From: Acidobacteriota bacterium
GTDB taxonomy: Bacteria; Acidobacteriota; Terriglobia; Bryobacterales; Bryobacteraceae
Length of the DNA: 64,000 bases
NCBI GenBank assembly: GCA_029776225.1
Contig: JAKOTR010000029.1
Location: forward strand, 62,001-126,000
Direction: 5' to 3'
Positions 1 through 64,000 of the stretch are shown piece by piece. A program made the translations under genes and the position numbers. Position 1 is the first letter of the stretch; every line of letters begins with the position of its first letter. The notes under the pieces were generated by a model, which searched no databases, was not told the DNA's origin, and saw only the letters and a list, made by a program, of their open reading frames with translations.

Positions 1-57
1 ACGGCCGCCCGGCACGGCGGCAACTAAACTCGCGGCGCGTGTACGGCACCTCCGATC

Positions 58-2043
58 CTACTTGCTTACCAGTTGTTCCGCGTTCGGCAGTGGAGCGTAC
101 ACACGCAATTCGGCCAGCGACATACTCCGTTCCCTGGCGCGGCCCTCTACGGGAGCAAGCTCGCCGCCGATGCGAATCGCCTTCGTCCGGACTGGCGCGA
201 ACGTCAGTATGTACTCGACGCCGTTCGCCTTGTCGTACTCGTTGCGGCCCACGGCCGGCAGCGCTGGGTAAGCGCGAAGGTCTTGCACGGGCCGCCACGC
301 TCCGCTGCCGTCTTCGTACTCGACGGCCAAAGTGCGATACCACCCTTCGTCTTGCGGCTGGCTGGGGCTAAAGGAAACGACCCCAATCAACTGCGATTCC
401 GCCCACCGGTACCCCCATTGCACCCGGCCTGTCTCGCCCCGGCGCACCGTTCCCCGGAGTGCCGCGCGTTCACCCCTTACGCGGCCGTCGCGAAGAACTT
501 CGGGATCCGGCCTGGACGCAGGCTCGCGCCGCTGGCTGCCACCCTCAGCGCGCTGCGGGGGCTGAGGCGTCAGTATCTCCGTGGCGGTGAGAGCGAGATT
601 GGGCGTCCTCACGATCAGGGGGAACGAGATGCGGTCGCTGTGCGGGCCGGACTTCGCTTCGATGGTGATCGGGAATACGCCGGCGGTGGCCGTGGAGCCG
701 CTGAGCACGCCGTTTCGGAAAGTCAACCCGGCGGGCAGCTTCCCGGAAGCCAGGGTCCACGTGACGCGCCCCTCCGCGCCGACCGTCGTGAACGAGTGCT
801 TCACCGGTTTGCCGGCCTCAATGATGGGCGCGGGACCCACCGGCACTTCAAACGGGGGCTTGAACTGCGCATCCGGATTGATCACGTAATACTCGACGCC
901 GTTCTCGGTGACCTTCCTGCCGCCGTGCGCAAGGATGATTTTCTCCCCCAGCGCCGCAGTCCGGCGCGCCATGTCGGTGAGGCGTCCATCCGGAAGCCCG
1001 TACCGCGTAAAGTTCTTGTACGTGTCGTTGAAGGGCTCTTTCCAGTTCCTGTCAGGCAAGGGGAACAGCAGATTGCGCGGCAGGCCTTTGGTCCCGTGCA
1101 CCACGCCAAGCAGGCCGGCCATACTCGCAGCCTGGTTATCGGCGTCGAAGCCGATGGCACAGGCGAGGTCGAGCGTTTCCTGGAAATCGCCCTGCCCGTA
1201 GAGGAGCGCCAGAATCCCGGCCGCTCCGTTGAGATTGGCATTCCAGATGGTCTTGGTTTCCGCCGGCTCCTGCACGTAATATTTCTGCGCCATCTCGGCG
1301 CGGGCCTTCCGCCAGTCGTTGGGATACTTGCGGTAGAGGGCCTTCATGTCCTCCACCGTGCGGGCGAAACGGCTTCCCTTGGGCAGGCTGCGGGTGCCGA
1401 TGTCGATCAGCTTGTTGACATCCTTCTCGAAGAAAGCAGCGGCGTACATGGCGCCGTAGTGGACGGTCGGCTCCACGCCCCAATCGTCGGCGGTGATGCG
1501 CGCGGCCCAAAGGCTTTTCTCAGCGGCGTAACGCACCATCCCGGGAGCGGTGACCGCCCAGATCTCATTAATCAGTTGAGGATCGATTTGGAACCAGTGC
1601 TCATTGATGCCCCGGACGCCTGTGATGGGCGGCGTGTAGCCGTAATGCATCAAGGCGAGAGCCGCCCGGTTGGCGATCCACACGGCGGAGCGGACGTGGT
1701 ACGTCCACAGTGAGGCTATGTCCTTGTAACGCGGTTCGGGGCCGAACTTCTCCATCCCGTGCAGGTACATGTACTCGAAGTCGGTGTCGTCGTCGGAGAA
1801 GCAGCCGTCGGCTTTTTGCAACCGCGTCAGGTCCGCGTAGTGGTTCCGGATACTGTCGGGGCCCGGCTCATCGATATAGCGGTTCTCATGCGGCAGGCCG
1901 TAGATGTTGCCTATGCACTGGCCAAGCCATGAGGCATAGACTTTGTCCTGATATTCGGCCACCGAAATCTTCGGCCGCTCGGCTGCGATTAAAGCGCCGG
2001 CGGCCAGCATGCCCAATAGAAACCGGCCAAGTCCGCTCTTCAC
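58..2043 (-). CDS. Exported ADP-ribosylglycohydrolase-fold protein with Ig-like domain
   Basis: A 661-residue protein with an N-terminal signal peptide (about residues 1-20, ending ALIAAE). An ADP-ribosylglycohydrolase fold follows at about 25-345. The acidic metal-site motifs are visible as SDDDTDFEYM near residue 83 and GFDADNQAASMAGLLG near residue 298. The second motif has DADN where ADP-ribosyl hydrolases usually have DxDT, so the substrate may differ. After about residue 400 comes a putative-Ig segment (GLTFRNGVLSGSTATAG), then a C-terminal beta-rich region that could bind carbohydrate. The GTG start is chosen because GAGGAGGAA lies just upstream. Its promoter carries a LacI-type operator, which suggests sugar control. 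Fold assignment is firm; the reaction is not known. Confidence 0.85.
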   Translation of the reverse strand: MKSGLGRFLLGMLAAGALIAAERPKISVAEYQDKVYASWLGQCIGNIYGLPHENRYIDEPGPDSIRNHYADLTRLQKADGCFSDDDTDFEYMYLHGMEKFGPEPRYKDIASLWTYHVRSAVWIANRAALALMHYGYTPPITGVRGINEHWFQIDPQLINEIWAVTAPGMVRYAAEKSLWAARITADDWGVEPTVHYGAMYAAAFFEKDVNKLIDIGTRSLPKGSRFARTVEDMKALYRKYPNDWRKARAEMAQKYYVQEPAETKTIWNANLNGAAGILALLYGQGDFQETLDLACAIGFDADNQAASMAGLLGVVHGTKGLPRNLLFPLPDRNWKEPFNDTYKNFTRYGLPDGRLTDMARRTAALGEKIILAHGGRKVTENGVEYYVINPDAQFKPPFEVPVGPAPIIEAGKPVKHSFTTVGAEGRVTWTLASGKLPAGLTFRNGVLSGSTATAGVFPITIEAKSGPHSDRISFPLIVRTPNLALTATEILTPQPPQRAEGGSQRREPASRPDPEVLRDGRVRGERAALRGTVRRGETGRVQWGYRWAESQLIGVVSFSPSQPQDEGWYRTLAVEYEDGSGAWRPVQDLRAYPALPAVGRNEYDKANGVEYILTFAPVRTKAIRIGGELAPVEGRARERSMSLAELRVYAPLPNAEQLVSK

Positions 2044-2111
2044 AGTTCCTCCTCGATCCGTTTCACACGCGCACGCATTCTACGTTACGGCGCGCAAATG
2101 GCGCAATCGTG

Positions 2112-2125
2112 CTGAAACGATTCAG
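2112..2125. promoter_or_regulatory. LacI-family-type operator
   Basis: CTGAAACGATTCAG is a near-perfect palindrome centred on CG, the shape of LacI/GalR-family operators. It sits 14-27 bases downstream of the -10 box of the promoter for the ADP-ribosylglycohydrolase-fold gene, where a bound repressor would block transcription. No LacI-family regulator gene is in the window. Confidence 0.6.
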
Positions 2126-2138
2126 TATTCTCCCCGGC

Positions 2139-2167
2139 AAAATACCACGCCCCTGTCGGCTTGTCAA
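2139..2167 (-). promoter_or_regulatory. Sigma-70 promoter of the ADP-ribosylglycohydrolase-fold gene
   Basis: On the minus strand TTGACA (2167-2162) is followed after exactly 17 bases by TATTTT (2144-2139). This near-consensus promoter points at the gene starting at 2043. The leader would be about 90 bases and contains the LacI-type operator. Confidence 0.7.
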
Positions 2168-2175
2168 ACCAGTCT

Positions 2176-2204
2176 TTGATACAGATGTTTCCTCAGCCTA
2201 GAAT
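2176..2204 (+). promoter_or_regulatory. Divergent sigma-70-like promoter for the amylase remnant
   Basis: TTGATA (2176-2181), 17-base spacer, TAGAAT (2199-2204) on the plus strand, facing the broken glycosidase gene. The -10 box lies inside a 6-bp inverted repeat (TCAGCC ... GGCTGA, 2194-2212) that could be an operator or hairpin. Confidence 0.45.
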
Positions 2205-2238
2205 CGGCTGAACCGAATCATCGACACAGCCGGAGGGC

Positions 2239-2865
2239 GCGGGGGCGTTTCGGGACGATCCGGTTGCCTGGATCACCGAGGGCGGCTAGAACTCAGTGCA
2301 GGACTACGGACTCGGGATCTGGTGGGACGAGGGAACGGACGTGATCGGCAGTGCGATCGAGAGCGGCGATCCCCGGCCCATCGAACGCGCCCTGCGTGAT
2401 TATCACGACCGCGTCGTCGCGGCGGGCGGTGTGCTCTACTTCCAGCCCTCCAACCAAGAGCAGCCCGAGCGGAGGCGGCTGGCCTTCGCCACACTGGCTG
2501 CCATCGGCGACCCGATACAGGTCAGCGATATGTGGCGCGGCACGCCCGATCCGGAAGTGACCTGGATCATAAAAACAAAGGGCGCGCACCCGGCGTTCCA
2601 CCAGCTCAGCATGAGGCGGAAGCTCCCAACCGCGGCAGACGATAAAACACTACGCGTTTCTGAAGACAGCGCGGACGGCGAGGAGAGAATCCTGGTTGTT
2701 CTGAATTTCCAACCCCTGGAACAGACCGTGACCGTCGACTTGAGCGATCTCCACTGCGAGCGGCTGAAGGACCTCAAGATCGGACGCATCGAACCGCGTC
2801 CGCCGTTCCTCAAGTGCCAGCTACCGGCATACGGCTATCGCTTTTATCTGGTTGAGCAAGGCGGG
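2239..2865 (+). pseudogene. Truncated alpha-amylase-like (GH13) remnant
   Basis: The reading frame carries protein-like sequence from about 2239, is broken by a TAG at 2287-2289, and continues through 2865. The last part resembles the C-terminal end of GH13 enzymes: a stretch about going down a list of ratios (HPAFHQLS), then a C-terminal beta domain (ILVVLNFQPLEQTVTVDLS ... LPAYGYRFYLVE). No catalytic barrel and no usable start precede it, so the 5' two thirds are missing. Beyond 2865 the frame runs on only as antisense of the next gene. A good promoter still lies upstream, so the loss may be recent. The family call is by eye and moderately sure. Confidence 0.5.
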
Positions 2866-2962
2866 TCACAGCGTTTCGGGTCCCAGCGCTCCTCTACGCT
2901 CGCCGCGTCTCCCGGGCGGCGAGGCTCGTGGAATCAGAGCCGGAAATCCGGCGTTGCAGACA

Positions 2963-3370
2963 CTAGCAGGATGCCCCGGCGCGCCGTTTCAGGATTTCCT
3001 GCTCGGCTCGGAACCAGTCTTCTTCGGGCGAGCCGCCCTGTCTGCCGCGCGCTTCCCAAAACGAGTATGCGAGGCGGGCGATCTCTTCTCGCACGGCACC
3101 CGGGTCGAGTGGGACAGGGTTTGAAGCCGCCGCGGCGGACGCGTGCTGAGGCTGTGCGGCCTCCACAGCAGGCTGAGGCTGTGCCGGCTCGACAGCAGGC
3201 TGAGGTTGTGCGGCCCCGGCAACGGGCTGAGGCTGTACCGCCTCCATGGCAGGCTGGGACGTCGCCCCGCCCTTCACGCGCGTTCTGGTCCTCTTCCGCT
3301 TTACCGGCGCCGGTACGGCGCTTCCCTCGGTAGATAAATATGGCTGGGCTTCGTTAGGTTTTCTTGGCAT
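2963..3370 (-). CDS. DUF2934 protein with Pro/Gln-rich repeat linker
   Basis: 135 residues. The N-terminus is basic (VKRKRTRTRVKGG). A repetitive linker follows, built from about four nine-residue units around AQPQPAVEA. The C-terminus is a DUF2934 helix pair (EEIARLAYSFWEARGRQGGS followed by EDWFRAEQEIL). DUF2934 has no known biochemical role and is common in Acidobacteria and Proteobacteria. The domain plus protein-like composition make this strand the coding one, against the longer plus-strand frame opposite. AGAGGGG upstream of the ATG may serve as the ribosome site. Confidence 0.75.
   Translation of the reverse strand: MPRKPNEAQPYLSTEGSAVPAPVKRKRTRTRVKGGATSQPAMEAVQPQPVAGAAQPQPAVEPAQPQPAVEAAQPQHASAAAASNPVPLDPGAVREEIARLAYSFWEARGRQGGSPEEDWFRAEQEILKRRAGASC
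3145..3252. repeat. 27-bp tandem repeat inside the DUF2934 gene, four copies
   Basis: Units start with GCTGAG at 3145, 3172, 3199 and 3226, an exact 27-bp period with imperfect copies. Each unit encodes nine residues of the Ala/Gln/Pro linker on the minus strand. Copy number could vary between strains. Confidence 0.75.
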
Positions 3371-3521
3371 TATATTCTGGTCCCCTCTTTTCCCTGTGGG
3401 GTTCCTGCTTATTTTACCAGAGGCCGGGTTTTCAATGTCGGGAAACTCTAAAATAGCGAAAAATCTTTTTTATGGAGAACTTTTTTGATTCTTATAGAAG
3501 GTCTTACTGGGGGCGTAACAA

Positions 3522-4472
3522 TTAATTAGTAATCAGTATTTTGAGCATCCCTTTTTCGGCTGCTTTCGCAAACGCCTCCGGCGCTTCGGCCAGCGGGAAG
3601 CGTCCGGAGATCATCCCGGCGGGGCGCACTGCACCGCTTAGTAACATTTGCAGGGCAGGCTCGAACCTGCCGCAGCGGGAACCGATCAGCGTAATCTCGT
3701 TGACGATCAAGGGCGCGGTGTCGATAGCCACCTCGCCGTGTACGGTCGATTTCATGATCACGACGCCCCGCGGCCGCGTCATGGCGGCAGCTTGCCGCAA
3801 CCCGAGCACGGAACCTGTGGCTTCCACCACCCAGTCGTAAGCCGACTCCGGAAGGTCCTTAGCTTCTCGAACCGCCGCGCCCGCCGCCGCTGCGATCCTC
3901 ATCTTTTCCGGATGCCGCCCGAACAGGTGCACCTGGACCCCGCGCGCTTCGAGCGCCAGCGCGATCAGCAGCCCGAGCTTTCCATCCCCAAGCACCGCCA
4001 CCTCGGCCCCCTGGGGTATCGAAACCTGCTCGAAAATTTCGCATGCGGCCGCCAGCGGTTCGGTGAACACCGCGTCCTCGGTCGCAAGCCCGTCGGGAAG
4101 CACGTGCAGGTTGCGATCCGGGAGAGTGAAGAACTCGCTGAAGGCGCCCGGGTGATTCACGATCCCCAGAACACTGCGGCGCGGGCAGTGCCGCCCCAGC
4201 CCGCGCTGGCACCAGTCGCACTCGCCGCAGTTCAGATTGATTTCGCCCGTCACGCGTGCGCCGATGAGCGCTGGTGTGTCCGCTTCCACAACCTCGCCCA
4301 CGAATTCATGCCCCGGCGTGCCCGCGAAACTGTAGTATCCGCGCTGGAGTTCGAGGTCCGTATTGCAGATTCCGCCGCAGATCAGGCGGATGAGCGCAAA
4401 GCCTTTCGGTCGCGCGGGACGCGGTTTTTCGCGCAGCTCCACGCGCCCGTTCTCAATGTGAACGGCAAGCAT
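3522..4472 (-). CDS. Zinc-dependent medium-chain alcohol dehydrogenase
   Basis: 316 residues of the zinc MDR family, which oxidises alcohols or polyols with NAD(P). The GroES-like part has the catalytic zinc ligands (GGICNTDLEL for Cys, GHEFVGEV for His-Glu). The structural zinc loop is GECDWCQRGLGRHCP. The Rossmann part starts at VAVLGDGKLGLL. The family often runs to 340-350 residues, so this is a short member with little after the nucleotide domain. The ATG at 4472 is preferred over a TTG two codons upstream. It diverges from threonine synthase with only 26 bp between starts, so the two must share a compact promoter region. Substrate unknown. Confidence 0.85.
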   Translation of the reverse strand: MLAVHIENGRVELREKPRPARPKGFALIRLICGGICNTDLELQRGYYSFAGTPGHEFVGEVVEADTPALIGARVTGEINLNCGECDWCQRGLGRHCPRRSVLGIVNHPGAFSEFFTLPDRNLHVLPDGLATEDAVFTEPLAAACEIFEQVSIPQGAEVAVLGDGKLGLLIALALEARGVQVHLFGRHPEKMRIAAAAGAAVREAKDLPESAYDWVVEATGSVLGLRQAAAMTRPRGVVIMKSTVHGEVAIDTAPLIVNEITLIGSRCGRFEPALQMLLSGAVRPAGMISGRFPLAEAPEAFAKAAEKGMLKILITN

Positions 4473-4483
4473 AAGCAACCCAG

Positions 4484-4489
4484 TATAAT
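4484..4489 (+). promoter_or_regulatory. TATAAT box nine bases before thrC
   Basis: A perfect TATAAT ends nine bases before the thrC ATG. If used, transcription would start at or within a few bases of the ATG, giving a leaderless or nearly leaderless mRNA. No clear -35 box is seen, and a GAGG that could act as a ribosome site lies at 4491-4494. Confidence 0.35.
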
Positions 4490-4498
4490 TGAGGATTC

Positions 4499-5800
4499 AT
4501 GCCTGCCGAATTAATTTGTTTCGAGCCCAAGTGCCGGGCGTGTTATCCGATCGACGAAGTCATTTATAGTTGCCCGCGCTGCAACGGATTGCTCGAGGTC
4601 GTCTACCCGGACCGTTCGCTCGATGCAGCGGAACTCAAAAAAATATGGCGCGAAAGGCGGATGAGCAATGCCGCGCTGGATCGCAGCGGCGTCTGGCGCT
4701 ACCGCGAGTGCATCCCGTTCGTGGAGGATTTCGAAAAGGTGGTTTCCCTCTGCGAGGGCAACACGCCGCTGCTCGACGCTCCGCGCGCCGCGGCCTATGC
4801 CGGGCTCGACCGCCTCGCATTTAAGCACCAGGGATTCAACCCGACCGGCTCGTTCAAGGACAACGGGATGACCTGCGGTGTCGCGCAGGCGCTGCGGCTT
4901 GGAATGAAGCGCGTGGCGTGCGTTTCCACCGGCAACACTTCGGCCTCGATGGCCGCCTACGCCAGCGCGGCGGGCCTCGATCCCGTCATCTTCATCCCGC
5001 ATGGCAACATTTCCTACGGCAAGCTGGCGCAGGCGCTGGAGTACGGAGCGCGCACGCTGCAAGTCGAAGCCAACTTCGATCAGATTCTTGCGCTCGTGCG
5101 CGTGCTGGCCGAGCGCCTCGGAATCTACCTCCTCAACTCGATCAATCCGTTCCGCATCGAGGGGCAGAAGACGATCATCGTCGAGATGATGGATCAGCGC
5201 GACTGGAACCCGCCGGATTGGATCGTGCTTCCGGGAGGCAACCTGGGGAATACGTCGGCGTTCGGCAAGGCGCTGCGTGAGATGGTTCAACTGGGCCTGA
5301 TCCCCAGGAGCCCGCGCCTCGCCGTGATTCAAGCCGAAGGCTCGGCCCCGTTCTACGATCTAGTGCGCCACTCACGGAGCGCACTGGAGCCGGTGAAGAA
5401 ACCGGAAACGCTGGCCACCGCGATCCGCATCGGCGATCCCGTGTCCTGGCCGAAGGCTCTCCACGAGGTGCGCTGCTCGAACGGCGTGGTGGAGTGCGTC
5501 ACCGAGCAGGAGATCGCCGACGCCAAGGCGCAGATCGGTCTCTGCGGCATCGGCTGCGAGCCGGCCTCGGCTGCCACTCTTGCCGGAATCCGGAAGCTCG
5601 CTGCGGCCGGTGTTGTACGGCGCTCCGACGACGTGGTGGCCGTGCTCACCGGCAACCTGCTGAAGGATCCCGATTACATCTACCGCTATCACACAGGGCA
5701 ACTTAAAGCTCCCAGCGGCGCGCAAATCCTTTCGCGCTTCGGCAACCAGCCTATCGTGGTTCCCAACGATCCCGACCGCATTGCAGAACTCCTCAGTTGA
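4499..5800 (+). CDS. thrC: Threonine synthase
   Basis: 433 residues; converts O-phosphohomoserine to threonine with PLP in the cytoplasm. The N-terminus has a zinc-ribbon-like pair of Cys motifs (CRAC, CPRC), then the fold-type II PLP domain. The PLP lysine is in NPTGSFKDNGM (about residue 120), the serine/asparagine loop in STGNTSASMAAY, and the phosphate-binding glycine loop in LPGGNLGNTSA. Length and motif order fit the short-form bacterial enzyme. No hom or thrB gene is adjacent. Confidence 0.93.
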   Translation: MPAELICFEPKCRACYPIDEVIYSCPRCNGLLEVVYPDRSLDAAELKKIWRERRMSNAALDRSGVWRYRECIPFVEDFEKVVSLCEGNTPLLDAPRAAAYAGLDRLAFKHQGFNPTGSFKDNGMTCGVAQALRLGMKRVACVSTGNTSASMAAYASAAGLDPVIFIPHGNISYGKLAQALEYGARTLQVEANFDQILALVRVLAERLGIYLLNSINPFRIEGQKTIIVEMMDQRDWNPPDWIVLPGGNLGNTSAFGKALREMVQLGLIPRSPRLAVIQAEGSAPFYDLVRHSRSALEPVKKPETLATAIRIGDPVSWPKALHEVRCSNGVVECVTEQEIADAKAQIGLCGIGCEPASAATLAGIRKLAAAGVVRRSDDVVAVLTGNLLKDPDYIYRYHTGQLKAPSGAQILSRFGNQPIVVPNDPDRIAELLS

Positions 5801-5910
5801 GGATTACCCGGAGCCGGTCGAAACGAAGCCGCTCTGAACTTGCGTCCAATTGACGGGGATGGATGCCGCCCGGGATCTGGGACCTGGGCGTAATCGGGAG
5901 GAACTCAACC

Positions 5911-7173
5911 ATGAGCAAGCTGGTGCCCCCGCATGGGAGTACTGCGCTCAAACCGCTGCTCCTGGAAGGCAAAGCCCGTCAGGAGGAGCTAACAAAAGCC
6001 GCTCGGCTCAAGAAGATCCCCCTGACCAGCCGCGAAACAAGCGATCTCATCATGATGGGAATCGGCGCGTTTACGCCGCTGGACGGCTTCATGAACAGGG
6101 ACGATTGGAAAGGCTGCTGTGCGGATTTCAGCCTGCCCTCAAAGGGCGGGCTTTTCTGGCCGGTTCCCATCACCCTTTCGGCGGCGGACGACCTGGCGCG
6201 CTCGATTGCGCCCGGCGAAGAGGTCGCCCTCTGGGACACGGAAACTCAATCCGTCATGGGGACCATGAAGGTGACGGAGAAGTACGGCATCGACAAGGAA
6301 TACGAGTGTAAACAGGTATTCCGCACAACCGACTCCGCACACCCCGGTGTACGCAAGGTCATGGGACAGGGTCCGGTGAATCTGGCCGGCCCGGTTCGGG
6401 TGGTCTCGGAATCCTACTATCCCGAGATGTTCCCTGGAATCTACCAGCGGCCGGCCGAAGCGCGGAAGATTTTCAAACAGCGCGGCTGGAGCACCGTCGC
6501 CGCGCTTCAACTCCGCAATCCGATGCACAACTCGCACGCCTACCTGGCCTGGATCGCCATCGAGATCTGCGACGGCGTTTACATCCATCAGCTCATCGGC
6601 AAGCTGAAGGAGGGCGACATCCCGGCCGAGGTCCGGGTCAAGGCGATCGACGCTCTGGCTGGCAAGTACTTCCGCAAGGACCGCGTGCTCCAGGGCGGCT
6701 ACCCCATGGAGATGCGCTATGCCGGTCCTCGCGAGGCGCTGCTGCATGCCGTCTTCCGGCAGAACTACGGCTGCTCGCATCTGATCGTCGGCCGCGACCA
6801 CGCCGGCGTCGGAAATTACTACGGCGCGTTCGATTCGCAAAAAATTTTCAACGAAATCCCACCAAACGCACTCGAGCTGCGGCCGCTCCCGATGGATTGG
6901 ACCTTCTATTGTTACGAGTGCCGCAGCATGGCGTCGATGAAAACCTGCCCGCACGAGCGCGAGGCCGTAATCGACGAAAACGGGCAGTACCAAGGCGGCG
7001 CCAGGCTGCTTCTCTCGGGCACGATGCTGCGCAAGCTGTTAAGCGAAGGTAAACCGGTTCCGCCCGAATTTTCGAAGCCTGAAGTGATCGCGATCCTGAA
7101 GGAGTACTATGACCGCCTAGACCGGAAAGTGGACGTGAAACTTCACGGCTTCGCCACCGGCCAGACGCTCTGA
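5911..7173 (+). CDS. sat: Sulfate adenylyltransferase (ATP sulfurylase, Sat type)
   Basis: 420 residues of the homo-oligomeric Sat family; makes adenosine 5'-phosphosulfate from ATP and sulfate. The start at 5911 is set by GGGAGG ten bases upstream. Active-site motifs: LRNPMHNSH (RNPxHxxH, about residue 205), [13 protein letters not shown] and SGTMLRKLL. Cys-rich FYCYECRSM ... KTCPH is typical of the archaeal/dissimilatory branch. Two active-site-adjacent positions are unusual: QL for QT before RNP, and N for R after the first His. No aprAB, cysH or cysC lies nearby, so assimilatory or detached use cannot be settled. Confidence 0.9.
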
Positions 7174-7224
7174 TCACCTCTTTGGCCCCCAACATGCCAC
7201 TCCACGTGCGGCATAAGGGGTGCC

Positions 7225-8268
7225 ATGATGATTCGAACTGGTGTGATCGGATACGGATACTGGGGGCCAAATATCGTCCGCAATCTTGCCGAAATCCCGG
7301 AGATGGAGCTGCGCTGGGTAAGCGACCTGCGCAGCGACCGATTGCGGCTGGTTAGCGCCCGGTATCCCGGAGTCCGCGTTACCAATGATTACCGGGAAGT
7401 CTGCGCGGACCCGCAAGTGGACGCCGTGGTCATCGCGGCCCCTGTGTCTACGCATTTCCCGCTCGCCATGGCCGCTCTCGGAGCGGGAAAGCACGTCCTG
7501 GTGGAAAAACCGCTGGCCGCCACAGTCGAGGAGGCGCAGAAACTGGTCGACGAAGCCCGGCGCCGCGGCCTCACGCTCATGGTGGATCACACCTTCGTTT
7601 ACACGGGAGCGGTGCGCAAGATCAAGCAATTGATCGAAGATCTGGGCGAATTGTACTACTATGATTCCGTCCGCGTGAACCTGGGCCTGTTCCAGCGCGA
7701 CGTCAATGTGATCTGGGACCTTGCCGTTCACGACTTCGCCATCATGGACTACACCCTCGGAGTCGAGCCGACCGCTATCACCGCAACCGGCATGAGCCAC
7801 GTCGAGGGGACCTCCGAGGACATCGCCTACATCACGGTTTTCTACCCCGGCGAATTGATCGCGCACGTCAACGTGAACTGGCTCTCCCCGCTGAAGGTCC
7901 GGCGCGTACTCATCGGCGGCAGCCGCCGGATGATGGTGTACGACGATCTCGAGACCAGCGAAAAGCTGAAGATCTACGACAAGGGCATCACGGTCACCAA
8001 CGGGAACGGGCCGGACACGGTTTACAAGCTGCTGGTGAACTACCGCACCGGTGACATGTGGGCGCCCAAGCTGGACGTGACGGAAGCCCTGAACGTGATG
8101 CTGCGGCACTTCGCTGAATGCATCGAAACGGGCCGGCGGCCGATTACGGACGGGGTTTGCGGGCTCAAAGTCGTGCGCATGCTGGAAGCGGCCACCGAGT
8201 CGGCGAAGCAGCGCGGGCGGCTGATTGAGTTTCCCAGCGCGGCCGCTGTATCGGCTGAAGCAGTCTAA
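7225..8268 (+). CDS. Gfo/Idh/MocA oxidoreductase, WbpB/WlbA-like
   Basis: 347 residues. The N-terminal Rossmann fold has GYGYWGPNIVRNL and the family signature HVLVEKPLA (about residues 90-98); the C-terminal domain has DLAVHDFAIMDY. The sequence style matches NAD-dependent dehydrogenases of nucleotide sugars such as WbpB/WlbA, which oxidise C3 of UDP-GlcNAc uronic acid. A WbpE-like aminotransferase and a WbpD-like acetyltransferase occur 5 kb downstream, which supports that role. ATG at 7225 or 7228. Its 3' end overlaps the opposing exported-protein gene by four bases. Confidence 0.85.
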   Translation: MMIRTGVIGYGYWGPNIVRNLAEIPEMELRWVSDLRSDRLRLVSARYPGVRVTNDYREVCADPQVDAVVIAAPVSTHFPLAMAALGAGKHVLVEKPLAATVEEAQKLVDEARRRGLTLMVDHTFVYTGAVRKIKQLIEDLGELYYYDSVRVNLGLFQRDVNVIWDLAVHDFAIMDYTLGVEPTAITATGMSHVEGTSEDIAYITVFYPGELIAHVNVNWLSPLKVRRVLIGGSRRMMVYDDLETSEKLKIYDKGITVTNGNGPDTVYKLLVNYRTGDMWAPKLDVTEALNVMLRHFAECIETGRRPITDGVCGLKVVRMLEAATESAKQRGRLIEFPSAAAVSAEAV

Positions 8269-10331
8269 GGCCTGCCCTCGATCGCCAGCGTCACCTCGTT
8301 GCTAGCGGCGGGCTGCCCTCCCGGAGGCGTCACAATCACCGACACCGGAACCGCGGAGCCGAGCGGAACGTTTTCGGGAATCCTCGCGTTGATCTGGGCG
8401 ACCCCGATCAACGTGGGCGCCAGCCCGGCAAACTGAACTTCGCTCTCCACACCCCCAATCAGCACCGTGACTGAGCCGCGCAGGTGGATAAGGCGGTCCG
8501 GCGGCGCGGGCTCACCGGCGGGTAGCACTTCATCGGCGGGGCCCAGCCCGGTGGCATAGATCGAAATAAAGTCGCCCGGCCAGGCGGGCTGGCCCGGAGC
8601 GATGATGTTCCGTTCCTTGGCGAACTGCGCGGTGTCGGCGAACTCCCCTCCCGCCAGCAGGATCGTTCCCTGCCCCGTTCCGCTGCCCTCGATAGTGAAG
8701 ATGCCGGGGCTCGCGTCGAGCATCGATACCCTCACCGGCTCGGAAAACCCAAACGGCCCCTCAACCACAAATTCCAGTTGCACTCCCGGCTGCACCTGGG
8801 GGCACTGAAAATTGATCTGGCCGGACGAAACATACAGCAGCGGGGCGTATTGACCGTTGATCCTCAGCCGCACGCCGTTCAGTTCAAACGGCGCCGGCGC
8901 GGAAGTAAGCGCCACGGGAGGTTCGGACGTGAAGTTCGCTCCGAAAACGGTGGCCAGGCTGCCCGGACTGCAAACCTGTTCGGTCTGGAAACCGGCTGCG
9001 TTCACCAGCCCGAAGATAACCGTCCTGTCGGTACCGGCGGTGATGACAACGTCTGCGGTGGAAAAATCGCCGTCTTCGTCCGTTGCGGTGAACGTCACGG
9101 TGTGGGCGCCGAGCTGATCGAACCCCGGGGTCCAGGAGAACCTGCCCGTATCCGCGTCGAAGCGCGCTCCCGCGGGGAGACCTTGCGCGATGAGCGTCAC
9201 CGCTCCTCCGCCGGGATCGGTCGCGGAAACCTCAAACGAACTCTCGCGCCCCGCCGCCATGAAGACCTCGCGCGGGGCGGAAAGCACCGGGGCGTCCCGC
9301 GGAACGATGTTGAGAATATGCGCGTCAACCCCGCCTCCGCAAGCGGCCTCCAGCATCACGGTCTGGCCCGGCGCCGCCGGCGCGATGAGAGCCTCAAACC
9401 TTGCTTCCGGCTGTCCGCTCCGCACCGTAATCGTTTCGGGCACCATCACATCGGGCGTGTTGGACCACAGCGCGATGCTCACCGGACCGCTGGAATGAGA
9501 CGAGCTGAGCCGGGCGGTGCAGTAAGCGCGCTCGCCTGCCTCCACCCAATCCGGCTCGCACCTCATCCAGCTCAGGCGCACGCCGGCAAGCAACAGCGTC
9601 GTCTCCACCGTGCTGCCGTCATACTCCGCCTTCAGGGAGACGGTTGCGCTGCCCGCCAACTCCTGAGCCTGCGCCCGGAATGTCGCCGACCTCCTGCCGG
9701 CAGGAATGGAGATACTGCTCGGAAAAGTGAGCGCCGGGTGGCTGCTCGCCAGCGACACGGCCGCTCCGCCCGGCGGCGCAGCCCTGCTGAGCATCACCGT
9801 ACAGACCGTCTCCCCGGGAGGATCGATATCATCCGGGTCGCAGGACAAAGAGGTGAGCTCGAACGGTACGCTGGTGTCCACGCTTCCGCCGGTAGCGGAG
9901 GTTGCCAGCGGGTCTCCGAAAGGCGTCGCCCCGAGGGCATCCCTCACCTCCACCGGCGATATCCGCGGCGAGACCGAAGGATCGGCTTCCAGCTCAACCA
10001 GAGCGATCACGCCCGCCGGAATGGCCACCTGGTTCCAGCCGCTCAGGATGCACGTAATCGAACCGCTCCGCTCGGCGCACGAAAGAATTTTTTCTTGAGC
10101 GATGGCCGCCGGCCCTTCCCGGACCAAAATCCCCCTGAATACGTTGCGGTCGTATACGATTGTCCACTGCAAGGCGGACGCCCAGGGACCCTGGCCGGGC
10201 TCGTAGGCGAGCGGGAGCGTGGCGACCCCGTTGCCGGCGACCCGGCCCTCCCCCAGATCCAGTGAGGACGTCGCGGCGCGCGGCAAAAGCGGCCCGCACA
10301 CCAACACACAGATTGCGAGGAAGCGACGCAC
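8265..10331 (-). CDS. Exported multi-domain adhesion-like protein with TIGR03437-type C-terminus
   Basis: About 688 residues. A signal peptide (RRFLAICVLVCGPLLPRAAT) leads into a cohesin-like beta domain (residues about 25-170). Two or three Ig/CalX-like repeats follow, then a putative-Ig/cadherin-like segment (RFSWTPGFDQLGAHTVTFTA). Last comes the module beginning LVNAAGF and containing SPGSLATVFGANF and FQCP, which matches the TIGR03437 domain family of Solibacter. GTG at 10331 is preferred because it puts the charged residues right before the hydrophobic core; a TTG at 10364 is the alternative. It lies antisense inside the exopolysaccharide cluster. Role probably surface or extracellular binding; ligand unknown. 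Confidence 0.75.
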   Translation of the reverse strand: MRRFLAICVLVCGPLLPRAATSSLDLGEGRVAGNGVATLPLAYEPGQGPWASALQWTIVYDRNVFRGILVREGPAAIAQEKILSCAERSGSITCILSGWNQVAIPAGVIALVELEADPSVSPRISPVEVRDALGATPFGDPLATSATGGSVDTSVPFELTSLSCDPDDIDPPGETVCTVMLSRAAPPGGAAVSLASSHPALTFPSSISIPAGRRSATFRAQAQELAGSATVSLKAEYDGSTVETTLLLAGVRLSWMRCEPDWVEAGERAYCTARLSSSHSSGPVSIALWSNTPDVMVPETITVRSGQPEARFEALIAPAAPGQTVMLEAACGGGVDAHILNIVPRDAPVLSAPREVFMAAGRESSFEVSATDPGGGAVTLIAQGLPAGARFDADTGRFSWTPGFDQLGAHTVTFTATDEDGDFSTADVVITAGTDRTVIFGLVNAAGFQTEQVCSPGSLATVFGANFTSEPPVALTSAPAPFELNGVRLRINGQYAPLLYVSSGQINFQCPQVQPGVQLEFVVEGPFGFSEPVRVSMLDASPGIFTIEGSGTGQGTILLAGGEFADTAQFAKERNIIAPGQPAWPGDFISIYATGLGPADEVLPAGEPAPPDRLIHLRGSVTVLIGGVESEVQFAGLAPTLIGVAQINARIPENVPLGSAVPVSVIVTPPGGQPAASNEVTLAIEGRP

Positions 10332-10565
10332 CCGTTGTGCACACCCTAGCAGGTTGGAATCCAAATCACGGCCCTCCGCCCTTGTGCCGCTATTTGCCGT
10401 AAGCGTCCGACCACGCTCCAGCCGAACGAAAGCGCGGTGGTCGCAGAGACGAAAGTTTGGTCGAGATTGCCAACAGTTGTAAATCTCCAGGGTGCGCAGA
10501 CGCTAGATTGGCGGCCCTACAGCCTGTTTGGCCTCCAGCGTGCTCGTTCGCCAACAGTTCCACTT

Positions 10566-12176
10566 ATGGCCAGCCAAAGAGTCAAGCAGGTCGTGCCCGG
10601 TTTTCTCAGTTCAATCCCCCCGCTATCGCTGTTTCGGATGCTTTGGAAGCACAAGGTCGGCATCCTGATCGGCTGGATTGTACTGAGCGCGCTCGGCGTC
10701 GTGGGCGTCTGGCAGTTGCCCGCGGTATACCGGGCGGAGTCGCTGATCCTGGTAGATCTCCAGGAAATTCCCGAGCGTTTCGTCGCCCCGCTTGTTCAGG
10801 TGTCGCTGCAAGACCGGCTTGCGACCCTCAAGCAACAGATCCTCAGCGCGTCGCAGTTGCAGCAGATCATCGAGTCGTTCGACCTCTACCGCGAGGAGCG
10901 CAAGACGCAGTCGATGGACGAGATCATCCGGCGCATGAGGAACGAAGTGGAGGTCACCGTTGAGCGCGGGTTCCAGTACGGACCGGGCGCATTCCGGGTG
11001 GCCTATGAGGGGCCAACGCCAGTCGTGGTCGCCGGTGTCGTAAACGCCATCTCGAACCTTTTTATCGCCGAAAACACCAAGACTCGGGAAGAACAGGCCA
11101 AACTTACCACCCAGTTCCTCGCCGCCCAGTTGGCCGAAGCCAAGAAGAGTCTGGAGCAGCAGGAGAGGCGGCTAAGCGAGTTCAAGCGGCAGCGGATGGG
11201 CGAGCTTCCCCAGCAGGAAACCGCCCTGCTCTCCATGATCAACGGAGTCAGGGCCGAGCTTCAGACGAACCAGGAAGCGATCACGCGCGCACAGCAGAAC
11301 ATCGCCTCGCTGGAGAACTCGTTGTCGTACGCCCAGACCGCTGAAGCGCGTCTGGTCGCACTGCTGAAGCAGGTGGCGGACGGGGCGCGCCCGGTGCAGC
11401 CTTCCGCTCCACCGCCGCCGCGCCGCTCCGAGATCCTGGAGGCCGAACTGCGCGCCGCGCGGCTGCGCTACCAGGATGAGCACCCGGAGATCAGACGCCT
11501 CACGGCCGAACTCGCCGATGCGCGCGCCCAGGAAGCGAGAGAGAGGGCGGCCGCGCCCAAGCCGGCGCCGGAATCACCCAGACCGGCCGCGATTCCGCCG
11601 GAACTGCTCGCCGAGCTGAACCGGGAGCGCGAGCGGGTGGGCACCCTCAAGCTGGAGCTGGAACTGGCGCGCAAGGAGCTGCAGGCGCGGATCAACGAGC
11701 GGGCCGAATTGCAGCGCAAGCTGGTGGAGTACCAGGGCCGGCTCGAACGCGTGCCCATCAGGGAACAGGAACTGGCCGCGATCACCCGCGATTACGAGAT
11801 GTCGCAGCAAAACTACCAGGCGCTGTACCAGAAGAAGATTGCCGCGCAGATGGCGGCGGAACTCGAACGCCGGCAACAATCCGAGCGCTTTACGATTCTG
11901 GACCACGCCCGCGTGCCGGAGGCGCCTGTCAAGCCGAACCGGCTGTTGCTGTCCATCGCCGCCTCACTGGCGGCGCTGGCGTTGAGCGCGGTGTTCCCCC
12001 TCGGGTTGGAGATCAAGAGAAACAAGCTGCTCGGCCCGTGGGAACTGCCCCCTGACGTCGTGATCCTCGGAAGGGTGCCCAAGGTTGCGAAGGCCACGGC
12101 CGGCGCGGGCCGGATGTTCCAGGGCCTGGCTGCAGCGCTTCTGACCGTAGCTGGCGCGTGTCTGACGATTTACTGA
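10566..12176 (+). CDS. Wzz/GumC-type polysaccharide co-polymerase
   Basis: About 536 residues. A first membrane segment near residues 28-50 (KVGILIGWIVLSALGVVGVW) is followed by the Wzz fold. A long Glu/Arg-rich coiled coil (about 180-430) comes next, then the ProPro-type motif before a second membrane segment (PVKPNRLLLS near 460), and a third hydrophobic stretch ends the protein. This architecture controls polymer length and couples to outer-membrane export. The kinase half normally fused in Wzc is a separate gene just downstream. The start is uncertain: the frame is open upstream to 10437, but residues before 10566 do not look coding. Confidence 0.85.
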   Translation: MASQRVKQVVPGFLSSIPPLSLFRMLWKHKVGILIGWIVLSALGVVGVWQLPAVYRAESLILVDLQEIPERFVAPLVQVSLQDRLATLKQQILSASQLQQIIESFDLYREERKTQSMDEIIRRMRNEVEVTVERGFQYGPGAFRVAYEGPTPVVVAGVVNAISNLFIAENTKTREEQAKLTTQFLAAQLAEAKKSLEQQERRLSEFKRQRMGELPQQETALLSMINGVRAELQTNQEAITRAQQNIASLENSLSYAQTAEARLVALLKQVADGARPVQPSAPPPPRRSEILEAELRAARLRYQDEHPEIRRLTAELADARAQEARERAAAPKPAPESPRPAAIPPELLAELNRERERVGTLKLELELARKELQARINERAELQRKLVEYQGRLERVPIREQELAAITRDYEMSQQNYQALYQKKIAAQMAAELERRQQSERFTILDHARVPEAPVKPNRLLLSIAASLAALALSAVFPLGLEIKRNKLLGPWELPPDVVILGRVPKVAKATAGAGRMFQGLAAALLTVAGACLTIY

Positions 12177-12187
12177 ACGGAGGTCTG

Positions 12188-12976
12188 ATGGGAAATCCCC
12201 GCATGGCGCAGAGTCGGGCGGACGCAGAACAGTCCGCCTTCAATCCGCCCGCCGGTATGCCGGTGATTGCCCCGGCAATCGGAGAATACCGGAGCGTCAA
12301 TCTTAGGTTTGGAGACGAGCCGTTGCTGCCCTTCGACAGCGTGGACCCAAAGGCTGCGGAGCAATACCGCATGATCCGCGGAAAGCTCTTGCACCATCCG
12401 GCCGGACCGCGACTGATCGCGGTCACCAGTCCGGGGCCCGGAGACGGCAAGAGCATCACCGCCATCAACATCGCGGGCGCGATCGCGCTGAAGGACAAGA
12501 TGAAGGCGCTGATCGTCGATGCGGACATGCGGCGGCGCGGAATCTCTTCGATGTTGGGCTTGGGAGACTTGCCGGGGCTGGCGGAAGTGCTCCGGGGAGA
12601 GGCGCATATCGAAAATGTTGTGGTTTCGGCAAACGAACTGCCGAACCTTCACATTCTTCCCGCCGGCCAGACGGAGAACTCGAACGCCGCCGAGCTGCTG
12701 GAATCGGCCCGCTGGAGGGAAACCGCGGCCGAACTCCGGCGGCGCTTCTCTATGGTCATCGTGGACACGGTGCCGATCGGCCTGGTTGTCGATTCGGAGC
12801 TCGTGCAACTGGTTTCCGACGGCACGATCGTGGTGGTGCGGCCGGACCACACCGACCGGGCGCGCTGCCGGGAAGCGCTCAGTTCTGTGCGCAAGGAGAA
12901 GCTGCTGGGAGTGGTCGTCAACTGCTCGGAGGACTGGCTGTTCTGGGGAACGCCGAGCTATTCCTACTACCGGTAA
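12188..12976 (+). CDS. CpsD/CapB-type tyrosine kinase (BY-kinase)
   Basis: 262 residues. P-loop ATPase of bacterial tyrosine kinases: Walker [10 protein letters not shown] (about residue 85), Walker A' [11 protein letters not shown], Walker B MVIVDTVP. The C-terminus ends in a tyrosine cluster (YSYYR), the autophosphorylation tail that regulates polymer assembly. The ATG at 12188 is chosen because GGAGG lies five bases before it; an earlier in-frame ATG has no ribosome site. Split adaptor and kinase genes are the CapA/CapB arrangement, more usual in Firmicutes than in Gram-negative Wzc systems. Confidence 0.9.
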
Positions 12977-13026
12977 ACGGGCCGGTGCTTGATAGCACGA
13001 GGGATTGTACACACAGAGGAGGCGAG

Positions 13027-13572
13027 ATGGTTGCCAGCGATGTACGGCTGGGAAAAAACGTCGTGATTTATCGTCCTGAGCTGGTGAATCTGTACGGCTG
13101 CCACATTGGCGACGGCAGCCGCATCGGCCCGTTCGTGGAGATTCAGGGGGGAGCCACCATCGGCTCCAACTGCAAGATTTCGAGCCACACATTCATCTGC
13201 ACCGGCGTCAAGATCGAGGACGGCGTATTCATCGGGCACGGCGTCATGTTCACCAACGACACGTACCCGAGCGCGGTCAACGAAGACGGATCGCTGCAAA
13301 CCGCCGCCGATTGGGAAGTCGTCGAGACCACGGTGCGGGAGGGCGCTTCCATCGGAAGCAATGCAACCATTCTGTGCGGCGTGACCATCGGGCGGCGCGC
13401 GCTGGTGGGCGCCGGCGCGGTGGTCACGCGCGACGTGCCGGATTATGCGATCGTCGCGGGCGTCCCGGCGCGCGTGATCGGCGACGTGCGGTCGCGAAAG
13501 GCCAAAGGAGCGGAATATTCACATGGTCCCGTTTGTCGATCTGAAGCAGCAATATCGAAGCATAGCGCCTGA
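13027..13572 (+). CDS. Hexapeptide N-acetyltransferase, WbpD/WlbB-like
   Basis: 181 residues. Left-handed beta-helix repeats run through the protein ([54 protein letters not shown], ending AGVPARVIG). The FTND loop and overall length match UDP-2-acetamido-3-amino-uronate N-acetyltransferases. Start set by GGAGG at 13018. The last 16 codons overlap the next gene by 50 bp in another frame, so the C-terminal tail is probably recruited sequence. Together with the genes at 7225 and 13523 it completes three successive steps of the Wbp pathway. Confidence 0.85.
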
Positions 13573-14632
13573 AATCAACGCGGCCGTTCTGGAGACACTG
13601 GAGAGCAGCCAATTTGTTCTGGGCACCCAGGTCGCGGCGTTTGAAGAGGAATTCAGCCAGTACGTCGGAGCACGGTTTGGCATCGGCGTGAACTCGGGCA
13701 CCAGCGCGCTTCACCTGGCGCTGCTGGCCGCCGGCATCGGCCCCGGCGATGAGGTGATTACGGTCTCGTTCACGTTCGTCGCGACCGTGGCGGCCATCGT
13801 CTACACCGGTGCGAAGCCGGTCCTGGTGGATATCGACCCGCGCACGAACACCATCGATCCGGCGCTGGTGGAAGCGGCGATCACCGATCGCACGAAGGCG
13901 ATCCTGCCTGTCCATCTCTACGGCCAGCCGGCTGACCTCGACCCGCTCATCGAAATCGCTCAGCGGCACAACCTGACCATCATCGAGGACGCCGCACAGG
14001 CGCACGGCGCGGAGTACAAGGGCCGGCGCGTGGGCAGCATCGGCGATCTGGGCTGCTTCAGCTTTTACCCCGGCAAGAACCTTGGCGCGTACGGCGAGGG
14101 TGGCATGGTTGTCACCAACAATCCCGAGTACGCCCGCAAGATCCGAATGCTGCGGGACTGGGGCGCGGAGCAGAAATATCAGCACGTCCTGAAGGGCTAC
14201 AACTACCGCCTGGAAGGGATTCAGGGAGCGATCCTCAGGGTCAAGCTGCGCCATCTCGAGGCCTGGACGGAAGCGCGCCGCGGGCACGCCGCGCTGTATT
14301 CCGAAAGACTTGCCGCTTCCGGCCTGCGGCTTCCGGCAAGCGTGCCCAACACGCGCCACGTCTTTCACGTCTACGGCGTATTCACCCCTGAGCGCGATCA
14401 ACTGCGCGAAGCGCTCAACCGGCAGGGAATTCAAACCGGTATTCACTATCCGATACCCGTGCATCTGCTCCCGGCCTATGCCGACCTGGGCTACCAGCCC
14501 GGCAGTCTCCCTCATAGCGAGCGGGCGGCGCGCGAAGAACTCTCGCTGCCGATGTTCGCAGAGCTGACCGAAGAGCAGATCGGCCGGGTTTGCGACGCGG
14601 TCTTGGAACACGCCTATGCCCGGCAGAGCTGA
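13523..14632 (+). CDS. DegT/DnrJ/EryC1/StrS sugar aminotransferase, WbpE-like
   Basis: 369 residues, PLP-dependent. It begins with the family hallmark [11 protein letters not shown], has the cofactor region [15 protein letters not shown] and the PLP lysine in [16 protein letters not shown] (about residue 184). It transfers an amino group to a keto nucleotide sugar; WbpE acts on the C3 keto uronate made by WbpB. The start overlaps the acetyltransferase by 50 bp and the end overlaps the next acyltransferase by 17 bp, so the three are likely translated together. Confidence 0.9.
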
Positions 14633-15344
14633 ACCGGCGCGCGTGGTGCGCGCGGCGCACGCGCTGAAAACCATCGAGCCCGATCCGGATTTCGAGCGCG
14701 GGCTGTCGGAGCACCTCCGGGGCAGTTACAGCCGCGATGCGCTCATTGAAATCTACGCGCGCTTCATACAGGGCGACGGGAAACTCGATTCGATGATGCG
14801 CCGGGCGATCTGGCGGGCGCTGGCGCGCCGCTTCGGAGACGGCGTTTCGATCGGCCCCGGCGCGAATTTCCGCCATCCGGAGACATTCGAGATCGGGAAC
14901 GGCGTCTTCATCGGGGCGAATACCTACATTCAGGGCCGCCACGACGGCCGCTGCTCGATTGGCGACCACGTCTGGATTGGGCCGCAGAGCTACTTCGACG
15001 CACGCGATCTCATCCTCGAGGAATACGTGGGATGGGGCCCGGGAGCGAAGGTCCTCGGCTCCGAGCACACCGGAATTCCATTGGACACGCCGATCATCCG
15101 GACAGACCTCGAAATCAGGCCGGTGAGAGTGGAGGCTTGGGCCGACATCGGCACGGGCGCGATCATCCTGCCGGGAGTCACCATCGGGCGCGCAAGCATC
15201 GTAGGCGCCGGCGCGGTGGTGACGCGGGACGTTCCGCCCTATACCGTCGTTGCGGGCGTGCCCGCCCGGGTCATCCGGCGCCGGGATGAAGCAGCCGTGA
15301 GGGATTCCATTGAGGAGGCGCAATGCCGTTTGCAAGAGCACTGA
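14616..15344 (+). CDS. Hexapeptide-repeat acyltransferase
   Basis: 242 residues. A helical N-terminal region of about 75 residues precedes left-handed beta-helix repeats ([48 protein letters not shown]), closing with [11 protein letters not shown]. This is the second acyltransferase of the cluster and probably decorates another sugar with acetyl or a related group. It overlaps both neighbours (17 bp before, 22 bp after), so it sits in the middle of a coupled operon. Acceptor not predictable. Confidence 0.85.
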
Positions 15345-16300
15345 TCACCGGCGGGGCCGGCCTGATCGGCTCGCACATCGCCGACGCGCTGGTCCGCGCC
15401 GGCACGAAACAGATTGTGGTCCTGGACAATTTCGTGAGGGGCTGCCGTGAAAACCTGCGGTGGGCCGAGGCAAACGGGAACATCGAAGTCGTGGAGGGCG
15501 ATATCCGCGACCGCCGCCTCGTCCGCGAGCTGACGCGCGGAGCGGACGTCGTGTTCCACCAGGCGGCCATACGCATCACGCAGTGCGCCGAGGATCCGCG
15601 GCTCGCGTTTGAAGTGCTGGCCGAAGGCTCGTTCAACGTCTTCGAGGCCGCGGCCAACGCGGGTGTCCGCAAGCTGGTGGCCGCCTCGTCGGCATCCGTC
15701 TATGGAATGGCGGACCAGTTCCCCACGACGGAAGACCATCATCCGTACAACAACCGCACGTTCTACGGCGCCGCCAAAGCGTTCAACGAAGGCATGCTGC
15801 GCAGCTTCCACGACATGTACGGCTTGAACTACGTCGCGCTGCGCTACTTCAACGTCTACGGGCCGCGCATGGATATTCACGGCGCCTACACCGAGGTGCT
15901 CATCCGCTGGATGGAGCGCATTGCCGCCGGCAAGCCGTGCCTCATCCTGGGCGACGGCTCGCAGACCATGGACTTCGTTTACGTGGAGGACGTCGCCCGC
16001 GCGAACCTGCTGGCAGCCGAATCCGACGCGACCGACGCCGTCTTCAACGTCGCCAGCGGAACCGAGACGAGCCTGCGCGAGCTGGCCGACGCGCTGCTCA
16101 GGGTGATGGGCGCCAGCCACCCGCACGAGTTCGGGCCGGAAAGGAAAGTCAACGCGGTGCCCCGCAGGCTCGCCGATACCACCGCGGCCGAGCGCGCGCT
16201 CGGGTTCCGCGCGGAGGTGACGCTTGATGAAGGGCTGAGAAGGCTTGTCGCCTGGTGGAAAGAAAGGAGGGGTGAGCTTCAACATGCTGCCCGTGCCTGA
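15323..16300 (+). CDS. NAD-dependent nucleotide-sugar epimerase (extended SDR)
   Basis: 325 residues. Rossmann NAD motif TGGAGLIGSH at the N-terminus; catalytic triad SSASVYG and YGAAK (about residues 119-150); RYFNVYGPRMD substrate loop. These mark UDP-hexose 4-epimerases and related WbpP enzymes. It supplies an epimerised sugar for the exopolysaccharide repeat unit. The start lies inside the end of the acyltransferase gene, and its own end overlaps the next aminotransferase. Confidence 0.88.
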   Translation: MPFARALITGGAGLIGSHIADALVRAGTKQIVVLDNFVRGCRENLRWAEANGNIEVVEGDIRDRRLVRELTRGADVVFHQAAIRITQCAEDPRLAFEVLAEGSFNVFEAAANAGVRKLVAASSASVYGMADQFPTTEDHHPYNNRTFYGAAKAFNEGMLRSFHDMYGLNYVALRYFNVYGPRMDIHGAYTEVLIRWMERIAAGKPCLILGDGSQTMDFVYVEDVARANLLAAESDATDAVFNVASGTETSLRELADALLRVMGASHPHEFGPERKVNAVPRRLADTTAAERALGFRAEVTLDEGLRRLVAWWKERRGELQHAARA

Positions 16301-17489
16301 GCAGGTGGAAACCAGGACGGAACGCCCGCCCTCCATTCCAATCACGCGCCCCTGGATGGACGAGCGCGAGGCCGAAGCCGCGCGGCGGCCCATTCTTTCC
16401 GGGTGGATCACCCAGGGACCGGAAGTGGCGGCGTTCGAACGGGAGTTCGCCGCGATGGTCGGAGCGCCGCACGCGTGCGCCGTCTCGAACTGCACCACCG
16501 CGCTGCACCTCGCGCTTAAGGCAGCCGGCGTGGGGCCGGGCGACGAGGTCATCACGGTCAGCCACTCCTTCATCGCCACCGCAAACAGCATCCGCATGTG
16601 CGGCGCCGTGCCGGTGTTCGTCGATATCGAGCCGGGCACGTTCAATATGGCCCCGGACCTGGTGGAATCCGCCATCGGCGAACGAACCCGCGCCATCCTT
16701 TGCGTACACCAGATGGGCATGCCCTGCGACCTCGAACGGCTCGTCGCCGTCGCCCGGCGGCATTCCCTGCCCCTGATCGAGGACGCGGCGTGCGCCATCG
16801 GAAGCGAAATCCTCGTCAACGGCAGGTGGGAAAAGATCGGCAAGCCTCACGGCGACATCGCATGCTTCTCTTTCCACCCGCGCAAGGTGATCACGACCGG
16901 CGACGGCGGCATGCTGACCACCGCGCGTCCCGAGTGGGACCGCCAGTTCCGCCTCTGGCGCCAGCACGGCATGAGCGTGCCGGATACGGTGCGCCATGCG
17001 GCCCGCGAGGTGATCTTCGAAACGTATCCGGTAAGCGGGTTCAACTACCGGATGACGGACGTTCAGGCTGCGATCGGCAGGGAGCAACTGAAGCGGCTGC
17101 CGGAGATCGTGGAGCGGCGCCGGGCGCTGGCGGCCCGCTACGCCGAACTGCTGGGCGGCGTTCCCGGGCTGGTGCTCCCGCCGGAGCCGTCATGGGCGCG
17201 CAGCAACTGGCAGAGTTTCTGCGTGCGGCTTCCGGAACACTGCGACCAGCGGCGGGTCATGCAGCGCATGCTGGACCGCGGCGTTTCCACCCGCCGCGGA
17301 ATCATGTGCGCGCACCGCGAGCCCGCCTATGTCGCCGAACCGTGGCGCGCGGCTCACCCCTTGCGCGAAAGCGAGCGCGCGCAGGATACCTCCATCATCC
17401 TGCCGCTGTTCGCGCAAATGACGCACGCGGAGCAGGATGCCGTCGCCGCCGCTCTCATACACAGCATCGAGGGGAAACATGCCGTCTGA
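16284..17489 (+). CDS. Second DegT/DnrJ/EryC1/StrS sugar aminotransferase
   Basis: About 401 residues. ISGW-type N-terminus (LSGWITQGPEVAAFE), cofactor region SNCTTALHLALKAAGVG and PLP lysine in FSFHPRKVITTGDGG. It is clearly distinct from the aminotransferase at 13523, so the polymer probably contains a second amino sugar. Start uncertain: AGGAGG at 16265-16270 lies 13 bases before the ATG and only one before an in-frame GTG at 16272. It overlaps the epimerase end and the following glycosyltransferase start. Confidence 0.88.
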   Translation: MLPVPEQVETRTERPPSIPITRPWMDEREAEAARRPILSGWITQGPEVAAFEREFAAMVGAPHACAVSNCTTALHLALKAAGVGPGDEVITVSHSFIATANSIRMCGAVPVFVDIEPGTFNMAPDLVESAIGERTRAILCVHQMGMPCDLERLVAVARRHSLPLIEDAACAIGSEILVNGRWEKIGKPHGDIACFSFHPRKVITTGDGGMLTTARPEWDRQFRLWRQHGMSVPDTVRHAAREVIFETYPVSGFNYRMTDVQAAIGREQLKRLPEIVERRRALAARYAELLGGVPGLVLPPEPSWARSNWQSFCVRLPEHCDQRRVMQRMLDRGVSTRRGIMCAHREPAYVAEPWRAAHPLRESERAQDTSIILPLFAQMTHAEQDAVAAALIHSIEGKHAV

Positions 17490-18495
17490 CGTCGAGCAGG
17501 TTTCCAGGCCCGCAGCCGCCGCACCCAGGCAACGGACCTGCACCCTGCTGTCCATCGTCACCCCCGCGTTCAATGAGAGCGAGAACCTGCCGGTTCTCTA
17601 TCTGCGCCTCGTGCGCGTGCTCGACGAGCTTGGCATTCCCTGGGAGTGGGTCATCGTCGACGATCACTCCCGGGACGACACTTTCGCCGTGATCTCCCGC
17701 CTCGCGCGCTCGGATCCCCGCGTCCGCGGCCTGCGCTTCGCGCGCAACTTCGGTTCGCACACGGCCCTGGCGTGCGGGCTGCACCATGCGCGCGGAGCGT
17801 GCGCCGTGGTCATGGCAGCCGACCTCCAGGATCCCCCGGAAACAATCCCCGCGCTGCTGAACGAATGGCGCCAGGGGGCGCATGTCGTGTGGGCGGTCCG
17901 CCGCCGCCGCGAGGGCGAAAGCGCCGCCACGATCGGCACGGCGCGGATCTACTACTGGCTGATGCGGCATGTTGCCGGAATGAAGGAACTGCCGAGCACC
18001 GGCGCCGATTTCTTCCTCGCCGACCGCAAGGTCCTCGAGGCGTTCCGCGAGTTCCGCGAAAGCAACACCAGCGTCACCGCGCTCATCACCTGGCTGGGCT
18101 TCCGGCAGTCCAGAATCCTTTACGACAAGCAGGCGCGGCTCCACGGCCGCTCGGGCTGGAATCTGGAAAAGAAAATCAAGCTGTTGGTGGACTCGATCAC
18201 CTCCTTTAGCTATGTTCCGGTCCGGATTATGAGCTACGTCGGACTGCTGGTGGCCACGCTGGGTTTCCTTTACGCCGGTTTCATTCTCGTGAACGCCGCC
18301 ATTGGCAAGCCGGCCCAGGGATGGTCGTCCTTGATGGTGGTCGTGCTGGTTCTCGGCGGCTGCCAGATTCTCATGATGGGGGTGTTGGGGGAGTATCTCT
18401 GGCGAGCACTCGAGGAGTGCCGGGGCCGGCCCCGCTATCTCATCGAGGAGCAGACCGAGCCGGAAACGCCCGGCGATGCAAGGAGTGACACATGA
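17479..18495 (+). CDS. Family 2 glycosyltransferase with C-terminal membrane segments
   Basis: 338 residues. GT-A domain: LLSIVTPAFNESENLPVLY at the start, VDDHSRDDT and the DXD-like ADLQDPPE. Two C-terminal membrane helices (about 250-275 and 285-310). This is the DPM1/ArnC/GtrB type that moves sugar onto polyprenyl phosphate or decorates a lipid-linked glycan. It is the only glycosyltransferase in the cluster. ATG with GAGGGG five bases before, overlapping the preceding stop by eleven bases. Confidence 0.88.
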   Translation: MPSDVEQVSRPAAAAPRQRTCTLLSIVTPAFNESENLPVLYLRLVRVLDELGIPWEWVIVDDHSRDDTFAVISRLARSDPRVRGLRFARNFGSHTALACGLHHARGACAVVMAADLQDPPETIPALLNEWRQGAHVVWAVRRRREGESAATIGTARIYYWLMRHVAGMKELPSTGADFFLADRKVLEAFREFRESNTSVTALITWLGFRQSRILYDKQARLHGRSGWNLEKKIKLLVDSITSFSYVPVRIMSYVGLLVATLGFLYAGFILVNAAIGKPAQGWSSLMVVVLVLGGCQILMMGVLGEYLWRALEECRGRPRYLIEEQTEPETPGDARSDT

Positions 18496-19109
18496 GAATC
18501 CAGTCGACTGTACTGATACTGATTGTGGCCGCACAGGCCGGAGTGTACGCCGCGCCGGCGCAGAACGCGCAGGCCGGAGAGACGAAAGCCGCCGTCGCTG
18601 CCGCCAAACTGGATACGCCGCAGGGTTCCTACCGCATCGGGCCGGGAGATGTGCTTCAGATCATGGTCTGGAAGGAGCCCGACGCGTCCGTCCCAAGCAT
18701 CCAGGTTCGCTCCGACGGATACATTACCGTGCCGTTCGTCAAAGAGCTGCACGTCGTGGGCCTGACGCCCTCGGAGGTGGAAACCCTGGTGACCCAGCGG
18801 CTCTCCCGTTTCCTTCGCAACCCCGAAGTCTCCGTTCTGGTGCGGGAAACCAACCGCGACAAAGTCTACGTCATCGGCGCGGTGCGGCGCGAAGGCTCGA
18901 TCCCGCTGAGATCGCCGATGACTGTCATCCAGGTCCTTGCCGAGGCGGGCGGGGTGAGCGAATTCGCCAAGAAGAAGAAGATTTATATTCTTCGGAACAA
19001 CGGCGAGCGCCAGCAGCGCATCGCCTTCAACTATGAGGCCGCGATCAGGGGCGATCCCAGGATGAGCAACCTGTACGTTGCCCCGGGCGACACGATTGTT
19101 GTGCCGTAG
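18492..19109 (+). CDS. Polysaccharide export protein (Wza/GumB type)
   Basis: 205 residues. Signal peptide (residues 1-21), Poly_export domain (YRIGPGDVLQIMVWKEPD, DGYITVPFVKELHVVGLT) and one SLBB domain (VYVIGAVRREGSIPL). No lipobox cysteine is visible, unlike E. coli Wza. It forms the periplasmic/outer-membrane exit channel for the polymer together with the co-polymerase at 10566. ATGA overlap with the glycosyltransferase shows tight coupling. Confidence 0.9.
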   Translation: MRIQSTVLILIVAAQAGVYAAPAQNAQAGETKAAVAAAKLDTPQGSYRIGPGDVLQIMVWKEPDASVPSIQVRSDGYITVPFVKELHVVGLTPSEVETLVTQRLSRFLRNPEVSVLVRETNRDKVYVIGAVRREGSIPLRSPMTVIQVLAEAGGVSEFAKKKKIYILRNNGERQQRIAFNYEAAIRGDPRMSNLYVAPGDTIVVP

Positions 19110-19124
19110 CCAGCGAGAAAACAT

Positions 19125-20432
19125 ATGGCCATTGTGATCCGCCGCATCGCGTGGAGCCTGGCGCTCGCGGCAAGCGCAGTCATGAATCAGGCGCCGGCCC
19201 AGGAGCTGCAGCCCATCGAGCCCACGCCACAGGGTTTCCGCATCCATTCGTTCTCCCTGACGGGGGGCTACGCCTCCTCCGGGCTTATCGCCCCGCTCTC
19301 CTCCGTGGTGACTACCAACGCCCCGGAATACTATGGCTCGGCGATCCTTTCCGTAGGCTACACGCGAACCAGGAATTCAAGAAACACCTCGCTGCTGTAT
19401 GACGCCGAGTATCTACGGCGTTTCCGCATTTCGAACCTGGATGCCTTCGTCCACCGGCTGCGCTTCATCACCAGCGGCGACCTGCGTCCGAGGTGGTCGG
19501 GCTACTTCCGCGTCTGGGCCAGCGACTCCCATATCGACCAGTTGCTGCTGACGCCAACCGGCTTCGAGTTTTCCACCGATCCGATGCTTCCGGATGAGGG
19601 AATCGCCGGCGGCCAGGCCGCCGCAGCTTCCAACGCAGTAATCTTCGGCGACCGGGTCTTTAATGCCAGCATCGGCACGGGCCTCGCGTTCCAAAAAACC
19701 GAGCGGACGCGGCTCGGTTTCCATTTGGGCGGAGACCGGACACAAGGACTCCGCTCCGAAGCGCCCGAACCCATTGGCCGGCTGCCGCTGATGCCTCAAT
19801 CCACAGTCGCGAGCGCCAGGTTCGAAATCGAGCACGCGGCGAGCCCCCGGACGGATCTCGCTTTCCGCGCCACGACGTTCCGAACGTTCTCCCGCCTTAG
19901 TGCAGTCTACCTTTCCGACCTGACCCTGTCTGCGGAACGGCGGCTCAGCCCAAATTGGTTTGGCAACCTCAGCGGCGGCGCCAGCATGTTGAAGCCCGTG
20001 CGGATGGCCGACCCCTCCCGGAACCGGCAGACATATGGATACAACGCCTTGGTAGGCCTTGGCCGGCGCACGAGAACATCCACCGTTTTCGCCTCCGCTG
20101 CCAGGCGCCTCGGCGATACCTTCGGGTTCGGCGGGCACTATTCGGATTCCGTTTCGCTGACCGCGAGCTGGCATCATCCCAACCGGAGATGGGGCGCCAT
20201 TGCCTCCGGCTACGCCTTCCGCACGAGAATTCCGGACGCCCGGGACCTCACGGGCTGGCAGGGCACCGGCTCGCTGGTTCGAAACTTGGGCAACCACTTG
20301 GCGGTGACGCTTACGTACGGCTACCTGAAATCAGCCATGGCGATCACTGGCGATTCGCGGTACATCCAGGGCCATACGGCGCAGATCACGCTGAGCTGGT
20401 TGCCGCTCGGGGTGGCTCGGCGGATGAACTGA
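19125..20432 (+). CDS. Putative outer-membrane beta-barrel protein of the exopolysaccharide locus
   Basis: 435 residues. Signal peptide ending near AQAQE-like APAQEL, then many alternating amphipathic strands rich in aromatic residues, ending with a strand HTAQITLSWLPLGVARRMN. It starts 15 bp after the export protein. Barrel proteins at this place could help polymer exit or anchoring, but I recognise no named family. It is the last gene of the cluster and converges on the RNase gene. Confidence 0.65.
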   Translation: MAIVIRRIAWSLALAASAVMNQAPAQELQPIEPTPQGFRIHSFSLTGGYASSGLIAPLSSVVTTNAPEYYGSAILSVGYTRTRNSRNTSLLYDAEYLRRFRISNLDAFVHRLRFITSGDLRPRWSGYFRVWASDSHIDQLLLTPTGFEFSTDPMLPDEGIAGGQAAAASNAVIFGDRVFNASIGTGLAFQKTERTRLGFHLGGDRTQGLRSEAPEPIGRLPLMPQSTVASARFEIEHAASPRTDLAFRATTFRTFSRLSAVYLSDLTLSAERRLSPNWFGNLSGGASMLKPVRMADPSRNRQTYGYNALVGLGRRTRTSTVFASAARRLGDTFGFGGHYSDSVSLTASWHHPNRRWGAIASGYAFRTRIPDARDLTGWQGTGSLVRNLGNHLAVTLTYGYLKSAMAITGDSRYIQGHTAQITLSWLPLGVARRMN

Positions 20433-20442
20433 GCGCTACCTC

Positions 20443-21858
20443 TTAGTTCAACTCGTATTTGGCCCCGCGGGTCGGGATCACAACCTCCAGGCAATACCGT
20501 TCTTCGATAGCCTGCTTGAGCGCGGCCGACTGCACCGGCTCGCCGTGCACCACAAACACGCGCCGCAGCCCGGGGACCAGCGGCTTCATCCAGCTCAGCA
20601 GCTCGCTCTGGTCGGCGTGCCCGCTCAGCTCGTTCAGCGTCTCCACCTCGGCGCGCAGCCGCATCGGCTCGCCGAAAATCGCAACCTCCGGCAGCTTATC
20701 CACCAGTTTTCTTCCCAGCGTGTTTTCCGCCTGAAAGCCGGTGATCAGGATCGTATTGCGCGGGTTCTCGATGTTGTTTCGCAGGTGGTGCAAAATCCGC
20801 CCCGCTTCGCACATCCCCGACGCGGAGATTATCATCATCGGCCCGCGCAGATCGTTTAGCGCCTTGGATTCGGCCACGTCCGTGATATAGCGCAATCGCG
20901 CGAACCCGAACGGATCGTCGCCCTGAAGCAGGAATTGCCGCGTCTCCTCGTCGTACAGCTCCGCGTGTTTGCGGAACACCTCGGTTACGGTCACCGCCAG
21001 CGGGCTGTCCACGAAAATCGGGATCCTGGGGATCCGCTCCTGTTTGAACAGCTCGTGCAGCATGAGCACGAGCTGCTGCGTGCGGCCCACCGCAAACGCC
21101 GGCACGATGATTTTGCCGCCCCTCTCGCACGTCCGGTTGATCACGTTGGCGAGCTTATTGGAAACGATGCCGGTGGCTTTGTGCAGCCGGCCTCCGTATG
21201 TGCTCTCGATGATCAGGTAATCCACCGGCGGCAGGGGTTCCGGGTCTCGGATGATGGGCAGCCCGGGGCGTCCCACGTCGCCCGAAAACGCGAGCCTCAC
21301 CGGCTTGCCGTTGGAGTGGTCCGTGATCACGACCGCCGAGGAGCCCAGCATGTGCCCGGCTTCAAATGCCCGGTACGTCACCCGCGGCGCGATCTCCCGC
21401 TCCTCGCAGACCGGAACCGGACTGAAGTGCGGCATAGTCGCCTCCGCGTCCTCCATGCTGTACAGCGGCGGGACGGCGCCGTCGCGCGCCTCCGGATCGA
21501 GCCGCTTCCTCCGGTGGTATCTCTTGTTCACAAACTCCGCGTCCTTCTCCTGGATGTAGGCGCAATCGGTCAGCATGGGAACGCACAGGTCGGCCGTGGC
21601 CGGCGTGGCGTAGATTGGGCCCGCAAATCCGTTCTTCACCAGCGTGGGCAGATTTCCGCTGTGATCGATATGGGCGTGAGAAAGGATGGCGGCGTCGATG
21701 TCCGCGGCGCGGAATGGCAGGTTTGCGTTGCGCTCGCGCGCCTCTCTGCGGTGCCCCTGGTACAGACCGCAATCGAGAAGGATCCGGGCGCCGTTGACGC
21801 GGAGTTCATGCATCGAGCCGGTGACGGTTTGAACGGCTCCCCAACAGGTGAGTTGCAT
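20443..21858 (-). CDS. Beta-CASP metallo-beta-lactamase-fold ribonuclease
   Basis: 471 residues. Zinc motifs SHAHIDHSG (about residue 59), HMLGSS and GDVGRPG; beta-CASP region with YGGRLHK and SASGMCEAGRI; C-terminal RNA-specificity motif ELSGHADQSELL. Such enzymes are cytoplasmic RNA-processing nucleases related to CPSF-73 and bacterial YSH1-type RNases. Monocistronic appearance. Sequence motifs are complete, so it should be active. Confidence 0.9.
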   Translation of the reverse strand: MQLTCWGAVQTVTGSMHELRVNGARILLDCGLYQGHRREARERNANLPFRAADIDAAILSHAHIDHSGNLPTLVKNGFAGPIYATPATADLCVPMLTDCAYIQEKDAEFVNKRYHRRKRLDPEARDGAVPPLYSMEDAEATMPHFSPVPVCEEREIAPRVTYRAFEAGHMLGSSAVVITDHSNGKPVRLAFSGDVGRPGLPIIRDPEPLPPVDYLIIESTYGGRLHKATGIVSNKLANVINRTCERGGKIIVPAFAVGRTQQLVLMLHELFKQERIPRIPIFVDSPLAVTVTEVFRKHAELYDEETRQFLLQGDDPFGFARLRYITDVAESKALNDLRGPMMIISASGMCEAGRILHHLRNNIENPRNTILITGFQAENTLGRKLVDKLPEVAIFGEPMRLRAEVETLNELSGHADQSELLSWMKPLVPGLRRVFVVHGEPVQSAALKQAIEERYCLEVVIPTRGAKYELN

Positions 21859-21875
21859 AACCCACCAGTGTAGCC

Positions 21876-21986
21876 CTTCGTGTTACCGCTCCGAAGCCCG
21901 CGGCGCTCTCAAGTCGAAATCCGGGCCATTCGGCTCCATCTCTTTCAGCTTCGCGTTACCGCTTCGAAGACCGCGGCGCTCTCAAA
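21876..21986. repeat. Two 38-bp direct repeats, 73-bp period
   Basis: Copies at 21876-21913 and 21949-21986 share about 34 of 38 bases (both contain CCGCGGCGCTCTCAA). The second copy covers the last codons and stop of the iscU-like gene, so the first looks like a displaced copy of that 3' end. Sequence between the copies is unrelated. Confidence 0.7.
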
Positions 21987-22324
21987 AGTGCCTTGACGGC
22001 GTCCAGGCAAAGCACTGCGGCGTGCCGGGATTCGGGGCTGAGCCCGCCGAGTTCCGCTTCGATCGTCTCGGCCCGCAGCCCCGCGAGTTCGCTCCGGCTC
22101 TTCCCCTTCATCCACTCAGTGAGAGCGGAGCCCGCCGCAATCGACGCCGTGCAGCCGCGCGTCCGGTACCGCGCCTCCGCCACGATATCGCCCTCGAACC
22201 GCGCCGACAGCCGCATGATGTCCCCGCAGGCCGGATTGGAAACCTCAACCGTCACCGCCGGCGCTTCAAGCTCGCCGGCATTGCGCGGATTCTTGAAGTG
22301 CTCAAGCAGCTTTTCGCTATACAC
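21956..22324 (-). CDS. iscU: IscU/NifU-N-type iron-sulfur scaffold protein
   Basis: 122 residues. The three conserved cysteines are present: NPACGD (about 33), RGCTAS (about 57) and AVLCLDA (about 105), with the Asp after the first. IscU-type scaffolds build Fe-S clusters and pass them to targets. No iscS, sufS or hscA gene is adjacent. GTG start; the ribosome site is weak. The last ten codons fall in the duplicated 38-bp repeat. Confidence 0.85.
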   Translation of the reverse strand: MYSEKLLEHFKNPRNAGELEAPAVTVEVSNPACGDIMRLSARFEGDIVAEARYRTRGCTASIAAGSALTEWMKGKSRSELAGLRAETIEAELGGLSPESRHAAVLCLDAVKALLRAPRSSKR

Positions 22325-22467
22325 GCCTCATTATCGCGTGCTTTTCCGCTGCACCCTGTGATCGTGCGGGCAAGGGCCGAATTGTGGGCGCGGGTTCCTC
22401 CCCGCTGGGCGATGGGGATCGCCTGAAATCCCTTACTGCCTCTCAATCCTTATCTTTGACTCCCCGC

Positions 22468-22827
22468 GGCAGTTTGCTACGAAGACAGCCACCTTGCCAA
22501 CTCTGCCGCCGAACAGGACTACGTCCCGGCCCTCGAAAACGCGGGCTACCGGCCTTCGCATCCGCGAGCCGGAATGGCACGAGCATAGGATGTCCCACGA
22601 CGCTCGGAACGCCGTCAATCTTCACGTCTTCTCCGCCGGCTGCCCCGAAGTAGGCGGATGATCGCATTCCGCGACTGGTTGCGGGCAAATTCATCCGACC
22701 GGGACTTGTATGCACAGCACAAACGCACTCTGGCTCAGCGGCACGTGGAAATACACGCAGGAGTTATGCTGACGCGAAGACTCCGATTATCGAGGAGATT
22801 CTGGCGAGAGCCCGAAGGACCGGGTAG
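22468..22827 (+). pseudogene. GrpB (UPF0157)-family pseudogene
   Basis: The GrpB C-terminal half can be followed through three or more frames. SAAEQDYVPALENAGYR is followed after a shift by REPEWHEHRMSH ... NLHVFSAGCPE, then MIAFRDWLRANSSDRDLY, then TWKYTQE and finally YADAKTPIIEEILARARRTG with a proper TAG. At least three small indels are needed, one of them a single extra T near 22770. No N-terminal half is visible. This is a decayed gene, and it accounts for the 540-bp gap between iscU and the next gene. Confidence 0.75.
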
Positions 22828-22862
22828 GAGCTTTTCTCGTTACAGGGCCGGACTGCCCGCGC

Positions 22863-23627
22863 TCAGCCCGATTTCGGCAGGCCGAACTCGATTCCCCGCT
22901 CGCGATTGAGCACCTGCGATCGCGATTCGTCAACCTGGCTTACAGGGACTTCCCCACGGTTCCCTTGCCTGTCTACGTAATTCAAGGTCCCGTTATCCAC
23001 CCAGTAAGCCGCCGCGTCAATCACCGAACCGTCGCGCATCGCAATCGAAAAGTACACCATCTTCTGCGGAGTCGCGACGTTCGAGGAGCTGCCCCAACGG
23101 TACTCGTTGATGACGACAGAGGGCGAGCTGGTTTCCTCCTGTTGCTGTTGCGCCGGTTCGTAGTAATCCGTCGGCGCTGCCGAAGGATAAATCACCGTCA
23201 CGTTCGGACCCGCGTAGGGGTACGCTCCGTCATAACCGCCGTAGTAGCCGCCGTAAGCCGGGTAAGGCCACACCGGCACGCCCCAGAAGCCGCCGAACCG
23301 GCGGAAGCCAAACCGGAACCCGCCAAAGGGCGTGAAGAACGGTTTATTGAAGAAGAACGAGCCGTGGAAACGCGGAGAGAAGAACGGGCTCTTGTTAAAG
23401 AAAAACGTTCGCGGCGCGACGAATCCGCGGAATCCCGGCCTGAAATGCCCGAACCCGCCGAAACCGCCTCGGAAACCGTGTCCGAATCCGCCCCCTCTAA
23501 AACCGTGCCCGAAGCCCCCTCTGAAGCCGTGTCCGAAACCGCCCCGCATCCCAAAGCCGCCGCGCTGCCCAAAGGCGCTGATCGACAGAATGGAAACGAG
23601 GCATAAAAGCCGGACCAGCGTTTTCAT
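22863..23627 (-). CDS. Secreted Gly/Phe/Arg-rich protein
   Basis: 254 residues. Signal peptide MKTLVRLLCLVSILSISAFG, then a strongly repetitive GGFGHGFR region (about 22-60), further Phe/Gly-rich stretches and Tyr/Gly repeats (YGGYYGGYDGAYPY). The C-terminal domain of about 80 residues (YFSIAMRDGSVIDAAAYWVDNG) looks folded and ends in a charged tail. The start at 23627 has GAGGAAAAAGGT before it. Composition suggests an envelope or extracellular structural protein; no function can be assigned. Confidence 0.7.
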   Translation of the reverse strand: MKTLVRLLCLVSILSISAFGQRGGFGMRGGFGHGFRGGFGHGFRGGGFGHGFRGGFGGFGHFRPGFRGFVAPRTFFFNKSPFFSPRFHGSFFFNKPFFTPFGGFRFGFRRFGGFWGVPVWPYPAYGGYYGGYDGAYPYAGPNVTVIYPSAAPTDYYEPAQQQQEETSSPSVVINEYRWGSSSNVATPQKMVYFSIAMRDGSVIDAAAYWVDNGTLNYVDRQGNRGEVPVSQVDESRSQVLNRERGIEFGLPKSG

Positions 23628-23760
23628 ACCTTTTTCCTCATCCGCCAGCCTAACGCCGCGGGCCGCCGTTTTCAACGCCGTTCCAGCCGCCAAAGTCCCG
23701 GTACGGGGCTGAAAAAGTACCAGTGAGAATCCCGCACCCTGCTCAGGCACTTCTCTTTGT

Positions 23761-25260
23761 ATGGGAAAACCTGCGGATGCCGCCGCCGCGCATGCCGCCA
23801 TCCTTCGCTTCCTGGAGCGCGGCGGCGAACCGGCGCTGCTCGAGCCCGGCGAAGAACAGTTCACCCTCAAGCCCGACAACTACAAGCTCGACTGGCGCAA
23901 CGGCCGCCTCACGATTCAGGTCTGGGACGAGCGGCGCGTCCTGGCGCGGCGGATCGTCGGAATCGCCGAGGAGCGTGCCGGAAAGCTCGAGCTCGCCATC
24001 GAGCGTTTCGGCAAACGGCCGGGGCGCATTTACATCTTAGAAACGAAGCAGGCGCGGACCTCGGTCGAGCGCCTCGGCGCCCGGCTCATCCTGAGGGAGC
24101 GGTTCCGGCGGTCGCTCTCGCGGCAGTTCCCGGACTGGCAAATCGCCGAACTGAGCGCCGAAGCCAACCTGGAGGAGAGCCTCTCGCCCTCCTATCCGCG
24201 CGCGCTGCTCAAGAGGGGATCGACGGGCATCGCCGCCATCGCCGCGCCGTCCGAACCGGGAGCCGCCGCAGCGTGCCTCACCTTCGGTCTCATCTGGCTC
24301 GATTACCTGCGGCGCCGCGAGCGGCGGTTGACCCTCCAGAGCCTCGCCCTGTTTCTACCGGAGTCCGGCGCGCGCGCCGCCTGCCACCGCCTGCCCTTCC
24401 TCGACCCCAAAGCGGTTCGGGTGCAGGCGTACGCGTGTTCCGAAGAGGGCTTTGAAGAGTGGATCGACCCGCGCGATTACGGCAACCTCGACACCCGCCT
24501 GGAGCCCTGCGCGGCGCCCCTGGAAACCTTGCCCTCCCGCGTGGCGGGCTGGGTGGAACACCTGCGCAGCCTGCCCGGTGTGGATGCGGTGCGGAGGCCC
24601 GACGGCGCTTTGAGTCTCCGCGTTCGCGGCCTCGAATTCGCCCGCACCGCCCACGGCGAACTGCTGTTCGGCCTGCGGAAGCGGGCTGCCGCCACGGAGG
24701 CGAACCTCGCGGAAATCGAGCAGCTCGCCCGGGAGATCGAGCGGCTGCGATCGCCCTCCGCGCCGGACCGCGAAAACCCTCTCTACCAGCAGCAGCCCGA
24801 GGCGTGGCTCGAAGCGCAGGTCCGCGCCCAACTGGAGCAGATAGACGCCACGCTTCAGCCCGATCAAGTGTACGCACAGGCGCCAACGCTCTCCGGCGGC
24901 GACCGCGGCATCATCGACCTGCTCGCAGCGGACCGCGACGGCCGCCTGGCGGTGCTCGAATTGAAAGCTTCCGAGGACATTCACCTCCCGCTTCAAGCTC
25001 TCGACTACTGGATCCGCGTCGTCTGGCATCTCGAGCGCGGCGAGTTCACGCAGTACGGTTACTTCCCAGGGCGCGTGCTCGCACGCAAGTGGCCCCGGCT
25101 CCTGCTGGTGGCCCCCGCGCTGTGTTTCCATCCCAAAACGGAAACGATTCTGCGGTTCTTCGCCCCCGAAATCGAAGTGGAGCGGGTCGGCCTGGGCGCG
25201 GACTGGCGCCGCTCGCTAAAGGTGATGTTTCGCCTTCGCGGCGCCGATCGCCCCGCGTGA
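23761..25260 (+). CDS. Protein with C-terminal PD-(D/E)XK (NucS/DUF91-like) nuclease domain
   Basis: 499 residues. The first 330 residues match nothing I recognise. The C-terminal part has the arrangement of NucS/EndoMS-type restriction-fold nucleases: a Glu-bearing helix (PEAWLEAQVRAQL, about 350), then GDRGIIDLLAADRDGRLAV and LELKASEDIHLPLQALDYW. These give the catalytic Asp and the Glu-x-Lys pair, followed by a helix rich in Leu/Gln. It likely acts on DNA or RNA. Monocistronic, with no ribosome site of note before the ATG. Confidence 0.6.
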   Translation: MGKPADAAAAHAAILRFLERGGEPALLEPGEEQFTLKPDNYKLDWRNGRLTIQVWDERRVLARRIVGIAEERAGKLELAIERFGKRPGRIYILETKQARTSVERLGARLILRERFRRSLSRQFPDWQIAELSAEANLEESLSPSYPRALLKRGSTGIAAIAAPSEPGAAAACLTFGLIWLDYLRRRERRLTLQSLALFLPESGARAACHRLPFLDPKAVRVQAYACSEEGFEEWIDPRDYGNLDTRLEPCAAPLETLPSRVAGWVEHLRSLPGVDAVRRPDGALSLRVRGLEFARTAHGELLFGLRKRAAATEANLAEIEQLAREIERLRSPSAPDRENPLYQQQPEAWLEAQVRAQLEQIDATLQPDQVYAQAPTLSGGDRGIIDLLAADRDGRLAVLELKASEDIHLPLQALDYWIRVVWHLERGEFTQYGYFPGRVLARKWPRLLLVAPALCFHPKTETILRFFAPEIEVERVGLGADWRRSLKVMFRLRGADRPA

Positions 25261-25273
25261 GCCAATTTGGCCC

Positions 25274-25383
25274 GTTCCGTCCGGCTCGCAGCGCCGGAGT
25301 AGAATGGCAGCCGAAACGATCCGCCGCACGTGTGAAGAAGCGGAGAGTTCCGTCCCGCTCGCAGCACCGGAGTAGAATGACAG
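25274..25383. repeat. Two 37-bp direct repeats, 73-bp period
   Basis: Copies at 25274-25310 and 25347-25383 agree at 34 of 37 positions; both contain CCGGAGTAGAATG. They fill the 159-bp gap between the nuclease-like gene and the next hypothetical gene. TAGAAT resembles a -10 box in each copy, but no -35 accompanies it. Confidence 0.75.
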
Positions 25384-25419
25384 AGGGGCGCAGCGGGTCT
25401 GATTGCCCGCAAATCGGAC

Positions 25420-26316
25420 ATGAACAGTGATATTTATCCGCAAATCAAGCAGGCATTTCGGCATTTAAACCCGCAGGAGGTCCGGGAACTCGCCGAACGG
25501 CCGGTGACTATCGGCCTGATTGCCTCCGGCAATGCCGGCTTTGTGCAGATGGAGGATGTGCTGATTCCGCGAGGTGTCACGCGCGCCAGGCGGGCCGAAC
25601 TCGAGTCGCTGGTGCACCGCGTGGGCGCGCCCGGCGCACCCGAGACCTTCGATATCATCCTCTGCGAGGACGAGCTGCTCTGCCCTCCGGGCGCATTTTG
25701 CTTTCATGCGTCCGATTTTCGGCGCACGGCACGCGAAATTTTGGCGGCGCGTCCCGATCTTGAACTCCCGCTGGCCCGTAATTTCGAGCCTTTCCGGCAG
25801 CCCGCCATCGCCCGGATCGTTCGCGGCATCGCGCTGGAAAACGCGGCGTTCGCCCTGGTCACGGCCTTTCCCGGAATGTTGTCCGGCGCCGTGCGGTTCC
25901 CGTTCTCGGTAAAAGACTTTGCGTCCGAAGCCGCGTTTATGACCGTCAACCAGGTGCGCATGGCCTTTCTGATCGCCGCGGCGAGCGACGAGGACGTCGG
26001 CTACTACGAACAGCGGGTGCAGATCGCCGCTATTGTGGGCGGCGCGCTGGGCTGGCGTGCTGCGGCCCGGGCGCTGGAAGCCAGAATTCCTTACGGCGGC
26101 GGAGTGATCCCCAAAGCCCTGGTTGCGTGGGCCGGCACCTGGACAGTCGGCGTGGGACTCGAACGCTTTTACCGCATCGGCGCCGGCCTCACCCGCGCGG
26201 AGCGCCGGGAGATTTTCGCCCGCGCCATGGCGCGCGGCCGTGAAATCGTGGCCGGGCTCGTGGAACTCTGGAATTCCGGCTCACAACGCAACGCTGAAGC
26301 CGCCCTGGCCATCTAA
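25420..26316 (+). CDS. DUF697-like membrane-associated protein, function unknown
   Basis: 298 residues. The N-terminal 140 residues are of unknown type. From about residue 170 the sequence (NQVRMAFLIAAASDEDVGYY ... VGGALGWRAAARALEARIP ... WAGTWTVGVGLERFYRIG) resembles DUF697, a hydrophobic domain usually attached to GTPases such as YcjF. No P-loop is present here. It is followed 23 bp later by an exported protein, so the two may be one transcript. Assigned by resemblance only. Confidence 0.55.
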   Translation: MNSDIYPQIKQAFRHLNPQEVRELAERPVTIGLIASGNAGFVQMEDVLIPRGVTRARRAELESLVHRVGAPGAPETFDIILCEDELLCPPGAFCFHASDFRRTAREILAARPDLELPLARNFEPFRQPAIARIVRGIALENAAFALVTAFPGMLSGAVRFPFSVKDFASEAAFMTVNQVRMAFLIAAASDEDVGYYEQRVQIAAIVGGALGWRAAARALEARIPYGGGVIPKALVAWAGTWTVGVGLERFYRIGAGLTRAERREIFARAMARGREIVAGLVELWNSGSQRNAEAALAI

Positions 26317-26339
26317 CCTTTTTTTGGAGGAGGTTAAGA

Positions 26340-27143
26340 ATGAAATTCCGAATCGCTGCCGTAATCGCGGTGGCTGCCTCCATCGCCTCAGCCGACACGC
26401 TTACTCTGCGCGACGGCAGAACGATCGAAGGCTCTTATCTCGGCGGCACCGCACGGCAGATCCGCTTCGCCGTCGGAGACGCCATCCAGATTTTTAACGT
26501 CAGCGACGTCCAGAGCATTCGATTCGAGACCGAGGCCGCTCCCGCCGCTGCCCCGGCTCCGGCTCCCGCCCCTGCCGCCGAAACCCGAATTCTCAACCTG
26601 CCGGCCACCACGCCGGTGAGAACAACGCCTGTTTCCGGTATCGAGATACCCGTTGGAACCAACATCACCATCCGCATGATCGACGACGTGGATTCGAACG
26701 TCGCCACGGTCGGGCAGACGTTTCGCGCCAGCATCGATGAACCCGTAATAGTGGACGGGCGCGAAGTGGTGCCGCGCGGCGCCGACGTAACCACCAAGCT
26801 TGTGGAGCTGAAGGACCCCAATAAGATCACCGGCGGCGGGCAACTGACGCTCGACATCGCATCGATCACCGTCAACGGCAAGGAGTTTGAGGTGGATACC
26901 GCCGCCATCACCACGGCGGGCGAATCGCGCACCGGCCAGAGCGCCAAAGTCATCGGCGGGACGGCCGCCCTGGGCGCGATTATCGGCGCCATCGCTGGCG
27001 GTGGAAAGGGCGCGGCCATTGGCGCGGTCGCTGGAGGCGGAGCCGGAACCGCGATTCAGGTGCTCACGCAGGGTCCGCGCGTCCGCATCCCGTCGGAAAC
27101 GCGGCTGACCTTCGCGTTGCAGGCGCCGGTCAGGATCCAGTAG
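26340..27143 (+). CDS. Exported glycine-zipper protein
   Basis: 267 residues. Signal peptide to about residue 18 (ASIASA), a small Tudor/SH3-like strand set (TLTLRDGRTIEGSYLGG), an Ala/Pro linker, a beta-rich central domain (about 95-190), then a glycine zipper (GAIIGAIAGGGKGAAIGAVA, about 215-235) that could insert in a membrane. GGAGGAGG lies seven bases before the ATG. Envelope role likely, function unknown. Confidence 0.75.
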   Translation: MKFRIAAVIAVAASIASADTLTLRDGRTIEGSYLGGTARQIRFAVGDAIQIFNVSDVQSIRFETEAAPAAAPAPAPAPAAETRILNLPATTPVRTTPVSGIEIPVGTNITIRMIDDVDSNVATVGQTFRASIDEPVIVDGREVVPRGADVTTKLVELKDPNKITGGGQLTLDIASITVNGKEFEVDTAAITTAGESRTGQSAKVIGGTAALGAIIGAIAGGGKGAAIGAVAGGGAGTAIQVLTQGPRVRIPSETRLTFALQAPVRIQ

Positions 27144-27173
27144 GATAGGTTTCTTTTCGACCTTGTCCGGGTA

Positions 27174-27737
27174 ATGATGACCCTCGTGCTGATGGCGGCA
27201 CTTGCACTCGCTGCTCAGAAACCGCTCGTAGAGGGAAATCCCTCGAGCCGCGTCCGCGTCGTGATTTACGAGGACTTGCAGTGTCCGGACTGCGCCAACT
27301 TCCGGCGTATGCTGGACGAAAAACTGCTGCCGAAATACGCCGCCACGGTGGCCTTCGAGCACCGCGATTTCCCGCTGCCGAAACACTCGTGGGCGCGGAA
27401 GGCCGCCATCGCGTCGAGGTTTTTCCAGGAAATCGATGCCGCGCTCGCGCTGAAATTCCGCCGGTACTTACTCTTCAACCTGAGGGCGATCCAGCCCGGC
27501 GATTTCAACGAGCGGCTGGCTGCCTTCGCCAGGGAAAACGGCTGCGACCCGGACAAGGCGGTTGCGGCGCTCGATACCCCAACTTACGCGGCCGCGGTCG
27601 AGGCCGACGTACAGGAGGGAATTGCGCGTGGTGTAGCCAGAACGCCCACCGCGTTCGTAAACGGCGCGCCGTTTGTCGAGACCTTCACTTTCGAGGAGAT
27701 CTCCAAAGCGATCGACGACGCACTCAAACAACAATAA
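27174..27737 (+). CDS. DsbA-family thioredoxin-fold protein
   Basis: 187 residues. Short hydrophobic leader, then a thioredoxin fold with the active site CPDC (LQCPDCANF, about residue 38), the helical insert typical of DsbA and the cis-Pro loop RTPTAFVNG (about 158). Thiol oxidoreductase or disulfide carrier in the periplasm. Thirty bases after the glycine-zipper gene and 12 bases before the SDR gene at 27750, in the same frame as that gene. Confidence 0.85.
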   Translation: MMTLVLMAALALAAQKPLVEGNPSSRVRVVIYEDLQCPDCANFRRMLDEKLLPKYAATVAFEHRDFPLPKHSWARKAAIASRFFQEIDAALALKFRRYLLFNLRAIQPGDFNERLAAFARENGCDPDKAVAALDTPTYAAAVEADVQEGIARGVARTPTAFVNGAPFVETFTFEEISKAIDDALKQQ

Positions 27738-27738
27738 C

Positions 27739-27752
27739 GGGAGGCTGCCATT
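27739..27752 (+). promoter_or_regulatory. Ribosome site GGGAGG deciding an ATT start
   Basis: GGGAGG at 27739-27744, spacer CTGCC, then ATT at 27750. Between the preceding stop TAA (27735) and a GTG at 27771 there is no ATG, GTG or TTG in this frame, and the residues encoded from ATT complete the first strand of the Rossmann fold. Confidence 0.6.
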
Positions 27753-28487
27753 CAGAAACCAGTTGCTATCGTGACCGGCGCGAGCCGCGGAATCGGAAGG
27801 GGCATCGCCATCGAGCTTGCCCGCACCCATGCGGTCGTCGGGACCTATCGTGGCCGGCGCGACGCCGCCGAGTCATTGAAGGAACAGACCGGCGCGGAAA
27901 TCTTTCAGTGCGATGTGAGCAATCCTGCGGAACGCCAGGCGCTGATCGCCTTCACCCAGGAGAAATTCGGCCGCATCGACCTGCTGGTGAACAACGCCGG
28001 CATGGCGCCGCGCGTGCGCCAGGACATCATGGAGGCGACCGAGGAGAGCTTCGACGAGCTGATCGCCACCAACCTCAAAGGCCCGTATTTTCTTACCCAG
28101 CTCGCGGCGCGCATCATGGCGCAGCAGGGCGAGGGACGCATCGTTTTCGTCACGTCGATTTCCTCGTACACCGCCTCTTTGAACCGCGGCGAATATTGCA
28201 TTTCTAAGGCTGGCCTGAGCATGGCGGTGGCGCTGTGGGCGGCGCGGCTGGCTGCCTGCAACGTGAAGGTGTTCGAAGTCCGGCCCGGCATCATCCGCAC
28301 GGACATGATCGCGGCGGTGGAAAAGACATACGAGGAGCGCATCGCCGCCGGCCTGTTGCCCCAGCGGAGGATGGGCGAGCCGCGCGACATCGCGCAAGCC
28401 GTCCGGGCCATCGCCGACGGCCTGCTGGACTACTGCACCGGCCAGGTGCTCAACGTGGACGGCGGTTTCCACCTCCGGATTCTGTAA
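27750..28487 (+). CDS. Short-chain dehydrogenase/reductase, apparent ATT start
   Basis: 245 residues if ATT at 27750 is used. The reading from ATT gives the complete first strand and nucleotide motif (PVAIVTGASRGIGRG). Other motifs: NNAG (about 86), catalytic Ser in TSISSY and YCISK, and the closing NVDGGFH. The family resembles 3-ketoacyl-ACP reductase/glucose dehydrogenase-like SDRs. Using the GTG at 27771 would remove most of the first strand. It precedes an MFS transporter and an Old Yellow Enzyme gene and may share their catabolic role. Substrate unknown. Confidence 0.82.
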   Translation: MQKPVAIVTGASRGIGRGIAIELARTHAVVGTYRGRRDAAESLKEQTGAEIFQCDVSNPAERQALIAFTQEKFGRIDLLVNNAGMAPRVRQDIMEATEESFDELIATNLKGPYFLTQLAARIMAQQGEGRIVFVTSISSYTASLNRGEYCISKAGLSMAVALWAARLAACNVKVFEVRPGIIRTDMIAAVEKTYEERIAAGLLPQRRMGEPRDIAQAVRAIADGLLDYCTGQVLNVDGGFHLRIL

Positions 28488-28528
28488 TAGGCTCCGTCTC
28501 GGCCCGCGCCGGCCGGGCGGCCGCATCC

Positions 28529-28591
28529 CCGCAAGGCTTGCGGCGTGTAGCTTTCCAGCCGGGCAGGCTGCCCGCGCGTGAATCCCGCGGG
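28529..28591. promoter_or_regulatory. Cluster of short palindromes upstream of the MFS gene
   Basis: CCGCAAG-G-CTTGCGG (28529-28543) and CGGGCAG-G-CTGCCCG (28560-28574) are perfect 7-bp arm palindromes with centres 31 bp apart, about three helical turns. CCCGCGGG follows at 28584-28591. They sit just upstream of a TATAAG box and could be operators or hairpins ending the SDR transcript. Confidence 0.4.
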
Positions 28592-28600
28592 AACGCGTGC

Positions 28601-28606
28601 TATAAG
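28601..28606 (+). promoter_or_regulatory. Putative -10 box for the MFS/OYE operon
   Basis: TATAAG 34 bases before the ATG at 28640. No convincing -35 box precedes it; the region at the expected spacing is occupied by palindromes, so an activator or repressor may act here. Confidence 0.4.
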
Positions 28607-28639
28607 TAGGAGTCGTTGCAAAATCAGGAGCGCACACTC

Positions 28640-29923
28640 ATGAAAAAGATGTTTTATGGCTGGTGGGTGGTAGCGGCAGCGTTCTGCACGTTCGGGCTTG
28701 CGGTCGGCCTGCCCTATTACACCATCTCGTTCTTTTATGACTATTTCGGGGAGACCTATGGCTGGCGCGACGTGGACATCACGCGCGGCTTCCTTTATGC
28801 CTCCCTCTTGACGCTCTGGGTGGGACCGCTCGTCGTCCCACGCGTTAGCCCGAGAAAGCTGATCCTCATCGGCACCGCGCTGACCGGCATCGCGCTGTTC
28901 TGCTTCGGAAACATGGGGGGCAATATCTGGGTGTACTGGGGCATCTGGGTCATCTACGCGACGGGCTACTTCCTTTCCGGCCCCATACCGCACCAGATCA
29001 TCATCTCTAACTGGTTCCGCAAGAATCGCGGCAAGGCGATGGGCGTGCTCTACGTCGGCGTGGGCGTGGCCGGCGCTCTGGGGGCCAGGATCGTCAAACC
29101 GCTGACGGAAAACCTGGATTTTCACAGGGCGCTGATGATTATGGGCGGGCTGATGCTGCTGGCCTGGCCGCTGGCAATCTTCGTACTCCGGGATAAACCC
29201 GCCGAAAAGGGCCTCTTTCCCGACGGCGCCGACACCGCGCCCGAAGAGATCAAGGCCAAGCCGCACAGCTTCCGCTATCTCGTGCGCCGCTACTCCTTCT
29301 GGCTGATTGTGTTCGGCAGCATGTGCTCCATCGGCTCCATCGGGGCGGTGAATTTCCTCATGAAGCTGGTGTTCAAGGAGAACATGGACCCCAGCATCAC
29401 GGACCCCGAGCAGGCTCAGATCCTGCTGAACTCCACGTGGCAGTTCTCCCAGATGGTGATTCTGCTGTCGAGCATCGGCGGGCGCCTGGTCATCGGCGCT
29501 TTTGCCGATAAGTTCCCCAAAAAGTGGGTGATGACGGTCAGCTATTTCCTGTCGGCCGCCACGATCCCCCTGCTGCTGGCGGTGCAGCCGCCCGCCAACC
29601 CCTGGGTCTTTTCCATTCTTTTCGGCTTCGCCATGGGGGCGGACTACATGCTCATCCCGCTGATGGCCGCCGAGCAGTTCGGCGTGAGCACCCTGCCGCG
29701 GGCAATGGCGATCATTCTGCCCGCCAACACCATCGCTCAGACCGGGTTCCCCGCCCTGACAGCGTACTTCCAGGAACTTTTTGGAAGCTATACGATCCCC
29801 ATGTACATCGTATTTGCTGTGGGCATCATGAGCGGCATTTCGATCGCTCTGCTTCCAAAGAAGGAGAAAGAACCTGTCGAAGAGGAACTTCACGTACAAG
29901 ACACTCGAGGAGCTTCGGCTTAG
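28640..29923 (+). CDS. MFS transporter (oxalate/formate antiporter-like)
   Basis: 427 residues with about 12 membrane helices. It begins with a short cytoplasmic Lys-Lys stretch and GWWVVAAAFCTFGLA. The motif GPIPHQIIISNWFRKNRGKAMG and a second-half SIGGRLVIGAFADK are typical of OFA-type MFS carriers of carboxylates. AGGAG lies nine bases before the ATG. The last 50 bases contain the start of the Old Yellow Enzyme gene, implying coupled expression. The carried compound is unknown. Confidence 0.85.
   Translation: MKKMFYGWWVVAAAFCTFGLAVGLPYYTISFFYDYFGETYGWRDVDITRGFLYASLLTLWVGPLVVPRVSPRKLILIGTALTGIALFCFGNMGGNIWVYWGIWVIYATGYFLSGPIPHQIIISNWFRKNRGKAMGVLYVGVGVAGALGARIVKPLTENLDFHRALMIMGGLMLLAWPLAIFVLRDKPAEKGLFPDGADTAPEEIKAKPHSFRYLVRRYSFWLIVFGSMCSIGSIGAVNFLMKLVFKENMDPSITDPEQAQILLNSTWQFSQMVILLSSIGGRLVIGAFADKFPKKWVMTVSYFLSAATIPLLLAVQPPANPWVFSILFGFAMGADYMLIPLMAAEQFGVSTLPRAMAIILPANTIAQTGFPALTAYFQELFGSYTIPMYIVFAVGIMSGISIALLPKKEKEPVEEELHVQDTRGASA
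29861..29876 (+). promoter_or_regulatory. Ribosome site AAGGAG deciding a CTG start
   Basis: AAGGAG at 29861-29866, seven-base spacer, CTG at 29874. In this frame there is no ATG, GTG or TTG between the stop at 29829-29831 and a GTG at 30000. Confidence 0.5.
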
Positions 29924-31388
29924 CGCGGAAGCGCTGGGCGCAACACACGTACGGTTCGAGAGCGATCCTGAGCGGGTCCGCGCCATCCTGGCGCGGCCCG
30001 TGCGGGTCGGCCGGTTTGTGGTGGGCAACTCGCTGGCGATCCACCCCATGGAGGGCTGCGACGGCGAACTGGACGGCCGCCCCGGCGAGTTGACCGCCCG
30101 CCGCTACGCGCGATTCGCCCGCGGCGGCGCCAAGCTGATCTGGTTCGAAGCCACGGCAGTCCGCCGCGAAGGGCGCGCCAATACCCGGCAGCTCTGGCTT
30201 CATAGGGGCACGGTGGACGACTTTGCGCGCCTGCTCGAAATGGTCCGCCAGATCCACCGCGACCGCTACGGCACGGCTGACGATCTGCTCGAACCCCTTC
30301 AGTTGACGCATTCCGGCCGCTACAGTCATCCGCGCCGCGTGATCGCTTACCACCACCCCACAGTGGACCTGAAGACCGGCGTGCCTCCGGATTATCCGGT
30401 AATCTCCGACGATGAGCTGGAACGCCTGGAAGACGATTACGTCGAGGCCGCCCGGCTCGCCGTTCAGGCAGGCTTCCGCGCGGTCGATATCAAGGTGACT
30501 CACGGCTACCTGCTGAGCGAGCTGGCCGGCGCGAAAACCCGCGAAGGGCGCTATGGCGGGCCGCTGGAAAACCGCTTCCGCTTCGTCAGAAACGTGGCCG
30601 GCAAGATCCGCGCCGCGCTCGGCTCGAAGCTGATGCTCACCATGCGCCTGGGCTGCTTCGATTCCGTGCCGTACTACCGCGATCCCGAAACCGGCATCGG
30701 CGTCCCGTACGAATATCCGATTCCCTACCCTTACGGCTTTGGCGTGGATCCAAATAACCCGTTAAAGGAAGACCTCACGGAGGTCAAGCAGGCCATCTGC
30801 TGGCTCCGCGACTGGGGGTTCGAGCTGCTCAACGTCTCGATGGGGATTCCCTACTACAACCCGCACATCGGGCGGCCCTTTGAGAAGCCCGACGACGGCA
30901 ACTACGAGCAGCCCGAACACCCGCTGCTCGGCGTGGACCGTCATTTCCGCATCGCGGGCGAACTCCAGCAGACGTTTCCCGATCTCCCGATGGTCGGCAC
31001 CGGCTATAGCTGGCTGCAGAAGTATGCGATCAATGCCGGCGCGAAGAATATCGAGGAAGGCCGCATCCGCTTCCTGGGGATCGGCCGCGGATCGCTCGCC
31101 TACCCGGATTTCGCGCGCGACGCGCTCGAGAAGGGTGAACTGCCCGAGCAGCACGTGTGCAAGACGCTCACTTACTGCACTTTTCTGATGCGGCAGAAAA
31201 ACCATCCGATGGGCCAGTTCCCCACCGGCTGCCCGCCCTTCGACAAAGAGATTTTCGGGCCGATTATCAAGGAAGCCCGGGCGGCTAAACGGCGCCCAGA
31301 ACCCAGCGCAGCACCACCTGCAGAATCGCAAGCAGGATTGCAGCCAGAAACGCGGGCAGAAAGCCCTGAATCGAGAAGCCCGGCGTAA
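29874..31388 (+). CDS. Old Yellow Enzyme-family NADH:flavin oxidoreductase
   Basis: About 504 residues. FMN-dependent TIM barrel: GNSLAIHPMEGCDG (strand 1), THSGRYSHP (FMN/substrate), THGYLLSELAG and LTMRLG. Sequence upstream of the first GTG (KTLEELRLSAEALG) looks coding, so a CTG start at 29874, 50 bp inside the MFS gene, is favoured; GTG at 30000 is the fallback. The C-terminal 35 residues are Ala/Pro/Glu-rich and antisense to the holin-like gene, so the stop was probably lost and the protein extended. Likely reduces an enone or enoate brought in by the neighbouring transporter. Confidence 0.85.
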   Translation: MSKRNFTYKTLEELRLSAEALGATHVRFESDPERVRAILARPVRVGRFVVGNSLAIHPMEGCDGELDGRPGELTARRYARFARGGAKLIWFEATAVRREGRANTRQLWLHRGTVDDFARLLEMVRQIHRDRYGTADDLLEPLQLTHSGRYSHPRRVIAYHHPTVDLKTGVPPDYPVISDDELERLEDDYVEAARLAVQAGFRAVDIKVTHGYLLSELAGAKTREGRYGGPLENRFRFVRNVAGKIRAALGSKLMLTMRLGCFDSVPYYRDPETGIGVPYEYPIPYPYGFGVDPNNPLKEDLTEVKQAICWLRDWGFELLNVSMGIPYYNPHIGRPFEKPDDGNYEQPEHPLLGVDRHFRIAGELQQTFPDLPMVGTGYSWLQKYAINAGAKNIEEGRIRFLGIGRGSLAYPDFARDALEKGELPEQHVCKTLTYCTFLMRQKNHPMGQFPTGCPPFDKEIFGPIIKEARAAKRRPEPSAAPPAESQAGLQPETRAESPESRSPA

Positions 31389-31629
31389 GGACCGCCACCA
31401 CCTTCAGTACGATGGCGTTGACCACCAGCAGAAACAGCCCAAGTGTGAGCACCGTGAGTGGGAAGGTCACGATTTTCAGAATCAAGCCCAGCGTCGCATT
31501 CAGCAGCCCGATGATGATGACCGCGATCAGCGCGGCGCCGAGGCCGGTGATTCTGAAACCCGGAACCAGGCGGGCCACCAGCAGCAGCACCAGCGCGCTC
31601 AGCAGCCAGTGGAGAAGCAACCCCACCAT
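31285..31629 (-). CDS. Small four-helix membrane protein (phage-holin-like family)
   Basis: 114 residues with four hydrophobic helices: LLLHWLLSALVLLLVARLVPG, LGAALIAVIIIGLLNATLG, VLTLGLFLLVVNAIVL and FLPAFLAAILLAILQVVL. This is the 4-TMS protein family often labelled phage holin but common on chromosomes with no phage. ATG at 31629 chosen over upstream residues that do not look coding. Its last 104 bases are antisense to the OYE gene 3' end. Confidence 0.8.
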   Translation of the reverse strand: MVGLLLHWLLSALVLLLVARLVPGFRITGLGAALIAVIIIGLLNATLGLILKIVTFPLTVLTLGLFLLVVNAIVLKVVAVLTPGFSIQGFLPAFLAAILLAILQVVLRWVLGAV

Positions 31630-31663
31630 TGCTTCAAGATAGCAGATCGCCGTCCGGGGGTTT

Positions 31664-33616
31664 CTACATATACTCGGGTACGTCGATGCCCAGCACGGCA
31701 AGAGTCCGTTCGAGCTGCCGGCGGATGTAGCCGGTCATCCAGAGCAGAAAAACCTTTTTCTCCCGGTTCTCTTCCGTAATCACCGGAAACTCGTGATAGA
31801 AGTTGCTGAAGATCTGCGCGAGCTGGAATGCGTACTTCGCCACGTGCGCCGGTTCGCCGGACGCAATGGCGCGCTCGATGGCCGAATCGGTCTTGGACGC
31901 CGCCACAAGGAGCTGCCACAGCGCGTCCGAACGGAGCTGCCGCCCCAGCGCTTCCGGCGTCAGCTCCCGCTCAAAGTCGGGAAGCGCCTCGCCGCGCTCC
32001 TCCAGCTTCCGCCAGATATTTCGCGCGCGCACGGCGGCATACTGCACATAGGGTCCGGTTTCGCCCTCGAAACTCAGCGCCTCCTGGAAATCGAAAGCAA
32101 TGACGGCGTTCCGCGTGTACTTGAGCAGGAAGTAGCGCAGCGCACCGATGGCGATCCGCGTGGCCATCTCGCGCTGCCTTTTCGGCGTGTCGTCCGGGTG
32201 GCGCGAAGCGACTTCCGCCAGCGCCTCCTCGATCAGCTTGTCGATGAGGTCGTCGGCCTTGACGCCCAGACCCTTGCGCCCCGAAACTTCCACGTACGGC
32301 CGCTTGCGGTCCTCCTCGGAGAGCTCAATGCCCAGCTCGGCGCAGCAGCGTGGCGACAGCGCCACCATCTCGTACGAGAAGTGAATCGACCGCTCCGCCT
32401 GCTCGTTGAAGCCGAGCGCCCTCAGTCCCGCCACGACAACGTCCTGCAGATACGACTGCCGTGAATCGATCACGTTATACACCCATGTGCCGCGGCCGAA
32501 ACGCGGAGCATCGGGATGCGGCTCGTCCGTGGTGACCCACAACTGGTGGCCGCCGGGATACGTCATCAGCGGGCGGTAATAGAAATCCTTGCCGAGCAGA
32601 CCGAATTTCCAGAGCTGATAGGCAATGTCCTTGCCGACGTAGGTGACCGTACCGTTCGAGCGCACGATAACCTTGCTCTCGTCGCTCTCGGCATCGCCGG
32701 AGTAAGCCGAAGCCGGCATCACCCAGCAGCCCGCGTTCTTGCCTTCGGTTTCGAGATAAATCGCCTTGCGTTCCTTCAGCAGCTCGAACGCCGTCGCCCA
32801 GAATTTCAGGTGCAGGATCTCGCTCTCGCGCGGCAGCACGTCGTAAGTGATGCCCAGGCGCCACATGGTCGCCAGGTGCGCCTGCACGATGGCGTCGGCG
32901 ACGATGTGCGCGATCTTCGCGGCGTCGCCCTCGCCTTCTTCAATGGCATGGAGCGTTTCCTGCCGCCACGCCAGCGCGGCCGGGTTCTCAGCATAGTAGG
33001 ACGAAACCCGCGCATAAAGGTCCCAACAGAGATAATCGAAGCGCGGTGTTTCCGCCGCGAGCCGCGCCACTTCCTCCGGCCCTTTCCCTTCCAGGCGATG
33101 GAAACCGACCACCACGTCCGCCACCTGCACGCCGGTGTTGTCGATGTAGTTCTGCACCTCGACGCAGCGGCCGCGGGCCCTCAGCATCCGGACGAACGTG
33201 TCGCCGAGCACTGCGTTGCGCAGGTGGCCGATGTGCGCGGCCTTGTTCGGATTGATGTTGGTGTGCTCGACGATGATCTTGCCCTCGTCGCCGGCGCCGG
33301 CCGTTTCTTCCGCCGCGCCCGAAAGCAGCGAGGCCGCGTACGCGGCGCGGTCCAGCCGCACGTTGAGATAGCCGTTGCCCGCTACCTCAAGCGACGCCAC
33401 TCCCGGCAGCGGACCCAGTTCCGCCGCCAGTTCGGCCGCGATGGCCTTCGGCGGCTTCCGCAAGTGCTTCGCAAGCTGGAACGCGACCGGCAGCGCCAGT
33501 TCGCCGAACTCCGGCTGCTTCGGCGTTTCCACCGCGACCGGCATTTCGATTCCGTAGCGGCTTCGAATATGGGCAGAGACAGATTGCTGGAGAGATTTTT
33601 CGATTAAATGGAACAC
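31664..33616 (-). CDS. argS: Arginyl-tRNA synthetase
   Basis: 650 residues, class I. N-terminal Arg-specific domain, the HIGH motif in AAHIGHLRNA (about residue 120) with the NPN preceding it, and GRKGLGVKADDLI in place of a canonical KMSKS, as is normal for many ArgRS. C-terminal anticodon-binding DALR helix region (FNHE-like YHEFPV, ending ERTLAVLGIDVPEYM). Charges tRNA-Arg. Start appears to be GTG at 33616 with no strong ribosome site. Confidence 0.95.
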   Translation of the reverse strand: MFHLIEKSLQQSVSAHIRSRYGIEMPVAVETPKQPEFGELALPVAFQLAKHLRKPPKAIAAELAAELGPLPGVASLEVAGNGYLNVRLDRAAYAASLLSGAAEETAGAGDEGKIIVEHTNINPNKAAHIGHLRNAVLGDTFVRMLRARGRCVEVQNYIDNTGVQVADVVVGFHRLEGKGPEEVARLAAETPRFDYLCWDLYARVSSYYAENPAALAWRQETLHAIEEGEGDAAKIAHIVADAIVQAHLATMWRLGITYDVLPRESEILHLKFWATAFELLKERKAIYLETEGKNAGCWVMPASAYSGDAESDESKVIVRSNGTVTYVGKDIAYQLWKFGLLGKDFYYRPLMTYPGGHQLWVTTDEPHPDAPRFGRGTWVYNVIDSRQSYLQDVVVAGLRALGFNEQAERSIHFSYEMVALSPRCCAELGIELSEEDRKRPYVEVSGRKGLGVKADDLIDKLIEEALAEVASRHPDDTPKRQREMATRIAIGALRYFLLKYTRNAVIAFDFQEALSFEGETGPYVQYAAVRARNIWRKLEERGEALPDFERELTPEALGRQLRSDALWQLLVAASKTDSAIERAIASGEPAHVAKYAFQLAQIFSNFYHEFPVITEENREKKVFLLWMTGYIRRQLERTLAVLGIDVPEYM

Positions 33617-33691
33617 AGAGATACGAGTATAGCGAGTCGGCCCGAACCGTTTCAGCGGCGCTCACCTCGCGCCATCGTGCGGCCGCTGGTC

Positions 33692-34378
33692 CTATGAGGG
33701 AGGGACGAACTTGTAGCCGACTCCGTGGACGGTGCGGATTCGCTCCGGCTGGGCCGGGTCGCGCTCGAGTTTCGCTCTCAGGCTGGCGATGTGGTTGTCC
33801 ACCGTGCGCGTGGTCGGGTAGTTTTCATATCCCCAGACTTCGTTGAGCAGATCGTCGCGCGTCACCACCTCGCCCGCGCGCGAGGCCAGCAGGCGCAGGA
33901 CGTTGAACTCCTTGCGCGTCATCTCCAGCGGCTTTCCTCCTTTGGTTCCTTCATAGGAGAGGAAGTTCACCACCACGTCGTCGAACCGCAGCTCGTGCGG
34001 CAGAGCTTTGGGCGGCGCCGCCCGGCGCAGCAGCGCCCGGATGCGGGCCATCAGCTCGCGAATCGAAAACGGCTTGGAGACGTAATCGTCCGCCCCGAGG
34101 TCAAGGCCGAGTACGCGGTCCGCCTCCTCGCCGCGCGCAGTCAGCATTAGAATCGGCGTCGAAACGCCTTCCGCTCTCAGCTTGCGGCAGATCTCGTATC
34201 CGCTCAGTTTCGGAAGCATGAGGTCGAGAATAATCAGGTCCGGGTTCTTCTCGCGCACGAGGCGGTAGCCGGACTCGCCATCCGTCGCCGTGAGCACGTC
34301 GTAGGATTCAAACCGGAGATTGTCCGCGAGCCCGCGGAGGATTGCGGGATCGTCTTCGATTGCCAGAATAAGGCTCAT
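33692..34378 (-). CDS. OmpR/PhoB-type response regulator
   Basis: 228 residues. Receiver domain with acidic pocket EDD (about 8), phosphoacceptor in ILDLMLPKLSGYE (about 52), conserved Thr in MLTARGE and Lys in VSKPFS. C-terminal winged helix with RDDLLNEVWGYENYP and VDNHIASLRAKLE. It binds DNA when phosphorylated by the kinase gene 12 bases upstream. GGAG lies seven bases before the ATG. Targets not known. Confidence 0.92.
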   Translation of the reverse strand: MSLILAIEDDPAILRGLADNLRFESYDVLTATDGESGYRLVREKNPDLIILDLMLPKLSGYEICRKLRAEGVSTPILMLTARGEEADRVLGLDLGADDYVSKPFSIRELMARIRALLRRAAPPKALPHELRFDDVVVNFLSYEGTKGGKPLEMTRKEFNVLRLLASRAGEVVTRDDLLNEVWGYENYPTTRTVDNHIASLRAKLERDPAQPERIRTVHGVGYKFVPPS

Positions 34379-34390
34379 AGGAAAAACTCC

Positions 34391-36280
34391 TCAAGTCTCG
34401 CGGGCGGGCTCGACGGGTATGCGGATAATGAACGTGCTGCCCTGCCCGGGAGCGCTGAAAACGTCCGCCTTCCCGCCGTGCGCCCTGGCGATTTGCGCGA
34501 CGAGCGCCAGCCCCAGGCCGGCGCCCGGGATAGCCTGGTTCTCGCGCGTGGGAACTCGGTAGAACTTTTCGAAAATCCGCGCCTGATCTTCCGCAGCAAT
34601 GCCCACGCCGTGATCGGTGACGCGGATCGCGACGCTCGCGTTCTCCCGGCCCACCCGCAGCTCGATCACGCGGGAGTCGCCGGAGTACTTCATGGCGTTC
34701 GTCAGCAGGTTGAGCGTGGCCTGCACGAGGGCGTCGCGGTCGGCAGTGATCACCGGCAGGCCGTCGTCGATCTCCATCTGCAGCTCGAAGCCCTGCTGGG
34801 ACAACTGGTAGCGCAGCGCCCTCACCGCCTCCCGCACCGCCGCGGCCGGCTGCACTGGCCGGAAATGGTAAATCTTCTTGCCCTGCTCGGCCTTGGAGAA
34901 CAGCAGGACCCCGTCCACCAGCCGCGACAGCCGTTCGCACTCGTTGACGATGGTGTCCAGGTATTCCTCTTCCATTTCGGGGTCCTTGGCGCGCCTCAGT
35001 TGCAGGGTTTCGGCGAACATGCGGATGGCCGTCAGCGGAGTCTTGAGTTCATGAGAAATGCTGGCCACGAATTGCGCGCGCAATTCCGCGACGCGCATCT
35101 CCCGCTGCAAGTCGCGCCATAGCAGGTAGCCCGCGAAGGTGGTGACGGCCACGATGAGAAACAGCATCGTGTAATAGAGGCGGCGCTGCAATCCGTTCCC
35201 GTCCTCCGCGGGAGCGGCGGCCTGCGCCAGAACGGCCTTCAACCCCGGAAACGCCGCGCCCAGGGATTCGCCCTGCGGTTCCCGGTAATCCACCAGGCGC
35301 ACCGTCGGCTCCATGTTGAGCGATCGAAGAAGCTCCGGTCCGCGGACCACGATCACCGCGCCCTCGGCCGCACCCACCAGCCAGCCCTCGTCGCCGTACG
35401 GCGCCCAGACCGGCTCCGGGCGGCCGTCCTCTCCAAGTAAGCCGAGGCGCGCGAAGTCGTCTCTCAGCCGCTCGGCCTGCCCGAACATGCGCGCCTGGGA
35501 TTCGGCCTGCTTCCGCAGATCGTCTGCAAAAGCTTTCGCCGTGCGGTCGAGCGTCGCGGCCATCTCCGTGAGGGGAAGCCATGCGATCGGCGGCAGCCAC
35601 GGCCGCGACAGGCACACCGTCTTGGCGCGCTCTATCACGCGGGTCTGGTCGGCAGCCGAAGGCGCGAGCCGCCGGGCGGCATACAGCGCCAGCGGGACGC
35701 CGTCCTCGTCCGTGATCTCCGGCGGGGCGTCGAGCAGCGTGCGGAACAACTCCGCCGCGCGCTTGTTCTCCCCCGCCCTGTCCAACGCCTGCGCCCAAAG
35801 CCAGCGCGCGTAAGCCGCTTGCACCGGGTTGCGCGCTGCGCCAAGCGCACGCTCGTAACAGCGAGCGGCAACCGCGCCGCCCTCCGCGCCGAAATTCGAC
35901 TGCTCGCACTTCCTGATCCGCCCTTCGAAGTACGGCCGGGAAACCAACGCGCGGCAGCGGCGCGCGGCGCGGTCGGCTTCCCAGGGCAACACCATCACGC
36001 CATTCTGAACCCGCGCGACGAAAACGACCTCGGGATGGCGGTACCGTTCCGCGGGTTCCAGATCGCGCTGGATCTCGCTGCGCCGGATCGGCTCCAACCG
36101 TGCCAGCAGCGCGTCGTGCACCCGCAAAACTTCCCGCCGCCGTTCGTCCGCCCGCCGCTTTTCGGCCAGCTCGCGATCCTGGGCGACAATGCGGAGTCCC
36201 AGCGCGACGAGAGCAATGCAGGGCACGCAGACGGCCGCCAGAAAGACGCCGAGTTGCACGCGATGGCCGAGCCGGCGCAT
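34391..36280 (-). CDS. Sensor histidine kinase with large periplasmic domain
   Basis: 629 residues. Membrane helix near 10-32, a long periplasmic region (about 35-345) with Ala-rich, TPR-like helices (AYARWLWAQALDRAGENKRAAE), a second helix (YYTMLFLIVAVTTFAGYLLW, about 370). HisKA follows with SISHELKTPLTAIRM (phosphorylated His near 413), then HATPase_c with the N box and G motifs (DHGVGIAAEDQARIF and GAGLGLALV). It precedes its response regulator by 12 bases. The sensed signal is unknown. Confidence 0.92.
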   Translation of the reverse strand: MRRLGHRVQLGVFLAAVCVPCIALVALGLRIVAQDRELAEKRRADERRREVLRVHDALLARLEPIRRSEIQRDLEPAERYRHPEVVFVARVQNGVMVLPWEADRAARRCRALVSRPYFEGRIRKCEQSNFGAEGGAVAARCYERALGAARNPVQAAYARWLWAQALDRAGENKRAAELFRTLLDAPPEITDEDGVPLALYAARRLAPSAADQTRVIERAKTVCLSRPWLPPIAWLPLTEMAATLDRTAKAFADDLRKQAESQARMFGQAERLRDDFARLGLLGEDGRPEPVWAPYGDEGWLVGAAEGAVIVVRGPELLRSLNMEPTVRLVDYREPQGESLGAAFPGLKAVLAQAAAPAEDGNGLQRRLYYTMLFLIVAVTTFAGYLLWRDLQREMRVAELRAQFVASISHELKTPLTAIRMFAETLQLRRAKDPEMEEEYLDTIVNECERLSRLVDGVLLFSKAEQGKKIYHFRPVQPAAAVREAVRALRYQLSQQGFELQMEIDDGLPVITADRDALVQATLNLLTNAMKYSGDSRVIELRVGRENASVAIRVTDHGVGIAAEDQARIFEKFYRVPTRENQAIPGAGLGLALVAQIARAHGGKADVFSAPGQGSTFIIRIPVEPARET

Positions 36281-36362
36281 GGGTCTACCCTCTCGCGATC
36301 ACGATTGTAGCCCCGCCGCCGCGCAGGCTGTCATGAAAATGTCATGGAAGGGCAATACCTTT

Positions 36363-37154
36363 CTACCGCGCTTTCATAAGCCTGGCGCGCGTGGCGGTGA
36401 GCGTGTCGCCGAGGAACTCTTTCGGCAGGTTGCGGACCATGGGATCGAGCAGCCAGGCAAGGGCGGAGGGGATGCTGCGGCTGAGCGAAATCGCCTCGCA
36501 CTCGACGTAAACGCCGCCATCCCGCTCGTTGAAAGCCCAGTAGGAATTCAGCCGCCAAAGGAAACCGCGATCGCGGCCGGCGGGCATTTCTCGCTCCTGC
36601 GGCCCGCCGGGATCCCGTATCTCGACTATACGGGTGCTGCGGGAACGGCTGTGCCAGCACAGCGAATTGATGGGCTGGTATCGGACATCGTATTCGGAAT
36701 TGAGCACGACCGTGATCAGCTTGCGTTTAAACAGCCGCAGCCTGATTTTGAAATCGTTGCCTTTTCGCTCCAGTGTCTTCGAATCGACCACCACCGGCTG
36801 GTAGGTGTTCTTGTGATTGTCGTAGTCCTGAAGCAGCTCCAGCACCTCGCCCAGCGTCACCTTGGGGATGAAAACCGCGCCGATCCAGTCGTGAATCAAA
36901 CCCCCCGGCGCCCGGCGATCGCCCTTCTCACCCCTCGGCTCGCAAACCAGGCTCCCACGGCGGAGGAACTGGCGCCGCTCCGGCGTGTTCGCCCAAAGAA
37001 ACAAGTCCCCCGCTTGCAGGCGCGCATCGAGGCCCGATTCCGCCACCCGTACGTAATTGTTGAACGCCTGCACGGCCTCCCGGCTCGGTCCCGCAGTGGT
37101 GGGCGCCTCCGGCGTGAGCAGGAGCCCGCAAAGGACAAGTGCGGCGGGTACCAC
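36363..37154 (-). CDS. Exported START/SRPBCC-like protein, start uncertain
   Basis: About 263 residues if started at GTG 37154. A hydrophobic leader (VPAALVLCGLLLTPEA) is followed by a helical region and a domain with a helix-grip look (VFIPKVTLGEVLELLQDY, YDVRYQPINSLCWHSRS) that resembles START/polyketide-cyclase folds. The frame is open further upstream, but that part overlaps the small barrel gene on the same strand and does not look coding. Ligand unknown. Confidence 0.6.
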   Translation of the reverse strand: MVPAALVLCGLLLTPEAPTTAGPSREAVQAFNNYVRVAESGLDARLQAGDLFLWANTPERRQFLRRGSLVCEPRGEKGDRRAPGGLIHDWIGAVFIPKVTLGEVLELLQDYDNHKNTYQPVVVDSKTLERKGNDFKIRLRLFKRKLITVVLNSEYDVRYQPINSLCWHSRSRSTRIVEIRDPGGPQEREMPAGRDRGFLWRLNSYWAFNERDGGVYVECEAISLSRSIPSALAWLLDPMVRNLPKEFLGDTLTATRARLMKAR

Positions 37155-37212
37155 AGCACATTCAATATGTGTGATCCGCCGCTTGATGTCAAAGGCAAAA
37201 ACGCTTCGCCAC

Positions 37213-37692
37213 TTAGCGAAATGCCAGCCCGAACCGGACGCCCAGGTAATGGAACCAGGAACCGTTGTAAACGTGCACGTGGTTCCGGAGTTCCACTCGA
37301 AACCCGACACGCCGTGCAACCCAGTAGTTCATTCCGCCTCCGAAGTTGAACATGTTGGCGTGTCCATGGCGGAACATCAGCGTGTATCCCGCCGTAACGA
37401 AGGGATCGGCCCGGCGCTCGTTCCCCCTCAGGAAGTGGTAATTGATATTGGGCGAAAACACGCCCACAACACATTCGGGAAAGCAACGCGTCCCGCTCAT
37501 AGCGCCGAGTTCCAGGCCGGCGCCAATGCCTTTGCCGATAGCTCCTTCCACCCCGGCTCCAATGTGTATGTTTCCCACGGCCTGCGACCCAGCCGTGACG
37601 ATGCCGGGCGCGGAGAAAACGTATCCATTCATGCCCTGGCCCAGTGCCGCGGCCGAGAGCGTTGCCAACAGCAATGCGATTTTGGTTTTCAT
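37213..37692 (-). CDS. Small outer-membrane beta-barrel protein
   Basis: 159 residues. Signal peptide MKTKIALLLATLSAAALGQ, then eight or so short amphipathic strands separated by Gly-rich turns (GIGAGLELGAM, NMFNFGGGMNYW, VGFRVELRNHVHVY) and a terminal Phe-ended strand (VRFGLAFR), all like OmpW/OmpA-type small barrels. GGGAGG lies just before the ATG at 37692. Function in the envelope unknown. Confidence 0.75.
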   Translation of the reverse strand: MKTKIALLLATLSAAALGQGMNGYVFSAPGIVTAGSQAVGNIHIGAGVEGAIGKGIGAGLELGAMSGTRCFPECVVGVFSPNINYHFLRGNERRADPFVTAGYTLMFRHGHANMFNFGGGMNYWVARRVGFRVELRNHVHVYNGSWFHYLGVRFGLAFR

Positions 37693-37807
37693 ATCCCCTC
37701 CCGGACAGCCCGAGAATATCCGGCGGGGCGCTTTCGATTGCCATCGGAGTGGCGGGGCGGCGCACTGTTCTTGCAATCTGTTTGTCAGGAAATGGCACAA
37801 TCACAGC

Positions 37808-38968
37808 ATGCGGTTTCAAAGCAGAAGAACGGCCGGCTTTACCGAATCGGTAATTCGCGAAATGACCCGGCTGGCCGTGCGGCACAACGCTGTAAACCTG
37901 GCCCAGGGATTTCCGGATTTCGATCCTCCCGAGGAGATCAAGGAGGCGGCGCGCGAGGCCATCCGTGCAGGGTTCAACCAGTACGCCATCACCTGGGGCG
38001 CGAAGCCCCTGCGCGACGCCATCGCCGCCAAGTACCAGCGCTGGTACGGCATCGAGATCGATCCGGAGCGCGAGGTCACCGTCTGCTGTGGCGCCACGGA
38101 AGGCATGATCGCCTCGCTGCTCGCCGTGATCGACCCCGGCGACGAGGTGATCGTATTCGAGCCGTTTTACGAGAATTACGGGCCGGATGCCGAACTCTGC
38201 GGCGCCGTGCCGCGCTTCGTCCCTCTACGCCCGCCCGCCTGGACTTTCGATCCCGACGAGTTGCGCCGGGCGTTCAGCCCCCGGACCAAGGCCATCATCC
38301 TCAATACGCCCAACAACCCGACCGGCAAGGTGTTTTCGCGCGAGGAACTGGAAATCATCGCCGCCCTCTGCCAGGAGTTCGATACGCTCGCCATCACCGA
38401 CGAGATCTATGAGCACATCGTTTACGACGGCGCGGCGCATGTTCCGGTCATGTCGCTTCCGGGGATGCGCGAGCGGTCGGTGCTGGTCAACAGCATGAGC
38501 AAGACCTACTCGGTGACCGGCTGGCGGGTCGGCTGGGTGCTGGCGCCGCCGGATATCACCGCCTCCATCCGGAAAGTGCACGACTTCTTGACCGTGGGGG
38601 CGGCGGCGCCCCTCCAGCAGGCGGGGGCTCTCGCGCTGGCGTTTCCCCAGGAATATTACGACAAACTCGCGCGCGATTACGCCGAAAGGCGGGACCTTTT
38701 TCTGCCTCTTTTGGAGCGTGCCGGTTTCCGCTGCTTCTGGCCCCGCGGCGCTTATTACGTCATGACGGACATCTCAAACTTCGGTTTTCCGGACGACGTC
38801 TCCTTCGCCCGGCACCTTGTCGAACGGGTCGGCGTGGCCGCGGTGCCCGGTTCGAGCTTTTTCTCCAATCCCGTCAATGGGGCTTCCTATATCCGCTTTT
38901 GTTTCTGCAAAAAATATGAGACCCTAAAAGAAGCAGGGCGGCTTTTACAAGTGTTGACATGCGTTTGA
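37808..38968 (+). CDS. Class I/II PLP aminotransferase
   Basis: 386 residues. Fold-type I aminotransferase: NLAQGFPDFDPP near the N-terminus, NTPNNPTGKVFS (about 165), AITDEIYEHIVYDG, and the PLP lysine in NSMSKTYSVTGWRVGW (about 235). The sequence style is that of kynurenine/glutamine-phenylpyruvate or methionine aminotransferases. Weak AGGA upstream of the ATG. The amino donor cannot be settled from sequence alone. Confidence 0.88.
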   Translation: MRFQSRRTAGFTESVIREMTRLAVRHNAVNLAQGFPDFDPPEEIKEAAREAIRAGFNQYAITWGAKPLRDAIAAKYQRWYGIEIDPEREVTVCCGATEGMIASLLAVIDPGDEVIVFEPFYENYGPDAELCGAVPRFVPLRPPAWTFDPDELRRAFSPRTKAIILNTPNNPTGKVFSREELEIIAALCQEFDTLAITDEIYEHIVYDGAAHVPVMSLPGMRERSVLVNSMSKTYSVTGWRVGWVLAPPDITASIRKVHDFLTVGAAAPLQQAGALALAFPQEYYDKLARDYAERRDLFLPLLERAGFRCFWPRGAYYVMTDISNFGFPDDVSFARHLVERVGVAAVPGSSFFSNPVNGASYIRFCFCKKYETLKEAGRLLQVLTCV

Positions 38969-39004
38969 GCCTCCCGGACGGTCGGTCTTCCGGAGATAAC
39001 AGTA

Positions 39005-39388
39005 ATGTTGCCAAATTTCCTTTTACCCGAGGCGGTGATCCGAGAAGACGGGGAGGGCCCGGTGATCAGCGTCGCCTCCGCAAAAGGCAAAATGCTGTTG
39101 CTCACCCTTGGCATCACCCGTATCATCGAGCAGCAAAGCCTTGACGTTTCGATCTGGGGTTCGCCCGACGGCGCCGATTGGGGCACGGCGCCCCTGGTCA
39201 GGTTTCCCCAGAAGTTCTACTGTGGAACTTACCAGCTCGTGCTCGATCTCAGCGAGCAGCCCGACATCCAGTATCTGCGCGCGAAGTACAAAGTGAACCG
39301 CTGGGGCCACGGCGCCCAGAAGCCGCTGTTCGGCGTGTACCTGTTCGTCCAGGAGACCGAAGCGCGCGCCGCCGCCAAAACGGCCTGA
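39005..39388 (+). CDS. Conserved-looking hypothetical protein
   Basis: 127 residues, no signal peptide or membrane segment. Regular beta-rich composition (ISVASAKGKMLLLTLGITRI, SLDVSIWGSPDGADWG, YQLVLDLSEQPDIQYLRAKY) suggests a small beta sandwich. Lies 36 bp after the aminotransferase and 46 bp before kbl, all on one strand. I recognise no family. Confidence 0.65.
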   Translation: MLPNFLLPEAVIREDGEGPVISVASAKGKMLLLTLGITRIIEQQSLDVSIWGSPDGADWGTAPLVRFPQKFYCGTYQLVLDLSEQPDIQYLRAKYKVNRWGHGAQKPLFGVYLFVQETEARAAAKTA

Positions 39389-39434
39389 TCCGCTTTTACC
39401 CCATCCTGCTAGAATCGAAGTCGGCAGACCCCTT

Positions 39435-40628
39435 ATGGTCAGAACCGATCCGCTCTCGTTTTTGAGCGAGCAGATTGAAAGCTGGAAAAAAGCGGGAACC
39501 TACCAGACCCTGCGCCAGCTTCAGACTGCCTGCCAGCCGGTTTGCCGGGTCGACGGCAAGGAAGTCATCAATCTCGCCTCGAACAACTATCTCGGGCTCG
39601 CCGGACATCCCAAACTGATCGAGGCTGCCGTCGAAGCCGCGCGCAAGTACGGCGCCGGATCGGCAGCGGTGCGCACGATCGCCGGGACCATGAGCATCCA
39701 CCTGGAACTCGATCGCCGCATCGCAGCGTTCAAGCAAGTCGAAGCCTGCGTCGTGTTCCAGTCCGGCTTCGCGGCCAACGCGGGAACCGTCGCCGCCATC
39801 CTTACTCCAGAGGACCACATCGTTTCCGACGAACTGAACCACGCCAGCATCATCGACGGTTGCCGCCTTTCGAAGGCGAAGATCCACGTCTTCCCGCATA
39901 AGGACGTCGCCGCCGCCGACCGCATCCTCGGCGAACTCGACGGCAAATCGGGACGCAAGCTCCTTATCACGGACGGCGTTTTCTCGATGGACGGCGACAT
40001 CGCGCCGCTGCCCGCCCTTGTGGAAGTTGCCGAGCGCCACGGCGCGATCATGATGGTCGATGACGCGCACGCATCCGGCGTTCTGGGCCGCAACGGCCGC
40101 GGCACGGTGGATCACTTCGGGCTGCACGGGCGCGTCGACATTCAGGTGGGCACTCTGTCAAAGGCGATCGGAGTGCTCGGTGGATATGTCTGCGGCAGCC
40201 GCAGCCTGATTGATTTTCTCTACCACCGGGCCCGTCCCTTCCTGTTCTCCACTTCGCACCCGCCCGCCGTAGCGGCCTCGTGCCTGGCCGCCTTCGATAT
40301 TCTCGAAAGCGAGCCGGAGCGAATCGAGAATCTCTGGAATAACACGCGCTACTTCAAGAGCGCGCTCGCCGCCGCCGGATTCAGCACCGGCGAAAGCGAA
40401 ACCCCGATCACGCCCATTATGGTTGGAGAGGCCCGCACGGCCCACGCGTTCTCGAACGCGCTGTTCGAGCAAGGCGTTTTCGCCACCGGCATCGGCTACC
40501 CCACCGTGCCGCAAGGCAAAGCGCGCATTCGGACCATCGTGACCGCCGCCCACACCCGCGAGCAACTCGACCGCGCCGTGGAAATCCTGACCCGCGTCGC
40601 GCGCAAGATGAATATCCTGGCTTCGTAA
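39435..40628 (+). CDS. kbl: Glycine C-acetyltransferase (2-amino-3-ketobutyrate CoA ligase)
   Basis: 397 residues, alpha-oxoamine synthase family. SNNYLGLAGHPKL, GSAAVRTIAGT and the PLP lysine in VGTLSKAIGVLGGY (about 240) with DDAHASGVLG. Overall wording matches the Bacillus-type Kbl more than BioF. It joins glycine and acetyl-CoA, or runs threonine breakdown in reverse, with threonine dehydrogenase, which is not seen here. Threonine synthase lies 34 kb upstream. Confidence 0.85.
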   Translation: MVRTDPLSFLSEQIESWKKAGTYQTLRQLQTACQPVCRVDGKEVINLASNNYLGLAGHPKLIEAAVEAARKYGAGSAAVRTIAGTMSIHLELDRRIAAFKQVEACVVFQSGFAANAGTVAAILTPEDHIVSDELNHASIIDGCRLSKAKIHVFPHKDVAAADRILGELDGKSGRKLLITDGVFSMDGDIAPLPALVEVAERHGAIMMVDDAHASGVLGRNGRGTVDHFGLHGRVDIQVGTLSKAIGVLGGYVCGSRSLIDFLYHRARPFLFSTSHPPAVAASCLAAFDILESEPERIENLWNNTRYFKSALAAAGFSTGESETPITPIMVGEARTAHAFSNALFEQGVFATGIGYPTVPQGKARIRTIVTAAHTREQLDRAVEILTRVARKMNILAS

Positions 40629-41261
40629 CAACCGCACTTTGAGGACAAGTTGTGGCGTCGAGGATTGAGCGCTGGATACACGTGTGCGCCATCACCAAGA
40701 AGATTCTCGACCAACTTCGGCGATAACACAGGTGGATCCGAGGCTGGGATGATCGCCCGCGCACCATCGTCGGGCTGGCCATCCAGTTTCGGATGTTTCT
40801 GGCGTTTCTGACAGCAATTGAAAGCGCCACGCAGGTACTTGGACCGTGCAGAAACGGTTCTCGGATTACTCCTGCTTGCTCTGGCGGCCTCGATCCAGGC
40901 GATCACGAAGGTTCCGCTCACTGTCGGGACAGCGTTCTGTGCGGCTGCCGCCGTATTGGTGTTCGAAGTTCCCAATCTGATTCAGAAGTGCCGGTGATGT
41001 CTCTCGAACCTCGAGTTAGCGCTTCCCTAAGGCCGATTGCGCATGTCCGTCGAAGCAATGGAGGGTAAGGGGCCAGTTGCTATCTCAACAAACAGCCAAG
41101 CCTAAAGGTTATACCAGAAGGATCCCAATTATCTATCCATCCCCCCGTCGCATCAGAGGTCTTTTCTACCGCCCTTCTAAGCCGTTTCCCTGATTTCAAC
41201 CCGCCGCGTTCCCGGCTACTGTGAGAATTACCAAGCCACCGTGGGACCAGAAGGAGAAGGT
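40629..41261. other. 633-bp region with no supported gene
   Basis: Short frames only. A plus-strand stretch near 40819-40998 reads as a possible membrane helix (GLLLLALAASIQAIT, then a second hydrophobic run and IQKCR, stop at 40998), which might be a fragment of a lost gene. Another run near 40651-40725 is protein-like but too short. I see no promoter or repeat that stands out apart from the pilin leader at the end. Confidence 0.4.
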
Positions 41262-41456
41262 ATGAAGCGTTTCATGCAGAAAGTGTGGTCGTCCCCGTTC
41301 TGGAAAGACGAACAAGGCCAGGATCTGATCGAATATGCCCTCATGGCAGGCTTCGTTGCCGTTGCCGCCGGGGCCCTGATGCCCAACGTCTCCAGCAGCA
41401 TCAGCACGGTGTTCAGCAAGATCCAGTCGCTGCTGGCCAATGCTGCCGGATCGTAG
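41262..41456 (+). CDS. Flp-family type IVb pilin, orphan
   Basis: 64 residues. A short leader ends in DEQG and is followed by QDLIEYALMAGFVAVAAGAL, the Flp pilin pattern with Glu at +5 and the hydrophobic assembly helix. Prepilin peptidase would cut after the Gly at residue 19. AAGGAGAAGG sits before the ATG. None of the tad assembly genes is nearby, so it must be exported by machinery elsewhere. A terminator follows directly. Confidence 0.88.
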   Translation: MKRFMQKVWSSPFWKDEQGQDLIEYALMAGFVAVAAGALMPNVSSSISTVFSKIQSLLANAAGS

Positions 41457-41466
41457 TCTCCTCGCG

Positions 41467-41500
41467 AAGGGCGGCGGCAACTGATTTTTCGCCGCCCTTT
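41467..41500 (+). terminator. Rho-independent terminator of the pilin gene
   Basis: AAGGGCGGCG (41467-41476) pairs with CGCCGCCCTTT (41490-41500), a 10-bp GC-rich stem followed by a T-run. It separates the pilin from the converging DUF2088 gene, which stops at 41505. Confidence 0.8.
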
Positions 41501-41504
41501 TCCC

Positions 41505-42791
41505 CTACTGCGCCGCCATCTCTCTGGCGGCAGCCAGCAGGTTCACCAGGTTCCCTTCTTCATCAAACTCCAGCGGCCGGGGCGCCCCAATAATCTCCAG
41601 ATTGGGATTGCGCCGGATTTCCTCTTCCAGGTTTTCGCTCAACCCCAGCAGCGATAGCTCCATCGTGTTGCGGATCCATCCCAGCGTCACTTCCTTCGGG
41701 TTGAACTTGCCCACCGTCAGCGCCAGCCGTTCCAGACACTCCCGGTCGGTCCGGGAATGCAGCGGCGTCCGGACCCCTTCCGGCTTCCCCGAGGTCATGG
41801 CATTCACCAGCGTCGCTGTCCAGTCGATGCGGTCCACCAGCCGGTCCGTCGCCATGTCCGCCATGCCTATCCCGACAGCATTGCCGTACGTGAGGTCGCT
41901 CAGGTCGCGGACGAAAACCCGCGCGATCCGCGGCAGGTGCGGCCACACATTGTACTCGGCGTGAATCGAGCGGTTGATGACCTTGGTGTCCATGCCCGTG
42001 CCGCTGATATCCTTGCCCATCTCGTCGACGATCAGGATATCCAGGCTCTCCACCGGAATCCGGCCCGCCCACGACTTCGCCAGCTCCAGCAGCTCCTCCT
42101 CGCGGCTTTCCATGATTTCCGCTGGCAGCGCCTCCAGCTTCGCGGTGTTATGGTAGGCGTCTTCCACGATCGCCAGGCCCCCCAGTATCTTGCCCGACGT
42201 GAGCACCTGCTTGCCCACCGTTCGCACCACGTGCTCCATCCCGAGGCGGTAGCCGAAGGCGTGGTACCGCTGCGCGCCGGCAAACTTGCCCAGCCCGATC
42301 GCCATCATCTTGAACAGCCCGCTTTCGAGCTTCCCGGCGAAGTCAGTGTGCCACTTCACCCGGCTCACCAGCATCACGCCGTCGCTCTCGTAGGCGTGGC
42401 GGTCCATGAACACTTCGATTCCTTCCGCCGTGCTCCCGAGCGACACAACGTCCAGCGAGCTGACGATCGGGCAGCCCATCGTCTCTTCGGTGATGCCGTA
42501 GTTTGCCAGCACGCGCGCCTGGCCCTCCGCCGTCGCGGCGCCGTGGCTCCCCATGGCCGGAAAAATGGTCGGCCGCATCCCCTGTTCCTTCCAGAAATCC
42601 ACCACCGCCCGTACGATGGTCGCGATATTGGAAATGCCGCGGCTGCCCACCCCGATGGCGACTCGCGACTTCGGCTTCAGCCGGGCGGCAAAAGCGGCAG
42701 CGGAGAGCTGTCTATGCACCTCCCCGGGGATGTCCGCCACTCTCCGGTCGGGGAATCTCTGGCGGACGAGGAGCATTCGGCTAAATGGCAT
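41505..42791 (-). CDS. DUF2088/LarA-like protein
   Basis: 428 residues. The N-terminal region (RVAIGVGSRGISNIATIVRA, FPAMGSHGAATAEGQ) has the DUF2088 look shared with nickel-dependent lactate racemase LarA; the C-terminal half (ILIVDEMGKDISGTGMDT) is characteristic of a LarA-like subgroup seen with sugar-acid genes. ATG at 42791 preferred over a longer frame overlapping the upstream gene. Probably racemises or epimerises a hydroxy acid; whether it carries the LarA pincer cofactor cannot be read. Confidence 0.75.
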   Translation of the reverse strand: MPFSRMLLVRQRFPDRRVADIPGEVHRQLSAAAFAARLKPKSRVAIGVGSRGISNIATIVRAVVDFWKEQGMRPTIFPAMGSHGAATAEGQARVLANYGITEETMGCPIVSSLDVVSLGSTAEGIEVFMDRHAYESDGVMLVSRVKWHTDFAGKLESGLFKMMAIGLGKFAGAQRYHAFGYRLGMEHVVRTVGKQVLTSGKILGGLAIVEDAYHNTAKLEALPAEIMESREEELLELAKSWAGRIPVESLDILIVDEMGKDISGTGMDTKVINRSIHAEYNVWPHLPRIARVFVRDLSDLTYGNAVGIGMADMATDRLVDRIDWTATLVNAMTSGKPEGVRTPLHSRTDRECLERLALTVGKFNPKEVTLGWIRNTMELSLLGLSENLEEEIRRNPNLEIIGAPRPLEFDEEGNLVNLLAAAREMAAQ

Positions 42792-42826
42792 GATCACCGA
42801 TTCTACTCCAACGCCTCCGGGGCAGG

Positions 42827-43417
42827 CTACGCGCTTCCCCACTGGGTCTCGAGCATCCTGGAATACTCGCCCGAGGCGTAGAGCTCAAAGTGGAATTCTT
42901 CGGGACTCAGCCGCTCGAACGGGAACAATTCCTGGCGGCAGGCAAACATATAGTCGGCAAACCGGTGGTAATACCGCACAAAATCCGCCGTCAGGGATTC
43001 CCGCTCCGGCAGCGTTGCGAAAAGCGCGTGCAGGCCCAGCGCCCGGCTGAAGATGGCTTTGTGCTCGTGAACGCCCCAGGTCCGCAGTTTGTCGAGCACG
43101 TTCCCCGGCGGGTTCTCCACCAGCAGCGCCGCGAAGCTCTCGGCCATGATCCCCTCCGACGCTTCCCCGCTCCGCGCCAGCGAGTCCACGCACTGATGCG
43201 TCCAGCGCAAGAGGTCCTTTCCGAGATAGAACAGCATCGAGATCTCGCAGTAGCGCCCCTCGAGCAACCTGCGCTCCAGCTCCTCGGCGGGGTCGTCGGC
43301 CGGCAGCAAGCCTTGTAAGATCAGGCTCGCGCGCGACGCATCGGCCAGCTTGGAAGGGCCTCTTGAGCCCGTGAATGGGTGCAAGATCAACGGCGGGAGC
43401 TTATAGGGTTTGCGCAT
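42827..43417 (-). CDS. Hypothetical protein in the sugar-acid run
   Basis: 196 residues, no leader or membrane segment, mostly helical (LTADFVRYYHRFADYMFACRQ). Ends in QWGSA. It lies between the M28 peptidase and the LarA-like gene on one strand (gaps 64 and 35 bp). No family recognised. Confidence 0.65.
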   Translation of the reverse strand: MRKPYKLPPLILHPFTGSRGPSKLADASRASLILQGLLPADDPAEELERRLLEGRYCEISMLFYLGKDLLRWTHQCVDSLARSGEASEGIMAESFAALLVENPPGNVLDKLRTWGVHEHKAIFSRALGLHALFATLPERESLTADFVRYYHRFADYMFACRQELFPFERLSPEEFHFELYASGEYSRMLETQWGSA

Positions 43418-43481
43418 GAATTTTGTACAGGCGGACTACACCCGCCCCTACTGTTCCCCATCGGCAGAAGCGGCCCCGGCT

Positions 43482-45281
43482 TTAGCGCCGCCTCTCCCCC
43501 AGCGTTACTTTTGCCGTGACGGTTTCCGTCCCGCGGAGTACTTTGACGGTGACTTCGTCCCCAGGCTTCTTCGCCCGCAGCGCGTAGGTGAAATCGTGAA
43601 GGTTCTGAACCGGAGCGCCGTCGAATTCCACCAGGATGTCCCCGCCGCGCAGACCTGCCTGCGCCGCCGGCGACCCCGGCGTCACGTCGGCAAACCTCAC
43701 GCCCTGCGGCGTCTCCCCGAAATCCGGCACGCTGCCGAACCAGGGACCGTATCCCGAGCCGCCGCCCGCCACCGCACCTGCGTGCGGCACTTCCACCTTC
43801 ACGAACTGCGGCCGCTGCTCGCCCTCAGCCAGCGCCTTTGTGACGCCGGCGACCACTCTCAGCAGCTCCGCAGCCTCGGGCGCGGCGATCTTGTCCCAGG
43901 TGTCGCTCGGCCTGTGATAATCCGCGTGCAACCCCGAAAAGAAGAACAGCACCGGGACCTGCTTGCTCGTGAACGACGCGTGATCGCTCGATCCAACCTC
44001 CACCTCACCCGAAAGGTCCATTTTCAGGTTGTGTTTTGCGAATTCTTCTTCGAGCAGCGCTTGAAATGTGGTGCCGGTGCGCGCTCCCCCGATGTACACC
44101 TTGCTGTCGCGCAGCCGCCCGATCATATCCAGGTTGATCATGGCGACGGCTTTCTCCAGCGGTAGCGGGGGATGGTCCACGTAATACCGGGAGCCCAGAA
44201 GGCCCAACTCCTCACCAGCGAACGCAACAAACAGAATGCCGCGCTTTAACTTCGGCTGCGAGGCAAACCAGCGCGCCAGTTCAATCACGCCCGCCGTGCC
44301 CGAAGCATTGTCGTCCGCCCCGGGATGCACTGTGCCGACCGCGGACGGCGCCATCGAGTACTGCTCGCCCAGCCCGACGTGATCGTAATGCGCTCCCACG
44401 ATCACATACTCGTCGGTCTCGCCCGGCAGATATCCCCACACGTTGCGGACTGTCTTGACCTCGCGCTTGAGGTCTGTCACCGCGCTCACTTCGAGTGAAT
44501 CGGGAAGCGCAAACGTCCGAGGTTTCAAATCGTTATCGATCTCGGCTTCAAGTTCCGCAAGATTCTTGCCCGCGGCCGAAATCCACCCTTCAACGATTTC
44601 CCGCTTCACCTGGATGAACGGGATTCCGGCGTCCGCTGGACCTGCCGCCCGGCCAAACTTGTCCAGATCGCGGTACCCCCGACGGTTGTTCACCAGAATC
44701 ACTCCAGCGGCGCCCTTCCGCTTGGCGTTTACCGCCTTGCTCCAGGACTGCGCATGATCTGTATACAACCTGCCGGCAAAAACGCTGTTTTCATTCGCTT
44801 CCTGCGGTTCGTACCTCAAGACAATGACAACCTTGCCTCTTACGTCCACTCCGGCGTAGTCGTCATACCCGTACTCGGGCGCGGTGATGCCGTAACCGGC
44901 GAACACAAGCCGGCCGGAAAACTTGCCGCTGGAAGAGAAGTTGAAAGGCTGGAAGTCCCGGCCGAATTGCAGCGTCTTCTTCCGGCCGTTCTCGATCACC
45001 TCGAACCGGTTGCCGGAACCGAGTTTGGCGTTGGTTGTTACCGGGAAGCGCTGGAAGTAGCTCCGCCCCAGCGGTTGCAAGCCCGCCTCTTTGAATCGCT
45101 TAGCGAGAAAATCCGCAGCCTTTTCGAGTCCCTCGGCACCCGTTCCGCGGCCCTTCAATTCGGGGGATGCCAGGTACTTCACATCCTCGAGGTACCGGTT
45201 GGGGTCGATGCCTGCCGCTGCCCACAGGTGGAGGGCAACGAACAGGACGGAGACAACGGCAAATCTGGCTCTGCGCAACAC
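43482..45281 (-). CDS. Secreted M28 aminopeptidase with PA and PDZ domains
   Basis: 599 residues. Signal peptide (FAVVSVLFVALHLWAAAG), PA-like insert (about 110-260), M28 zinc peptidase domain with VGAHYDHVG, HPGADDNASGTAGVIELA, FVAFAGEELGLLGS and SSDHASF. A C-terminal PDZ domain holds GVRFADVTPGSPAAQAGLRGGD. Cuts N-terminal residues from peptides outside the cytoplasm. GTG start, eight bases after the DsbA-like gene. Confidence 0.92.
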   Translation of the reverse strand: MLRRARFAVVSVLFVALHLWAAAGIDPNRYLEDVKYLASPELKGRGTGAEGLEKAADFLAKRFKEAGLQPLGRSYFQRFPVTTNAKLGSGNRFEVIENGRKKTLQFGRDFQPFNFSSSGKFSGRLVFAGYGITAPEYGYDDYAGVDVRGKVVIVLRYEPQEANENSVFAGRLYTDHAQSWSKAVNAKRKGAAGVILVNNRRGYRDLDKFGRAAGPADAGIPFIQVKREIVEGWISAAGKNLAELEAEIDNDLKPRTFALPDSLEVSAVTDLKREVKTVRNVWGYLPGETDEYVIVGAHYDHVGLGEQYSMAPSAVGTVHPGADDNASGTAGVIELARWFASQPKLKRGILFVAFAGEELGLLGSRYYVDHPPLPLEKAVAMINLDMIGRLRDSKVYIGGARTGTTFQALLEEEFAKHNLKMDLSGEVEVGSSDHASFTSKQVPVLFFFSGLHADYHRPSDTWDKIAAPEAAELLRVVAGVTKALAEGEQRPQFVKVEVPHAGAVAGGGSGYGPWFGSVPDFGETPQGVRFADVTPGSPAAQAGLRGGDILVEFDGAPVQNLHDFTYALRAKKPGDEVTVKVLRGTETVTAKVTLGERRR

Positions 45282-45289
45282 TCAGTATC

Positions 45290-46258
45290 CTAATTGCTGC
45301 TGCTCAAAGGCGTTGGCAGCTTCACTTCGCACCCGCAATCTTCCCCGGCGTTCTTGGCCACCGCTTGATATTCGATCTCGTTCTCGATGATTTGGCGCAG
45401 GTTATGCCATTCCATCGTGCCCACCAGCCGGCGTCCGTTCACGAATAGAGTCGGCGTGGAGTTCACCCCCAGGGACTTGCCTTCGGCGATGTTCCTATCA
45501 ACCTCGGCCTCTGTCGCGCGCGTCTCCATGCACCGCGTAAGCTCGGCAACATCGATTTCATTTGCTTTGGTTTTGGCGAATTCCATCACCTTTGACTTGA
45601 AGTTGCCGGCGTTGATCTCCGATTGGTGTTCGTAGACCCAGTCGTGATAATCCCAAAACGCGGCTGGCTTCTGCCGGAAGACGCAGCGCCCAGCGATGGA
45701 GGCCATCTTGGCCCAGGGGTGGATGCTTTCCAGAGGGAAATCCTTGAAGTAGACGCGAACCTGTTTCGGGAACGCGTTCATCAGGTTATCCCGGAGCATC
45801 TTGGCTTCCTGTTTGCAGTACGGGCACTCGAAATCCGTGAACACCACGATCACCACCGGAGCGCCCGGCGTGCCGAAGCTGGGCTGGAACTCCGTCTTGA
45901 GCTTGTCCAGTTCCGCTTTGAACGGGTTCTGCCCGAACTCGAACACCGCTGCTTTGAGGATGCGCTGCCCGTCCGTGGAGATGTAAAAAAGCTCGTCTTG
46001 AACCGCCTGGCCGGCGGATGCCCGCACGTTCACCTCGTTAAAACCCGGCAGCTTCGCTGACGGTTTCGGGTCGGAGATGGTGACGCTGATCTTCGGCCCC
46101 CAGACGTAGAGGTGACGTAAATATTGCTCCAGTTCCGCCTTGTCGTAAAAGGACTTACGCGGAGCGGCGCCGCCGGTAGCGGGCCGCTGCGCCACGGCCA
46201 GGGCGCCCAGACCCGCGACACACAACGCGAAAAGAGTCTTTTTCAGGAAGGGGTGCAT
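45290..46258 (-). CDS. DsbA/DsbG-like protein with N-terminal extension
   Basis: 322 residues. Signal peptide (MHPFLKKTLFALCVAGLGALA), about 110 residues of unassigned N-terminal domain, then a thioredoxin fold with CPYC (FTDFECPYCKQEAKM, about 165) and cis-Pro loop STPTLFVNGRR. The N-terminal part resembles a dimerisation module of DsbC/G-type enzymes. It lies 16 bp after the UxaA-like gene and 8 bp before the M28 peptidase, so it may mature that secreted enzyme. ATG at 46273 is an alternative start. Confidence 0.82.
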   Translation of the reverse strand: MHPFLKKTLFALCVAGLGALAVAQRPATGGAAPRKSFYDKAELEQYLRHLYVWGPKISVTISDPKPSAKLPGFNEVNVRASAGQAVQDELFYISTDGQRILKAAVFEFGQNPFKAELDKLKTEFQPSFGTPGAPVVIVVFTDFECPYCKQEAKMLRDNLMNAFPKQVRVYFKDFPLESIHPWAKMASIAGRCVFRQKPAAFWDYHDWVYEHQSEINAGNFKSKVMEFAKTKANEIDVAELTRCMETRATEAEVDRNIAEGKSLGVNSTPTLFVNGRRLVGTMEWHNLRQIIENEIEYQAVAKNAGEDCGCEVKLPTPLSSSN

Positions 46259-46274
46259 GTTGATTGCTCTCATT

Positions 46275-47786
46275 TTATAGTACCGGGCCGATGCGCCACG
46301 GCACGAATTCCTTGTGCCCGAAGCGCTCCGCCGCCGTCCGTTCACCCGAAGCGACTCTTAACACGAGGTCGAAGATTTCCTCTCCAACCTGCTGAACCGA
46401 CTTGGTTCCGTCGGCAATCTCACCGGCGTTCACGTCCATGTTTTCCCGCATCCGCTCCCAAGTGGCTGAGTTGGCTGCGATCTTGATTACCGGGACGGTC
46501 GGGAACCCTATGGCGCTGCCGCGCCCGGTGGTGAACGCGATGACGTTGATGCCGCCGGCGGCCAGCCCGGCCAGCGACACCGGGTCGTAGCCGGGGGTGT
46601 TCATAAAGACGAACCCAGGCGATGTGATCCGTTCGGCGTAACCCACCACGTCCATCATGGGGGAAACGCCCGCTTTTGCCACCGCGCCCAGCGACTTTTC
46701 GATGATGTTGGTGAGCCCGCCCTCTTTGTTGCCCGGAGAAGGATTGGCGTCGAAGCACTCTCCGAACCGGATCAAGTAGTTCTTGTAATCACGGATGTAA
46801 GTCAATAGTTTTTCGGCCACTTGCCTGTTTCGCGCCCGCCGGACGAGCAGGTGCTCCGCGCCGAAGATTTCCGGCGTTTCGGCCAGCACCGCCGTTCCGC
46901 CGAGCGAGGCGAGCTTGTCCGAGCACACCCCGAGAGCCGGATTTGCCGTGATGCCAGAGAACGAGTCGGACCCTCCGCAGTTCAGCCCCAGAACGATCTT
47001 GGATACCGGAATCTCGACCCGCCGCTCCGCGGCAAGCATTTCCATGAACCGGCCGATTTCCCGCCGGGCTGCCTCCACGACTCCCCGCGTCCCCCCGCTC
47101 CCCTGAAGCGTCAGCGCGATGAGCCGCTCGTTCTGGGGATAGTGTCGTACTTGATTGTCCTCGCAGCCGAGCCCGAGGATGACCGCGGCGCCGACGTTGG
47201 GGTGGTCGAGAATCCCGATCAGGGTGCGCCGCAACTGGTCGGTATCGGGCCCGATGGCGTGGCCGCATCCGTCGCCGTGGGGGAACGCCACCACCCCGTC
47301 CACGTTGGGCGGCAGGGTTTCGACCTCGTAGCTCCGCGCGACGAGTTCCGCCGCGTGGGCGGCGCAGTTGCTGGCGGCGACTATGGCGATGTAATTCCGG
47401 GTTCCCGCGCGGCCGTCCGGGCGGGAGTAGCCCAGAAATGTCGGCTGCTCGGCGCGCGCCGGGAGCGGAATCTCGCCGGACGGAAACTCGTAGTCGAAGG
47501 CCAGCTCCTCGTAGCCGAGATTATGGGTGTGAACGTGGCGGCCCGCTTCGATGGGACAGGTCGCCCGGCCGATCACCTGCCCGTACCGGCGGACGGCTTC
47601 TCCCTGGCCGATGGAGGCGACGGCGATCTTGTGGCCTGGCGAAACGGGGTCAAGCGCCCGGAGGCGGCGATCGCCGAACCGCAGTTCCTGCCCCGGCGAC
47701 AGCGGCACGCGCGCGATCGCGACGTTGTCTTCCGGATGCAACAAAATGGCTGAGTTTTCCGCGCTGGGAAGCCTTATGAGAGTCAT
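46275..47786 (-). CDS. UxaA/GarD-family altronate or galactarate dehydratase
   Basis: 503 residues. SAF-type N-terminal domain (about 15-95) with HVHTHNLGY, then the main domain with NYIAIVAASNCA, FPHGDGCGH, GLGCEDNQV and GLNCGGSDSFSG. The conserved Cys and His are those of UxaA/GarD iron-dependent dehydratases that remove water from altronate or galactarate. With the LarA-like gene it hints at a sugar-acid route. Exact substrate open. Confidence 0.88.
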   Translation of the reverse strand: MTLIRLPSAENSAILLHPEDNVAIARVPLSPGQELRFGDRRLRALDPVSPGHKIAVASIGQGEAVRRYGQVIGRATCPIEAGRHVHTHNLGYEELAFDYEFPSGEIPLPARAEQPTFLGYSRPDGRAGTRNYIAIVAASNCAAHAAELVARSYEVETLPPNVDGVVAFPHGDGCGHAIGPDTDQLRRTLIGILDHPNVGAAVILGLGCEDNQVRHYPQNERLIALTLQGSGGTRGVVEAARREIGRFMEMLAAERRVEIPVSKIVLGLNCGGSDSFSGITANPALGVCSDKLASLGGTAVLAETPEIFGAEHLLVRRARNRQVAEKLLTYIRDYKNYLIRFGECFDANPSPGNKEGGLTNIIEKSLGAVAKAGVSPMMDVVGYAERITSPGFVFMNTPGYDPVSLAGLAAGGINVIAFTTGRGSAIGFPTVPVIKIAANSATWERMRENMDVNAGEIADGTKSVQQVGEEIFDLVLRVASGERTAAERFGHKEFVPWRIGPVL

Positions 47787-47807
47787 AAACGTGCCATTCA
47801 GGCCGCT

Positions 47808-48350
47808 CTAGCGGAATAAAACCGTTTCGGTGGTTTGTTCCCCCAGGTGGACGTGCAGCTTGTCCCCGGCGGGGTGGATCCACAGGCCGGTTCCGTCTTT
47901 AGGCACGGGGATGTGTTCCGGCCCGGACACAACGATGAAGCGATCGGTCTCGACGCCCGCGAGCAATTTGCCGATGTGCACGTGGAAGTGGCACTGGGTC
48001 CGGACCTTGTCGCCGTTGTAGGCGAGTCCCCAGCCATCACCCCAAAGCTGGCGCGCGCGCTCGATAGCGAGCCGCCACATCTTGGTGCGCTGGGCCCGGC
48101 TCATTTGGGCCAGCCCGCCGACGCCGTCGTGGTGGGCGCGCGGCAGCAGCAGCCAGCGGTTCGGCTTGCGCGGGTTATTGTCCTTCAGAAAAAAGAAATC
48201 GATGTCCGGAGGCTGCTTTTCGGCCTCGCGGCAAAGCGAGCATGGCCGCACCGTCATGGTCTCGGGCCGGGCTGGGTCGCAGGCGCACGCGGACATGTCG
48301 GCGTAGGCGGAGCAGGCTGAAAGCACGAGCAGCAGTACAGTCAGTCGCAC
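47808..48350 (-). CDS. Exported HIT-like hydrolase (CDP-diacylglycerol pyrophosphatase-like)
   Basis: 180 residues. Signal peptide with SACSAYA, a CSLC pair, LLLPRAHHDG and the HIT-type motif CHFHVHIGKL (His-x-His-x-His). The layout recalls the exported CDP-diacylglycerol diphosphatase Cdh, only shorter. Twenty-one bases upstream of the UxaA-like gene and probably first in the operon. Diverges from the glycosyltransferase gene at 48378. Confidence 0.65.
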   Translation of the reverse strand: MRLTVLLLVLSACSAYADMSACACDPARPETMTVRPCSLCREAEKQPPDIDFFFLKDNNPRKPNRWLLLPRAHHDGVGGLAQMSRAQRTKMWRLAIERARQLWGDGWGLAYNGDKVRTQCHFHVHIGKLLAGVETDRFIVVSGPEHIPVPKDGTGLWIHPAGDKLHVHLGEQTTETVLFR

Positions 48351-48377
48351 GATGAGCTTTCATTGTACATTTGGGAA

Positions 48378-49814
48378 GTGCGTTTGAGTATTGCCTGGCT
48401 GGCCCGCATATCCGCCATTTACATTTTGTTTTTCTTCAATCTTTCCGGGGTGGGGATGCTGGGGCCCGACGAGCCGCGCTACGCGGCGATCGGCAGGGAG
48501 ATGGCGCGATCCGGTGATTGGATCACGCCGCGACTTTGGGACGAGCCCTGGTTCGAAAAGCCTCCGCTGCTGTACTGGATGACCGGCGCCGCGTTCCGGG
48601 CCGGCTTGAGCGAGGACCTGGCGCCCCGGCTGCCGGTTGCGCTGTTGTCGGTCGCGTTCCTATTTCTTTATTGGCGGGTGCTCGAAAGGGAGTTCGGGCG
48701 AAGGGCTGCCGCGTTCGCCACGGGCATGCTGGCCACTTCGGCAGCCTGGCTTGCCTTCAGCCACACGGGAGTAACCGATCTCCCGCTCGCGGCGGCGTTT
48801 TCGGCAGCCATGCTGCTTGCGCTGCGGTGGGTGAATGGAGGAGACCCGAAGCCGCTCACCTACACAGCCGCGCTGCTGGGCGTGGCGGTGCTAGCGAAAG
48901 GCCTTGTGCCTCTGGTACTGGCATTGCCGCTGCTGTGGGTGGGCCGGAGCCGGTGGAAAGATTTTCTGCGACCCGCGCCCGTGCTGGCCTTTTTTGCGGT
49001 TGCGCTCCCGTGGTACGCGTTGGTCACGGCACAGCACGGCTACGCGTTCATTGAAGAGTTCTTTCTAAGACACCACTTCGGGAGGTTTGTAACGAGCGAG
49101 TTGAAGCACGTGCAGCCGTTCTGGTTTTACGTGCCGGTGCTCGCGGCCGGGCTGTTCCCCTGGACGCCCTCAGTGGTGCTGCTGCGAAGCCGGAAGCTGT
49201 ACTCCGACGTGCGTCTGCGGTTCCTTCTGTTGTGGGTGGTTTTTGGGTTTGTCTTCTTCTCGGCATCGACCAACAAGCTGCCGGGGTACCTGCTCCCGCT
49301 GATGCCGGCCCTGTGCGCGCTCGCGGGGGTCGCCCTCGACCGTGCCGCAAAAGCGCACTGGGTGCTCGCGGCGAGCGCGGCGATGCTTGGTCTGGCGCCG
49401 GTCGTCGCTGCAATTCTGCCGGTGGCGCTGCTGCGAGGACTCTCGCGCGCGGAAATGCCGGCCGTGCCGTGGGCGGCCCTGGCCGTTGTCGCCGCCGTTG
49501 CGCTCATGGTCTGGGTGTGGGAGAGCGCCGGCCGGCGGACGGCAGCTTTTGGACTGATCGTGTGCGGAATGGTTGCCGGAGTCGCGTGGTTGCAGATCAC
49601 GACTTACCCGGTGCTCGACCGCACGGTCTCGGCGCGCGGGGTATGGCGAGAGATCCGCTCACGCGCCGGGGAGGTCTGCGTCGGTGATGTGAATCGCGGG
49701 TGGCGCTACAACCTGAATTACTACTCGGGGATGCCGTTGCCCGCGTGCCGCGAGCAGGCGCGGCCCGTCCGCATCGAGCCCGGCCCGGGCGGGATCGCGG
49801 AGATCAGGGAATAG
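48378..49814 (+). CDS. ArnT/PMT-type membrane glycosyltransferase (GT83-like)
   Basis: 478 residues, about 10-12 membrane helices. The PMT-type signature is at the N-terminus: MLGPDEPRYAAIGREMARSG (with the catalytic Asp-Glu pair) and WFEKPPLLYWM. A second-half motif STNKLPGYLLPLMPALC matches the family. Transfers a sugar from polyprenyl phosphate to lipid A or another acceptor in the periplasm. GTG at 48378 fits the usual N-terminus; a TTG upstream is possible. Confidence 0.85.
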   Translation: MRLSIAWLARISAIYILFFFNLSGVGMLGPDEPRYAAIGREMARSGDWITPRLWDEPWFEKPPLLYWMTGAAFRAGLSEDLAPRLPVALLSVAFLFLYWRVLEREFGRRAAAFATGMLATSAAWLAFSHTGVTDLPLAAAFSAAMLLALRWVNGGDPKPLTYTAALLGVAVLAKGLVPLVLALPLLWVGRSRWKDFLRPAPVLAFFAVALPWYALVTAQHGYAFIEEFFLRHHFGRFVTSELKHVQPFWFYVPVLAAGLFPWTPSVVLLRSRKLYSDVRLRFLLLWVVFGFVFFSASTNKLPGYLLPLMPALCALAGVALDRAAKAHWVLAASAAMLGLAPVVAAILPVALLRGLSRAEMPAVPWAALAVVAAVALMVWVWESAGRRTAAFGLIVCGMVAGVAWLQITTYPVLDRTVSARGVWREIRSRAGEVCVGDVNRGWRYNLNYYSGMPLPACREQARPVRIEPGPGGIAEIRE

Positions 49815-49886
49815 CCGTTTTCGCGCACGGGAGGCAGCGTGCCGTGCGGAGCGGCGCCTCGGCTCTTCGCTGAGCTTCAGTCCGGC

Positions 49887-50726
49887 TCAGGAGGATTTGA
49901 CGGACTTCAGCGTTTTCTGGATCTTGTCCGCCAGGGCCTTGGTTTCCTTGGATGAGGGAATCTGTTTCAGGGTCTCGAGCGACTGAGTGGCGAAAAGCTC
50001 TACGCGGGCAGGCTGATCGAGTTTTGTACGAGTGTAGAGCTTGGCGTGCTCGTGGAGAGAGTCGGCCATCGCCAGAAGGAAAACCTCACGCGGCACCTGC
50101 GCCGGGGTGGCTTTGAAAATGTCCTGAGACTTGGCCACGTCGTCGGGCGCACCCACCGCCCGGCACGCTTCCAGCACGACCGACGTCCGAAGATGCGCAC
50201 GCCGCACATCCTCGACGATCGCGGGCGACAGCATCTCCCCGCCCCCGATCTTGGACAACTGCGGAGGCGGAAGCGGGCTTCCCTGGGGGAAAGGAAAATC
50301 GAGCACGACGTGCGGATCCTGGTTCTTCAGGAACTCCTGATAGATATGCGCGAATTGCAGCGCGAGGGTGTTGGCGTAAGCGCGGAAGGCCGTCATCTGC
50401 CGCCGGAATGCCGCGGCGTTTGCGCGGTTCGCCCTGGCCCCGTACTCGAAATTGTCAGCCAGTTCCATATATCCTCTGGCCATCCCGGAAGTAAGGATCA
50501 AGTGCCAGGGTAGAGCGCGCGACGTGTATTCGTTTTGCGTCTTGGCGAGGTTTTCCAGGTGCTCAATTGTCTTGACGTAGTCGCCCGCAGCGTAGGTCTC
50601 TTTGGCGCCGGCCCAGTAGAAGGCGGGAGTACCCACCTTCACCGCCTCCGACCCGCCCGAGCAGGACGTCATGAGTAAGCCGCCGATTACAACTGCAAGA
50701 ATGGAAATGATAGTCACAGCTTTCAT
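49887..50726 (-). CDS. Lipoprotein with helical repeat-like domain
   Basis: 279 residues. Lipobox LMTSC follows a hydrophobic leader, so the mature protein is lipid-anchored. The rest is helical with tetratricopeptide-like spacing (FYWAGAKETYAAGDYVKTIE) and a Pro-rich loop near residue 150. GGGAGG precedes the ATG at 50726. It lies 99 bp downstream of the AAA+ ATPase gene on the same strand. Function unknown. Confidence 0.78.
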   Translation of the reverse strand: MKAVTIISILAVVIGGLLMTSCSGGSEAVKVGTPAFYWAGAKETYAAGDYVKTIEHLENLAKTQNEYTSRALPWHLILTSGMARGYMELADNFEYGARANRANAAAFRRQMTAFRAYANTLALQFAHIYQEFLKNQDPHVVLDFPFPQGSPLPPPQLSKIGGGEMLSPAIVEDVRRAHLRTSVVLEACRAVGAPDDVAKSQDIFKATPAQVPREVFLLAMADSLHEHAKLYTRTKLDQPARVELFATQSLETLKQIPSSKETKALADKIQKTLKSVKSS

Positions 50727-50825
50727 GGCTGCCTCCCGGCCCATCCTCATATCACAAACGCACGGGTATTGCAACCATAAAAGCGTTACTCCGGCGCGCA
50801 CTTAGCCGGGGCCTATTCTACGCGA

Positions 50826-52001
50826 TCAGCCCCGGCGGGAAGAGCCCGCCCGCGTTGCGCGAATCGCATCTACGGAAGTTACGTTCGCGTGCGTGGCTGC
50901 CGGAAAAGGGATGGGTGTGTCAACCAGCTCGGCCATCGCATAGGCGGGCATGCCTTCGGCTTCCTTGAGAAAGGTCATGCAGCGCCGCTGCGGGTCGTAG
51001 TCGACGCGGATCCAATCGCCGCCGTGGACCTGGTCGGTGGCGATCAGGTTCGACATCGGCTGGACAAGGTGCCGCTCGATGGCGCGCTTCAGGTGCCGCG
51101 CGCCGTACTTGGTATCGGTGCCTTCGGCCAGCAGGAAATCCTTCGCGGCGGGGCTGACCGTAAAGATGAACGGATTGGAGCCCGAGGCGGACAGAATGCG
51201 CTGCTGGACCATTTTCAGCTCGATGTCCAGAATCCTGCGCAGCTCGGGTTCTCCGAGGGGCTTGAAGACCACAATCTTGTCGAGCCGGTTGATGAATTCC
51301 GGCGTAAACTTGCGGCGCGCCGCTTCAACGCCGGCCTGCGAGATCTTCGAAGCGATCCGGTCGTCAAGAGGAGCGTTGCCGTTCGGGGTGGAACAGGCGG
51401 TGAACCCCAGCTTCGGGCTGAGAATGTTGGACATTTCCCAGGCGCCCAGGTTGCTGGTCATGAAAATCATGGCGCGGCTGAAATCCACGCGGCGGTTGTC
51501 GCCGAGCGTGAGAGTCGCCTTATCGAGGATCCCCAGCAGGAGGTTCCAAAGCGAGTCGCTCGCCTTTTCGATCTCGTCGAAGAGAACGAAGCTGACCTTG
51601 ACTCGTTCGGTGTGGTACTGATTCAGGACTTCCTGGCTGAGCAACGGGTGTGTTTCGCGGTGTCCCAGGTAGCCCGGAGGCGATCCGATGAGCTTGGCGA
51701 TTTCGTGGCTGTGCTGGAACTCCGCGCAGTCGATCTTGATTACCGCACGCGCATTGCCAATCAGGGCCTCGGCGGTGGCTTCCACAATTCGTGTTTTGCC
51801 CGAGCCAGTCGGTCCCAGGAACAAGAAATTGCCGATCGGGCGCCCCGGCGCGGTCATCCCCGTCAGGAACATCTGATAGATGTTCACGATCTGGTTGATC
51901 GCTTCGTCCTGGCCCACAATATACCTGTGCAGTCCGGCCTCGAGCGCCTCGGCATCGCGGCCCGTCTTGGTGGGATCCAATGGAATGTTTAGGCGAACCA
52001 T
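50826..52001 (-). CDS. Stand-alone ClpB/ClpA D2-like AAA+ ATPase
   Basis: 391 residues. A single AAA+ module of the HSP100 D2 type: GPTGSGKTR (Walker A, about 75), pore-loop region GSPPGYLGH, Walker B VLFDEIEKA, sensor 1 MTSNLG, Arg finger in FTPEFINRLDKIV and sensor 2 YGARHLKRAIER. No N domain, D1 ring or zinc finger, and no IGF-type ClpP loop that I can see. It could be a chaperone-like unfoldase. ATG at 52001 chosen (residues before it are poor). Partner unknown. Confidence 0.85.
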   Translation of the reverse strand: MVRLNIPLDPTKTGRDAEALEAGLHRYIVGQDEAINQIVNIYQMFLTGMTAPGRPIGNFLFLGPTGSGKTRIVEATAEALIGNARAVIKIDCAEFQHSHEIAKLIGSPPGYLGHRETHPLLSQEVLNQYHTERVKVSFVLFDEIEKASDSLWNLLLGILDKATLTLGDNRRVDFSRAMIFMTSNLGAWEMSNILSPKLGFTACSTPNGNAPLDDRIASKISQAGVEAARRKFTPEFINRLDKIVVFKPLGEPELRRILDIELKMVQQRILSASGSNPFIFTVSPAAKDFLLAEGTDTKYGARHLKRAIERHLVQPMSNLIATDQVHGGDWIRVDYDPQRRCMTFLKEAEGMPAYAMAELVDTPIPFPAATHANVTSVDAIRATRAGSSRRG

Positions 52002-52322
52002 TTCGTTAGCGCCCCTTTTCGCACCCTCTGCGGTTGTCCAAGCAATCTCCATGCCAGACTTTCGGCACGGAAGCCAGCCGGCGCCCGCGCGACTTTACAA
52101 GCAGTTCGATTGAGACATCCGAACAGCCTGTCGCAGCGTGCGACAATCCGGTTCTGGTAAGGACCCGCTTCCTGTAAACTTTACTTCTCATCACTTTGAG
52201 CGCCCTCGAGAATTCGAGAGCCCCCTTTTTCGGCGCAGAAAACCGCCCCAGCTCTCCACACTTTTGAAGGAGTTTTCTTGACTACTTATAGGATGACGGA
52301 TATAGCCCCGGGGTTTCCGAGG

Positions 52323-53036
52323 CTATCTCCTTGGCTTTGATGGGCGCACTTCGACGCGGCTGATCAGCGTTCTTTCGGGCATACGGAGGATTGCGAGCAC
52401 GATCTCGGCGATGTCCTTGGGCGCGATCTTCCAGTCGGCTGAGGACAGTTCAGGGTTGAAGCGGGTGTCGACGCTGCCGGGCATGATGCAGGAAACCCGG
52501 ACATTGTCGTAGCGGTGATCGAGCATCATGGCCTCGGTGAAGCCGTTCAATCCGAACTTCGATGCGTTGTAGGCAGCTCCGCCGGCGAAGGCGTTCTTGC
52601 CTGCCAGACTGCTGATGTTGATGATGAAGCCCCCGCCGCGCTTGCGAAAACGCGCCAGAGCTTCCCGGGAGCAATAGAATGCGCCGTTCAGGTTGGTGCG
52701 GATGGTGGCCTCCCAGACTTCCAGGCTGGTTTCCGCGACGCTGGCGAAGTGGCCCACGCCGGCGTTGTTGACCAGGATGTCGAGGCCGCCCAGTTCCCTA
52801 TCGACGAATTCAAAGAAGGCGCGCACGTCTTCAGGTTTGGAGACGTCGGCAGTCCTGGCGACCAGTTTACGTCCGTTGCGGCCGAGTGTTTCACGGGCTT
52901 CCGCCAGGCTCTGCTCCGAGCGGCCGCAGATGGCCACCGCCGCGCCGCTTTCGAGCAACGCCTCGGTGATCGCCAGGCCGATGCCCCTGCCGCCTCCGGT
53001 TACAACTGCAAGTTTTCCATCGAGAAAGGTTCCCAT
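52323..53036 (-). CDS. Short-chain dehydrogenase/reductase
   Basis: 237 residues. Rossmann motif VVTGGGRGIGLAI near residue 12, NNAGVGHF (about 88), catalytic INISSLAGKNA and YNASKFGLNG (about 150), and C-terminal RPSKPRR. Cytoplasmic NAD(P)-dependent oxidoreductase with unknown substrate; similar to the FabG-like subgroup. Start ATG at 53036 with no strong ribosome site. It diverges from the O-antigen-ligase operon. Confidence 0.9.
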   Translation of the reverse strand: MGTFLDGKLAVVTGGGRGIGLAITEALLESGAAVAICGRSEQSLAEARETLGRNGRKLVARTADVSKPEDVRAFFEFVDRELGGLDILVNNAGVGHFASVAETSLEVWEATIRTNLNGAFYCSREALARFRKRGGGFIINISSLAGKNAFAGGAAYNASKFGLNGFTEAMMLDHRYDNVRVSCIMPGSVDTRFNPELSSADWKIAPKDIAEIVLAILRMPERTLISRVEVRPSKPRR

Positions 53037-53120
53037 AACTCGATTATGCGCAACTTTGAGCAAGCGCGCCGTGTACGAAGTTACATGAAATTCTCCATTG
53101 GAATAAGTACACTGGCGTAA

Positions 53121-54293
53121 ATGCACACTGAGCGGCTGATGGAAGTTGCAATCATCCTGCTGCCGCTCGTGTGCTGGCCCAACCTGGAGCGGCCGTTTTC
53201 CACACCGAAGCTGTGGCTGCTCGCCGCGATGGCTTTGGCCGTGGCGGCGCACCACCTGAGAAGCAGGGAGCGGCTGCGTGTTCCGGGATGGCCCTGGCTG
53301 GCATGGCTGGGAGCGATCGCGCTATCGGCCGCGACGGGCGCCTATGTCTCACTGGAGGCGCTGCTGCTGGTCCTGTTGCCGGTTGGGTTGTATACATGCC
53401 CGCTGCCGCCCAAGCGAATCGGGTCTGCGCTGCTGGCGGGATCGGCGATCGAATCGCTGGTGGCGGTCCTGCAGTACTGCCACGCAGATCCCCTGCAACT
53501 GCTGGGGTGGATCCCGGAAACCTTTTCCAACCCCAGAATGCGCGTGTATGGAACGCTGGGCAATCCCGCCTTCGTGGCTGCGTTCCTCTGCGCGACGCTG
53601 CCGCTGTACGCCGGCGTGAAAAGAAAAGCCTGGCTGGGCGCGGGTCTGGCATTGCAGGCTGCCGCGATTTTCGCCACCGGATCGCGCATCTCTCTGCTGG
53701 CGCTCCCGGCGGCCGCGGCGGTGCTGGCGTTCCGCGGCGTAAAGGCGCACAAATGGTTGCTGGCGGGAGTGCCGGCCGCCGTCCTCCTGCTCTGGCTTTC
53801 TCCCGCGCGACCGCTCGGCGTGACGGTCGAGGGACGGCTATACCTGGCGCGGGTGACCGTGGCGCACTGGAACGAGATACGCCCGCTGGGCCAGGGTCCG
53901 GGAGCATACCGCCTGCAGTTTGCCCAATGGCAGGAGAACTGGCTTCGCGACCCACAGAACCGGGAAAAGGCAGGGGACTTCGCCGGACTGGTCAACCATG
54001 CGCACAACGACTATGTCGAGATGTTAGTGGATTTCGGACCTGCAGGTCTGATAGCTTTTTTGGTGTTGTCCGGGTGGTTGATGGCGAACGCCTGGCGGAC
54101 GCCGGAACGAGGTTGGTGCGCAGGCGCCTGGGGCGGTTTGGCCGCCCTGCTCGCGGCGGCGTGCGCCGATTTTCCCTTCCACCGCCCGGCGGAATGGGCC
54201 CTATTTTGGCTCCTATTGGCCATGCTCGGAGGCGGCCTGCAACGGCAGAAGCCCGCAACCGAAGCGGAGGCAATGATTCTGGCAAAGAAGTGA
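53121..54293 (+). CDS. O-antigen ligase/Wzy_C-family membrane protein
   Basis: 390 residues, about 10 membrane helices. The periplasmic loop carries the family motif GLVNHAHNDYVEMLVDFGPAG (around residue 290), with the His used by ligases, and GQGPGAYR. Such proteins join polysaccharide to lipid A or polymerise O units. First gene of a four-gene plus-strand run up to 56628. It might serve the polymer of the 7-20 kb cluster, which lacks a polymerase. Confidence 0.85.
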   Translation: MHTERLMEVAIILLPLVCWPNLERPFSTPKLWLLAAMALAVAAHHLRSRERLRVPGWPWLAWLGAIALSAATGAYVSLEALLLVLLPVGLYTCPLPPKRIGSALLAGSAIESLVAVLQYCHADPLQLLGWIPETFSNPRMRVYGTLGNPAFVAAFLCATLPLYAGVKRKAWLGAGLALQAAAIFATGSRISLLALPAAAAVLAFRGVKAHKWLLAGVPAAVLLLWLSPARPLGVTVEGRLYLARVTVAHWNEIRPLGQGPGAYRLQFAQWQENWLRDPQNREKAGDFAGLVNHAHNDYVEMLVDFGPAGLIAFLVLSGWLMANAWRTPERGWCAGAWGGLAALLAAACADFPFHRPAEWALFWLLLAMLGGGLQRQKPATEAEAMILAKK

Positions 54294-54310
54294 GGAGAGT
54301 GGATCGATTG

Positions 54311-55263
54311 ATGTCTTCCAAGCGCATTGTTCTTGTTGGAGTGCTCTTGCTGCTGGCATTCGGCCTCAGCCCGCGGCAAGATTTCGTTTTCACGCGACCG
54401 AGGAGGCGTTCCGCAAATCGTGCCGGGAGCAGTTCGAGAAGCTGGGCATGACTCTGGAGGCCGCGAAAGCCAAGTATTTCACTCCCGAAATCGCCCTGGT
54501 CACGCCAGCGTGCCTGAGGCCGGGCGGAACCGGAGAAGTGGTGATCAAAGGAAAGTTTCCTCCCGGAACGAAGTTTATCTTCGAGAACGACAACATTGAA
54601 GTTGTGAAGGAGAACTTCACGGGCGGGGAATACCGCGCCACGCTGAAGGCGGCGCCGGGCATCGGTCCGGAGACCGCGGTGGTCAAAGTGATTTCGCCTG
54701 TGACCTGCATCACCACCCAGGCGGACAGGGCCGCCGTTGTGGGCGGCAAGTTCGAGTGGACCATGGATGCCGCCAATGGCTGGCGCATTGTGGCCCGTTC
54801 GACCGGCTCCGGAACCTGCAGCAGCGGCGTGGCCGGGGATGAGTACGAAATGCTGTTCTTCCGGAAGGGAGAAAGCACTCCGTTCGAGACGCGGAACGCG
54901 AGTTTGCACTTCACCGCGTACAGTTCGACCAATTACCGGTTCTCAATCGGCGGCGGGGGGGCCGGCGATATCATGTCTGCGCAGCAGGATGCCGCTCAGC
55001 TCGCGCAGAAGCTGGGGGACCCGAGTCTGTCGAGCGCTCAACAGGCCCAACTCCTGCAGCAATTGCAGGCGGGAATGGCGGCGGCCCTCGCCAGCTTAAC
55101 CGATCCCAGCAACATGCAAAAGATGCAGGAACAGCAAAGCAAGTTCGGCTGCCATATCATCAACCTGGAGTCGCGGGGTGATGCGCTGAAGGGCAATATG
55201 AGGTGCTCGGAGGCGGTTGGAACGGAGATCGCGCTGACCGGCACGCGAAAACTCGTCCCGTAG
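54311..55263 (+). CDS. Secreted protein with an apparent frameshift after its signal peptide
   Basis: A signal peptide (SKRIVLVGVLLLLAFGLSP) is read from ATG 54311. About 80 bases later the frame must shift by one base to enter the coding frame that runs through ATG 54448 to 55263. That frame is protein-like upstream of 54448 (ATEEAFRKSCREQFEKLG). The product has a central beta domain with paired Cys (TPACLRPGG, SPVTCITTQ, GTCSSG) and a Gln-rich helix near residue 200 (SAQQAQLLQQLQ). A one-base deletion or an assembly error near the T-rich stretch at 54380-54395 would explain it. Function unknown. Confidence 0.5.
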
Positions 55264-55348
55264 ACGGCGAACAGCACCAGGAGCCGGCAACGTAATCCGG
55301 CCGATCCTGGCAACTTACCTGGAGGGCGCCGCGTGGTATAAGGAAGTC

Positions 55349-55750
55349 GTGGTCCTTTTCCGCAACCGCTATGTGCTTCTCGCCGCGGCGCTGGCGGCGG
55401 CGTTCCTCCTGGGATTCCTGCCCCAGTACTTCAAAACACGCGCACTACGGGCTGAGCTGAACGAGGCGGCACTGGAGTCCAGCCGCATGCGCCTGCGCGA
55501 CCTGGCGGCCCTGGCGTACATGCAGGCCGGAGAGAAGAACTACGGTCTTGCCGCGCAAACCGCCGCCGAGTTTTTCGACAGCGTGCAGAAGATGGCCGGA
55601 CAAGCCGAAACCGCGGAACAAAGAAAGATGTACGAAGATATTTATTCCCGCCGGGACACGGTGACCGCCGCACTCGCCAAAGGCGACCAGGGCGTTCTGA
55701 ACGAGCTCCAGTCCATCTACCTGAAAGCCCGGGCGGTAACCGCTCCCTGA
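55349..55750 (+). CDS. Small membrane-anchored protein
   Basis: 133 residues. One N-terminal membrane helix (YVLLAAALAAAFLLGFLP) and a soluble helical domain (AYMQAGEKNYGLAAQTAAEFF). GTG start with AAGGA upstream. Eight bases before the PAP2 gene. No family recognised. Confidence 0.7.
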   Translation: MVLFRNRYVLLAAALAAAFLLGFLPQYFKTRALRAELNEAALESSRMRLRDLAALAYMQAGEKNYGLAAQTAAEFFDSVQKMAGQAETAEQRKMYEDIYSRRDTVTAALAKGDQGVLNELQSIYLKARAVTAP

Positions 55751-55758
55751 GCCCTGGC

Positions 55759-56628
55759 ATGCCGCATCTGCGCCGTTCCGAATGGGTCGTCGTTGCGTAC
55801 CTCACTTACACGGCCGTGGTGTCGTTCGTGTTGCCCGTCAAGGCTCCGATCCCGGCGATCACGGTCGCGGTGAACGCGGTGGTGATCGGGGGCTTTTTCC
55901 TGCTCGCGTACGCGCACTCGTTCCGCAAGCCGGAGTTCCTCAGCATCATGCGGGACTGGTATCCGGTGCCGCTGATGCTGCTTTGCTACCGGGAAATGGG
56001 CTGGTTCGCGCCGGAACAGCACACTTACGAGCTGGAGCAATCCTGGCAACTCTGGGATAAGACGCTGCTGAACACCCTGGGAATGAAAGCGGCCATCGAG
56101 TCGCTGGGCCCGGTGCTGCCGTCGATTCTCGAGATCGCCTATTTGCTGGTCTACACAATCCCCTCGTTTGGCATCGCAATGCTTTACGTGTACCACCGCC
56201 GCGAGCGCGTGAACGGGTTCGTGTACCAGTTCCTCCTCGGCATTCTGATTTGCTACACCCTGTTCCCGCTGTTCCCCTCCGAACCGCCCCGCACGGTTTT
56301 CCCGGGAGAGGACCTGCCCAGCTATCTCACCATCTTCCGGCGGTTCAACTTGTGGCTGCTGGGCGGCTACGGCATCCATACGAGCGTGTTTCCGAGCGCG
56401 CATGTCGCCGGAGCGTTTTCCGGCGCGTTTGGAATGATGCGACTGCTGCCGGAGCACCGCTGGGTGGGAAGGTCGCTGCTGGTGCTGGCGATTCTGATTG
56501 CGACGGCGACGGTCTACGGGCGCTACCACTACGGCGCCGACGCGCTGGCGGGTTTCGCGGTGAGCCTGGCGGCGCTGGGGATTGTTTCGCTCACGGACCG
56601 GATAGCGCTCCGGCGCAAACCGTTTTAG
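55759..56628 (+). CDS. PAP2-superfamily membrane phosphatase
   Basis: 289 residues with six membrane helices. Phosphatase signatures PSAHVAGAF (about 213) and GRYHYGADALAG (about 255) are those of PAP2/inositolphosphotransferase-type enzymes; the first Lys/Arg motif is less clear. Likely dephosphorylates a lipid pyrophosphate such as undecaprenyl carrier, which would fit the polysaccharide genes upstream. Confidence 0.85.
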   Translation: MPHLRRSEWVVVAYLTYTAVVSFVLPVKAPIPAITVAVNAVVIGGFFLLAYAHSFRKPEFLSIMRDWYPVPLMLLCYREMGWFAPEQHTYELEQSWQLWDKTLLNTLGMKAAIESLGPVLPSILEIAYLLVYTIPSFGIAMLYVYHRRERVNGFVYQFLLGILICYTLFPLFPSEPPRTVFPGEDLPSYLTIFRRFNLWLLGGYGIHTSVFPSAHVAGAFSGAFGMMRLLPEHRWVGRSLLVLAILIATATVYGRYHYGADALAGFAVSLAALGIVSLTDRIALRRKPF

Positions 56629-56854
56629 TCATCGCGTTTAGTCATCGCGCGGCCCAAGTAATTTGCCCCGCACACAAATAAGGACCGATTCCCCAGTTTT
56701 CGCTATCATGGAAATAAGATTGGGCGCCGATCTGGGAATGTCGGCCTACTTACTCCCTGAAGTTTCCGTATTCTTCCGCGCTCATGTTGTCTTCCTGGCA
56801 AAGCAAGACACCGTTCCCGGCCGGCATCCTACTACCGAGTAGGAGGAGTTCAAC

Positions 56855-57187
56855 ATGGCAACAAACGAACGGAACCTGCGGGAAGAGGCGGGTCCGGGCG
56901 GCACGGCAAGCGCGCGCGAGAGGGACATACCTCTGGTCGAGCAACCCGAGGTGATGATCGCGCCGGCGCATGAGGCTCCCGAAAGAGTGTTCCGGAGGCG
57001 CACCTCGCTCGAGTCGCTGACGCGCACTGCGGGGCACTACTCCGGCGCCGCCGTGCGGGCTTACCGCAGTATCAGGCAAGAAGGCCCGGCCGATCGGGCG
57101 AAACGCATGGTGCGCGACCACCCGTCGTCACTGGCCATCGCCGCGGCGGCAGGCTACCTCCTGGGGCGGATACTGCGGCGAAGGTAG
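56855..57187 (+). CDS. ElaB/DUF883-like membrane-anchored protein
   Basis: 110 residues. Charged N-terminal region, then a C-terminal membrane anchor SSLAIAAAAGYLLGRILRRR, the DUF883/ElaB-YqjD pattern. Strong AGGAGGAG site. First of three small envelope genes that overlap or lie close together. The E. coli relatives bind ribosomes or the membrane in stationary phase; role here inferred only. Confidence 0.7.
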   Translation: MATNERNLREEAGPGGTASARERDIPLVEQPEVMIAPAHEAPERVFRRRTSLESLTRTAGHYSGAAVRAYRSIRQEGPADRAKRMVRDHPSSLAIAAAAGYLLGRILRRR

Positions 57188-57199
57188 GAGGAAACAGCG

Positions 57200-57643
57200 A
57201 TGGCGGAACGTTACGAAGCAAGTCCCGGAGCGGGCACGGCCCGGGTCCGGGAAGTCGCAATGGTTGGCGAGCGCTCGACGGTGGACCTTATTAAGGATGT
57301 TGTGAACAGCATCCAGGGCATTATCCGCTCGGAGCTCCGGCTGGCGAACGCCGAAATGAAAGAAAAGGCAGAGAAAGCCAGCAAGGCGGGCATCGTACTG
57401 GCCGCGGGAGGCGCTCTGGCGCTGTACGCGTTCGCATTCCTGCTCGTGGCCATCCACCAGGCCCTTATACTGGCCATGCCGGAGTGGCTTTCCGCGCTCA
57501 TCATCTTTGCCGCGCTGGCGATCGCCGGCGGGATCATGCTCTCGACGGGCCGGAAGCGCTTAAAGCAGATCAAGCCGAAGCCAGAAATGGCGATGGAATC
57601 CGTAAGGGAGGATATGGAATGGGTGAAAAGACGGACGCTATAA
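57200..57643 (+). CDS. YqjE/holin-superfamily membrane protein (DUF1469-like)
   Basis: 147 residues. An amphipathic helix (IQGIIRSELRLANAEMKEKA) precedes two membrane helices (AGGALALYAFAFLLVAIHQA and LSALIIFAALAIAGGIML). This is the YqjE-type envelope protein. Thirteen bases after the ElaB-like gene; its 3' end overlaps the DUF3618 gene by 25 bp. Confidence 0.78.
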   Translation: MAERYEASPGAGTARVREVAMVGERSTVDLIKDVVNSIQGIIRSELRLANAEMKEKAEKASKAGIVLAAGGALALYAFAFLLVAIHQALILAMPEWLSALIIFAALAIAGGIMLSTGRKRLKQIKPKPEMAMESVREDMEWVKRRTL

Positions 57644-57807
57644 AGCATGAGATCGAGCAACAGCGGGAGGCGCTGGGAGCGAACCTGGAACGGCTGGAGG
57701 AGCGCTTCCGGGCGGTCACTAACTGGCGTACCTACCTGGAAAGAAAGCCGCTTATGGCTCTTGCGATCGCATTTGGAGGCGGGCTGCTGCTCGCGATACG
57801 GCGATAA
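57619..57807 (+). CDS. DUF3618 protein
   Basis: 62 residues. IKHEIEQQREALGANLERLEE with a Trp/Arg turn and a C-terminal membrane anchor PLMALAIAFGGGLLLAIRR, the DUF3618 pattern. AGGGAGG 10 bases before the ATG. Completes the triplet found in many proteobacterial and acidobacterial genomes. Confidence 0.78.
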   Translation: MGEKTDAIKHEIEQQREALGANLERLEERFRAVTNWRTYLERKPLMALAIAFGGGLLLAIRR

Positions 57808-57855
57808 GGAGACGATAAGAACTGGATAGGCCGGCTGCGTGCGGGTTGGCGACGT

Positions 57856-57886
57856 CTGACGGAAAGCACTTCCGAAAGGGTATAAT
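57856..57886 (+). promoter_or_regulatory. Promoter-like sequence for the MASE3 sensor
   Basis: TATAAT at 57881-57886, 22 bases before the start codon at 57908, with CTGACG 19 bases further upstream. The -10 is perfect, the -35 and spacing are weak. Confidence 0.5.
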
Positions 57887-57907
57887 GCCCGTGCCCGGCA
57901 TTCAGTA

Positions 57908-59374
57908 ATGGTGGAGATTTCGAAGCAAGCGGAGCGGCAATCCAAAGCGTCGTGGGAAGAGATCCTGGTCGTTGCACTGTTGCTGCTCGCGCTGGGCGGA
58001 GCGAGGCTGGGCGGCCATCTCCTCTTTCATAGCCTTGCGGAACTGTTCATCATCGCGGTCCTGTGGGGTGTATTCTTCCTCTCCTGGAACTCGCGCCGCC
58101 TTCTGGACAACCACTATCTCCTGTTGATCGGCATCTCGTCGCTGTTCGTCGGCGCTATTGACGCGGCACACACCCTGGCCTACAAGGGCATGAACGTGAT
58201 CCCGGGCGCCGGCGCCGATCATGCCACTCAACTGTGGATCGCGGCCCGCTATGTGCAGAGCGGGTCTTTTCTGGTGGCGCCGCTATTCCTGCGGCGCAGA
58301 CTGAAGCCAGACCTCGCCTTAGCGATCTACGGCGTGGTGACAGCCGCGCTGATTGCATCCATATTCAGCGGAGTCTTTCCCGCGTGCTACGTCGAGGGAT
58401 CCGGCCTGACTGCTTTCAAGATATGGAGCGAGTACGCCGTGATCCTTGCGCTGCTGGCCTCGGCAGGTCTTCTGGTGTGGCAGCGGGCGCAGTTCGACCG
58501 CTCGGTTCTGCATTCCTTGCTGGCGGCGATCGGCCTGATGGCGGCGGCCGAGGTGGGGTTCACTCTTTACGACGATGTCTACGCGGCGGCCAATGTCATC
58601 GGGCACTTCCTGAAGTTTGTCGCGTTCTGCTTCATCTACAAGGCGATCATCGTGACCGGCGTCGTGCGGCCGTATGACCTGCTCTTCCGCAATCTCGTCC
58701 GGAGCGAAGAGGCGCTCCGGCGCAGCGACGAGCGCTACAAAACCTTTGTGGCAAACGGCTCCGAAGCGATTTTCCGGGTGGAGATGGGAAAACCCGTTCC
58801 CACTTCCCTGCCCCTGAACGAGCAAGTCAAGCTGCTGCTCGATCACGCCTACGTGGCCGAGTGCAACGACGCGTACGCGCGCATGCACGGACTCAACGGC
58901 GTCGACCGGGCGGTGGGCGCGCGGCTTTCGAAGGTTCTGCTCGGGACTGACCCGCCGGCGGCCGAGCTGGCAGAAAGCTTTATTCGTTCAGGCTACCGGG
59001 TGGCGGAACTGGAGTTCCGCCGGAAGGCCGAGAACGGCGAGGTGATGTACGTGGCGGGTAGCCTCATCGGCATCGTCGAAAACGGCCACCTGTTGCGCAT
59101 CTGGGGCGTGCAGCGCGACGTCACCGAGGCCAAACGCGCCACGCAGGACCGGGAACGGCTGATCGAGGAACTCCGCAGCGCTCTTGCCGAAGTGAAGACT
59201 CTCAGCGGCTTGCTGCCGATCTGCTCGAACTGCAAAAAAGTCCGCGACGACAAGGGCTATTGGACGCAAGTGGAAGCTTACTTCCGGCGCCGGACCCACA
59301 TCTCCTTCAGCCACGGCATCTGCCCGGATTGCCTGAAGACACTCTATCCCGAGTACTATCCCCGCACAGAGTGA
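57908..59374 (+). CDS. MASE3-PAS sensor protein with Cys-rich tail and no kinase domain
   Basis: 488 residues. Membrane MASE3 domain with about seven helices (NSRRLLDNHYLLLIGISSLF, AAHTLAYKGM, TQLWIAARYVQSG, residues about 25-265), a PAS/PAC domain (about 275-400, ending RIWGVQRDVTEAKR), a short coiled coil, then LLPICSNCKKVRDD ... FSHGICPDC near the C-terminus, which looks like a two-CxxC zinc-binding tail. No HisKA, GGDEF or EAL domain follows, so the output is unknown. Confidence 0.85.
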   Translation: MVEISKQAERQSKASWEEILVVALLLLALGGARLGGHLLFHSLAELFIIAVLWGVFFLSWNSRRLLDNHYLLLIGISSLFVGAIDAAHTLAYKGMNVIPGAGADHATQLWIAARYVQSGSFLVAPLFLRRRLKPDLALAIYGVVTAALIASIFSGVFPACYVEGSGLTAFKIWSEYAVILALLASAGLLVWQRAQFDRSVLHSLLAAIGLMAAAEVGFTLYDDVYAAANVIGHFLKFVAFCFIYKAIIVTGVVRPYDLLFRNLVRSEEALRRSDERYKTFVANGSEAIFRVEMGKPVPTSLPLNEQVKLLLDHAYVAECNDAYARMHGLNGVDRAVGARLSKVLLGTDPPAAELAESFIRSGYRVAELEFRRKAENGEVMYVAGSLIGIVENGHLLRIWGVQRDVTEAKRATQDRERLIEELRSALAEVKTLSGLLPICSNCKKVRDDKGYWTQVEAYFRRRTHISFSHGICPDCLKTLYPEYYPRTE

Positions 59375-59402
59375 CAACGCGAGAACCCGTCCCTTGAACG
59401 CA

Positions 59403-62171
59403 ATGAAGCCTTCGATACCTCCTTACCGGATGCCGGCCGCCGACGTGCTGGCCGCCTTCCAGACCGACAAGAAGCTCGGGCTGAGCGAAGAGGAGGCGCG
59501 GGCGCGGCTCGAACGCTACGGGAGGAACGAGCTGGCCGAGGAAAAGCCAACGCCGGCGTGGAGAAAATTCCTCGCGCAGTTTGAGAGCCCGCTGGTTCTG
59601 CTGCTGCTGGCGGCGACCGCGATATCGCTGGGGATCTGGCTTTACGAGCGGGAATCCGCACTACCCTACGACGCGATCGCCATCTTCGCCATCGTTCTGC
59701 TGAACGCGGCGATGGGCTACATACAGGAGGCGCGGGCGGAGTCCGCAGTGGCGGCGCTGCGCGAGATGGCGGCGTCGCGCGCGAACGTGATCCGCGGCGG
59801 AGAGCGCCGGAGCATTCCGGCGGCGGAAATCGTGCCAGGCGACATCATTCTTGTTGAGGAAGGCGACACGATTCCCGCAGACGCGCGGCTGATCCAATCG
59901 ACCGCTCTGCAAACGATGGAGGCGGCCCTGACGGGCGAGAGCCTGCCGGAATCGAAGGACACCGCGCCGATCGCGGAAGAGGCCGACCTCGGCGACCGCG
60001 CCAACATGGTATTCGCCGGCACGGCGGCAACATACGGGCGCGGCCGCGCGGTCGTCGTCGCCACCGGGATGCAGACCGAGATGGGGCGCATCGCGGTGAT
60101 GCTGAGAGAGACCCGGGAAGAGTCCACGCCGCTGCAAAAAGAGCTGGACCGCGTGGGGAAGACTTTGGGGCTGGCCGTGATCGTGATCGCCGCCGTGATG
60201 ATCGCAACGACCATCGTGGCCGAGCACGTGACCGGGCTCTCTGGAATCTTCGACGTGTTCATCTTCGGCGTGGCGCTCGCGGTGGCGGCGGTGCCCGAAG
60301 GTCTTCCGGCGGTGGTGACTGCGGTGCTCTCACTCGGCGTCCAGCGGATGGCGAAGCGCAACGCGATCGTGCGCCGGCTGGCGGCGGTGGAGACGCTGGG
60401 ATCGGCGAGCGTGATTGCGTCGGACAAGACCGGGACGCTGACAAGGAACGAGATGACGGTGCGCGAGGTCGTCACCGCGAGCGGGCGCGTCAGCTTGAGC
60501 GGCACGGGGTATGCGCCAGTAGGCGAGGTGACGCGGAGCGGGGGCGGCGCCGTCGAAGGAGCGCTGCGGGCCGAGCTGGTGCGCGCGCTTGCGATCGCCG
60601 ACCGGGCGAATAACGCCGTAGTGCAGGAACAGAACGGACGCTGGTCGGTGCAGGGAGATCCCACCGAGGGGGCGCTGATCGTCGCGGCGCGCAAGGCGGG
60701 CTTGCAGGCGGAGGCGCTCGAGGCACGGTTCCAGCGCATCGGCGAGGTTCCGTTTTCGTCCGAGCGCAAGCTGATGAGCACGGTCCACACCGACGCGGAG
60801 AGGAGCGAGCGCGTGCTGGTGTTCAGCAAGGGCGCGCCGGACGTCCTGCTGGCGCGCTGCACGGCGGAACTGGTGGGCGAAGAGCAGCGCCCGCTAACCG
60901 ATACGCGCCGCAGGGAGATCCTGGGAGCCAACGAGGAACTCGCCTCGCGGGCGCTGCGCACGCTGGGCGTCGCGTTCCGGTCGATTCCGGCCGGCTCGCC
61001 GGAAGCCGAGGACATGGACGAGGACATCGAGCAGGAGTTGGTCTTCGCCGGCCTGATCGGCATGATCGATCCGCCTCGCGAAGAGGCGCGCGATGCCGTG
61101 GCGCGCGCCCGGCGGGCTGGGATTCGCCCGATCATGATCACCGGCGATCACCCGGTGACCGCAGCGGTCATCGCGGAGGAACTGGGGATCGCGGAGGACC
61201 GCAAAGCGGTGACCGGCGCGGCGCTCGAAAGGATGACCGGCGAGGAGCTTGCCGAAACGGCCCGCAACGTTTCCGTCTATGCACGCGTGAACCCCGAACA
61301 CAAGCTCCGCATCGTCCGGGCGCTGCAAGCCAACGGCGCGGTGGCGGCGATGACCGGCGATGGCGTGAACGACGCTCCCGCACTGAAAGCCGCGGACATC
61401 GGCATCGCCATGGGCATCACGGGCACCGATGTCTCCAGGGAAGCCGCGGATATGGTGCTGGCGGACGATAACTTCGCCACCATTGTGGCCGCGGTCGAAG
61501 AAGGCCGCTCGATCTTTGCGAACATCAGGAAGTTTTTGCGTTACCTGCTGTCGTCGAACATGGGCGAAGTGGTGACGATGTTTTTCGGCGTGCTGCTCGC
61601 GGGCGCCATCGGGCTGCGGCCGGAAGAAGGCGGCGTTGTCCTGCCGCTGCTGGCGACTCAACTGCTGTGGATCAACCTCATTACAGACAGCGCGCCGGCG
61701 CTTGCGCTTGGCATCGATCCGCCCGGCGAAGAGGTCATGAGCGCTCCGCCGCGCCCGAAGGGGGAGCGGGTGATCACGCCGCGCATGTGGTCCGGTATTC
61801 TTCTCGTGGCGGCAGTGATGGCGGCTGGAACGCTGCTTGTGCTGGCTGGCTCGCTTCGAGCGGGATCCGGCGATGCACAGTACGCCAGGACGATGGCGTT
61901 CCACACGCTGGTGCTCTTCCAGCTCTTCAATGTTTTTAGCGCGCGCTCCGACAAGCGAAGCGCTTTCAACCGCCTGTTTGCGAATCGCTGGCTATGGCTT
62001 GCCGTCGGGCTCTCGGTCGCGCTCCAGGCAGCGGTGATCTACGTGCCTTTCCTGCAGGCCGCGTTTTCGACCGTGAGCCTGAGCCTGAGCGACTGGCTGG
62101 TCTGCGCCGCGGTGGCCAGTTCGGTGCTGTGGGTGCGCGAGTTGAGCAAAGTGGTCACGCGGGCGGTATGA
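59403..62171 (+). CDS. P2-type cation-transporting ATPase
   Basis: 922 residues. P-type ATPase with the actuator motif LTGESLPESK, the phosphorylation site SDKTGTLT (Asp about residue 341), MITGDHPVT, and TGDGVNDAPALK. The membrane motif AAVPEGLPAVVT is that of P2A/P2C calcium or Na/K-like pumps. N-terminal cation ATPase domain and C-terminal six-helix part are complete. Moves Ca2+ or Na+ out of the cell; ion not sure. ATG at 59403 rather than TTG 59394. Confidence 0.93.
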   Translation: MKPSIPPYRMPAADVLAAFQTDKKLGLSEEEARARLERYGRNELAEEKPTPAWRKFLAQFESPLVLLLLAATAISLGIWLYERESALPYDAIAIFAIVLLNAAMGYIQEARAESAVAALREMAASRANVIRGGERRSIPAAEIVPGDIILVEEGDTIPADARLIQSTALQTMEAALTGESLPESKDTAPIAEEADLGDRANMVFAGTAATYGRGRAVVVATGMQTEMGRIAVMLRETREESTPLQKELDRVGKTLGLAVIVIAAVMIATTIVAEHVTGLSGIFDVFIFGVALAVAAVPEGLPAVVTAVLSLGVQRMAKRNAIVRRLAAVETLGSASVIASDKTGTLTRNEMTVREVVTASGRVSLSGTGYAPVGEVTRSGGGAVEGALRAELVRALAIADRANNAVVQEQNGRWSVQGDPTEGALIVAARKAGLQAEALEARFQRIGEVPFSSERKLMSTVHTDAERSERVLVFSKGAPDVLLARCTAELVGEEQRPLTDTRRREILGANEELASRALRTLGVAFRSIPAGSPEAEDMDEDIEQELVFAGLIGMIDPPREEARDAVARARRAGIRPIMITGDHPVTAAVIAEELGIAEDRKAVTGAALERMTGEELAETARNVSVYARVNPEHKLRIVRALQANGAVAAMTGDGVNDAPALKAADIGIAMGITGTDVSREAADMVLADDNFATIVAAVEEGRSIFANIRKFLRYLLSSNMGEVVTMFFGVLLAGAIGLRPEEGGVVLPLLATQLLWINLITDSAPALALGIDPPGEEVMSAPPRPKGERVITPRMWSGILLVAAVMAAGTLLVLAGSLRAGSGDAQYARTMAFHTLVLFQLFNVFSARSDKRSAFNRLFANRWLWLAVGLSVALQAAVIYVPFLQAAFSTVSLSLSDWLVCAAVASSVLWVRELSKVVTRAV

Positions 62172-62242
62172 CCGGCCGCATCGCAAACGAGTTGACGGCC
62201 GTTTTCCTCCGGGAAAAACTTTTCCCGGAACTCGAGGCTTGA
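62168..62242 (+). CDS. Possible 24-residue ORF coupled to the ATPase stop
   Basis: ATG overlaps the ATPase stop as ATGA and reads 24 residues (RIANELTAVFLREKLFPELE) to a TGA. The sequence could form one amphipathic helix. There is no good ribosome site and a 22-nt palindrome lies inside it, so it may be chance. Confidence 0.2.
   Translation: MTGRIANELTAVFLREKLFPELEA
62208..62229. repeat. 22-nt inverted repeat between the ATPase and the next gene
   Basis: TCCGGGAAAA and TTTTCCCGGA separated by two bases, a perfect 10-bp arm palindrome. It could be an operator or the stem of an mRNA hairpin ending the ATPase transcript; no T-run follows it. Confidence 0.5.
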
Positions 62243-62273
62243 TTCTGCGTCCAATCAGGCAGGAGGGATGGCC

Positions 62274-62480
62274 ATGGGAAACACGAAGGCGCACATGGAA
62301 CTTTGTGAGGCGATCCTGGACCTGATCGAGCGGAAGCGGGCCGAAACCGGCGACGATTCCCTCGGGGCGGCCATCGAGCGCGTGGTTCTCCAGAGCCAGT
62401 TCCAGGAACTCGAGCGGGAGATTCTCGATAATCCGGGCGCCATCGAACCCTGGCTAATCCGCCGCCGCGATCAGCAGTAA
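62274..62480 (+). CDS. Small helical protein of unknown function
   Basis: 68 residues, largely helical (AHMELCEAILDLIERKRAE, VVLQSQFQELEREILD). Start ATG at 62274 chosen because AGGAGG lies seven bases before it; ATG at 62268 is too close. Located between the pump and the glycosidase. No family recognised. Confidence 0.65.
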   Translation: MGNTKAHMELCEAILDLIERKRAETGDDSLGAAIERVVLQSQFQELEREILDNPGAIEPWLIRRRDQQ

Positions 62481-62533
62481 GCTTCGGGAGCGGTTGCAGG
62501 CAGTTCAGTGTTACATTTGCACATGGAGTATCC

Positions 62534-63970
62534 ATGCGTGCAATGACACGAACTGCCATATTTGTATTAGCAACAGCCGTTGCCGGCTTCACAGCGCAGG
62601 CGCAATCGCCGCTGCCCACCCTCAAGGTAAGTCCCAATAAGCGCTTCCTGCTGAAAAGCGATAACACTCCGTTCTTCTATCTCGGAGATACTGCCTGGGA
62701 GTTATTCCATCGTTTGAACCGCGAGGAGGCGGCTGCTTATCTGAAGAAGCGGGCCGAGCAGAAGTACACGGTCATCCAGGCCGTCGCGGTGGCGGAGTTG
62801 GATGGCGTCGACGATCCCAATCCTTACGGCGACGTGCCGTTTATCGAGCGCGACCCCACCCGGCCCGCCGTGACCCCCGGGGCGGATCCGGCGGACCCCG
62901 ACCAGTACGACTACTGGGACCACGTGGAATACATCGTGGACGAAGCCAACCGGCTGGGCCTCTACATCGGCTTTCTGCCCACCTGGGGCCGCTGGGTAGT
63001 GGGAGACCGCGATGGAAAGAACCGGATCATCACGGCGCAAAACGCGCAGGCATACGGGGAGTTCCTCGGCAAGCGCTTCGGGAAGAAAGGCATCATCTGG
63101 ATCCTGGGCGGCGACCGCACCGCGACGGGTTACGAGGAGGTCTGGCGCACGCTCGCGCGCGGCATCGCCATCGGCGTTTCCGGCAGAGAGGACTACGATG
63201 CGGTGATGATGACGTTCCACCCGACGGGCGGACAGACGTCGTCGCCGTGGTTCCACAACGACGAGTGGCTCGACTTCAACATGCATCAGACCGGGCACGG
63301 CCTTGCCGCCGCCACGCGGTCATGGGAGCGCATCGCGAAGGACTACGAGCTCACGCCGGTGAAACCGGTGATGGACGGCGAGCCTCTGTACGAAGACCAT
63401 CCGCTGGCGTTCCGGGCGGCGGAGCACGGGTATTCCTTCGACGCACACGTGCGGCAGCGGGCCTACTGGGCCGTGTTCTCCGGCGCTTTCGGCCACACCT
63501 ACGGCAACCATTCTGTATGGCAGATGTACGCGCCGAACCGCACAGGCAAGAACGGGCCGCTGCTTTACTGGTATGAAGCCATACACCGCCCGGGCGCGGC
63601 GCAGATGCGGTACCTGCGGGAACTGATCGAGTCGCGGCCCATGCTTTCGCGGGTGCCCGACCAGAGCATCGTGGTGAATGAACTGGAGGGCGCCGATCAT
63701 ATCTCGGCCACCCGCGGGGACGGCTACCTGTTCGTCTATACCGCCCAGGGCCGGCGCTTCACCGTGAACATGGGGAAAATCTCCGGCGAGAAAGTGGTTG
63801 GTTACTGGTACAACCCGCGCACTGGAACTTCCACTCCCATCGGCACGTTCGAGAACACGGGGACGCGGGAGTTCGTCCCCCCGGCCGAAGGCTTCGGCGC
63901 GGACTGGGTGCTGGTGCTCGACGATGCCGCGAAGAAGTTCGGGCCGCCTGGAGTATCTCCGGGCCAGTGA
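62534..63970 (+). CDS. Secreted GH140/DUF4038-like glycosidase
   Basis: 478 residues. Signal peptide to about 24 (FTAQAQ), then a TIM-barrel with FFYLGDTAWELFHRLNREEA, IIWILGGDRTA and VMDGEPLYEDHP near residue 280, and a C-terminal beta domain (GYWYNPRTGTSTPIGTF). This is the apiosidase-like (GH140, DUF4038/DUF4091) group that trims plant cell-wall polymers. Likely catalytic acids are the Asp in GGDR and the Glu in DGEP. Complete in this window. Confidence 0.85.
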   Translation: MRAMTRTAIFVLATAVAGFTAQAQSPLPTLKVSPNKRFLLKSDNTPFFYLGDTAWELFHRLNREEAAAYLKKRAEQKYTVIQAVAVAELDGVDDPNPYGDVPFIERDPTRPAVTPGADPADPDQYDYWDHVEYIVDEANRLGLYIGFLPTWGRWVVGDRDGKNRIITAQNAQAYGEFLGKRFGKKGIIWILGGDRTATGYEEVWRTLARGIAIGVSGREDYDAVMMTFHPTGGQTSSPWFHNDEWLDFNMHQTGHGLAAATRSWERIAKDYELTPVKPVMDGEPLYEDHPLAFRAAEHGYSFDAHVRQRAYWAVFSGAFGHTYGNHSVWQMYAPNRTGKNGPLLYWYEAIHRPGAAQMRYLRELIESRPMLSRVPDQSIVVNELEGADHISATRGDGYLFVYTAQGRRFTVNMGKISGEKVVGYWYNPRTGTSTPIGTFENTGTREFVPPAEGFGADWVLVLDDAAKKFGPPGVSPGQ

Positions 63971-64000
63971 CCTCCGGTTTTCGTTATACTTCCTTTTCGA

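Follow-up and report, generated by a model that had tools for sequence, protein, structure and literature searches.

Organization of the locus

The open reading frame at positions 23761–25260 (forward strand) of the window, the whole 64,000-nucleotide stretch of DNA analyzed here, is a real gene. It starts with ATG, encodes a protein of 499 amino acids with a predicted tandem restriction endonuclease-like (REase-like) fold, and has relatives in other genomes of the phylum. From the N terminus, the protein consists of a helix followed by a small beta-barrel (residues 1–97; 23761–24051), a predicted degenerate REase-like core, or pseudo-nuclease (residues 98–245; 24052–24495), a small alpha/beta linker domain (residues 246–338; 24496–24774), and a PD-(D/E)XK nuclease domain that is probably active (residues 339–499; 24775–25257), all encoded on the forward strand. 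No promoter- or terminator-like sites were found within 23550–25500.

The upstream gene (approximately 22863–23627) points away from the nuclease gene. Its product is rich in glycine and phenylalanine, has a signal-peptide-like start, and belongs to no Pfam family. When 79 loci were compared, no window ORF upstream of the nuclease gene recurred in two or more of them.

The downstream gene (25420–26316, forward strand) begins 159 bases after the nuclease gene, encodes a protein of 298 amino acids, and is a frequent partner of the nuclease gene in Bryobacterales. Among the best 80 of 535 relatives, 74 loci have more than 900 bases of downstream sequence, and 59 of these carry a counterpart on the same strand, no more than 1.5 kb downstream. 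The downstream frame touches the end of the nuclease gene or starts within 69 bases of it in 57 of the 59. Of 53 further loci, three have a counterpart, each of them belonging to family f1, and it was found in 0 of 49 loci outside f1, some of which have little flanking sequence. The gene had been described as standing alone, which fits its upstream side, where the neighbor is divergent, and does not fit its downstream side. Many positions are conserved in the C-terminal half of the 25420–26316 protein. No Pfam family scored above its cut-off in the window copy or in six relatives, and the window copy matched no PDB chain at E ≤ 1. An assignment to DUF697/YcjF was considered, found no support, and was dropped.

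Between the two genes, a 26-base repeat occurs twice (25285–25310 and 25358–25383), the copies being 73 bases apart. With up to two mismatches allowed, its 21-base core was found nowhere else in the genome assembly.

Further neighbors in the window encode an MBL/beta-CASP protein, a NifU-like protein, a glycine-zipper protein, a DsbA-like protein, and a short-chain dehydrogenase. In six loci of other lineages, ten conserved neighbors, chosen from fifteen that had been located, were annotated: SelB, TldD/PmbA, a thiolase, a response regulator, a histidine kinase, CutA, a GDSL lipase, an amidohydrolase, and two ABC transporters. No defence gene is present among these ten or among seven neighbors in the window.

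The C-terminal nuclease domain

A PD-(D/E)XK signature is present in the last ~155 residues, in the order that the preliminary description had read from this end of the protein (a glutamate helix, an aspartate, and Glu-x-Lys). One helix carries E347, W349, and E351, and D386, E400-L-K402, and Q412...Y416 follow. Its conservation places the signature beyond chance. Conservation was assessed in 151 non-redundant sequences, including that of the window, which remained from 186 after rows with more than 90% identity were removed. The helix glutamate E347 (24799–24801), the presumed metal-binding aspartate D386 (24916–24918), and both E400 and K402 of the ExK motif (24958–24966) are identical in 151/151, as are Q412 and Y416 of the following helix (Q412-A-L-D-Y416; 24994–25008), P452, and W482. 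The second helix glutamate, E351 (24811–24813), is kept in 148/151. A 36-row alignment reaches down to 20% identity with the window protein. The nuclease tail is the best conserved part, with a mean identity to the window protein of 55%; the corresponding values are 39% (first core), 36% (linker), and 33% (barrel).

The full-length protein was modeled with AlphaFold2 from a 72-row alignment (pLDDT 92.2, pTM 0.83). In this model, the C-terminal core is formed by helix 346–356, strands 385–391 and 396–401, helix 409–425, strand 446–452, helix 460–464, and strand 473–478. The domain has the D...(D/E)xK pattern and the helix glutamate by which the PD-(D/E)XK superfamily is recognized, with the pattern lying on strands 385–391 and 396–401. 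In VIA searches with the full model, the C-terminal half aligned with Can2 (8bao; Z 7.5, rmsd 3.5, 119 residues aligned, over 244–490), and the tail aligned with the Shedu nuclease SduA (8ps5; Z 6.6, rmsd 3.7, 129 residues aligned, over 344–499). The Z scores of the tail itself are 6.3–7.5, and as a Z below 8 would not decide alone, the REase fold was called together with the invariant motif. The restriction-like core expected of such a nuclease is therefore present in the structure prediction. Taken together, these results support a PD-(D/E)XK nuclease domain with a complete active site in the C-terminal ~155 residues, and because the active site is invariant, the domain likely has nuclease activity. 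A likeness to Shedu SduA was seen in the REase domain (Z 6.3–6.6); the window protein matched no Shedu model in Pfam, and its N-terminal part appears to differ.

No Pfam or NCBIfam model reached its curated cut-off on the window protein. The preliminary description had placed the tail in the NucS/DUF91 group, and local similarity to NucS was indeed found at the motif. The NCBIfam NucS model NF003270 matched residues 382–405 (E 0.0068) and touched 17 of 36 diverse members that were scanned (best E 1.6e-4). Membership in the group did not hold: the window protein scored 15.5 bits against a cut-off of 216 for NF003270 and 12.8 bits (E 0.12) against a cut-off of 24 for Pfam PF01939 (NucS_C), and assignment to NucS was rejected because both curated cut-offs were missed. 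The genome itself has no PF01939 match at E ≤ 0.001. PF01939 matches are present in 33 of 199 genomes of the phylum, and the places listed for them include no copy of the present family from the profile search of 396 genomes described below. According to a 2017 survey (PMC5290159), NucS or NucS-like proteins occur in no bacteria except Actinobacteria and Deinococcus-Thermus.

Other library matches were weak. A Pfam scan of the 36 diverse members gave NucS_C in two and MmcB-like in two, and TIGR01784 (Rpn family nuclease, NCBIfam) touched 10 of the 36 (best E 2.4e-4). In PHROGs, where the rows were weak throughout, an endonuclease family was matched by the window protein at E 0.013 and by 2/36 members. 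A PDB search with a profile of 20 members placed NucS at the top (E 0.13, over the motif), followed by eleven further rows at E 0.32–2.2 with no clear relative, and a BFVD search gave no match at E ≤ 0.001. The protein is a member of the PD-(D/E)XK superfamily and belongs to no curated family found in the libraries searched. A search of the open-library literature returned no publication recognized as describing it.

The N-terminal half and its predicted fold

The front region had been described as matching nothing known. The AlphaFold2 model instead predicts an REase-like core without catalytic residues. In the VIA search with the full model, the majority of nuclease rows aligned to residues 98–243 and not to the tail. 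The best matches of this stretch are EndoMS (5gkj; Z 9.0, rmsd 2.9, 105 residues aligned) and PaqCI (8em1; Z 9.0, rmsd 3.3, 116 residues aligned), followed by further REase-fold rows, including NucS (2vld; Z 7.7), the BspD6I nickase (Z 7.6), HamA (Z 7.1), XisH (Z 7.0), and EcoT38I (Z 7.0). When the front half was folded alone (pLDDT 89.3, pTM 0.67), the top rows were unchanged, with PaqCI at Z 8.9 and EndoMS at Z 8.8. Eleven of the first 15 rows are then nucleases by title (PaqCI, EndoMS/NucS, both BspD6I subunits, and EcoT38I, several rows being one protein), and two are XisH, which we take to have an REase fold. According to the tool's note, Z 7 to 8 is usual for models without a clear match, and Z ~9 is slightly above this. 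In the Foldseek search with the front half, EndoMS likewise took first place (probability 0.94, E 1.4e-3), followed by Pelota rows in second and third.

The elements of the predicted N-terminal core are helix 99–122, strands 147–152 and 155–161, helix 168–186, strand 191–200, helix 201–208, and strand 220–226. In the model, their order parallels that of the C-terminal core element by element. By strand order, R147-A148 stands at the place of D386 in the tail, and A158-A-I-A stands at the place of the ExK strand. The D...[DE]x[KQR] pattern is present in 151/151 tails and in 0/151 N-terminal cores, and no row of the 151 has [DE]xK within 155–163. Other positions of this core are well kept, with R147 found in 139/151 and W179 in 143/151. 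The first core therefore lacks the D...ExK residues in the sequences compared, and residues ~98–245 are predicted to form a second REase-like core on the basis of the model.

In a different reading, the front half adopts another alpha/beta fold, which resembles an REase in arrangement only, and the nuclease is joined to an N-terminal region unrelated to it. On residues ~98–243, acetyl-CoA carboxylase rows score up to Z 6.8, and a carboxylase chain ranks first in the Foldseek search with the whole model (rmsd 20.7). The REase matches themselves are moderate, with Z ~9 and rmsd 2.9–3.3 over 105–119 residues, and the two cores have no sequence likeness. Internal duplication was searched for at the sequence level and rejected: when the N- and C-terminal halves, and likewise the two cores, were taken from alignments of 72, 20, and 151 rows and compared with hhalign, the probabilities were 0.2–1.0% and the E values 0.05–0.34. 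The two cores resemble each other only in predicted structure, so a common origin is not supported, and the dead core is itself a structural prediction. Against the other-fold reading, nucleases and XisH dominate the top rows of the half folded alone, and the helix and strand order follows that of the C-terminal core. We consider this reading quite unlikely. A protein with an REase-like core at each of these two places would be a previously unnamed variant of a known superfamily, as predicted from the model.

The long helix at residues 99–122 of the dead core (24055–24126), a helix in the AlphaFold2 model, carries a net charge of +6 in the window protein and +4.2 on average in the family (n=149). 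It is a candidate DNA contact. Over its whole length, the dead core is just slightly basic, with a mean charge of +2.8. The barrel, with predicted strands between residues 24 and 94, has weak fold matches (YojF 1njh, Z 5.6; 3na2, Z 5.2).

The similarity to NucS/EndoMS extends to both halves of the protein. Like these enzymes, the window protein has a C-terminal PD-(D/E)XK domain with the aspartate and ExK, and EndoMS, together with PaqCI, heads the structural matches of the front core, with EndoMS at Z 8.8–9.0. The protein might accordingly be a homodimeric double-strand endonuclease of the NucS/EndoMS kind, in which the paired chains would make a double-strand cut with their two C-terminal cores where DNA is mismatched or branched, and the front half would recognize DNA and pair the chains. 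In the NucS dimer as described in PMC8228993, the N-terminal domains take the flipped-out mismatch and the two C-terminal domains cut. The Foldseek alignment of the front half, which runs through both EndoMS domains, and the local NucS matches around the ExK motif agree with a homodimer of this type. The same Foldseek alignment, with 251 columns, has an rmsd of 19.9, and therefore the placing of the domains is unlike that in EndoMS. NucS/EndoMS enzymes have an N-terminal half-closed beta-barrel for DNA binding and dimerization; in the window protein a small barrel precedes the dead core, and VIA aligned the REase part only. Unlike NucS/EndoMS, the window protein is twice as long, contains two REase-like cores in the model, the first of them dead, and misses the curated NucS cut-offs. 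Its C-terminus (...MFRLRGADRPA) is without a clamp-binding motif, which in actinobacterial NucS is given as [E/K][L/Y][T/R]LF (PMC8228993). The genome contains three MutS-type matches and one MutL match, and therefore the protein is not a stand-in for missing mismatch repair. A NucS/EndoMS-like homodimer thus appears unlikely, given the missed cut-offs, the doubled length, the absent clamp motif, the mismatch repair genes, and the poor superposition.

The closest parallel in overall plan is Can1. In Can1 (PMC6981274), one chain combines a nuclease and a nuclease-like domain and nicks supercoiled DNA, and activity is lost when two basic residues in the nuclease-like domain are reversed. The window protein shares this combination of domains in one chain, here by prediction. 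Unlike Can1, which has two CARF domains and is activated by cA4, no CARF domain is listed by Pfam in the window protein, and no CRISPR gene is present among the ten annotated neighbors. The Can2, Card1, and Cap4 rows in the fold list align to the REase stretches. The front core also resembles XisH (2inb, 2okf), with a Foldseek probability of 0.98–0.99 and Z 7.2–7.3 for the half alone. Unlike XisH, a single domain of ~130 residues, the core in the window protein is joined to a barrel and an apparently active nuclease.

Distribution, inheritance, and proposed function

The gene is present in 47 of 61 near genomes, its own included. In a profile search, 137 of 396 Acidobacteriota genomes matched, and 21 of the 137 are weak motif-only matches (E 1.6e-10 to 2.1e-4). 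Strong matches (E ≤ 1.5e-44) were obtained in 116 of 396 genomes, including incomplete ones in G326 (tail only) and in G411, G278, and G374 (in pieces). A search with the single sequence matched 89 of 297 genomes of the phylum. Each of the 61 near genomes, where all candidates were scored, has at most one copy; where a genome gave two rows, these are fragments on one contig, or on two contigs in G013. The phylum-wide searches scored the best five or three candidates per genome, so a second, weaker copy could be missed there. Some copies are short or interrupted: L154 (G326:C13) retains the tail only, the copy on G411:C1 is in two pieces, and those on G123:C86 and G216:C1 have one stop inside the match. 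In genus g37 of the same order, the gene is absent from 11/11 genomes, which is a lineage loss and not strain-to-strain patchiness.

A tree of 97 rows was used to compare the gene with host taxonomy. The 22 family groups require 21 changes, the minimum, compared with 60.4 in shuffles, and every listed family with two or more rows forms one side of a branch, with low branch support for f59 (19), f3 (75), and f1 (89). This is the pattern that vertical inheritance gives. Searches of plasmids, phages, and viral contigs gave no match; the scan of genome contigs covered the best 80 of 535 confirmed relatives. One contig, CALQCC020000016.1 (L108), is titled Bordetella parapertussis and carries a Bryobacteraceae-type copy; the title looks like that of a mislabelled metagenome bin.

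The distribution bears on whether the protein is an anti-phage or anti-plasmid defence nuclease, as had been suggested. REase folds are common in defence, and the nuclease domain scores against the PADLOC candidate family PDC-S11, with similar residues around the ExK motif (window E 2e-5, residues 384–416; the model PDLC04916 touches 20/20 members at E ≤ 1, best 3e-7). This match is limited to ~35–40 residues around the motif. Five other acidobacterial proteins, obtained as PF01939 (NucS_C) matches from genomes of the phylum, all match PDC-S11 better (E 9e-18 to 7e-140), and two of them (L204 and L207) do so over nearly their full length (E 7e-140 and 4.7e-129). These acidobacterial PDC-S11 proteins are ~350–385 amino acids long, and in four of the five the nuclease is N-terminal, unlike in the window protein, in which it is C-terminal; a full-length match with an N-terminal nuclease is not found in the window protein. 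Nor does its distribution show the patchiness and mobility expected of a defence system. Defence is disfavored by the vertical inheritance of the gene, its single copy in the near genomes, the ordinary nature of its ten annotated neighbors, and the lack of matches in the plasmid, phage, and viral contig collections. We judge this function highly improbable.

The distribution would fit RNA processing as well. An RNA-processing nuclease would cut structured RNA with its active core and use the beta-barrel as an RNA-binding part. Can2 and Card1 rows align to the C-terminal half (Can2 8bao, Z 7.5), and the title of PMC7969007 calls Can2 a dual-specificity nuclease. The top fold and motif matches are DNA enzymes, which argues against this function, and RNA processing seems very unlikely.

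The reading that we prefer, and hold with about even confidence, is that the protein is an acidobacterial DNA nuclease, presumably dependent on metal, which is inherited vertically, has two REase-like cores per chain, one of them dead, and would act by nicking in genome maintenance. The active site is conserved, its counterpart is lost in the first core, and the gene is vertically inherited in single copy; the two-core architecture is predicted from the model. Vertical inheritance and a single copy suggest a part in genome maintenance. With one cutting site per chain, the simplest mechanism is single-strand cleavage. In the proposed mechanism, the N-terminal core (~98–245) and the preceding barrel would hold or shape DNA, with the basic helix 99–122 as the candidate contact. 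The C-terminal core (~339–499) would then cut one strand of structured or damaged DNA, leaving a nick. The division of labor would be as in Can1, minus the CARF switch. A repair or recombination role is suggested, and a repair or other DNA-processing nuclease would be the best class of function. Two further points stand against this reading: a homodimer would carry two active sites, and the gene can be lost, as in g37.

XPF-ERCC1 and MUS81-EME1 are live/dead nuclease pairs of eukaryotic repair. A more specific form of the preferred reading, which we put forward only as a tentative possibility, is that the live and dead cores form an intramolecular pair, a bacterial counterpart in plan to these complexes, in which the dead core and barrel would read the site and one strand of the branched or damaged DNA would be nicked there. 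If this is true, Acidobacteriota would have their own structure-reading nickase, and the pairing of live and dead cores known from eukaryotic repair and from Can1 would be present within one bacterial chain. The window protein passes no Pfam or NCBIfam cut-off and the PHROGs rows are weak, yet the gene tracks the families of its hosts through much of a major soil phylum, and its site is invariant in 151 sequences. A nuclease motif in an uncharacterized gene need not signal defence.

The architecture varies in a few relatives. The linker is absent or nearly so in 3/151 (L174, L182, and L183), and the barrel is short in 3/151, for which the chosen start may be at fault. Two relatives, L186 and L187, are ~630 amino acids long, and L186 has long insertions between the linker and the nuclease tail.
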